Positions 1 to 37,756 of a stretch of 37,756 nt of DNA are shown in pieces. The stretch comes from Coemansia sp. RSA 922 (taxonomy: Eukaryota > Kickxellomycota > Kickxellomycetes > Kickxellales > Kickxellaceae), in assembly GCA_027577415.1 (NCBI GenBank), contig JANBQS010000090.1, positions 1 to 37,756 of the forward strand. The letters are read 5' to 3'. Numbering within the stretch: the first letter of the stretch is position 1; every line of letters starts with the position of its first letter. The notes under the pieces are model-generated. The model was not told the DNA's origin and made no database searches. It was given only the letters and a program-made list of their open reading frames with translations. A program made the translations under genes and the position numbers.

Positions 1-237
1 GAAGTGGTCAGCATAGGATTTTCCTCTAACAATTCCACTGCACGTTTTGCTAATAACGTCAGCGATATTCTCTTCATTACAATCGTTGCAGTTGTCCTTC
101 ATCGTATAAACAGTGTTTAAAAAAGATAAATGTGAGCGATTATTGCCAGCGATAATTGGTTCGACTTTGTCATATAACCCAAAAATGTATCTATCAATGT
201 AGTGTGTTGCGCCAAAGTCATATAAATCAGAAATCGT
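1..237 (-). CDS. Partial open frame of unknown function running off the left edge
   Basis: The minus strand is open for 79 codons from just after a TAA (238-240) to the window edge. No ATG is available to start it. The sequence reads like protein (TISDLYDFGATHYIDRY near the start, then CNDC and a KTCSGIVRGKSYADHF stretch at the edge). I do not recognise a family. It sits directly downstream, in the same frame, of the decayed F-box/LRR-like C-terminus at 238-486. It could be an exon whose acceptor I cannot place, the far end of a gene beginning outside the window, or chance. The length and cysteine-rich composition favour real coding only weakly. Confidence 0.25.
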
Positions 238-486
238 TTAGCAATTCTTACAGTTGTAAGTTAACACATACTGCAAGCATGGGGCATAGTCGCTGAGCAT
301 ATCTGTGGCAATAATGTATTCGAACTCCTTCTTAAGCTACTTGTGCACATCACTAAGTAAGACAGAGTATGTAAAATTTGGACACACCAATGCCAACATA
401 AGAAGGCAACTGTCAGCTTCCGTGTTTCCTCCCAGACTACGTTTTACAAAGTTTCAGCATCAAAACAGCTCACTCATCGGCACACT
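238..486 (-). pseudogene. Decayed C-terminus of the F-box/LRR-like family
   Basis: Read on the minus strand, this stretch keeps the C-terminal signature of the family seen intact at 26640-28661: VPMSELF (family PMGKRFRCW), then CLLMLALVCPNFTYSV (family VLLLALACPNFDYAA), then SDYAPCLQYVL (family DAPRLRRLL), and it ends in CKNC like the intact gene. At least three stops interrupt it: two TGA codons where the family has R and W of FRCW, and a TAG after DVHK. No N-terminal part is present upstream. This is an old 5'-truncated copy. The closest relative by eye is the fragment at 33023-33469. Confidence 0.72.
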
Positions 487-581
487 AGTAAATATTATGT
501 ATGTGGAAAGGTCATACAAAGTGACAATGTGAGTATTTTTGCCAATTATTAGGAAGCAAGTACAAGTTCATAATCAAATAG

Positions 582-1073
582 CAGGAATGGGAACTGATAT
601 CACAAGAGGCTATCCAAGGCGAGCTGGATTCGGCAGCCAAAGGTCCAAACGCCACCACTCTCACCACAAGGGCTCATGCAGCAATTCCGCCTGCAGCAAG
701 AGAGTCGAATTTCACACTTGACCTCGGGCCTGCTTGCAAGTGCTGCAGTGTTTTTACTCGGTTAAACGCCACTAGCGATGAAGCCGAAAATAGAGAGCAA
801 AAAATATCACGTACTATTTCTCGTTTTGTCCCTGCCTCCAGGATTTCTGGTCGCGGGTCTCGCACTTTCTACAATCATTACCTACAGGTACAGTTTGGTC
901 TGTTATTCTGGGCGGCCTGCGCATGGTCGCCACGGGGTTTGGCTCCTGGAGTAGCAAATTGCCCAAACGCTGATCTCCTACATGGGATAGCAGTTTGGGA
1001 GATCGTCCGCGCTCTCGCAGAATTATCCATAGATGGCATTGAGCACTCTGGTGAGGCCATATATATCCGGTGA
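582..1073 (+). other. Long open frame without a start codon, unidentified
   Basis: One plus-strand frame stays open for 163 codons between an in-frame TAG and a TGA at 1071, but it contains no ATG. The translation includes FGLLFWAACAW and ALAELSIDGIEHSGEA and is not obviously low complexity. I recognise no family. It may be a decayed gene, an exon or chance. The rest of 487-1700 holds only short frames and no signal that I can support. Confidence 0.12.
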
Positions 1074-1700
1074 AAATCGACGCTCATGCTACGCCTCATT
1101 CAAGACTTTTATAGTTCATGGACTTTGCTAGAACTTTCGCGATATACCTTTGAGGAGATCGACCCACCTCAACGGAGAATAGCTCCAACCGTTTGTGTCA
1201 ATCAGTGCAAGTGCAGCTACTGTCCTGATTCATGGCTACAATATCAGTTGGTAACACGGGAGTGTAACTTACGGCGCACATCGCTGTAGATCGCTATTTT
1301 GTATTCAATAGCTGGAATTGAAGAAAATACTACCTGAAGCGTAGCCCGGCAGTTTTTTTTGCTGGGAAACGGGGATGCATACCTTTTTTGGTAATCGCCA
1401 CGCGCGGATGTAACAGATAATTTCTTTCCGCAAAAATATTTCCATTTAGATTGTCTTCAAAATTTTTCCCAGGCCGATCGACTACTATTTTCGAAGCCCA
1501 GATAGACGATTTACCCCGTGCTCTCCGTAATCCCTATGTCAAGAGAAAAACTGTAGATCGGTGCTCTGGCACATGCTTAATGCCAAAAAGGGTATCAGGC
1601 TATATTAAGCAGCAGCGGTCTACATTGATATGGTGCGGGTTTTTGCTGTGCTGTGTAGACAGGCTTTATGTGCGCCAAACTGTTGCTCGCCCAAGATTTC
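1074..1700. other. Intergenic, nothing recognised
   Basis: Only short overlapping open frames with no family signature are present. The right end is the upstream region of the alkaline phosphatase gene. Confidence 0.5.
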
Positions 1701-1709
1701 TATTTAAAA
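1701..1709 (+). promoter_or_regulatory. TATA-like box of the alkaline phosphatase gene
   Basis: TATTTAAAA lies 87 bp before the ATG at 1788. That is the same distance range as the other TATA boxes in this window. The 5' leader between them is rich in C, T and A. Confidence 0.5.
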
Positions 1710-1787
1710 CGAGCAAAGTCTGGGCGCCCAAATTCTGACAAGATTTCTTAACCAACCCCCCTATATTTTCTCCCTACTACTAAAAAA

Positions 1788-3404
1788 ATGAAGGTGTCTG
1801 TACTATCTGTTCTTGCACTGGTTATTGCCAGTGCTTGCGCCGCACCACAGCCCGAGGTCAAGGATACCGTCGCTTCGTCGTCTAAATGCAGCAGCAAGTC
1901 CCTAGCTCGGAAGAGAAACCTGATCATGATGGTCTCTGACGGATTCGGCACAGCATCCGAGACTATGGCCCGCAACTACGTCCAGCAGATGGAGGGCAAG
2001 CCGTACGAGTGGCTCAGCGCCCTCGACGAACTTCTTGTTGGCACCTCACGCACCAAGTCGTCGGACTCGCTGGTCACTGACTCGGCAGCCGGCGCAACGG
2101 TCTTTAGCTGCGCCAAAAAGAGCTACAACGGCGCCATTGGCGTAACTCCTAACGAAAAGCCCTGTGGTACTGTTCTGGAAGCCGCAAAGATCAAGGGCTA
2201 CACAACTGCATTGGTCTCGACGGCTCGTATCACCCACGCCACACCGGCTGCGTTTGCCTCGCATGTGGTTCATCGCGATATGGAGGGACTTATTGCTCAG
2301 CAGCTAGTTGGAAACAACACTATCAGTAACAAGGTCGATCTCTTGTTTGGCGGTGGTTCGTGCAATTTCTTGCCCAACACCACCAAGGGCAGCTGTCGCA
2401 CTGACGATCTTGACGTGTGGGCGTTGGCCAAGAATAACGGTTACTCCGCATTTGAGTCCCGCGCGGCATTCGACGCACTCAAGCCCAAGACCAAGCTTCC
2501 TACGATCGGTCTGTTCACTTCAAGCCACATGTCGTACGAAATCGACCGCAACCCAGCTCTAGAGCCCTCTTTGGCCGAGATGACGGTCAAGGCGCTAGAG
2601 ATTCTGAGCGAGAACACGAAGCATTCGGACCAAGGTTTCTTCATCATGATTGAGGGTGCTCGTATTGACATGGCGGGTCACGATAACGACCCCGCAGCGC
2701 ATCTGCGCGACATTGTCCAGTACTGGGAGACTGTGGCCGCTGTTCGTCGTTTTGTCAACAATAATCGCAATACGGCGATGATTGGCACCTCTGACCACGA
2801 GACTGGCGGCTTGGCGCTAGGTATGGAACACGACTACTTCTGGCACCCAAAATACTTGAAGCCTGTCAAAAAGTCTTCCGAGGTTATCTGCCGCGAGCTT
2901 GCCAAGGTTGCCGTCGATGAGCGCGAGAGCTTTGTCCGCAAGACCGTCATTCCTTCGTATTTGGGCGTCTCCAACGTCACTGACGCTGATGTTGCCAGCG
3001 TGGTACGTGCCACTGCTAGCGGTTCGACCAAGTGCAAGCTTGCTGTGGGTCTTATCGTGTCTCGTCTTGCGCGTATTAGCTGGTCTACTGACGGTCACAG
3101 CGGTGTCGATGTGGGTTTGTACGCCTACGGTCGCGGCACAGAGAAGCTGCGCGGAAACTACGAGAACACCCAGGTGGGCGAATTCCTCAGAGACTACCTG
3201 CAAGTCGACCTTGCGCCTGTTACCAAGGGCTTGTCTAATCAGCTCACTGAGCAGCCTGGCTTCGAGTGGGCCCGCGCCCCTCCTTCCATTGTCACTCGGC
3301 GCAGTGCAGACAAGCACAGCTCTGGGTCGGCTGCTGCTGCCGCTCACCATGCCAAGCTTGATAGCTATCACCCGCTCCACTACCAAGACAGCCACAGCCA
3401 CTAG
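1788..3404 (+). CDS. Secreted alkaline phosphatase
   Basis: A 538-residue intronless gene. Alkaline phosphatases hydrolyse phosphate monoesters using two zincs and one magnesium. Visible motifs: first metal Asp in MMVSDGFG (D51); nucleophile in VTDSAAGAT (S99); THATPA around H150 and T152; metal ligands in MIEGARIDMAGHDND (E289, D294, H298); TSDHETGG (D336, H337); and TDGHSG (H437). The core is therefore complete. The N-terminus MKVSVLSVLALVIASACAAP is a signal peptide ending near A18/A19, unlike the internal membrane anchor of yeast vacuolar Pho8, so secretion or wall association is likely. The tail (about residues 505-538) is Ser-, Ala- and His-rich with no anchor signal. The length is close to the fungal norm. 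It stands alone, followed by an AATAAA-like run at 3418-3440. The 194-codon antisense frame inside it is a shadow. Confidence 0.93.
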   Translation: MKVSVLSVLALVIASACAAPQPEVKDTVASSSKCSSKSLARKRNLIMMVSDGFGTASETMARNYVQQMEGKPYEWLSALDELLVGTSRTKSSDSLVTDSAAGATVFSCAKKSYNGAIGVTPNEKPCGTVLEAAKIKGYTTALVSTARITHATPAAFASHVVHRDMEGLIAQQLVGNNTISNKVDLLFGGGSCNFLPNTTKGSCRTDDLDVWALAKNNGYSAFESRAAFDALKPKTKLPTIGLFTSSHMSYEIDRNPALEPSLAEMTVKALEILSENTKHSDQGFFIMIEGARIDMAGHDNDPAAHLRDIVQYWETVAAVRRFVNNNRNTAMIGTSDHETGGLALGMEHDYFWHPKYLKPVKKSSEVICRELAKVAVDERESFVRKTVIPSYLGVSNVTDADVASVVRATASGSTKCKLAVGLIVSRLARISWSTDGHSGVDVGLYAYGRGTEKLRGNYENTQVGEFLRDYLQVDLAPVTKGLSNQLTEQPGFEWARAPPSIVTRRSADKHSSGSAAAAAHHAKLDSYHPLHYQDSHSH

Positions 3405-4277
3405 ACTATAGTGCGCTAATAAAAATTAAATAATAATAATATATCTTTGCCTCTTAATTCATCTACAGAGACTCCCAGTGTCCTTTTTGGGCGGCGTATT
3501 GTTCCAGGCGACTTGTGAAGCACAGATAATTTGTGACTCACGCCGCCCAAGTCAGTGTATTAGATTCGCTGGCATTTGATATCTTGACATCACAAGGGAT
3601 ATCAGTGCATAAACGCCCAAGGCGATGATCACAGTATTGGCCTTGGTATTTGTTGTAATTGGTTAGAGAATAAGAAAGAATATATAGATTATATGACTCT
3701 ATTTCTCGGTGATGAAACAACAGAAGCAGCACCAGCATGCTACCTCTTATATCCTCGCCACAACATATAAACAAGTATTACATTAAATATTATCCACAAA
3801 CACCCTCACACATCACAAGCCACTCAGTCGCGAGATTCAGTGTCATCGCTGTCCCTACAGGTACGGATTGTGTGTGTGATGTTAAATATTTTTATATTTA
3901 GAAAAGGCGAGAAAAACATTGTCAATATCTGTTACGCTGCTTGTCACTGTACTGGCCATAAAGGCAAAGTGTTTGCTTTCAGAGTTTGTTGAAGCATATT
4001 TTCCCCAAGAAAATTCTAAGCGAATAGAGAGCCAAGTGTAACTTTTTGGACCATTACTGTTATATGCTTATATATTCAATAAATATCAACTTAATAAAAG
4101 ACAAGTCCCTCCCTGATTCCCAGCCTAGAAGCTGGGTGGGTGAACATAAAGATACAAAACCAAAATACTATGGTCAACAGCCATAGCAGTAGGTATCACA
4201 TATGACGCCACATTCAAACGAGTGTTGACTGCTCCAAATTGTCCATATGTGACACTAGATGTAAAGATAAACCAAAT
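3405..4277. other. Intergenic region between two convergent secreted-enzyme genes
   Basis: It holds the 3' end of the phosphatase gene (AATAAA-like run at 3418-3440) and the 3' side of the minus-strand LPMO-like gene. Short hairpins occur on the LPMO side: CTATGG at 4168-4173 pairs with CCATAG at 4181-4186, and a TCACATATG / CATATGTGA pair flanks about 4197-4254. No gene is supported. Confidence 0.5.
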
Positions 4278-5000
4278 CTATTCCGCGTCCCCGGAGTATG
4301 GAGCTGGCCCTGGGAGTGCAAATTTGCCGTTCGGCGTACCCTTGGGGAACAGAGGAGTCTTGTAGAGCTTCTTGTAGACATCAAGAATGCTCACTGGGTT
4401 CTTAAGTGGGGCAGTTGAATTGCTAGTAACCTCAAGCACCATGCAGTTAGAGTGGAAGCGAGGACCCGCAGTAAAATCTTCATAGTTGCTTTTCTGTGCA
4501 TCAGTAATGTCAATGATCTCCGTCCTAAGGTAGTACTTTCCTTTACCGATATACGCGGGGATGTTAAGGACGTAATAGCCTTTATCTAATATCTTAGATG
4601 TGCACCATTCGGCAGAGTCATCACTTCCCTCAAACTTGAACTCTTGGAACTTGCTCCACACCGGTCCAGTGCCCTTGCTTGCATATGGCGCAAGCCAGAA
4701 TGTGCATGGTCCATTTGGGTGGGCGTCCGTATAGGGCGAGGTGTTCTTCGTATCCCACACTATACCAATGTTTGTTCCTGCTTCAACAACAAGTGGCTTG
4801 ACTTTGGCAGACATACTAGATGTACGGCAGATCAGGTCCGTAGATTGAACGTCTATAACAGGCATTCTCGGGTGCAGTTCGGCTGGTAGTAGAGCATCGG
4901 CGGTCGCGGATTTCCCCTCGAGACCGACGCCTGTAACATGGGTCAGCGATTTGACGGACAGCGCCATGCATGACACAATTGTGATCAACGCGAGTTTCAT
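4278..5000 (-). CDS. Secreted AA9-like lytic polysaccharide monooxygenase homologue with altered active site
   Basis: A 240-residue secreted protein. A signal peptide (MKLALITIVSCMALSVKSLT) would leave His21 as the mature N-terminus, the first arm of the LPMO histidine brace. The order of blocks matches AA9 (old GH61): HVTGVGLEGK at the N-terminus; STDLICR, with C58 of the conserved disulfide; DAHPNGPCTFWLAPY, with H94 as second copper His; a Trp/Phe-rich middle; GKYYLRTEIIDI (AA9 GQYLLRxEII); and RFHSNCMVLEVT, with C186. In typical AA9 the last block is QFYxxC. Here Gln is Arg181 and the axial Tyr is His183, and the usual second-shell His after REIIALH is not evident. It may be a divergent LPMO or a copper-binding non-enzyme. 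The start is the ATG at 5000, because the longer frame relies on a TTG. A TATA box lies at 5132-5138. Confidence 0.68.
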   Translation of the reverse strand: MKLALITIVSCMALSVKSLTHVTGVGLEGKSATADALLPAELHPRMPVIDVQSTDLICRTSSMSAKVKPLVVEAGTNIGIVWDTKNTSPYTDAHPNGPCTFWLAPYASKGTGPVWSKFQEFKFEGSDDSAEWCTSKILDKGYYVLNIPAYIGKGKYYLRTEIIDITDAQKSNYEDFTAGPRFHSNCMVLEVTSNSTAPLKNPVSILDVYKKLYKTPLFPKGTPNGKFALPGPAPYSGDAE

Positions 5001-5131
5001 GATAGTCAAGAAAAAATAAATAAATAAAATGTGTAAAAAAAGAGTGCAAATGTAGTGGGTAAAACAAAAAAGTATTGGAGATGATGGAGAACAAAAAAAA
5101 AAAAGTAAACTGAGTGAGAATATGCCTTACA

Positions 5132-5138
5132 ATTTATA
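5132..5138 (-). promoter_or_regulatory. TATA box of the LPMO-like gene
   Basis: On the minus strand the sequence CGTATAAATTGTAAGG lies about 138 bp before the ATG. TATAAATTG also occurs in the TATA boxes of the paired small genes near 35343 and 36972. Confidence 0.5.
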
Positions 5139-6293
5139 CGAACTTTTCTCACTGGAGAGCTCTCTGTTTGCTCAGCTAGCAATTGTCCAATCTTTTTTTC
5201 GTGTTGGGATTTCTTAAGAAGGCTTTCTTTTACTCAATGGCTAAGGATGCGCCATTTTAGTAAAAAGCATTATTGTGCGATTCTCTTTGGGATAATTTTT
5301 TTTTTTTTTTTCGCCGACAATGCTGCAAAGTAGCCAAAAAGACTTTGCTACTTTGAAAGAGCCCGTGTCAAAGACCAAAGTGGTTTAAAAAGAAAAAAAT
5401 TCTTTACCGCTTTCTTGGGGATTTTCTTTGAGAAACAATTTTTTTGAAAGACTTTTATCGACTTTATTAAAAAGAAAAAAAAACCCATGGTAGAAGGCCA
5501 GAAAAAAAAAAGTACTTTGACAGCTTTTGAAAAGCATGCAAAAGAAAACAACGACAAATGGTTTCAACACATGCAAAGAGTGTGACATGCGGTTTTCAAT
5601 GAAAAAAAATGTAAAAGACGTGCATGTGGCAACTAGTTTTGGTGCGAAAAAGAAAGTAGTATCTTAAAGACGATGCATGGTAGATACTCTGTTTGAGGAT
5701 GGCAACTTGCACGACATATTTCCTATACTCTGGATGTTAAAGTATTGGTATCACATGTAATGTTAGAATCAACCCCAGTTTTGATCTGCTCAGCAATGCT
5801 GACATATGATACACCCGCTTTTCTATTTTTACAAAGTCTTTATTGTCTCTTAATCCAGATATTTAATGCGTTATGTGCATTGTTTTCTACAACGATATGT
5901 GCCGGCAATTGTATGCTTGTGTTATTGCCCGTTAGATTACAAAACCAGAGCTTTCTTGAAAGTGCTTATTGAAAGTGCTACGATGCTTTATTTTACAACA
6001 TAAGCCATTGCGAATCAACTGAAAAAAGGAGTGCTAATAAAATTGCTTGTGAGTTTACAAGCGATTCTGGCATCTAATAAGTGGCGCTTCTACTATCAAT
6101 CAATTGCCACACTGAATTGGCAGAAGCGCTTGTCAGAAGCAGTCAGCGAGCTAAACCAATTGTAAATAAAGGTAAACCAGTGTCACCTATTATCACTTGA
6201 ACTCTGCAGAAATGACATGAATGGGTGGTGCTGGATAAAATGCGCATTAATTATGTTGACAATTGAAAGGAAGCCAAAACAAATGTATGCGGG
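5139..6293. other. AT-rich intergenic region with homopolymer tracts and a hairpin
   Basis: This is a divergent promoter region between the LPMO-like gene and the repeat-peptide gene. It contains long A and T tracts (for example about 5296-5311) and a perfect 9-bp inverted repeat, CAAAGTAGC at 5326-5334 with GCTACTTTG at 5347-5355. A second nested inverted repeat lies around 6084-6130. Open frames here are low-complexity shadows. Confidence 0.5.
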
Positions 6294-6299
6294 TATAAA
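6294..6299 (+). promoter_or_regulatory. TATA box of the repeat-peptide precursor gene
   Basis: GGGTATAAAAGAGG is a strong TATA box 89 bp before the ATG at 6383. Confidence 0.6.
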
Positions 6300-6382
6300 A
6301 GAGGACATTAGATCCGCTGCTCTTAGTACATACCACACACTCCAACTTCTTGCTCTCATTTTGCCATCTTTTAACATTAACT

Positions 6383-6625
6383 ATGAAATCGTCGTATACT
6401 TTTGTTGCCCTTGCTTGCGCAGCAGCAGCAGCCGCTGCTCCTGCTCCCCAAGTCGACCATGTCGGTAACTGGAAGGACACGCATGCTCGGCGTCAAGTTG
6501 ACCACGTTGGAGATTGGAAAGACACACACGGCCGTCGTCAAGTTGACCATGTCGGCGATTGGGAAGACAAGTTTGGTCGGCGTCAGGTAGACCATGTAGG
6601 CAACTGGAAAGAGACACACCCTTAA
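6383..6625 (+). CDS. Secreted precursor with four tandem peptides separated by Arg-Arg (Kex2-type repeat protein)
   Basis: An 80-residue protein. Residues 1-19 are a signal peptide (MKSSYTFVALACAAAAAAA), followed by PAP. The rest is four copies of a 13-residue peptide beginning QVDHVG: QVDHVGNWKDTHA-RR, QVDHVGDWKDTHG-RR, QVDHVGDWEDKFG-RR and QVDHVGNWKETHP-stop. Each of the first three is followed by a dibasic RR, the kind of site cut by Kex2-family proteases. The layout is that of yeast alpha-factor precursors and of fungal Kex2-processed repeat proteins. I know no match to this peptide. Each copy would start with Gln, which can form pyroglutamate. There is no dikaritin-type Tyr in the core and no tailoring enzyme next door. 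A strong TATA box supports expression. The ATG at 6383 is used because the longer frame begins at TTG. Confidence 0.85.
   Translation: MKSSYTFVALACAAAAAAAPAPQVDHVGNWKDTHARRQVDHVGDWKDTHGRRQVDHVGDWEDKFGRRQVDHVGNWKETHP
6449..6622 (+). repeat. Four in-frame 45-nt tandem repeats encoding the peptide units
   Basis: Units are 6449-6493, 6494-6538, 6539-6583 and 6584-6622 (the last lacks the RR codons). QVDHVG and the Trp are invariant in protein, yet their codons differ: Val1 is GTC, GTT, GTT and GTA, and Gly is GGT, GGA, GGC and GGC. This suggests old repeats held by purifying selection. Confidence 0.9.
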
Positions 6626-6784
6626 ATCAGTTTCTATCTTCAGTTATTTATTTATAGCCTTTATTCAAAATATATATCAAAAAAATCTATCAATGACACT
6701 ATATGCTAAACAATGCGCATACATTCAACTGTTCTCTATTTGACCATTGCCTGTATCTATTGCCTGCGTTTACGGTATCAACTA

Positions 6785-7180
6785 GAGGGGTGGCAATTGG
6801 AACACCCGAGTGGCATTAGGAAAGGATGAATCCCTGCAAAGCCTTGGACTACCGTCGTCAGTCTGGTGGCGAGCGCGCAGTGTCTACTATTCTCTACCTC
6901 CAAGCGTTGCAGTCGCAGGTCGTTGAGTCATTACGCGTAGTCGACGAGATTCAACCAGGGCATGGATGGGCGCAACAAGCGGCTAGTTCATGGCATTATC
7001 GTCGACTCTGACTGCCAGGCAAGGATCGTCCCTCCCAGTACTCTTTTTATGATTACTCCCAAGCTCTTGCCGGACCTGGACTACCATCCATTGATGACGG
7101 TTCTCTTCAAATGGCAAGAGGGCAGCCAGAGTCCTTTAATATCGGCAAGTATATTAGCAACGCGTGCAAGAGGCGCATAG
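6785..7180 (+). pseudogene. Frameshifted C-terminal fragment of Smc5
   Basis: Smc5 is the SMC ATPase of the Smc5/6 DNA-repair complex. This fragment keeps the C-terminal ATPase half across shifting frames: DESLQSL, then [20 protein letters not shown] (the SMC signature motif), RVVDEI (Walker B), [16 protein letters not shown] (the D-loop region of Smc5), MITPKLLPDLDYHPLMTVLF and QPESFNIGKYISNACKRR at the end. An extra G near 6848, an extra C near 6951 in the EINQGMD motif and a third shift near 7120 break it. The coiled-coil arms and the N-terminal half are absent upstream, so it is a truncated dead copy. It lies between the repeat-peptide gene and the convergent ChaC gene. Confidence 0.85.
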
Positions 7181-7188
7181 TAAGTTTA

Positions 7189-7800
7189 TTATTTCTTAAG
7201 AGACTCTTTTTCAATCTCTTGTACTCGCAGCTCCAACTCTAACAAGTATTCGTCTACCACTACTCCTTCATGGGAAAGTTGACGTAATGTATTACATAAC
7301 TTGTACAAGTACTCGCGGTTGCTTCCCGATGGTCCCTCTGCTCTAGCTATTACTTGAGCTGTATCCTCAATTGACGATTCCCCAGCAAACGACGGATTAC
7401 TACTAACACCCACGTATACCATTACATCGCTCAGCACGCCCTGTTTAGTGTAAACGCTGACAAATTCAATAGAGTATCCGTCCTTCTCTCTGTGGTCCAA
7501 CAGGGCTTTCACCTCGTGTTCTTTTCCCGATTCGACTTTGTAAGCTACGCCCCAGCACACTGACTCTATAGAGTCGGTGGCAGGTAATAGTGTGCATACT
7601 CGGCCTGGCTGGGAGGGCGTCCCACGGTGGTCGTGAGATTTTTGTAGAAAGGCTCGTTTGCGGCCATGGATATATCCAAATACTTGTGCTTCAATGGGAA
7701 AGTCTACTCGATACATTAGTGATCCGTAGCCGAACACCCACAGAGCGCGACCTTGTTCCCATGGCGTACCCAAGCCAACGTCTAGTATCGGAACCGTCAT
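7189..7800 (-). CDS. ChaC-type glutathione-specific gamma-glutamylcyclotransferase
   Basis: A 203-residue cytosolic enzyme. ChaC/Gcg1 proteins cleave glutathione to 5-oxoproline and Cys-Gly. The substrate-binding loop VFGYGSLMY lies at residues 22-30. GRVCTLLP and CWGVAYKV follow. The family LDxREKxGY block is LDHREKDGY, with the candidate catalytic Glu at 105. GPSGSNREYLYKL near residue 160 matches the C-terminal family block. The length is slightly short of yeast Gcg1 but the core is whole. It is intronless and uses the ATG at 7800. Its promoter must fit in the 135 bp to the upstream same-strand acyltransferase gene, which holds CT-rich tracts on the coding strand. Confidence 0.92.
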   Translation of the reverse strand: MTVPILDVGLGTPWEQGRALWVFGYGSLMYRVDFPIEAQVFGYIHGRKRAFLQKSHDHRGTPSQPGRVCTLLPATDSIESVCWGVAYKVESGKEHEVKALLDHREKDGYSIEFVSVYTKQGVLSDVMVYVGVSSNPSFAGESSIEDTAQVIARAEGPSGSNREYLYKLCNTLRQLSHEGVVVDEYLLELELRVQEIEKESLKK

Positions 7801-7935
7801 AGTAGCAAAAAAAAAGAAAGAAAGAAAAATTTAATAGTTGATAAAGAGAAAAAAAAGAAAGAGAAAAGAAAGAGATGAATGCTTTTTCCCGATCGGAGAA
7901 GGGGTGTAACACAAGCTAAAGATTACTAATGGATT

Positions 7936-9369
7936 TCACTCGCTCACAAGACTGCACATCTTGTTCCACTGGGCGTCGGCTCTCAGTGCCGCCATTGCGG
8001 GTAGTTCTAGAGTGACATACAGATGTAACACCTCATACTCAGGCGGACCCGTACCAGTACTCCTAGTAGATGGCGGGCCGGGAAACACAATAATGTAGTT
8101 GGGTCTCGGGTTAAACGACCTTGCCATAGTTGGACGCCCAGCTCCGAAATCGGCGTCATAAATAGGAATCCTATTCATACACGACACTCCGACAGCCCTC
8201 TCGTTAGTATTAAGCGCCGTGAACCAAAAATGGCGCCATGGCTCCAACACTCCGTTCTGCGCGAGCAAAGTGTATGACTGATTCATCCAGTCCATTGCTC
8301 CTTGCAGATACTCGCCCGTATACTTGTCTACGCTCTGGCGGATACGCTTAGCAAGACGCGAAAACATGGCAGTGTCCGTTATTTCAGCGGCCGAGGCTTG
8401 ACACTCAGCGAGGATCAGCGGTGAGCCTAGACCGCGTAAGGGTAAGCCGAGTGGGCGACGCATGTCAAGAGATTGGAACATCGTCCATTCGCCAGCCTCG
8501 TATACTTGCGCTTCAGTGTTGGCGCGAGCAACGCACTGAGCGATAAAAGCAGCTATGACGTTGTTCGACGATACCCACTCGCCGTCTCTCAATACTCCGC
8601 TTGCCTCTACTTGCTCTTTGAGCTGCTGGATGCTGGCCACCGATATGGCGAATACACAGGCCTGGACTCCATCGGCTGTAGCTACCGATTTGCTGTTTGC
8701 CACAGATATCTCGGCGGGCGTCCTAGTAGCGTCGACCGAGATCTCTACCGGCCCATCGACTAATGGCTTGTTGGTATTGGTTACCAGCGACGTAGCATAC
8801 AATTCCAGATCGGCCGGCAACTCTACCGAGCCTAGGAGTCGGTTGCATCGAGCCCAATGCGCAATGAAACTAAACATGGCGTTACCGTCAAACGCCACAT
8901 GGTTCGTCATCGAGAACAGGGCTACTCCGCCATCTCCCAAGTAAGTAACCTTGACCATCAACATTGGTTTATCAAACCCGCGAGTAATGGATCCATCAGG
9001 AATAGCGATATCTAAACCATGCTGCTTAGCTACAGAGTATGAGAAACTCTGCGCTCGCAGTTGCGAATACGTCACCGATAGCCGCTGAAACTCTAGAGTA
9101 GGTGGGTTGCTGTGTAGCGGGTCGTAGTCAAGCGAGATGGTTAGGTCTGGATGGATCTTGAATTGACCGAATAACAGGGGGCAGCCATGTAGTGCAGAGA
9201 TAAGGGAGCGGCGTAGTCTGTCTTCGCTCATATTGGTGCGGGTCAAGGCGCTGGGCTCGTAGTACTGGATGCATGGCTTGTAGAACTGGAACATGAACTG
9301 CGTGTCGCCAGTAATACGCCTGCTCACTGCCTCCTTTGGCAGGAGTTCGCCCATGTCAATCTTTGCCAT
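7936..9369 (-). CDS. BAHD-type (transferase family PF02458-like) acyltransferase
   Basis: A 477-residue protein. BAHD enzymes move acyl groups from CoA thioesters to alcohols or amines. The catalytic HxxxD motif appears as NHVAFDGNAMF (H157, D161) and the structural DFGWG motif as DADFGAGRP near residue 420. The length fits the family (about 430-480). The substrate is unknown, and no neighbouring genes suggest a pathway. I start at the ATG at 9369 (MAKIDMGELLPKE), because the longer frame reads through a pyrimidine-rich leader with no ATG. A strong donor-like CAG/GTAAGT at about 9487 on the same strand followed by a pyrimidine tract suggests a 5' UTR intron. Confidence 0.83.
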   Translation of the reverse strand: MAKIDMGELLPKEAVSRRITGDTQFMFQFYKPCIQYYEPSALTRTNMSEDRLRRSLISALHGCPLLFGQFKIHPDLTISLDYDPLHSNPPTLEFQRLSVTYSQLRAQSFSYSVAKQHGLDIAIPDGSITRGFDKPMLMVKVTYLGDGGVALFSMTNHVAFDGNAMFSFIAHWARCNRLLGSVELPADLELYATSLVTNTNKPLVDGPVEISVDATRTPAEISVANSKSVATADGVQACVFAISVASIQQLKEQVEASGVLRDGEWVSSNNVIAAFIAQCVARANTEAQVYEAGEWTMFQSLDMRRPLGLPLRGLGSPLILAECQASAAEITDTAMFSRLAKRIRQSVDKYTGEYLQGAMDWMNQSYTLLAQNGVLEPWRHFWFTALNTNERAVGVSCMNRIPIYDADFGAGRPTMARSFNPRPNYIIVFPGPPSTRSTGTGPPEYEVLHLYVTLELPAMAALRADAQWNKMCSLVSE

Positions 9370-9913
9370 TAATAAGAGGATTTTTTTGTAAAAATAAAAA
9401 GAACAAATAGGTGAAAGTGAAAAAGAGAAGAGAGGTTGCTCTTGAAATGAATGGCAGAGAAGGAAAAAAAACCCTACTCCCACTTACCTGGGAATTGGTG
9501 GCGTTTCTCTTGTGCGACAATCTACGCCACAAGTGATCTGCACTTGGCAGATGTCTAAAAAAACGCACTTGTTCAATGCTAGGTCATAGACATGAACGGC
9601 TGCTTAAACAAACAGGCGTGCTTTACTTTATGAGCATATTTAATCTCTGGGCTAATCTCTCAACGTGTGTGTTTGCTGCGGCTGTCAGGGGCTTTGACAA
9701 TGTGCAACAAGTATTGGACATGCGCCCTTTCTCAGTGACCACATGCACTTTATAAAAAAGAAACAAGGATAGGCTTTGCTGTAGAATGTCTTTATAGTGG
9801 TGCCTTTTTGTTGCTGCAAAGTATTTTTGGTGACTTGATAAGGTGAAGCCCAAGGCACCTCGTTGGGGCCAAAAAAGGGTGGGGTATCCTTCCAGTCAGA
9901 GGCCACGGTGGCA
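9370..9913. other. Divergent intergenic region
   Basis: It holds the leader of the acyltransferase gene, with a CAG/GTAAGT donor-like site near 9487 on the minus strand and a pyrimidine tract after it, plus the upstream region of the small gene at 10024. No separate gene is supported. Confidence 0.45.
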
Positions 9914-9919
9914 TATAAA
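9914..9919 (+). promoter_or_regulatory. TATA box of the small gene at 10024
   Basis: GGTGGCATATAAA ends in this box, 110 bp before the ATG. The same 13 bases, GGTGGCATATAAA, precede the small gene at 12865-13224 on the other strand. Confidence 0.6.
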
Positions 9920-10023
9920 AAAGGTATTTATCCCCCTTCCTCGTTTACTGTTTGACAGACATTCTTCTCTTTTTCCGCACACACATTTACTCTGTTGTTT
10001 TATAAATTATTTATTCGCTAGCA

Positions 10024-10602
10024 ATGAGTGGATTCCAAACTGCAGTGTTCTTCAATACAGGTCAGCATGGCTGTCTTAAATACCTTGGTCATTATTACTT
10101 GCCAAATGAAAGCTATGCCGCTGATGCAAAGTTTCTACAGGATATATGGCGTAGAAGATATGATGAAGAGTTTATTGGTGTATATTTAGAGATTAAGCAA
10201 AATCATTACCGAAAAAGAAATTGTGCTGTCAATACCCCTGTTGATGCTCACTATATTTTGCTTTTCACCAATAGGAACAGAATGGACATCTTACATGAGG
10301 CAGCCAAGGGAATATTGGGAACTGACGAGCTTCCTGATAGCTGGCTTGGTCAGTATATTGGCAAGATAAAAGACACCTATTTACACGACAACAAGCAATA
10401 TGAGTACGCTATACCAGCCGAGTATCATGTAGATGTCTGTGATAGGATCTATGATTGGGGTGAGTAATTTACATTTTCCCCCCCGCTACATATGCCGTTT
10501 TTATTTTGGTACGCAGCAGAATTAACCTCTTATTTGAAATGGGACGGGTCGCCATTTATTTTAAAGCCACGTAACATCGCTTGGGCAGGACGCCAAAAGT
10601 AA
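10024..10602 (+). CDS. Small orphan protein, probably two exons
   Basis: The uninterrupted frame gives 147 residues and stops inside GGTGAGTAA at 10459-10467. That stop overlaps a consensus donor: removing 10460-10516 (GTGAGT...TACGCAG, 57 nt) joins phase-1 ends and leaves 27 more open codons to a TAA at 10600, giving 173 residues. I favour the spliced model. There is no signal peptide or membrane segment. The pattern of predicted elements (strands in FQTAVFF and CLKYLGHYYL, a helix, GVYLEIKQ, AHYILLF, then a helix at MDILHEAA) resembles the other small genes in this window, but sequence identity is too low to prove kinship. Function unknown. Confidence 0.65.
10460..10516 (+). other. Probable 57-nt spliceosomal intron
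   Basis: Donor GTGAGT, acceptor TACGCAG, a pyrimidine-rich middle, and phase 1 on both sides. Splicing removes a stop codon that lies in the first bases of the intron and extends the reading frame by 27 further codons. Confidence 0.5.
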
Positions 10603-10790
10603 TCTCTGCGCCAAGAAGCAGTCACCTTGCAGGGGGACTAGACATGGGGTACCTGATTGACTCATTATGTAACTTTTTTATATAGCTTTACTACCAACAT
10701 ATCTAACAATAGAAGCACATAAATATATAAAGGTATTATTATTCATACAACGTAGCTAAAAATGTAGCTGGTGAATATGCCATCTCTTGC

Positions 10791-10952
10791 TCATATATCA
10801 AAGTGTTTCAAAAACATCTTGTCTTGTTCACGAATTACTTTGCCTGTAGCTAGAGCTTCCTTTACGCAGTATATTTTGTGGCCTACAAGATCGAATGTAC
10901 TGGAAAACTCGGCGTTACAGTAGCAGCAAACAAATGACCTGGAATCATTCAT
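10791..10952 (-). CDS. 53-residue single zinc-finger protein
   Basis: From the ATG at 10952 the frame encodes 53 residues. They centre on CCYCNAEFSSTFDLVGHKIYC, a Cys-x2-Cys-x12-His-x4-Cys pattern with the Phe and Leu spacing of a C2H2/C2HC zinc finger. Most of the rest is charged (KEALATGKVIREQDKMF). A TATA box 126 bp upstream on the same strand supports a real gene. Such a tiny one-finger protein could bind nucleic acid or act as a protein adaptor; I cannot tell which. The frame extends further upstream without a second credible start. Confidence 0.55.
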   Translation of the reverse strand: MNDSRSFVCCYCNAEFSSTFDLVGHKIYCVKEALATGKVIREQDKMFLKHFDI

Positions 10953-11071
10953 TGTCGATATTGAAAAAAAGTGCGTCCAGATGATTTGACAAATAAATAT
11001 TAATTGATAGCACAAAAGAGACACTTTGGACTTTAGGGTGAATTGTGTCCCTTGCGGCTGCTGTTTGTCTT

Positions 11072-11078
11072 TTTTATA
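11072..11078 (-). promoter_or_regulatory. TATA box of the zinc-finger gene
   Basis: GACTATAAAAAAGAC on the minus strand, 126 bp before the ATG at 10952. Confidence 0.5.
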
Positions 11079-11605
11079 GTCGGAGAGATTCTTTGGTCAT
11101 ATGTTGTCAAAAATAAGAATATGTCGTGTAAGCAGGTGATTTGCTGCTTGACAACTTTTTTGCTGTCATTTACAATTGTAATTCTGTCAATAAAGGAGGT
11201 TGAATAAGCTTAAAAAGAAATTACCTTGAAATTATTATACAATAGAATTGACAAAATAAAACCTTGGTGGATGGAAGCTATAATAAGCAAAAAAAAATCA
11301 AGAGTGAGCACACTAATAATACTTTTGCTAGAACTAATGCCACGACAGACCACGTGAAGCAATGCGGTCAGCCAACTCTGAGCTGCCGGAAACTCTGGGG
11401 TGTTTACCGGCTGCAAGTACACTACGCTATTGACAACAGGTGTACTTCCCCTAATTTTACTGCTGGCCTAGATTTGGGGTTAAATTTAGTTGAGTTGGAA
11501 AAGCCCGCTTTCAAAGGCACAGAGCCACTTCAGCATCTGTTATTTAGTGAGCATAGTGAGCAAGAGTGTAAATATACGTATGTATAGTAAAATCATATAA
11601 AGAAG
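11079..11605. other. Intergenic, nothing firm
   Basis: A 107-codon frame at 11264-11587 has no ATG and no family signature. A short inverted repeat (TTGTCAA near 11104, TTGACAA near 11150) is present. No gene is supported. Confidence 0.4.
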
Positions 11606-11705
11606 TGAGAACAATATTTCAAGGCTTGAATGGTAATGGATTGATGTTTATATAGCTTTTTCATGGCCATCTTTCATAGCCAGATGTACACCTTATGTAG
11701 GAATA
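11606..11705 (-). repeat. Second copy of the ATX1-like gene promoter
   Basis: About 90 bp around TTTATATA at 11648-11655 match 14678-14768 closely, including AATGGTAATGGATTGATG before it and a TTTCATGGCC-containing block after it. The copy at 14678 drives the ATX1-like frame. Here no ATX1 sequence follows on the minus strand, so this is an orphan promoter copy. Confidence 0.75.
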
Positions 11706-12864
11706 CTACCAGCATTTCTTAATGGTATAGAAAATAAATATCTTTTTAAAAGAAACAAAAACAAGAGAGAAAACTTTTCTACTTGCACAATAAAGGCGCC
11801 CTTTATAATGTATATCCAGATATGCCAGCTGCATAGTCTGGACTAGCTTGGCGTTGCTAATTTGTCACCATTAGCAGAGTATCGGCTAACATTGTATGCC
11901 TTTGTCTCTTACATTGCAGGGCGCCAGGGTCTTGGACCATTTGGAGAATGTGGCATAACCAGAAAATAATATTTAATGATTGGTAAATGTGATGTAAGAA
12001 GTGTTGGGACAACCCTGGAAAAAGGCGACTGGAGGCATGGTATATTGGTTTTAAGTTGATTTCTTTTTGCTCGTGTTTACTTCAAATACCCAAGACACAT
12101 TTCTCGCTTTAAAAAAACGACAAGGCGACAGAGACAACCTGCTAAAAATAGAAGCCTGCACCAATAAACCTATTTTAGCTGTCTGCTGTAGGATTTCGAT
12201 GCTCAACGACGATATCCGACATTTTTATTGTGCCTAATATCAACGGCTGTAATCAACGGCGCCTCGATCACGAGCAGTAGCGCCGTTACTGCCCCACGGA
12301 CCATTTGCCCTATATAAGGGGCCGCGCACCAGCAGCCGTAGACTAGTTAGGCAATCACCTTTTATCTTTATTACTTTTTATTTACTAAAATACAAAAGAC
12401 GTAAGGACTGGTGAACTTAGGCGTTAGCCGCAAACAACTCGCATACTCCAAACCTACAGTCTGCCATGCATCTTTTCTACTTTTATTAGCCAAGTCACTT
12501 TGCTTCTAAACCGGCTTGAGTACATAATTCGGATTGCAGATCCATTGTTCGTTATGTGCTGCACATGAGAGAAAAATAATAATTTAGTGGCTAGAAACAG
12601 CTGCAGCGCTTCTCTTTTCTGTTGCTAAATTTAGAACCCCCACTCTTACTTCGGCATCAATAAAGACAACCACAGACCGCAAATGGCATACATACTCATA
12701 GGTGCCTGGATGAACGGCGTGTAAGTGAAGGTAAGCCTGGCATTAGCACTGCGGATTCAGCTACTTGATTAACATGTCGGTGTATGCATTGATTATTTAT
12801 TCTTAAAGGGTCATTAAATGGAAAACACTACTAGTGTTAGATGCACGGTGTGCTGAACACCTGC
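11706..12864. other. Long intergenic region with an orphan TATA-like promoter
   Basis: CCCTATATAAGGGGCC at 12310-12325 is a strong TATA-type sequence on the plus strand, but no convincing frame follows within 300 bp. A possible mini-exon starts at 12683 (ATGGCATACATACTC) and ends in a GT/GTAAGT donor-like site at about 12721. Joining it to downstream sequence gives only a short frame that overlaps the next gene's 3' end. I do not call a gene. Confidence 0.35.
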
Positions 12865-13224
12865 CTAAAGTTCACCCTTTCCAGCTTCCCACATCTTAAT
12901 TGAAATGCAATAAGCCTTTTCTCCGTCGACAAACTTGGGATTGGCATCGCACCTTGCACTGCCTCTATCTGCACAAGCTTTGTGGTGTTCATACACACTC
13001 CTGATATTGCTGTTACCTCTAAACGTGTTACCTATGTCACACTCCAAGGCATATGTTGGATTGGTTATCCCTACTGCTTTAAAATCCTTTCTAATTCTAT
13101 CTTGCGGATGCCTATCAATCATTTCGTCTATTGTCATGTCCATAGCAACGTTGTCAAACATGATGTTGACAGTGTGTTTTTTGATCCCAAAACAGAATTG
13201 AAAGTATTTGTAATTGTCAGCCAT
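12865..13224 (-). CDS. Small orphan protein (119 residues)
   Basis: From the ATG at 13224 (the longer frame starts at GTG). The N-terminus reads as a strand (YKYFQFCFGI), a second strand (HTVNIMFD) and a helix beginning MTIDEMIDRH. The same layout, with TIDQVKDSL or TLQEAYEAI at the helix start, is seen in the small genes at 22035 and 35451. Later strands are YALECDIG and AYCISIKMW. There is no signal peptide. Two Cys lie in the middle (HHKACADRGSARCD). The TATA box is 120 bp upstream. No known family was recognised. Confidence 0.6.
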   Translation of the reverse strand: MADNYKYFQFCFGIKKHTVNIMFDNVAMDMTIDEMIDRHPQDRIRKDFKAVGITNPTYALECDIGNTFRGNSNIRSVYEHHKACADRGSARCDANPKFVDGEKAYCISIKMWEAGKGEL

Positions 13225-13338
13225 AGTAATGTTCACAAGTTTCTAGTTGAAAAAGGAGGAGCTGATGTGGAGGTGAGTATTTTGCTGGTGTGGAGAAATA
13301 AAAATAATTGGTGTTTGGGCAGGAGGGCAGGGAGGCAA

Positions 13339-13344
13339 TTTATA
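13339..13344 (-). promoter_or_regulatory. TATA box of the small gene at 12865-13224
   Basis: GGTGGCATATAAATTGCC on the minus strand, 120 bp before the ATG. The 13 bases GGTGGCATATAAA are identical to the box of the gene at 10024. Confidence 0.6.
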
Positions 13345-14059
13345 TGCCACCATGAATAAGGGACCTTGCCATTCTTCACGAGAGAATTCGGGCGAAAAAT
13401 GCACGCTGTCCTTTAAGCTAAAGTCTCAGCGAGCTAATAAGACAGCATCCCTCTTCCAATCATCGCAATATATTGCACCGGCTTTCTACTAAGCATCCGG
13501 TGACGTGCTTTTTTTGCATGATTGGAGCCGCAGTAAACGGATTTGGTTGGCAATTTCGTCATAAATGATGTCACGAGGCAGGCATGCACATTGTTCTGGC
13601 CATGGCAAAAGAGACAAAAGGCCTGTTCAAAGGCATCCCCTATTTCTCGCAATTATTGGGAAAAACATGACAGGGCTTTGTGTTCTTTTAAGCGCTTTTT
13701 CTGCTACTTGCGTCATAATATCGTCATCTCGCTGATTGCCAGGCATCACAGGACCGCATTCTTTGGACAATTTGCAGTGAAAGGCAACATTGTATTTCCT
13801 ACCAAAAACGTGGGAGAGGGGAACAAGTGTGTGGTCTTTGTTTTATTTTTTTATTATTGGTAGGTTTAGTTTGCACCCCACCATTGTTAGTGTTGGAGAG
13901 CTGTAGAGTGGCGACACTTCCTCCTTTGAAGGTCATTCAGCAGCTTTTTCATGGAGTATAGAAGGTGTATTTGGTAGTTTCACTTGATGGCTAGCTAGCT
14001 GCTTTTGTGGCTGAAAAAAATGCTAGTGAATATGGACTAATGCCAAACCCAAGGATGAG
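13345..14059. other. Intergenic, nothing recognised
   Basis: Upstream region of the minus-strand small gene, and the 3' side of the ATX1-like frame. Candidate CRE-like sites (TGACATCAT on the minus strand near 13567-13575, GGTGACGTGC near 13499) are present. Frames here lack start codons or family features. Confidence 0.4.
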
Positions 14060-14578
14060 TTAGGTAGCAGGGCTCGGTCCCGGCGCTTGCTTGGTGACCT
14101 CGCCAACAAGGTTCTTGGCAACTGGCTCGCCAACAAGGTTCTTGGCAACCGCCTCTCCGACCTTGAGCTTCCCAATTAACTCTAAAATCGGCTTGCGGGT
14201 CATGGTAATGACATCACAAACCACCTTGAGAGGGAGTGCAGTGCGCACTTTATGTTCTCCACTGGGATGGCTTTGAGGACCTTAATGTGACCGCCACCAT
14301 TATAGTTCGTCAGAACCCTTGTAACTGCGCCTGAGCAACCACCGCAGGACATAGCGACACGAAACTCTACTCATTCTACACCAACCGAACGTAACATGAG
14401 CAATGGTCAGTATTAAGGATAGTGAAGGTCAAGATGAGCACTACCCTTTTCGCACAATTCAAATTCAAACTAGTCTAGGCGGAGCCAAGTGCTAGTTCTC
14501 ACTGGTTATTTCACTTACCAGCTCGACCTCGTCCTTTACCTCTGGGATTAGGGAAACCTCTGGAACAGCGTCGGTCAT
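14060..14578 (-). pseudogene. ATX1-like copper chaperone gene, frameshifted
   Basis: ATX1 carries copper from uptake transporters to Golgi P-type ATPases. Here FRVAMSCGGCSGAVTRVL has a perfect MxCxxC copper site, and TALPLKVVCDVITMTRKPI matches the C-terminal half of yeast Atx1 (TTLPYDFILEKIKKTGK). A first exon from the ATG at 14578 (MTDAVPEVSLIPEVKDEVEL) can be joined by a 136-nt intron (donor GTGAGA at 14502, acceptor TAG at 14367), restoring the frame into FRVAMSCGGC. A single-base deletion at AACATAAAGTG (about 14249) then breaks the domain between ENIK and VRTALP. After the domain comes a 9-residue repeat (EAVAKNLVG, EPVAKNLVG). One lesion means it is recently dead, or that the base call is wrong. 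Its promoter has an intact TATA box. Confidence 0.72.
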
Positions 14579-14677
14579 TTGCAAATGAAAAAAGGATTGA
14601 ATTGATGTAAGTAACAAAAGGTCGGTGGCAGCAGTAGTAGCGTAGAAGGCTGTGGAATGTTGGTGGAAGAAAGAGAA

Positions 14678-14768
14678 CAATATTTCTAGCCTTGGATGGT
14701 AATGGATTGATGTTTATATAGCCGTTTCATGGCCTTCTTCCATAGCCTGATGTACGCCTTACCAAGAC
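14678..14768 (-). promoter_or_regulatory. Promoter of the ATX1-like frame, duplicated at 11606-11705
   Basis: GGCTATATAAACATC on the minus strand (TATATAAA at 14713-14720) lies about 140 bp before the ATG at 14578. The block shares most bases with 11606-11705. Confidence 0.6.
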
Positions 14769-14956
14769 ACCTTTAGTGTTGCCGAGTCGTGCATTATCAC
14801 AGGTGGGCAGTTCTCTACTAGCGGCATGCCATACGGGTGGTGGAAGTCCAGGACATCCGCCACACATGTAGTGTTGTGATTATCATCTGGTAGACCGTTG
14901 GACTGGTCACGTGGGTAGGTGCGCTGTACAATGGCGCACGTAACACTAAGTTCCAT
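14759..14956 (-). CDS. Possible small protein (65 residues)
   Basis: From the ATG at 14956 a 65-residue frame reads MELSVTCAIVQRTYP, then CVADVLDFHHPYGMPLVENC. It has four cysteines and two adjacent histidines and no signal peptide. A TATA-like GCATAAAAGC lies about 110 to 120 bp upstream on the same strand, near 15067. The 3' end touches the ATX1-like promoter. No family was recognised; it may be real or chance. Confidence 0.3.
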   Translation of the reverse strand: MELSVTCAIVQRTYPRDQSNGLPDDNHNTTCVADVLDFHHPYGMPLVENCPPVIMHDSATLKVSW

Positions 14957-15387
14957 GTTTTGATAAAAAAAAGTCAAGCGAGCCAGTGAGCCGACAACAT
15001 CAATTAGAAAAATTATTGGCTTTTGTATTCTGGAATTCAAATTGCGATAATTTTTTATTTTGCTTTTATGCACTGCAGCTCTTTAATCGACAAACTCCTA
15101 ATTCAAACTATTTTTTTATTTAGCGCTGGTAAGTGTTGAAATTGGGCAGAGCAGCGCATAGGCACACGCGCAAAGCAACGAGCCCTGGTCCTACCGAGGA
15201 ATGGCTTTGATCAGAGTAATAGCAATAAGCTTTAGTCAAACGGTCAACGAGGAGCATTTAAAAGGCAAGGCAGCGGCCCCAGGCGCTGCCTTCTAGAGAT
15301 ACTTCTCAGTATGAAGTAAACTCACCATTTCTTGATATAAGAAGGGAGTGTGAATAATTTATTTGAAAGTTGAGGACGAGATAATAA
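14957..15387. other. Intergenic, nothing recognised beyond a possible TATA element
   Basis: Apart from a minus-strand TATA-like site near 15067, no gene, repeat or RNA was found. Confidence 0.4.
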
Positions 15388-15631
15388 CTAAATTTCTTCT
15401 TCTGAATTGCTAGATGTGTTCCTAGTTAGCCGGCGGTACTCTGCTGCCTTGGCCGAATTGCCGCTACTCCGGCTGTCACACAGGGACTTGATCTTGTTCG
15501 TCTTCGTCATCAGAAGAAGCGTCCATGGTTTGTGTTTCGGATTCAGCGCCCGAATAGTCGGCATCGTTCTGTGCGTGTCCGTGTGCCGGAGCGACCAGGT
15601 AAAATTCATCCTATGCGGGGATCCGTGCGTT
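15388..15631 (-). pseudogene. Out-of-use C-terminal extension of the repeat-rich gene
   Basis: Past the TGA at 15632-15634 the same frame continues with the C-terminal repeat: NARIPA, a TAG, then DEFYLVAPAHGHAQNDAD (compare the upstream unit VDEYDPVAPAHENAHGGD), followed by an acidic ETQTMDASSDDEDEQDQ and a TGA. One base off, a basic and Ser-rich tail (SSGNSAKAAEYRRL, ending NSEEEI) runs to a TAG at 15388. The extension is plainly descended from coding sequence but now carries two stops and a frame change. An intron is possible but I found no good in-phase donor. Confidence 0.6.
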
Positions 15632-18253
15632 TCAATATGCAGGGTTGAATGGGTCATACTCATCGACGTCTCCTCCATGAGCGTTCTCATGCGCAGGAGC
15701 GACCGGGTCGTACTCGTCGACGTCTGCTCCACGAGCGTTCACGTACTCAGGAGCGACCTGGTCGTACTCGTCGACCGGCGCATCGGGCAAGTCGATATAA
15801 TCCCCTTCGTTTTCATTGTGACGGCTTTGGTAGTCCCTAATGATAAAGTCGTCGGGCATGACAACAAGCTCCAGCAGGTTGCCGACATTATCGACGCCAC
15901 TCATCCTCGCATCCTCTAGACTATCGACGACGAGGACTCGGAACATCCTTTCAATCGCCCGATCATAGTCTGTATCGGGCGGGCCATCGAGGAAGTCGCG
16001 CCGCTGCTCGACCCAATAATACGAAGTCGACGGGTCATCTGGGTCCTCGTAGTCAGGAAGCCCGTCATCATTGTGGTCGCCGTCAGTCGCGCGAGGAAGG
16101 TCAGCAGGGTTCGCAATGCCGGGTCCCGGCTGTTGCTGAGGCGGAGCATGGACAGTGTCGCCTTCGATCGTGCCCTGGCCGGTAGGGTTCTCACCGACGA
16201 CAGCCTCAGAGTCAATGGCAGCGTGCTGCGTGGGGGCAGCGGTGCTCGCGCCTAATGTACTCTGTTGGTGTTGCTGCGCGGCGGCGTTGTTTGCCTCGGT
16301 CCATTTTCTCCGCAGCCGCCGGCGTTGCTCACGCGTTGGAATATCGTATGGCGCGGCCCTGTCCAACTGCCGCTGCTTGCGGAGATATGCCCTTAGAGTT
16401 GCATACCTGGCGGACCTGGCGACTACCCAGTCGGCGAAAGGGGGAATGATGTCACGTTCAACCCGGTCCAACTCGGCGATGGCATTCTGTTCAGTGGCGT
16501 CGACGTCCATGCCAGGGGTGCTATTAGCCGGCTGCGGTGCCGGTGCTTGCGCGAGGCCACCTGTAGCTGCGCCCTGATCGACATCCATACCAGGGGCGCC
16601 TTGCACCTGTTCCTGAACAGGTGCGCGAATGACGTCACCTACTACTGCACCCTGACCGGCAGGGTGCAACTCGGCAACAGCGTGCTGTCCAGGGGCCTCG
16701 ACGTCCATGCCAAATGTGATATTGGCCGGCTGCGGTGCGGGGGCATGCATGCCGTCGTAGACCGCTGGTCCGTTGTCGACGAATAAGTCCTGTCCAGAGG
16801 CTTCGATGTCCATGTCAACCGCGTCTGGCATTTGTTGCTGCCCGGCGGCGTGCACAATGCCGACCCCAATTGCATCCTGACCGACAGGGTACAGCTCAGC
16901 AACGATGTTTTGTGCGGGGACATCCACGTCCATGCCAATGGCTCTCTGAGCCAGTTGCGGCGCTGCGGTCTGAGTGAGAGCCGCCGTAGTAGTATCCGTA
17001 TTCGACGTCGCGGTCTGAGAAGGACCAGGCGGAGGCGGAGCTGCTAGTGGCGCTGTGTACCGAGGAGGAGTCACTGGAGTAGTATCCGTTGACGCCGCTG
17101 CAACCAGAGAGGGAGCTGGCGTCGTAGTACTACCCTCGGGTGTCGCTATGTCCTGAGGAGGAGCCACTGGAGTAGTATCCGCTGTTGACGTCGCGGTCTG
17201 AGTATGAGCCGCCGTAGAAATATCTGCTGTCGATGTCGCGGTCTGAGAAGGACCAGATGGAGTGGTATCCACTAGTGGCGTTGCGGTCAGGGATGACGTA
17301 GGCGGGGTACGAGCAGCAGGGGGCCTGTCGCCGGGGAGCCATCCGCGAGAGGGCTTGTCGCCTGCAAGACAACCTGTGACAGGGCCGCTGTTGGTACCGA
17401 CGTGTCGCATGAGGGTGGCGACCCTCTTGCGAAAGGTGTTATGAGCCCGCTGCTGTGTGGGGACATGCGCCATATTGTTGAGAACTGACGCGTTTCTTAG
17501 CAGCTGCCGACGCCGCCCACGTTTTGAATTGGGATAGGGGTCAAGGCAGCTTGGTCGCCACTCCTTCCAACGAAAAGCCTCTTCCACGTCTGACTGGGAC
17601 AGGATGTCAGTAGCGCGCTTGCGCTTGGCTGGCGTCGAGCAACCAACCGAATCGTTGTTGTATGGCGCTGTTTCAACTCCACTGCTTCCATCCGAACTCG
17701 CAGTCTGCGCAGTGGCCGAGTCGCCAAAGAGCGGCACGGGAACTCTGCGTGACCCGAACCCAGTACTTCTGAAAGTCGGGGCGGGACTCTTGACTGGAGG
17801 TGTTCTTGTCGAGATCATAAACTGAAATAGTCTGTACCCCGGCGAGCACAAGTCACATACCCCAGACGACCGAAGATAGCAGGTGCAGAGCTCGCGTGGC
17901 GCAGATCTGTCCGGCTCGGGCGCTGGAGTGTCACTAGGCTCCTCCGGCTCCTCTGGCTCCTCTGGCTCCTCTGGCTGCTCAGGCTGCTCAGGCTCCTCCG
18001 GCTGCTCAGGCTCGGGTGCTGGAGTGACACTAAGGACGTCCGGCTCCTCCTGCTTCTCAGGCTGTTCAAGTGGAGCCTGGTGTGAAGAAGGAATACGCGC
18101 ATGCCGACGTCGCATAGTGCTATCGCCCATCAGATTGGATCTTCTATCCGAGACACTGCCGAGCTGTGTCTGGCGAGTGGGCGGGCCCGCGCTCATGCGT
18201 GAAAGCACAAAAAACAGGCAAAACAAGGGAACTACAATAAACCACTCATACAT
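15632..18253 (-). CDS. Repeat-rich, GC-rich protein with N-terminal hydrophobic anchor, function unknown
   Basis: 873 residues from the ATG at 18253; the longer frame only adds translated poly-T. Order: a hydrophobic segment (FIVVPLFCLFFVL, residues 6-18) that may be an anchor or signal; an R/S-rich patch; an EP repeat (EEPEEPEEPEEP) near 85-107; a CTC...CDLC cluster at 123-136; a basic KRKR patch near 210; SKRGRRRQLLR; Pro/Thr-rich repeats (TATSTADTTPVAPPQ type); five GMDV[DE] units of about 25-40 residues; a basic helix (REQRRRLRRKW); and three 18-residue units starting VDEYD at the C-terminus. The region is much richer in G and C than its flanks. No family was recognised. The NLS-like patch plus hydrophobic N-terminus would allow a nuclear-envelope role, but that is a guess. 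The stop is probably premature (see 15388-15631). Confidence 0.6.
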   Translation of the reverse strand: MYEWFIVVPLFCLFFVLSRMSAGPPTRQTQLGSVSDRRSNLMGDSTMRRRHARIPSSHQAPLEQPEKQEEPDVLSVTPAPEPEQPEEPEQPEQPEEPEEPEEPEEPSDTPAPEPDRSAPRELCTCYLRSSGVCDLCSPGYRLFQFMISTRTPPVKSPAPTFRSTGFGSRRVPVPLFGDSATAQTASSDGSSGVETAPYNNDSVGCSTPAKRKRATDILSQSDVEEAFRWKEWRPSCLDPYPNSKRGRRRQLLRNASVLNNMAHVPTQQRAHNTFRKRVATLMRHVGTNSGPVTGCLAGDKPSRGWLPGDRPPAARTPPTSSLTATPLVDTTPSGPSQTATSTADISTAAHTQTATSTADTTPVAPPQDIATPEGSTTTPAPSLVAAASTDTTPVTPPRYTAPLAAPPPPGPSQTATSNTDTTTAALTQTAAPQLAQRAIGMDVDVPAQNIVAELYPVGQDAIGVGIVHAAGQQQMPDAVDMDIEASGQDLFVDNGPAVYDGMHAPAPQPANITFGMDVEAPGQHAVAELHPAGQGAVVGDVIRAPVQEQVQGAPGMDVDQGAATGGLAQAPAPQPANSTPGMDVDATEQNAIAELDRVERDIIPPFADWVVARSARYATLRAYLRKQRQLDRAAPYDIPTREQRRRLRRKWTEANNAAAQQHQQSTLGASTAAPTQHAAIDSEAVVGENPTGQGTIEGDTVHAPPQQQPGPGIANPADLPRATDGDHNDDGLPDYEDPDDPSTSYYWVEQRRDFLDGPPDTDYDRAIERMFRVLVVDSLEDARMSGVDNVGNLLELVVMPDDFIIRDYQSRHNENEGDYIDLPDAPVDEYDQVAPEYVNARGADVDEYDPVAPAHENAHGGDVDEYDPFNPAY

Positions 18254-19061
18254 TGTGAATTCCAAAAAAAAAAAAAAAAAAAAAGTGAAGTAAAATGCAA
18301 AAAGACATGTGAGGAGTAACAAGAAAATGAGGACACACGGCTCCTCCTTTTATTCTCTCTCTGCTGCGGCTGTTGCGCCGCTGGAGGGACATGGAGGGAG
18401 AGTATCGCTACCAGTGTGACTTGGCGGGTGGCTTTTTTGTGTAGATCGTAATGAGCTGAACCGCCGATTCGGGGCGAGGGGACAAGGGTGGCGGCTTACC
18501 AATAGCCACGCGTGTGGGGCAGACAACGCTCAGGAACAATGGGCGGTAGAATATACTTTCAGGGACTTTGGATGCCAGCTATCGCCAATTCCCCTTTCCT
18601 GCAAAAAATAGGTTTGGAGAGCTGTCGAAATAGCAAAGTTGCTCCTTTGACGAGAATACCTGCACATCTCCTTTAATTTAAAGTGTTCTGATTTGCGCTG
18701 TTGGGCAATCCTCTCACACATAAACCCCGACATCATGCAGGCCAAATGCAAACTAGATAGCATGCTCTTCGCATAGGCAATTCTTTGCCGCTAACATAAA
18801 TCCCATGTCATTCTGTAGCATCCGTACACGTATCAATGGCAATGCTTCTCACAGCCTACTTGTCCATAAAAGACCACAGTCTGCCAATTCATAGGTCTAA
18901 TAGACCACTCCAATCGGTCTTAATCCAATCTTCTCAATTGCCAACCTTGATCGCTAGGCAAACAAACACTATCTTTGATGACGATGTCAGCGATAAACAA
19001 CTTTATGTCTCATAGTCCATTTTTATTTTCCCTTTTTCAATTCAAGAGTAATTTCAGGGCA
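18254..19061. other. Intergenic / promoter region
   Basis: A 20-base A run at about 18264-18283 and a TATA-like GAGAATAAAAGGAGG on the minus strand near 18345-18359 lie upstream of the repeat-rich gene. A 77-codon minus frame (18530-18763) has an ATG but no family signature and is not called. Confidence 0.4.
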
Positions 19062-19760
19062 ATGCACAATATATCGGTATTTCAGTCACGTTGTTGAGGT
19101 GATGGTCGACCATATCGCTAACAGCAGTCACTTACAGTATGACGGAGTCAGCTCTTACACCAATGAGGGTAGAAACCTCCAGACGCGGTTGCTGTGGATG
19201 TGCCACAGTTTTTGCGCATTTCTTTACACGCGCTTCTGCAAGGAGTATAGGCTACACATTGGTGATAAGCGAGGGTGCGTTGTTGTTATTTGGTATTCGT
19301 GGCTATCCAGCCTCCAAGGGCACGACTCACAGACCCATCGCCTGGCCAAGGTGCTGAAGCCCACATTGGATACTCAACTTGTTTTTAAGGGCATGGCGCT
19401 CCAGCAGCCATCAAACACGCCACATGACAGATGTGTCTATAAGCTCTCATTCGACCTCTATTATTGTAAAAACTTGAAGGAAGGCTACAACCTGTCAGAG
19501 ACCTACACCGCTTCCATGTTTAGGCTCCACAAGTATTGTCGCTGCCTAATATGCATTTGGTGCTCTGAGAGGCAATGCTACTTGTTAGACAGCCCCCACT
19601 TTGCTCGGATCTGGGAATCAGTATCCCGGCCTTTGAAGGGTTACTAAGTCGACATGGACTACAGAGCCTTGAGGACGTCTGTTTGCCAACAGTCGCCACC
19701 ACAGCCCTCGGTTTGGCCGCTCTGAGCCTTTGTTACTCTGAACTTTTGAACAACGGCCCA
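19062..19760 (+). pseudogene. F-box/LRR-like family pseudogene with a large internal deletion
   Basis: The start ATG at 19062 reads MHNISVFQ, matching MDNLSAFQ of the intact gene at 26640-28661. A small deletion then shifts the frame before HVVEVMVDHIANSSHLQYDG (family HVVKLIVDHVAHSSRLRFDG). Matches continue through LLWMCHSFCAFLYTRFCKEYRL, THRLAKVL, FKGMALQ and KLSFDLYYC to about 19540. The next recognisable part, GLLSRHGLQSLEDVCLP, corresponds to the late part of the family (LLSNYASLQVLALP), so most of the middle is missing. The far C-terminal CPNF block is not seen. Confidence 0.78.
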
Positions 19761-20772
19761 GAACGACAGATTTTCTATTGCCTTGCTGCTCAGAGAGTCG
19801 GAAACTGCATCGTCAGTGGAATGACCTGTAGTGAAGCATGCTGCTGCTGCCACAAGAAACATTTCCTCTAAGCCTCAGCTGAGGTGATGTCGGCGACAAT
19901 GCTGCTATGCCAGCAACACATGCACTCAACTCGGAATCTGCTGCTTAACTCACTCTGCCACTCACACTAATTTCGTCATTGCCAGGCACTTGAAGTGTCA
20001 TGCAGAACTGAGTCGCGATCACTAAATTGGCAATCAGGACAAGGGTTGCAGCTTAGCGCAGTAAACGTTTGTTATTTAAAAAGAGTTTATTATTGTTTAC
20101 AGAATAGAACTCTTTATCTTCTCTTTTATTTTTATTGGAATACATTTTAGTATCTCATGAAGACTAGGTGACTAGGAGGAACTGATATTCTCGCTCGTCG
20201 TGTCAATAAAAGAACAGTGTAATTCAGCTATGAAAAAGAAAATAAAAAATAGGCAAAGGAAATGAGCACAAATTGAAAGTCCGCGTAAAGTGGTCCTGCC
20301 ATCTAAGAAATACTTGCTATCCCAATAAACCCCTCAATCCAGTTTTGTAACCATTAGCAGGTTTGGATTCATCGACTATGTCGCCATTGAATTGATAATT
20401 GCCATGCAAGTACATGACTAGGACACGCTCACCACACTGGATTAATATAGTTTCCTAGTCAAGTACCTCGAAAGTAGCCTTGACAATCCCCATGCAGGGA
20501 AATCCTTGTATCCTCCCTATTTTGTTTGTCGGACTTGCGCTAATAATGTAGTATTACTGCTCTGTTGAAATACGAGCTATTTACAAGCATCACATTGAGT
20601 GCTATAATACAAAATGGAGGTCATTGAGAGCTCTTTGGCGAGAAATAAATATTGACTATAATCCCTCAATTGGCAATAAAAAAATTGTTATAAAAAATGT
20701 GCAAGATGGACCCTAGAAGGTTCGACCCCAGAATATTTATTGTATATTAGAGCGGAGAGAACTAGCGTAGCT
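19761..20772. other. Intergenic, nothing recognised
   Basis: AT-rich, with several AATAAA-like signals, for example at 20324-20333. No frame, repeat or RNA could be supported. Confidence 0.45.
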
Positions 20773-20778
20773 TATAAA
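20773..20778 (+). promoter_or_regulatory. TATA box before the GTG-initiated small frame
   Basis: GCTTATAAAATC lies 114 bp before the GTG at 20887, the spacing seen for the other small genes (108 to 120 bp). Confidence 0.5.
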
Positions 20779-20886
20779 ATCTTAAGCGTCAATAAATTAA
20801 ATATTGGAAAGGTTAAAGAAAAGGAAGAAAGATGTTAACTGGTCAAACACGCTCTATATCCAAAGTGCCAAACAAACCAGTGAACC

Positions 20887-21294
20887 GTGGGAACTGAACT
20901 GAGCCAAGTCAAGACATATGACAATGGTATCGAGGGACAAAAGAGATATTTAACATTTTCCAAGGGCATCATAAACAAAGATATACATATTGGAGTTCTT
21001 AAAATGACCAAGGTGTGCTTCCAGAACGATTGGCCAGCAGAGAATTCGCGCGAAGAGGTGTATACAATACACTTTAACAATGGTGAATGCCAATTGGATA
21101 GTCCAGCAGGCAGTGCAAACTATATTCACCCAGGAACGCTAATGGAAGAAGTCATTCCTATTAACCACTTTTTTATATATCTCAGCATGAATATGCATGC
21201 TTTAGATAGAACCCTTCTACTTTATCCACGTATAGATATTACCAACGAACGTTTGCTACGTGACTACATTAACGGATATCTTGACAAGCTCTAA
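20887..21294 (+). CDS. Small orphan protein whose start codon reads GTG
   Basis: A 135-codon frame opens right after an in-frame TGA at 20881, and its first plausible initiator is GTG at 20887. The first ATG (21004) would discard 39 residues, including KTYDNGIEGQKRYLTFSKG, which looks structured. The TATA box spacing predicts a start at about 20883-20893. I infer an original ATG mutated to GTG, making this a recent pseudogene or a non-AUG start. A separate ATG at 20832 gives only 22 codons. The rest reads VCFQNDWP, EEVYTIHFNNGE, HFFIYLSMNM and ends with a helix at RLLRDYINGYLDKL. Function unknown. An AATAAA at about 21403 could end the transcript. Confidence 0.5.
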   Translation: MGTELSQVKTYDNGIEGQKRYLTFSKGIINKDIHIGVLKMTKVCFQNDWPAENSREEVYTIHFNNGECQLDSPAGSANYIHPGTLMEEVIPINHFFIYLSMNMHALDRTLLLYPRIDITNERLLRDYINGYLDKL

Positions 21295-22034
21295 ATAGTT
21301 GCTTGGGTTGGCTTGGGCCAAGTCTTTTTTCATTACCATTTTCATGACATTTCAACTTTATTAATAACAAACGTAGTGCCTTTCATTACTGCATAAACTA
21401 TCAATAAACACTAGGTTGGAATAGGAATAGGAAAAGGAATGGAAACTGGTGTTATAAATGGTAAAACGTTTATTTAGTAGAAGTTGTATATCCCATGTCA
21501 TACAACTGCTCTGCTGTTCTGTGTGAGATAGAATATAGATATTAGGCTATTCAGTACGAAAGGCATACATCAAAGAAAGAAAGCATTATAAAAGAAAGAA
21601 TGTTATTATTCATGATGACAAAACAAGAAAAATGTGTAAAAAAAATAATAAGAATGAAATTATTCCACAACTCAAATATAATGAATAGGTGTAAGATGAA
21701 CCAAGCACTAAACGTGGCTTGGTGGCAATAAACTATTCAACTAGTCAGAGTTGAAAACTAGCTGTTCCAAATTCTCACCCAATGCCTTTCTCCAGCAACT
21801 AGCATATTCAACGGCTATCTAAAACCAAGGTAGAATATAGTAGATGTTAGGGCGCTCATTGGAGCAGTCAAAATGGGCTGTAACGATTACTGAGCGGGCC
21901 AGTATACATGTCATGCTTCTCCATTAGAAAAAAAAAGAAAGTAGTTAAGTTTTCTTTATTAACCTTATTCTTTTATTTGATACTCTCTTAAGCTCCGCTT
22001 GTATCTATTCGTCAAATATTAATAAGCAAACTTT
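21295..22034. other. Intergenic between convergent small genes
   Basis: It contains a short GGAATAGGAATAGGAA run near 21420, a CAATAAA signal near 21402 and AT-rich filler. No gene seen. Confidence 0.45.
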
Positions 22035-22379
22035 TTATATCGCTTTAGTGGGAGCATACTCGGTTCTTAGCTTTTCAACCTTAGCAAATATATTACATCC
22101 CTTAAAGGTCACAGCCCAAGCATGGATTAGCTCCTCAGCACTTCCAAAGAATATATACACATGACGCTCTTTATCACTTTCGTTTTTTTCATAAAAACTA
22201 ATACCTACTGTAGCGCCATTATTCCAAAATATTGGACATGATGGGTAAATTTCTTTCTCGGCTTGGGCTGCTAGAGAATCTTTCACCTGATCAATGGTTT
22301 GTCCATTTCTTTCAACGTGTCCTGAAATCTTTGGGTAGCCACCCAATTGGCAGGTAACGGCATAATAAAAGTAAGTCAT
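22035..22379 (-). CDS. Small orphan protein (114 residues)
   Basis: ATG at 22379. No signal peptide. Predicted pattern: strand YFYYAVTCQL, strand KISGHVERNG, helix TIDQVKDSLAAQAEKE, strand ATVGISFYEK, strand RHVYIFFG, helix AEELIHAWAVTF. This beta-beta-alpha-beta-beta-alpha order matches the pair at 35451 and 37080 and, less clearly, those at 10024 and 12865. A TTTAAAAA box lies 111 bp upstream, and the tandem array at 22622-23060, with a TGACGTCA palindrome at 22749-22756, lies further upstream. No known family was recognised. Confidence 0.65.
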   Translation of the reverse strand: MTYFYYAVTCQLGGYPKISGHVERNGQTIDQVKDSLAAQAEKEIYPSCPIFWNNGATVGISFYEKNESDKERHVYIFFGSAEELIHAWAVTFKGCNIFAKVEKLRTEYAPTKAI

Positions 22380-22482
22380 AGTTGGAATAGCTATAGCGAG
22401 CAGAAAAGTGTGTGTTGGATGGATAAAAATGTGGTGTGTTTGGTAGCTATCTTCAAAAGGGCCAATAAGTGGCCACAGACTG

Positions 22483-22490
22483 CTTTTTAA
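22483..22490 (-). promoter_or_regulatory. TATA-like box of the small gene at 22035-22379
   Basis: CTTTAAAAAG on the minus strand, 111 bp before the ATG. Confidence 0.45.
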
Positions 22491-22621
22491 AGCAGAGAAA
22501 AAGAGAAAGCACCCCTGTTTGCCGTAGAAAAAACCAGAGTAGATAGGCTGTGTAGTACAACATTTTTCAGTGAAGGAGAAAGAACTTAAAAAAATTGGGA
22601 AAGGCCAATTTTTTCTTTACA

Positions 22622-23060
22622 TCAAAGGACATACGTCATGGCCTAATTGAATTGCAAGACTTTCAAAGTGCTGTTTCTTTTTTTACAACATCTAGATATG
22701 CGATTGTTGCTTCCCTTTATCGTCACCAACAGCGATGAAGCTAGAGAATGACGTCATTAACATACTTTGCCTCAAAGGACATGTGTCCCAGATTGTAGGC
22801 TGCAAAAATAGTATCTGAATCGTCATGTTTCTGGTTTAACTGTGTGTACACTTTCCTTTTCCTTTGCCAAATGCGAGAAAGCAAAAAAATGGGGAGGGCT
22901 ATTATCTTTGTTTCAAAGAGCACGCGTCATAGGCAAGTTTCCGAATTGGCATGTTCGTTTTCTGCTTTTTATGTGCATTATGCTCTTCTTTTTTGTCACC
23001 AACTGAGAAAGAACCACCAAATGACATCATTATTTTCTTGTTTTCTTTGAAACAAAGAAA
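22622..23060. repeat. Diverged tandem array of ~145-bp units
   Basis: Units begin at 22622 (TCAAAGGACATACGTC), 22772 (TCAAAGGACATGTGTC) and 22913 (TCAAAGAGCACGCGTC), with the start of a fourth at about 23053 (ACAAAGAAACATGCGAC). Each unit also carries a CCAA...GCGA.GAA or related block and, in units 1 and 3, TGACGTCATT or TGACATCATT. Spacing is 150, 141 and about 140. No protein-coding frame runs through it. Confidence 0.6.
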
Positions 23061-23424
23061 CATGCGACTTGCACTTTGCTTCAGAGCTGGCTAAGCTCTT
23101 CACTCGACATTTTCTCCTGCTTCTAGGGATGTTCGCCCCCCTGTCAAGTTGCAGCTAGAACTGTGATTTTTGCCATCGTTATTCTCCTCCCTTGTTTATG
23201 AAAATGAGATTTTGTTGGCTCACCTGCCTTAGCTAGTTCTTGGCTAGCGTCAACAAGGCCTTTGTTAGTTAGCTGTTAATTAACCTCTGTAGCTTGGAGT
23301 CGTTTCCACACAAAAAATGAATAAGGTAATAAAAATAACAGCTATAATGGCGCTAGGCCCCATGTGTCTGAGGACGACGTGTCATTTACCACTTTCTTGT
23401 AGTCAAAGTTTCTGAAGCCGCATC
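23061..23424. other. Intergenic, nothing recognised
   Basis: No gene, repeat or signal that I can support. Confidence 0.45.
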
Positions 23425-24569
23425 CTACTTACATTTCTTTAAAGGACCAACACCCTGCTCAGCCCTGACTGCCGTAGGAGATCCAGTTGCCCCCAGAGCC
23501 ACAATTGCTTCCATTTTGTGCTGTTTCACTATGCGTAGAAGTTTCGCCACAATCTCTTCCTCAAAGCTGTCACACCAGACAAATGGGTCATGTACGACCA
23601 GTGTTTCGCATTGGTCGCGTCTTCCAAACTTGACCCAAGTCCCATGACACCTTGGGTTAAGAACTAAAACACTGTGCATATCAACCACCAGCCGTTGCAA
23701 TGGCCCAGGGGTCATCCCACTTGCGGTGTCGTCATCAAATTGGTACGCAGTGTCCAAGTGAGAGCGCTTTTCGTTGGCGGCAATGAACAGGTCAGATGAA
23801 TTCAACGACTTAATGAGAGGACGGCAGGAATGGCTGTTTGGGCATGCATTTCGCTCTGCCTGGTTAATGCCAAATGTACCCAACACGCATATAGTGTATA
23901 GCAGGCCCTCCATATTGTCGAAAAAAAAGTGTCTTGGCCCTGTGCGTGCACCCTTCTGCATTCATTAGGTGTCTGGGGATCTAACAGGCGCTCCAAGCTG
24001 CAAGTGGATTGGGAGAGCATCATCTCAGGCGCCTCAGCTTTGGTTGCATCGGGACTACCACCAGAATAGAAGGCATAGCCAAACTCTCCCAAAAGCCTCT
24101 TTACTCCGTCTGCCGTCTCCTGGTACTGAATGGTGAGATCGCTAATATTGATGCAAATAATCTTGCACTTGACGTACGCCGCATTGAGTGCTGCCATAGC
24201 ATTGGCGATTGCAACAACAATATTATTCAGGTCATCTACAGCAGATATCATCTTCCCTACCCATTGCAACACAGTGCGCCTGACCTGTCGTAGTTGGGTG
24301 ATAGCTGGTAGTCCTGCAAACGACATGAAAGTTGAGTCTGTGATGAGAATATCTTGTCGATTAATGTACACTGGCCCAGTGCACACAAGCCGGGAAAAGC
24401 TGCCGCTAAGCTCACTGGATTGGCTAAATTCCGCGTGTATGGCATTGAGGAACAAGTTTTCATGGATATTGCCAGTGGAGTCGTCGCCAGAAGTATTCCT
24501 TGCATCCTTGATTAAGAATGCCAGTGTGTCCATCAACTCGCTCCAGATATTTGGTATGTGCCATGCCAA
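23425..24569 (-). CDS. Unrecognised gene in two overlapping frames (intron or frameshift)
   Basis: The first frame runs from the ATG at 24569 (MAWHIPNIWSELMDTLAFL) and stays open to 23802. A second frame, open from 23961 to 23425, carries what looks like the continuation (MEGLLYTICVLGTFGINQAERN, later ETLVVHDPFVWCDSFEEEIVAKLLRIV). They differ by one base. A phase-compatible intron is possible: donor GGA/GTAAAG near 24095, acceptor CCTAATGAATGCAG near 23959, about 137 to 140 nt, with a good CTAAT branch site. Its sequence is however open and protein-like, so a frameshift is equally possible. Mixed hydrophobic segments but no clear signal peptide. No family recognised. The 5' end overlaps a plus-strand F-box/LRR-like relic, so the N-terminus may not be original. 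Confidence 0.4.
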
Positions 24570-24720
24570 GAGTATTTGCTACTACCGCCAAAGCCTGGCA
24601 GTTTTGTGGTAAACATCGGTGCAGGCGCGACTGTACGAGAAATCGAAGTAGGAGACTGCTGCAATGCTAGGTATGCGATCATCCACTTCTTGATCTATTG
24701 TAGCTGTGAGATCAGAAAGT
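24545..24720 (+). pseudogene. Short relic of the F-box/LRR-like family
   Basis: Plus-strand frames spell PRVFATTAKAWQF, then, after one extra T, VVNIGAGATVREIEVGD. The family has PNIFATVAEYLKFVVSIAPGASVRQI. An upstream PDIWYV resembles HPNLWWV. Only this internal block survives. It overlaps the start of the minus-strand gene at 23425-24569. Confidence 0.65.
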
Positions 24721-24807
24721 TTGACAAAAGACTGTTGCTGTCAATAAACACTTTTTCTCTTCTGCTTTCAATTGTATATTTATATTCTTATTTGAATTTC
24801 AGAAGCT

Positions 24808-26511
24808 ATGGTCACCCCTTCGCCACTTCAAACGCTTCCGCTCCATGTCGTTAAACTTATAGTCAACCACGCTGTGAATTGTAGTCGCTTGGTGAATAGT
24901 GGGATCGAAGCCAACTCTAACGAATGGAATACGTTGCTGAAGCCGTTTTTATACACTTGCCGCGGTTTCCGCGCCATTGCCTACCTGCTCTACTGCAGCC
25001 GCTCGAAGTTGGAGCTTGCTGATCCGTCTACATACGCTGAGATGCGTCCATGCCTGTTTGAGCTCGGGTATCGTATGAACAACAATCTCGGGTACCCTAC
25101 ACACCACTTGGTTAAGGAGTTGGACATCGAGTTGGACGAAGAAGGTATCTACTCTGGAAATGCATTGAAGAAGCTGTCGCGTGTGCCATACAAGGGCTGT
25201 GCATTTCCGCTGGCGCGCAAGATCACATTCCTTATTGTCGCAGAGAAGGACATTAGGACTAGGCCTTGGAGGATCAAGACCAATATTGACGCGTTTGTGC
25301 AGCGAATCAAGGAATTGGCGCCGTTGGCCGACGACTTTACGATTCAGCCTAATGACCTTGTCCATCCGGAAGAAGGCGCCAGTGAGCATATTGACTACCT
25401 TATCACGCGGCTCCTCCAGCTAGCTAAGCGGGTTGACTATTGCAGCTTTTACTCCTCGCATAAGCCAGTGAGGATGGATTGGGAGTGGATCCACGACCTA
25501 GTGCACATCAAGTATGCACTTGCGAGCCAGGACTATTCGTTTATAATGTTGGTGCAACAGAATGCGCCAACGCTGTAGTCCCTGTCGATTGGGACAGATC
25601 ATTACGAGTGCCTTCGTGTTCTTATCCAGTACGACGACGGTACCTATGTGTCGTATCCACAGTTGCTTGCGCTCGAATTGTTACTGAGTCCGGATGACGA
25701 GGATCCAGCGCTTGTCGTTTTTGAAGGAGCCGTTCCATTCCCCAGTCTTCGGCGGCTAGAGTTTATTAATCCGTATCCGTTTGGCGACGACACGCCGTTC
25801 AGAGGCAACTCGGCTACACTTGAAATCCTGAAACTAACGGTGGACCGTTTGGCAGCCCAGGTGCTTATCAAGCACAACGTATTTACGCTGGTCAGCCACC
25901 CCAACCTGTGGTGGGTGAGTACCAGGTATTCAGATGCCGTTGAGCCGGATATGATTGGAACTGCCGCGGAACCTATTCAGTTCGCTCTAAACATTGGTCC
26001 CGGAGCGCCTGTGCGAGAGATCGGCGTATCTCTGACTAGCTCGGAGTTGGTATCTAAATTATCTGCAGCCAGACAACATACCTGTATCCGCGATCTGACG
26101 CTCTTGTGGAAGAACTTGGAGCTCTGGGACGTCATTGCGTTGTTAAAGGCGCTTCCGCTTCTGAGAAATTTGGAATCGTCCTACCCGAAACTTGGTGCAC
26201 TTCCTGCGGGTGTCACACGGGCCCAGCTTCCTGAGTACTTGCGTTCGAAACATTATCCACTGGGCAGGTGATTCCGGTTTTGGAAGTTTTTGTCCTGCCC
26301 ACCTGAGGCCCTGGCTGAGACTGTTAACTGTGTAGTTTTGGTAGCGCTACTGTGTCCCTACTTTACCCACGTCAGTGAGAGTGGTGGTATGCGGAGCAAT
26401 TTTTTACTGATGTTTGGAAAAGCTGCTCTATCAGATACGTATAAGAAATATGTGCAACGGCTGATGCACTTGGTGCGCTTTGAAATACAGGATTATCAAC
26501 TAGGCCAATAA
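24808..26511 (+). pseudogene. F-box/LRR-like family gene with two in-frame stops
   Basis: One frame of 567 codons runs from MVTPSPLQTLPLHVVKLIVNH to QDYQLGQ with no frameshift. It is cut by TAG at 25576-25578 (after QQNAPTL, where paralogues have Q) and TGA at 26269-26271 (YPLGR-stop-FRFW, paralogue GKRFRCW). It shows the full family order: F-box-like N-terminus; SGNALKKLSRVPYKGCAFPLAR; GAVPFPSLRRLEF; PFGDDTPFRGNSATLEIL; HNVFTLVSHPNLWWV; NIGPGAPVREIGV; LPLLRNL; ELPEYLRSKHYPLG-type end; LVALLCPYFTHV. CAG to TAG and CGA to TGA would both be single C-to-T changes. It is recently dead; stop-codon readthrough is the alternative. Confidence 0.82.
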
Positions 26512-26639
26512 GTTTATCAATAATGAGATCTAGTTGTATCTGGTTCAGACTATCTTATGCGATTCCAGCATCCATTCAAAACGATATTAAGTTAAACCAA
26601 TGCTGTAAATTTGTAATATATTAACGCAAAACGACAAGT

Positions 26640-28661
26640 TTAGCAATTTTTCCATCCATTAAATAGCAAGCGCCTCAGGCGTGGCGCATCTTGACTGAAC
26701 TCGGGCTCGGCGATTTTGTCCTGCATCACCTTCATGAATGGCTTGCGATAGTCTCTATACAATGCCGCATAGTCAAAGTTGGGGCAAGCAAGCGCCAGCA
26801 GCAAAACACATGTTGCTATTTCTTCATAGTCGCGCTCAGGCCCACCACAAACATTCCAGCAGCGGAACCTCTTGCCCATCGGCGCATAGTTGGAGCGGAC
26901 ATATTCGGGAAGTTCAGCAATGGACAAGCTCTGAGGAAGTTCGCCTAGGACTGGGGCATTAGTTGTAAGATCCGATAGAAGTGGGAGCGACTCAACCAAT
27001 GTAATAGCTTGCCAGATCGACAAGGGCATATAAGGCAAAGACAAGATCTGAATACAGCCATGGTTCTTTAGAATCAAGAGCGCAAGATTACAATCCCCAG
27101 GATACTTGTCCAAGTCAACTATCTGTCGCACCGATGCGCCGGGCGCGATACTCACAACAAACTTTAGATACTCGGCAACTGTAGCAAAGATATTTGGTAT
27201 ATAGCCCCTACCCGTATCAAGCTTGACGCATTGGAGGTTCGGATGGCTGGTAGGCGTGAATACTTTGTATTTCTTGAGCTTCGAAACGGTCTTTGGAAGC
27301 AGGCTTAGTTCCAGGTACTCCAATGTAGCGGCGTTGCCCCGGAAAAGTATATCGTCACCAAAAGGATAATCCAATAGCAGGCTCAGGCGTAATAGTCGGG
27401 GAAATGGCACAATGTCTTTGATGACAGCCATTCGCGTTGGCCATGTATCACGGTGCGAATGAAGCATCAAGGTGTGCAGGCATGGGTATTCCAGGTAGCT
27501 TCTGCCGGCACGATTTATCACCAAGTTGGTTAGCTCCATATCGCCCACATCAAGATCCAAAAACTGCAAGGTTTTCGTACTACGATGTATCAACGGCCAA
27601 GTACTGTAAAAGTCCGAGTCCAATGAGCACTCCAAATGAACTAGGTCTCGGATTGGCTCCAGATCCGAATAAACGAGCATAGAATCGTCTCTACCCGCGA
27701 TCACAGTGCGCCTCTCGACGATATCAAAGAGCTGCTGGACTAGATCTAAGGTATGGAAATTGCAGTGTAAGAGCATTCCCACAGCATCCCCGTGGAGAGG
27801 ATACACATAGATTTCGCTGACCGCAGGCACCATTTGCTTGATCCACTGAACAAGCGCTGCTATGTTAGCAGCAGTATCCGGAGGGTAGACATAGCGGGTC
27901 TTTGGCACGCCGTCATTGTGGCACTCCGCCTCGAAGTCAGAGTGGTCCTCTAATTCCCAGTCATTGCCGTTCTCAGCCTCCCAGCCGCCATTGTCACTCT
28001 CTACCTCCCAGCCGCCATTGTCACTCTCTACCTCCCAGTCGCTGCTGTCACTCTCTAATTCCCAGTCGTCATAGTCTTCCTCGAATGCCCAGTTATTGCC
28101 GCCCTCTAATGCCCAGTCGACGGCATTCTCTGGCTCCCGGTCGTTTTCAAGTACTGGCTCCGGGTCGTTGTCTTGCTCTGGCTCCCGATCGTTGCCATGA
28201 TCTGGTTCCTGATCATAGTAACCCTCTTCGTTGTCACTGGTAAGACAAATACAAAGCTTGCGAACCAGAGGAAAAGAGCAGCCTTCATAGGGCGCATCAG
28301 ACAGCAGCTGTAGCGCCTTTCCTGAGAACACAGCTTTTATGTCTAACTTGACCCAAAGCTCCTTGGCCAAAGGATGCGTAGAACAGCCGAGCTCTTTGAA
28401 GAGTGTCGGCCACGAACAGAGTAAGGCTTCAGCTCTATCTCGATCGTTATCCAAGGTTAGTCTATATACTCGGCAGAAGCGCTCGCGTACAAAGGCGCGG
28501 AAATTGTGGCACACCCAGAGCAGCGGCATCTGAAGTACCTTGTACTCGTCCGAGTCAGTAGTGACACCATCAAACCGCAAGCGACTGCTATGAGCAACGT
28601 GATCGACAATCAGCTTGACGACGTGGTTCGGAAGGAGCTGAAACGCCGACAGGTTATCCAT
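26640..28661 (-). CDS. Intact F-box/LRR-like family protein with acidic Trp-rich insert
   Basis: 673 residues. The N-terminus, FQLLPNHVVKLIVDHVAHSS...LQMPLLWVCHNFRAFV, resembles an F-box (LPxxVxxxIxxxL then LxVCxxxR), the domain that docks substrate receptors to SCF ubiquitin ligases. The rest looks like a leucine-rich repeat-like solenoid: SGKALQLLSDAPYEGCSFPL; IVPFPRLLRLSLLLDYPFGDD; FRGNAATLEYLEL; TPTSHPNLQCVKL; SIAPGASVRQI; ESLPLLSDL; ELPEYVRSNYAPMGKRFRCW; VLLLALACPNFDYAAL; DAPRLRRLL. An acidic insert (about 142-252) separates the F-box-like part from the solenoid. It is convergent with the dead copy at 24808-26511. The F-box identity is inferred; the family itself is certain from the paralogues here. 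Confidence 0.82.
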   Translation of the reverse strand: MDNLSAFQLLPNHVVKLIVDHVAHSSRLRFDGVTTDSDEYKVLQMPLLWVCHNFRAFVRERFCRVYRLTLDNDRDRAEALLCSWPTLFKELGCSTHPLAKELWVKLDIKAVFSGKALQLLSDAPYEGCSFPLVRKLCICLTSDNEEGYYDQEPDHGNDREPEQDNDPEPVLENDREPENAVDWALEGGNNWAFEEDYDDWELESDSSDWEVESDNGGWEVESDNGGWEAENGNDWELEDHSDFEAECHNDGVPKTRYVYPPDTAANIAALVQWIKQMVPAVSEIYVYPLHGDAVGMLLHCNFHTLDLVQQLFDIVERRTVIAGRDDSMLVYSDLEPIRDLVHLECSLDSDFYSTWPLIHRSTKTLQFLDLDVGDMELTNLVINRAGRSYLEYPCLHTLMLHSHRDTWPTRMAVIKDIVPFPRLLRLSLLLDYPFGDDILFRGNAATLEYLELSLLPKTVSKLKKYKVFTPTSHPNLQCVKLDTGRGYIPNIFATVAEYLKFVVSIAPGASVRQIVDLDKYPGDCNLALLILKNHGCIQILSLPYMPLSIWQAITLVESLPLLSDLTTNAPVLGELPQSLSIAELPEYVRSNYAPMGKRFRCWNVCGGPERDYEEIATCVLLLALACPNFDYAALYRDYRKPFMKVMQDKIAEPEFSQDAPRLRRLLFNGWKNC
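27906..28238 (-). repeat. Acidic tandem-repeat insert inside the intact F-box/LRR-like gene
   Basis: It encodes about 110 residues rich in D, E, N and W: first EPDHGNDREPEQDNDPEP-type units, then 9-residue units such as ESDNGGWEV. Two 27-nt units at 27988-28014 and 28015-28041 are almost identical. Paralogues at 24808 and 31252 lack it. Confidence 0.85.
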
Positions 28662-29192
28662 TGACGTCGACTGGTTTTAGGAGCAGGGAAATAGATGAAT
28701 TAAATAGCGTAAACAAATCGTGAAAGAGAGAAAGAGGGAGGAGAGAAGAGAGAAAGAGAAAGAGGGAAGAGGGATCAGGCGACAATGTCGAAATGCTATG
28801 TAAATCCTAAGTGGCAAAAAAGTATTGGACTGATTGGATCGCTTCAAAACCGCAGTATTATTATTTTGTTGATTTTTTTTATTCAGCGCTCAGTCTTGTT
28901 CACCATTCCGCCCAAGCGTCTACTACAAATGTGTGCATGGATCCGCTCATGTGGATATCATCCAACAACCAAAATGCAACAGCGAGAGAGTTACTTTATT
29001 CCGTGCACGAGACTCGTCGTAGCTGATTTTTGCCAGCACCAGAGTAGTTTTGCTAATAGTTGAAAATGTATAAGCAGAAAGCCAATTTTAAAAAAACCCC
29101 CAGGAATAAGCGGTTCAAATACTGGCACACACACGTCAAAAGTCTGCAAAAAAACACATGTTATTACGGCTTATTTATATAAAGTTCATATC
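28662..29192. other. Intergenic, with a GA-rich leader tract
   Basis: 28720-28772 is a GA-rich run (AGAGAAAGAG type), a pyrimidine tract on the coding strand just before the gene ending at 28661. The remainder is the 3' side of the next minus-strand gene. A 92-codon plus frame at 28785 is not supported by anything else. Confidence 0.45.
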
Positions 29193-30863
29193 CTAAATAA
29201 GACGCTGGAGAGACTTGGCGTATGGCTTGAAGGGCTCATTATATGTAGCCCAAGCTACTTCACGGCTAAACGCTTTACGCAACCCAAGTGGAAGATCGAT
29301 GTGGACAAAGCATGGACACACGACAGCAATCTGCATAACGACAATTGCGATCCTTTCAGCTGATATCTTAGCAGAACACATCGCGCGCAGTTTTCTAAAC
29401 TGTATACTAGGCGAAAAGAACTTGGCGTAAAGTCTGCTCGGAAGCTCGCTTGCCGGGATCGCCTCAATAGTTGACACTGAGCCTTTTACCCGACAGGAAA
29501 GGCTGACGAGGCTTGGGAGCGCCGAAATAATTTCGATTATGTTAATGCTATCGAACAATAGATCTCCAAAATGCAAATTCTGAAGGACCGCTGTACTCGG
29601 CGCAGTCTTGATAGCCTCGTACAGCTGCAGGTCGGTCGTGTCATTAGTCAAGTGTAGTGCCAACGTCACCTCCAACATGTGATGAACTTGCTGTACAATC
29701 GGCGAATCGGTTAGCGTCGCTAGATACGCCTTATCCACGTGAGTGAACAAGTCAATATAGATCGAGTTCATCCTTGTAACACCTTGGCGCTCGAGTATAG
29801 CATACCCGCCCAATGCGTTTTTGGCTAGAGCGCAGAACGGCAAACACAAGTGCTTTAGCGTCTTTCCATTGCCCCTAAATAGCGCGTCGTCGACAAATGG
29901 ATATACGCCGCTAACAACCAACGTCGATAGAGCGGGGAATAGCACCAATTCCTTGGTCACTGTCCACGCAGAGTTGTACTCATTGTAAGCAATGACCAGG
30001 GTAAGCGATGTCAAACTGGTGTAGACTGTCAAAGGCCTAGGATGACAGTAGACTAAGCTAATCCAGCCGCGTATGCTGCAAACGCAGATTTTAAGCTCCT
30101 TTAAAGTACTCGCATTGCGGTAAGCCAGAGCGCCCTCTAAAACACAGTCGGCTTGTGATTCAACAACAAGGCTCGTCAGTCCGGATATAGCATGTAGGTC
30201 TAGACTTAGCTGATGGATATATGGCTTTGAGCGAATGCACACACTAGACACTTCTTGACTCAGTTCCGATACCAAAGTGTCGTATAGCTCATAGCAGCTA
30301 TAGAGCTGGTTATTGATACTGGTAGAGTTTATCTCAATAACCACGCTAGCCACGGCTGGAGCCAGTCGACGAATGGAGCGAGCAAAGCTAACCGCATCAC
30401 TGTCGCTCAATACTGGTGTACGAGTAGTAACTGCGGAGTTTCGGCCACTCAGCATCACCACAAGACTAGTCGCAGATGGAAACAACATATCCATGTACTG
30501 TGGCGTGTCGATGACTGTGCGAAATGCATCTTCGCAAGCGTCGTTCCAAAGCTTGGCCTTCACCACGACGCGCTTGACAAAGCTAGGTTTATAGAACTGC
30601 GGATACAAGAATCCCTCAGGCCACGCGGGGTATTTTACCTCAATGGCTCTGCTAGCAAAAGTAAATGTAATTACACAGCTGTCGCAGATAGAAGTGAGCG
30701 CTGCTATATGCCAGTGCTGGCTGACAAGAAGAAGTGGAGCAAGGACTATCTTTTTCTCGTTAAAGTTGGAGTCAGTGGAGCCTCTTGGACGCCCCTCCAG
30801 ATACTCAACAACCATGTTGACTAATATCATGGGCAGAGTTTGCATCGGAGAGAGTGAAGACAT
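29193..30863 (-). CDS. Intact F-box/LRR-like protein, divergent subfamily
   Basis: 556 residues, ATG at 30863. F-box-like start: MQTLPMILVNMVVEYLEG, then VLAPLLLVSQHWHIAAL, which matches the L-VS-x-x-W pattern of F-boxes better than its neighbours do. The solenoid keeps the family landmarks in altered form: ELVLFPALSTLVVSGVYPFVDD, ALFRGNGKTLKHL, SALPSLVSL, ASELPSRLYAKFFSP, VVMQIAVVCPCFVHID and PYAKSLQRLI. It has no acidic insert. It reads as a second subfamily, of a kind I recall as very abundant in Coemansia-like genomes. A TATA box (TATAAAAGGG) lies 109 bp upstream. Target unknown. Confidence 0.82.
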   Translation of the reverse strand: MSSLSPMQTLPMILVNMVVEYLEGRPRGSTDSNFNEKKIVLAPLLLVSQHWHIAALTSICDSCVITFTFASRAIEVKYPAWPEGFLYPQFYKPSFVKRVVVKAKLWNDACEDAFRTVIDTPQYMDMLFPSATSLVVMLSGRNSAVTTRTPVLSDSDAVSFARSIRRLAPAVASVVIEINSTSINNQLYSCYELYDTLVSELSQEVSSVCIRSKPYIHQLSLDLHAISGLTSLVVESQADCVLEGALAYRNASTLKELKICVCSIRGWISLVYCHPRPLTVYTSLTSLTLVIAYNEYNSAWTVTKELVLFPALSTLVVSGVYPFVDDALFRGNGKTLKHLCLPFCALAKNALGGYAILERQGVTRMNSIYIDLFTHVDKAYLATLTDSPIVQQVHHMLEVTLALHLTNDTTDLQLYEAIKTAPSTAVLQNLHFGDLLFDSINIIEIISALPSLVSLSCRVKGSVSTIEAIPASELPSRLYAKFFSPSIQFRKLRAMCSAKISAERIAIVVMQIAVVCPCFVHIDLPLGLRKAFSREVAWATYNEPFKPYAKSLQRLI

Positions 30864-30965
30864 GATGACAATAAAGACAGGAAAGTGATAAAGGTAAGCA
30901 AATAAATCCAGTGGTTAGTACCGAAGAAGAGAAAAAATTATGTGCTGCGGCTGACGCGAGTTCCC

Positions 30966-30972
30966 TTTTATA
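30966..30972 (-). promoter_or_regulatory. TATA box of the gene at 29193-30863
   Basis: GTGTATAAAAGGGAAC on the minus strand, 109 bp before the ATG. The shared upstream region (30973-31251) also has two copies of GTCATTAATTTA-type sequence. Confidence 0.55.
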
Positions 30973-31251
30973 CACGATCCAAGCCACATTAACTAGTCAT
31001 TAATTTATTACAGGAATTAGTCGACCCTGTCTACGTTTAAAATATGCGTGCTTCGTGTATTAGTTGTCATTAATTTAATGTGGTCTATAATCAAACTCAG
31101 GCTTTGACCGCTGATTCCCGTAATAGGAAAGCGCAGGGCGAGCTGCTCCACATCAAATTGCTGCGGATGCACATTTTCTTTTTTCTCGTCAGTCCTTTAT
31201 CTCCCAATTATTTGTATTGTTTTTTTACAGCTATTGCTTGAACAACGCGGA

Positions 31252-32963
31252 ATGCCTTCTCTATCGCTGCTACAAACCCTTCCCCCTCACGCCGTCGAGA
31301 TGATAGTTGATCATGTCGCTGACAACATCCGCCTTGCGTCAAGCAATGACCGCAACAGGCGCTCAGAAGAGTACTATAGGCTGCTGATGCCATTGCTCTG
31401 GGTCAGTCGCAACCTCCGCGCTGTTGTTCTTTTGAACATTTTCAAGCATTGTGTAGTAGTCTTTGACAGCCATATGGGTAGAGCCACTGCGCATACAATC
31501 CCGAATACACTCTTCTTATACCGACTCTGCTGTCTTTTCCGCGGTCTGGCCAAAGAACTGACGATATCAGTAAGCCTGGGTACTATTTACTCTGGCAAAG
31601 CTCTTGCCGCATTGTCCCACGAGCCGTTAAACGGCTGTTCGTTTCCATTGGCGTGCACGCTCAAAATAGATTTTACTCGTGGTTGGGATAACAAGGATGC
31701 CACAGCTCTGCCACAAGACGCCGAGGATAACATTAGCGCGTTTGTAGGAAGGGTTCGGCAAATAGCGCCAAAGGTCAAGTTGGTCAAGGCGTCGTGTCAA
31801 TTCCACTCATGGGATAATGCAACCACGTCATCTCTTCTTTTTGAGAGTTTGGCCACGCAGCTTATCCAGCTTGTTCATCGGGTCGAACTCACGTCGGGCT
31901 TTAGCAATGCTTTTCGGCCTCTGCAGGAGGATGCTATCCGCAACCTCGCGCTCGTACACATCAACTCATTTATGGACTGCGAGCAAGGCATACGGCTGAT
32001 ACGACTGAACGCACCCACTCTGCAGTACTTGAGCATCAGTTCTAATACGGGCACCGATTTCGCCGGAATTATCCAAGACGTTGACGGAGGTTTTATCGAG
32101 TATCCATGTTTGCACACATTAATTCTAAAGTGGTATGCAATTGGGACCACGTTATGGCAATACGATTTTACTGGTGCAGTACCGTTTCCTAGCATTCGGC
32201 GGCTAGTCTGTGGTGGCGATTACCCATTCGGCGATGACCTGGTACTATTCCGAGGCAACGCGGCTACTCTCGAACTTCTACAGCTGACTATGACTCGTAA
32301 ATTGGCGGTAGCCCTTCTTCGGCATACCGTATTTACGCCCACTAGCCACCCAAAGCTACAGAGTGTTATTTTGAAGCCGCGTCTAGAAGGTAGACTAGTT
32401 AATTATGCCGACGACCCAGAAATTATCCGACTCATGCTGGATACCGACTCATGCTGGATATTGCACCAGGTGCTTCCGTAAGAAAGATCTCCGAATGGCC
32501 ACTCGCCCAAGCGTCTTATCCGCCAGTGCTCTCTCTACTTAGCAACTACGCTAGTCTCCAAGTTCTGGCTCTTCCCGATATACGCCTGTCGATCTAGGAC
32601 GCCATGGCCATGATACAGTCTCTTCCGCTACTCTCGGACCTACACGCCAAGGCTCCGACGCTTGACCCAATTCCCGCTGGTGCCACAAAACGCACACTTG
32701 TCAAGTATGTGACCTCTAACTACTCGCCAATGGGTTCACGGTTCCGGTGTTGGCATTTTGGGGATGAGCGTTTAAAAGAATTGAAGGGCGCAGTGATACC
32801 ATTTTTGCTGCTAGCGTTGGCGTGCCCCAACTTTGACTATGCTGCCATAGTTCACTACCATCGTGAAATGTTTGCCGAGCTTTTGGAAAAGCCCATTGAT
32901 ATGGCAACCTATAAAAAACATGCACCTCGCTTGCGCCGCTTGCTGTATCGTAGACAAGACTAG
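31252..32963 (+). pseudogene. F-box/LRR-like family gene broken by a 17-bp duplication and a stop
   Basis: From the ATG at 31252 (MPSLSLLQTLPPHAVEMIVDHV; the longer frame starts at TTG) the family order is complete: SGKALAALSHEPLNGCSFPLA, GAVPFPSIRRLV, YPFGDDLVLFRGNAATLELLQL, TPTSHPKLQSVIL. The frame then shifts at an exact 17-bp tandem duplication (32427-32460) and ends in TAA soon after. In the shifted frame the protein continues as DIAPGASVRKISEWP, LQVLALPDIRLSI, a TAG at 32595-32597 where paralogues have W, then MIQSLPLLSDL, YSPMGSRFRCWHF, LLLALACPNFDYAA and HAPRLRRLL. So there are two lesions, and otherwise it is nearly complete. Confidence 0.87.
32427..32460 (+). repeat. Exact 17-bp tandem duplication that breaks the frame
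   Basis: CCGACTCATGCTGGATA at 32427-32443 is repeated without change at 32444-32460. With a single copy, the flanking codons would encode RLMLDIAPGASV, as paralogues do. Confidence 0.93.
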
Positions 32964-33022
32964 CTCTAAATCGTGCATGCTAGCAATACATTTATTGACT
33001 TTTTGGATATGCATTCTATTCA

Positions 33023-33469
33023 AATGGCGCTGAAATAATACCTATGCTATCGCAGCTAGACAGCCCTGACTCTATTCTGGTGCTCTCACTATTTGCTACT
33101 ATAGCAGAGCACTGGGACGTTATCATGCTGATCAAGACATTGCCAAAGATGTCAGACCCAATCGTAAAGTCTACCTGTCTCGGGCCACTGTCTGAAGGCA
33201 TTACTATGGATGAGCTCGCAGAATATGTGATCTCAACTTAGGCCCCGATAGGTGAGCACTTCCGATGCTGGCATATCGACAGATCTATGGAGAATACATA
33301 CACGGCAGAAGCAAAGTGTGTGCTGCTACTGGCGTTGGCTTGCCCAAATTTTACTTTTGCCGCTGTGCCACATAGAGGGCGTAATAAATTTGTAGCGCTG
33401 TTGGAGACAGAAATTGCCTCAGACATGTTCAAGACATATGCGCCACGCTTGCAGTGTCTTATTGCCTAA
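33023..33469 (+). pseudogene. 5'-truncated F-box/LRR-like C-terminal fragment with a stop
   Basis: A single frame reads MLSQLDSPDSILVLSLF, DVIMLIKTLPKMSDP, MDELAEYVIST, a TAG at 33239-33241, then APIGEHFRCWHI, CVLLLALACPNFTFAA and YAPRLQCLIA to the stop. Only the last third of the family is present. It lies about 60 bp downstream of the copy ending at 32963, in the same orientation, so it may be a tandem-duplication leftover. Confidence 0.8.
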
Positions 33470-34171
33470 TGGTCTGTTTGGATATTTTAATATTGTAGCT
33501 ACTTGGTGACCAATTCAATGCGACAAGTGCAAATGTTGAAAGTAAAGATGTGTTGCACACGATAACAAAAAGAATATATCAGTCGATAGTTGTGCCACAA
33601 AATATGTATTTATTTCTAAGCTATAAAGCAAGGCGTGTATCAATTGAAATGGGACTTATGTCCATTGCCCCTGATGGTAACATATGCGGTGGGCCATATA
33701 TTCGCTTTTTAGCTTATAAATTATGCTACACTCTCTGCAGCGGAAAACATAGATAATGTCATCGTTGTCATCGTAGGCGTCCTTCATATTTATAAAGAAA
33801 AGAAGTTATAATATGTATAAGTGTCAACAACATTAGATAGAGGTGAGATTCGCCTTTTATATAAACTCTGTAGCTACCACAAATTTATTTATAGCTGTTC
33901 TCTAAAGTTAACAATGCTTCACCTTGATAGCAATCATTAATGATTTGGATTATTCATAAATACTTGCGAAAAATACACTACATTAGCGACAAAAAATGCT
34001 TTATATCATGTCCACATGCATATTTATCTACTCGATAGATAAAGCAGTTTGTTGACAAAGAACAACTGAGTAGAGCTTGAATAATAGGCCGACATCATTG
34101 CACAATTTTTTTTTGGGTTGAACTAATTAAGGGCATTGTCAGAAAATCGTATATTTGGAAACTGTTATTCA
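33470..34171. other. Intergenic, nothing recognised
   Basis: AT-rich. Short frames only. No repeat or RNA seen. Confidence 0.45.
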
Positions 34172-34742
34172 TTACCCTCTATAAACTGAAGGCGTTGCAA
34201 ATGTAGATCGTAGGGCTTGAACGTGTCTAAAATGCGAGCCCTCTCCATTATCTCCAAGGGCTCCTCATATCCGGCGCAGCACAAAGTGTCCTTAATAAAA
34301 TTGGGATAAATTAGTGCCAGCAACAGCACACATTATAAATTGTCCTCTTCAATACTGCCTTGGTAATCTTTATCATAATTTAGATGTCAGTATCCAAACT
34401 CCTTACCCATCGGTAAAAACACTAAGAGCACATATACAGGAGGACCGCCCAGAGTGATCTCATTGGGCAATGACCCAATAACTGGAGGCGAAGTGAGGAG
34501 ATCGGCCAAAAGTGGGAGGGGCATTATTAGGGTGATGACCTGCCAGAGATCCTGAGCTGTCATAAGTTGAACCAGCTGTGGCCCACTTTCCAGTGGTTGC
34601 CCACTTTCTTTATTGTTTTCAAAGGTATCATCCAGCGAACAGAGTGTTATTTAAAAGTCCGGACAGTGAGGTTCTTCCAATTTAGCTCTTAATGCACTGG
34701 TGGCTTCTGAAATACTCTTAAGCAAGTCGGGCTTAAGTTTTA
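34172..34742 (-). pseudogene. Decayed C-terminal half of the F-box/LRR-like family
   Basis: Minus-strand frames spell QDLWQVITLIMPLPLLADLL (family SIWQAITLVESLPLLSDL), FLPMGKEFGY with a stop in place of the W of FRCW, CVLLLALIYPNFIKDTL (family VLLLALACPNFDYAA) and YDLHLQRLQF. Several stops and at least one frame change occur. Further upstream (34600-34742) similarity fades. Confidence 0.75.
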
Positions 34743-34959
34743 CTTATTATATTATTAGTCATCGCCTTTAGTTAACATAAAATTGACGTTCACTCCATTC
34801 TTGGGTTTACTTAGTAGGCATATAAAAACTGAGATCTGTCAAGAAGAAAAGGTGAAATGTAGAGAAAAAGAGTCCAACAGACAGGACAAGGGCTGTTTCT
34901 CCATTTTTCAGCCAGAAACGACTAGTACGTCATTGTCTTTCCTCTTTCCTTTTTCCTTT

Positions 34960-35290
34960 AAGACGGAAGTGCAGTCAACCATGCAAAGAACAAATTTCTT
35001 TATGCTCAATACCTGTGCACACACAACATGGCTTTCTAGTTGTATGTCGTCTTTGCTCAATAGCATGGCCGTAAACAGAATAGGGGAAAAGAAATATTCT
35101 GTCTTTTACCATTTCCTCCCCAAACACTTTTATTTATAGACGATGTTTGCTTTTTGGCCTTTCAACATGTTTCAGCCCTCTTTGCCGCTGTGTAAAAAGT
35201 CTTCTCTAGATTGAAAAATCCGATTAGTGCTTATTGCAAAGAAGTGGATGCCCAAAAATGACGTACAACTCAACACCTGTTGGATGTTGA
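34960..35290 (+). repeat. Duplicated upstream block, copy 1
   Basis: About 330 bp closely matching 36590-36920, with roughly 17 differences counted by eye. It contains AACACTTTTATTTATAGACGATG-type sequence and CAAAAATGACGTAC (TGACGT at 35259-35264, 79 bp before the TATA box). Weaker similarity extends further upstream to about 34840. The block could be an ordinary promoter or an untranslated RNA. Confidence 0.85.
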
Positions 35291-35342
35291 AATTGTTGGT
35301 TTGCGGGGGAGGGAAGAGTTGCCTGTCTTAGCTGCAAGTGCC

Positions 35343-35348
35343 TATAAA
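35343..35348 (+). promoter_or_regulatory. TATA box of the small gene at 35451
   Basis: TGCCTATAAATTG, 108 bp before the ATG. The same bases and the same distance occur before the gene at 37080. Confidence 0.65.
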
Positions 35349-35450
35349 TTGCAAAGAATCTGGCATGCAAAAACTATCCTTTTTTCTTCTCCACCAAGCA
35401 ATTTATTCTCACATCTCTACAATATTCAATATTACTTTTTTGGCTAAACA

Positions 35451-35798
35451 ATGGCTAGTATGCAAGATGTTGGATTCGTTCTTTTGGACAATCATGAATC
35501 TACTGGAAAGAAGCTTACCATAGAAATAAGTACAGATATAACTCTTCAGGAAGCCTACGAAGCCATCGGCTTAAGTTTTAAAGTAAAGGGGTATAAAGGT
35601 AAGTTTGGGCTTAACTTTATTAGATTGGATAAAGCAGTAGTGGCTCCTGGATCGCCACTTAGTGCCTGGCTGAATAACAAGAGAGAAGTGGGAGTCATGG
35701 AAATGTCCGGTATAGAAATGTTCCACTTGAAAAAGTTATTTAATGAACTGACTGATGAGGCCAAAAAAATGAAAGACATTTATGGCCCTGCAATGTGA
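35451..35798 (+). CDS. Small orphan protein, member 1 of a local paralogue pair (115 residues)
   Basis: MASMQDVGFVLLDNHESTG, then KKLTIEISTDITLQEAYEAIG: two strands and a helix as in beta-grasp/ubiquitin-like folds. They are followed by KFGLNFIRLD, a conserved SAWLNNKREVGVM and a final helix (MFHLKKLFNELTDEAKKM). It is clearly paralogous to 37080-37433 (shared VGFVL-D, STG, KGYK, WLN-R-EVGV). No signal peptide or known family. The upstream 330 bp are nearly identical in the two genes, while the proteins agree at about a third of positions by eye, so the coding part has changed far faster. Confidence 0.75.
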   Translation: MASMQDVGFVLLDNHESTGKKLTIEISTDITLQEAYEAIGLSFKVKGYKGKFGLNFIRLDKAVVAPGSPLSAWLNNKREVGVMEMSGIEMFHLKKLFNELTDEAKKMKDIYGPAM

Positions 35799-36043
35799 AG
35801 CCTAGATGGGTTACACAACTGAGTACCTATTGGTGCCATACACTTCTAAGCCTTTACATGTCTGCATTAACTGTCAGTCAAGCACTCCAGCTTCACAAGA
35901 CTATTCCAGAGAATATAAGAAGGCAAGAGTCATCTTTCTTTCTTTCTCCTTCTTTGTTATTCAGTTTAGAGTCCATTTTTCTATTTATTTATTTGCCAAT
36001 AACATTGGTGAATATTATATATACTAAGTTTGTACTCTTTCGA

Positions 36044-36283
36044 AACAATCAATCAGCAGGCTTGGCGTTTTCTTTTCCAGTGGATCACGAGTTAACACTA
36101 GAAGCTAGAGCTAGATACTTTTAAACCTATTTGGTTGGCTTTGCTAAAAGTGGATGCACTATAGAACTATGTAATCCAGATGGTAGTGACCCAAAACCAA
36201 CGTCAACTATCAAAGAAGCTATGAACCCTGACCATGAAGTGGGAATCTGAGTAACAGGAGGAGAGCTAGGCTGGATGATGGGT
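36044..36283 (+). pseudogene. Dead third member of the paralogue pair
   Basis: One frame reads AGLAFSFPVDHELTLEARARYF, a TAA at 36122-36124, YLVGFAKSGCTIELCNPDG, then MNPDHEVGI and a TGA at 36248-36250. It aligns with VGFVL...DITLQEAYEAI, KGYKGKFGLNFIRLD and WLNNKREVGV of the neighbours. The N-terminal residues and an ATG are missing. No frameshift is seen over 80 codons, only two stops. Confidence 0.68.
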
Positions 36284-36589
36284 TTTAAGGGAGAATTAAC
36301 TTTGCCACGCCAGGCCAGCAATATACCTATGCCAACTATATAAAACGACTAAATACTGCGAGTGCTAGCTAAAGTGCAACGTAGTAGCAGGCGTAGCCCT
36401 TTTTAGACCCTGAGTGCTGTGCTTTATAATAATGTTCAGTACTGCATCATTGGTTGGCTTAGTGGGCGAGAAAAGCAGTTAAAGAAGAGACCAAAAAACC
36501 AAGAGAACGGACAAGAGATGGCATCCTCCCATTTTCCAGCCAAAAAAATGGACAATGCCTCTTGGTCTCTCCTCTTTTTCTTTTACTTT

Positions 36590-36920
36590 AAGGCGGAAGT
36601 GCAGTCAACCACACAAAGAACCAATTTCTTTATGAGCAAAACCAGTGCACACACAACATGGCTTTCTAGTTGTAGGTCGTCTTTGCTCAATAGCATGGCC
36701 GTAAACAGAATAGGGGAAAAGAAATTTTCTGTCTTTTACCATTTCCTCCCCAAACACTTTTATTTATAGACGATGTTTGCTTTTTGGCCTTTCAACATGT
36801 TTCAGCCCTCTTTGCCGCTGTGTAAAAAGTCTTCTCTAGATTGAAAAAGCTGATTAGTGCTTATTGCAAAGAAGTGGATCCCCAAAATGACGTACAATTC
36901 AACAACTGTTGGATGTTTGC
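36590..36920 (+). repeat. Duplicated upstream block, copy 2
   Basis: Matches 34960-35290. TGACGT at 36888-36893 is again 79 bp before the TATA box. The frames that run through both copies have no ATG-led product I can support. Confidence 0.85.
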
Positions 36921-36971
36921 ATCGTTGGTTGGGAGACAAAAAATAAATGCCTGCTTTTGGCAACGAATGCC

Positions 36972-36977
36972 TATAAA
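36972..36977 (+). promoter_or_regulatory. TATA box of the small gene at 37080
   Basis: TGCCTATAAATTG, 108 bp before the ATG. Confidence 0.65.
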
Positions 36978-37079
36978 TTGAAAGGAAACTGGCAAGACAT
37001 TTCCTTTTTCTTCACTACCAACTTACCTATTCTCACAACTCTTCAAAACTTTATAATACTCTTTACATTTTTATAGAAA

Positions 37080-37433
37080 ATGTCAGATGAGATGCTAGTC
37101 GGATTCGTTCTGATGGATGAAGGTGTTTCTACTGGACATAAGCGCAGCATTATGATAGATAGATATATAACACCCATGCAAGCCTGTGCTGCTGTTTGTG
37201 CAAACTTACAACAAAAAGGATATAAGTGGACAGTTGAGCTTGTTGGACTAGATGGAGTAGAAATTAAAGCTAAATCACAACCATGTGACTGGTTGAATGG
37301 CAGAAATGAAGTGGGAGTCATTGTAAAGTCCGATTGTGACATAAACCATTTGATAAACCTATTTCCCGAAATTTCCGAGAAAGCAAAAGAAAATAAACGC
37401 ATGGGCAATAGGGGAGGCGGACTTACGTTGTAA
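37080..37433 (+). CDS. Small orphan protein, member 2 of a local paralogue pair (117 residues)
   Basis: MSDEMLVGFVLMDEGVSTG, HKRSIMIDRYITPMQACAAV, KGYKWTVELVGLD, CDWLNGRNEVGVIVKSD, then a helix (INHLINLFPEISEKAKEN) and a Gly-rich end. It has the same length and layout as the gene at 35451, an identical TATA element and spacing, and a nearly identical upstream block. Unlike its partner it has several cysteines (ACAAVCA, PCDW, DCDI). No family recognised and no signal peptide. The 3' flank also shows patchy similarity to that of the partner, so the duplicated unit is about 1.6 kb. Confidence 0.75.
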   Translation: MSDEMLVGFVLMDEGVSTGHKRSIMIDRYITPMQACAAVCANLQQKGYKWTVELVGLDGVEIKAKSQPCDWLNGRNEVGVIVKSDCDINHLINLFPEISEKAKENKRMGNRGGGLTL

Positions 37434-37756
37434 AGTTTAAACTGGGTCAAACAAGAGACTGACAATTAGGGTCTTATTTTATTTAGTCATACAAGTGTTT
37501 GCATTGACTGTGATAGTCAAGAACTTCTCAGGTCCTATTTGTCATGAATTGAGACAAGAATGAAGGTGATCTTTCTTTTACCTTATTATTCATTTATTTG
37601 TCTTTACCATTAAGTGATTCTAAACAGAGGCAATTCCAGAGTATAATGAGGTTTCAAATGTGTGCAATGGTGCACAAGGCGTTTAGTTCTTTATGAGACA
37701 GTGTACCATTGATGTGTACACTATGCACATAGTCTCTTATTTTACAGCACCAAAAA
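37434..37756. other. 3' flank of the last gene
   Basis: Patchy similarity to the region after 35798, including GCATT-ACTGT...AGTCAAG and ATTCCAGAG-ATA blocks. No gene seen before the edge. Confidence 0.45.

Follow-up and report, generated by a model that had tools for sequence, protein, structure and literature searches.

A short gene on the forward strand of a Coemansia sp. RSA 922 contig (6383-6625 of JANBQS010000090.1, whose 37,756 nucleotides are here called the window) most probably encodes a KEX2-processed repeat protein (KEP), the precursor of processed peptides; judging from sequence, we place the probability of this reading at roughly 0.87. That the gene is a real and selected precursor rests on its sequence, its copies in the genome, the constraint between them, and the presence of genes for processing enzymes. 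As far as searched, the peptide itself is new, while the precursor type is already published.

Layout, copies and surroundings of the precursor gene

The open reading frame specifies 80 amino acids and a TAA stop, and its translation opens with a signal-peptide-like start that ends in APAP (6383-6448). Four units of 13 codons each follow, with three Arg-Arg pairs between them and the consensus QVDHVG(N/D)W(K/E)(D/E)xxx in the window. The encoded order is MKSSYTFVALACAAAAAAAPAP and then QVDHVGNWKDTHA-RR-QVDHVGDWKDTHG-RR-QVDHVGDWEDKFG-RR-QVDHVGNWKETHP, all on the forward strand. Units 1 to 4 occupy 6449-6487 (N type), 6494-6532 (D type), 6539-6577 (D type, penultimate), and 6584-6622 (N type, with the stop codon directly after), and the Arg-Arg pairs, each a predicted Kex2 site, occupy 6488-6493, 6533-6538, and 6578-6583. 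The window units begin with Gln right after Arg-Arg, and AP stands before unit 1 only. Tandem Repeats Finder independently detected the array, with scores of 174 at period 45 and 216 at period 90. An earlier, sequence-only reading of the window had described this Kex2-type layout of a signal peptide and four 13-residue units with Arg-Arg between them, and the open reading frame bears it out.

We searched the genome (20.4 Mb in 960 contigs, the window being contig C90; matches at E ≤ 10) and recovered six copies of the precursor, with E-values from 2.5e-53 to 2.7e-20. The copies fall at three loci, each present on two collinear contigs: A on C90 and C85, B on C561 and C356, and C on C776 and C927. 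Collinearity was judged on the compared parts of the contigs (the initial 20,000 of the 38,739 bases in C85), and DNA identity within pairs is mostly 89-95%, with a single stretch of the A pair as low as 80%. Allelism, a hybrid with both halves present, or a mixture of two strains in the sample could each account for the paired contigs. Four of the six copies are intact: A1, which is the window gene, A2, B1, and C1. In B2, a 38-base deletion takes most of unit 1 and the frame is lost, and in C2 a TGA replaces the Trp codon of the last unit. A degenerate DNA pattern for QVDHV matched the genome 30 times, compared with 5 times for the reversed control; 21 of these matches lie inside the six copies, and around the remaining 9 we detected no remainder of the unit and no array in the frames examined (up to 400 residues of the long ones).

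A search of 5.8 billion proteins for relatives outside this genome yielded two, P0001 and P0002, with 68 and 66% identity, respectively, and the same layout; a longer query gave P0001 only. The closest named relative is P0002, the hypothetical protein GGI00_001643 of Coemansia sp. RSA 2681, which has the signal-like start, the units, and the Arg-Arg junctions in common with the window gene but differs in having three units, all of the D type. P0001 has 79 residues and four units, the first of which has no dibasic site. Homologues in relatives of this early-diverging fungus, for which the sequence-only reading had proposed a search, are represented by P0002. Because only two database relatives turned up, the distribution of the family appears narrow, which weighs against the reading, although gene prediction easily misses short open reading frames.

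For comparison of the units we aligned the 22 units of six precursors, leaving out the damaged B2 and C2. All six precursors have a hydrophobic, Ala-rich stretch after MK and an AP directly before the first Gln, and in all six the penultimate unit ends in EDKFG before Arg-Arg (EDRLG-RR in the damaged C2). The description of a 13-residue repeat with invariant QVDHVG and Trp is accurate for all four window units. Across the alignment, the length is kept in 21 of 22 units, the exception being unit 1 of P0001, and Trp is present in all 22, but QVDHVG is found in 18, and its invariance does not extend to the family. Pfam scans of the window precursor, P0001, and P0002 gave nothing above the cut-off; the best sub-threshold match, DUF4148 to residues 1-39 of P0002, scored 22.2 bits against a cut-off of 27.

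In the window, Pfam identified an alkaline phosphatase (1788-3401, +), an AA9 monooxygenase (4281-5009, -), a ChaC protein (7192-7800, -), and a transferase-family protein (7939-9483, -), while five other open reading frames scanned had no Pfam match. The genes around the precursor appear to carry no sign of a RiPP cluster. Several large, related-looking open reading frames at window 24796-32481 and at L013 2133-8055 are F-box/leucine-rich-repeat-like by eye (three were scanned, with no Pfam match), and such frames also adjoin locus C. A 905-residue open reading frame at 15635-18349 (-), which to the eye has much Pro, Glu, Ala, and Thr, contains tandem repeats and has no Pfam match. At loci B and C, the shared DNA extends past the peptide gene and includes open reading frames at L009 1874-2974 (-) and L013 9194-10000 (-), which we take to resemble tyrosine-recombinase proteins of mobile elements; a Pfam scan of the L009 frame gave no match. 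The copying of the peptide gene may have involved a mobile element.

Unit types, constraint and promoter

In A1, A2, B1, and C1, position 7 is Asn in the first and last units and Asp in the inner ones. The genome appears to keep two predicted product types apart: the array ends carry the N type (QVDHVGNWK...), and the interior carries the D type (QVDHVGDW...), whose most conserved form is QVDHVGDWEDKFG. For all 15 units of these four copies, the nearest unit in another locus, scored by nucleotide differences, shares the position class (first, inner, or last), with one tie at A2 unit 2. Because nearest units match by position class, the unit types were probably in this order before the loci split; homogenisation of units within each array is unsupported by the same comparison. 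The alternation is not universal, since all four units of P0001 carry Asn and all three units of P0002 carry Asp.

Between A1 and A2 we found 12 synonymous changes over 53.5 sites and 2 nonsynonymous changes over 186.5 sites (dN/dS 0.041; P 3e-7 in a Fisher test with rounded counts), which supports the earlier view that the mature peptide is the selected product. In units 2-4, only synonymous changes, 2 in all, separate B1 from B2. Constraint is weaker for the locus C pair, in which one copy is damaged (dN 0.052, dS 0.171, with the TGA codon omitted), and this weaker constraint, together with the damage to two of the six copies, counts against the reading as a processed precursor. We also compared 11 units of A1, B1, and C1 with each other, a check that the sequence-only reading had put forward. 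Pooled pairwise values were pS 0.86 and pN 0.038 for residues 1-8 (pN/pS 0.044), and pS 0.89 and pN 0.36 for residues 9-13 (pN/pS 0.40). The head of the peptide is therefore its most tightly kept part. These values confirm the many synonymous differences between repeats that had been reported.

Four genes around the precursor on the C90/C85 pair gave dN/dS values of 0.031 for the alkaline phosphatase, 0.54 for AA9, 0.15 for ChaC, and 0.044 for the transferase-family gene. The AA9 monooxygenase gene (4281-5009, -), with 26 nonsynonymous and 14 synonymous changes, lies well above the three other neighbours. Pooled, the four neighbours have 99 of 1027 synonymous sites changed, and the changed synonymous share of the peptide gene (12/53.5; window 6383-6622 against L007 6917-7156) is 2.3 times as high (Fisher P 0.009). 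It is possible that units have been exchanged between loci, given this raised synonymous share and the likeness of A1 unit 3 to C1 unit 2, which differ at 1 of 39 bases.

Alignment of the upstream regions of the six copies revealed a TATA box (TATAAAA; 6294-6300, +) 89 bases upstream of the ATG and a TCCGCTG element (6313-6319, +) 19 bases past the TATA start. Both are retained in all six copies, with TCCGCTG 17 or 19 bases beyond the start of the TATA box, although the upstream DNA of locus A has strongly diverged from that of B and C, and the latter two resemble each other more. Common descent from an ancestral copy could by itself explain this layout. Genome-wide, the pattern TATAAA-N10-18-TCCGCTG had 9 matches, six of them the six copies, compared with 14 for the reversed control, and as such it is therefore not enriched in the genome. 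Downstream of the other three matches there was no KEP-like open reading frame within the stretch examined. One of these three, on C172, stands before a 184-residue open reading frame with a signal-like start.

The KEP class and predicted processing

Most KEPs have, to our knowledge, no assigned function. Among the published criteria for the class are cuts at KR or RR (or KK), at least four fragments, a motif repeated at least three times, and repeats that cover 15% or more of the protein (PMC6339444). The window precursor has four units and three Arg-Arg pairs, its units account for 52 of 80 residues, and a kexin, another criterion, is encoded in the same genome; for the N-terminal signal peptide, a criterion judged by SignalP, the precursor offers a putative signal in its hydrophobic, Ala-rich start. 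In common with the KEPs of Le Marquer et al. (2019, PMC6339444) and Umemura (2020, PMC7329392), it has an N-terminal signal-like start, at least three near-identical short units, KR/RR sites between units, and repeats that occupy most of the protein. According to the latter source, all 16 Zoopagomycota strains surveyed have KEPs (185 in total), and according to the former, the role of the KEPs of early-diverging fungi remains to be determined. The sequence-only reading had stated that it knew no match. This still applies to the peptide, as QVDHVG was not found in a full-text literature search, although supplementary tables could list it, but it does not apply to the precursor type, which belongs to the published KEP class. 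Coemansia together with Kex2 and peptide was likewise not found by full-text search. Coemansia and QVDH are absent from the main text of PMC7329392 available to us, whose supplementary lists may hold the peptide, and Coemansia is absent from that of PMC6339444, in a comparison confined to main text.

Genes for each step of the expected maturation were sought in the genome. A single P-domain match was found, in a protein that carries Peptidase_S8 and P domains and has Kexin 2id4 as its best PDB match (E 9.3e-145). DPP IV-type peptidases are located on C681, where both domains are present and DPP4 structures are matched, and on C204; C311 gave a third match, a weak one. S10 carboxypeptidases, the family of Kex1, gave 10 genome matches. 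Every step of the expected processing chain (kexin, DPP IV-type, S10) has a candidate gene in the genome. In the maturation that we propose, the N-terminal signal would take the precursor into the secretory pathway, kexin would cleave after every Arg-Arg, and an S10 (Kex1-type) carboxypeptidase would take off the two Arg. A dipeptidyl peptidase would probably trim the AP dipeptide or dipeptides preceding the first Gln; since this AP fits Ste13-type trimming, unit 1 would also start at Gln. The four units would then be released as separate linear 13-residue peptides beginning with Gln, and this N-terminal Gln would likely cyclise to pyroglutamate.

Six of the peptides have GRAVY values of -0.47 to -1.67 and net charges of 0 to -3, and being hydrophilic and not positively charged, they are not typical cationic or membrane-active peptides. 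A membrane-lytic, Rep1-like, or cationic antimicrobial peptide was dropped as a candidate on hydropathy and charge. Given the strict constraint on residues 1-8, the looser tail, and the hydrophilic, non-cationic character of the peptides, we lean slightly toward predicted soluble extracellular signals bound by a receptor or other partner. The QVDHVGNW start is reminiscent of the adipokinetic-hormone pattern; mimicry of the insect hormone was set aside, as positions 3 to 5 depart from its known consensus.

Competing readings and a possible mating signal

A tentative alternative, which we consider doubtful, is a secreted effector or interference peptide directed at competitors, hosts, or grazers. 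In Coprinopsis cinerea, six KEP gene knockouts had no apparent phenotype, and the authors propose a role towards the biotic environment (PMC9769878); the narrow distribution of relatives is consistent with such a role, but locus A is strongly constrained and not diversifying, and the hydrophilic character and net charge of 0 to -3 also argue against it. It is highly improbable that the gene encodes a dikaritin-type RiPP precursor with units cyclised by UstYa-family oxidases. Precursors of dikaritins share this layout (same source), but the window units have no Tyr, the Pfam-matched neighbours are the alkaline phosphatase, AA9, ChaC, and transferase-family genes, and UstYa was matched neither in the genome, in a search with no positive control, nor among the nine window open reading frames scanned. 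We give as little credence to C-terminal amidation with Gly before Arg-Arg as its signal. Such a Gly is present at 11 of the 15 junctions of the six aligned precursors (Ala at the other 4), including the penultimate unit in all six, but the last unit ends in Pro (5/6) or Ser (1/6), Ala stands before Arg-Arg in unit 1 of A1, A2, and B1, the PHM domains PF01082 and PF03712 were unmatched in the genome (again with no positive control), and fungi as a whole are said to lack PAM (PMC6529398). Damage to B2 and C2 speaks for a chance repeat or a decaying, non-functional array; this explanation is scarcely credible, as it is contradicted by the dN/dS of 0.041 at locus A, and homologues exist outside the genome with unit length and promoter conserved.

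The product of budding yeast alpha-factor is also 13 residues long, and ascomycete alpha-factor precursors share the layout (signal, repeats, dibasic sites) and the kexin, carboxypeptidase, and dipeptidyl peptidase chain. We know of no likeness between the window peptide and alpha-factor sequences, which weighs against a mating pheromone of this Kickxellalean fungus that would be the functional counterpart of alpha-factor, a reading that we hold to be unlikely. In alpha-type pheromones, Ste13 (XA/XP) dipeptides follow the Kex2 sites (PMC6339444), whereas in the window precursor such a dipeptide stands before unit 1 only and none lies between units. STE2 and STE3 models found no match in the genome, in searches with no positive control in which STE2 was silent in control genomes too; the receptor check suggested by the sequence-only reading thus came back empty, and its candidate mating pheromone gains no support beyond the layout. 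On the other side, the genome has kexin, DPP IV-type, and S10 genes, as well as 7tm_3 receptors that are partly clustered. The 7tm_3 search gave 12 matches, 9 of them above the cut-off, with four on C174 and three on C645, and the four open frames that we read are 480-535 residues long; these matches indicate that some seven-helix receptors are detectable in this way, not that STE2 or STE3 would be. The 7tm_3-type receptors are clustered on C174 and C645 (L050-L054, L057). The mating genetics of Zoopagomycota are called not well understood (PMC10386755), and the pheromones of early-diverging fungi, Mucoromycotina and Blastocladiomycota excepted, largely unknown (PMC6339444). Mating is one possibility among several.

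Returning to the KEX2-processed repeat protein, the gene matters because one small family combines a defined predicted product with strong purifying selection, two unit types in fixed positions, promoter elements laid out alike, and processing-chain genes in the genome, and the 13-mer is open to direct synthesis and testing. More speculatively, and in our estimation quite improbably, QVDHVG(N/D)W... may serve as a self-recognition or mating signal of Kickxellales, with N and D ligands from one precursor and a receptor outside STE2/STE3, such as the clustered 7tm_3 proteins. If this were true, QVDHVG(N/D)W... would be the first peptide pheromone of Zoopagomycota.
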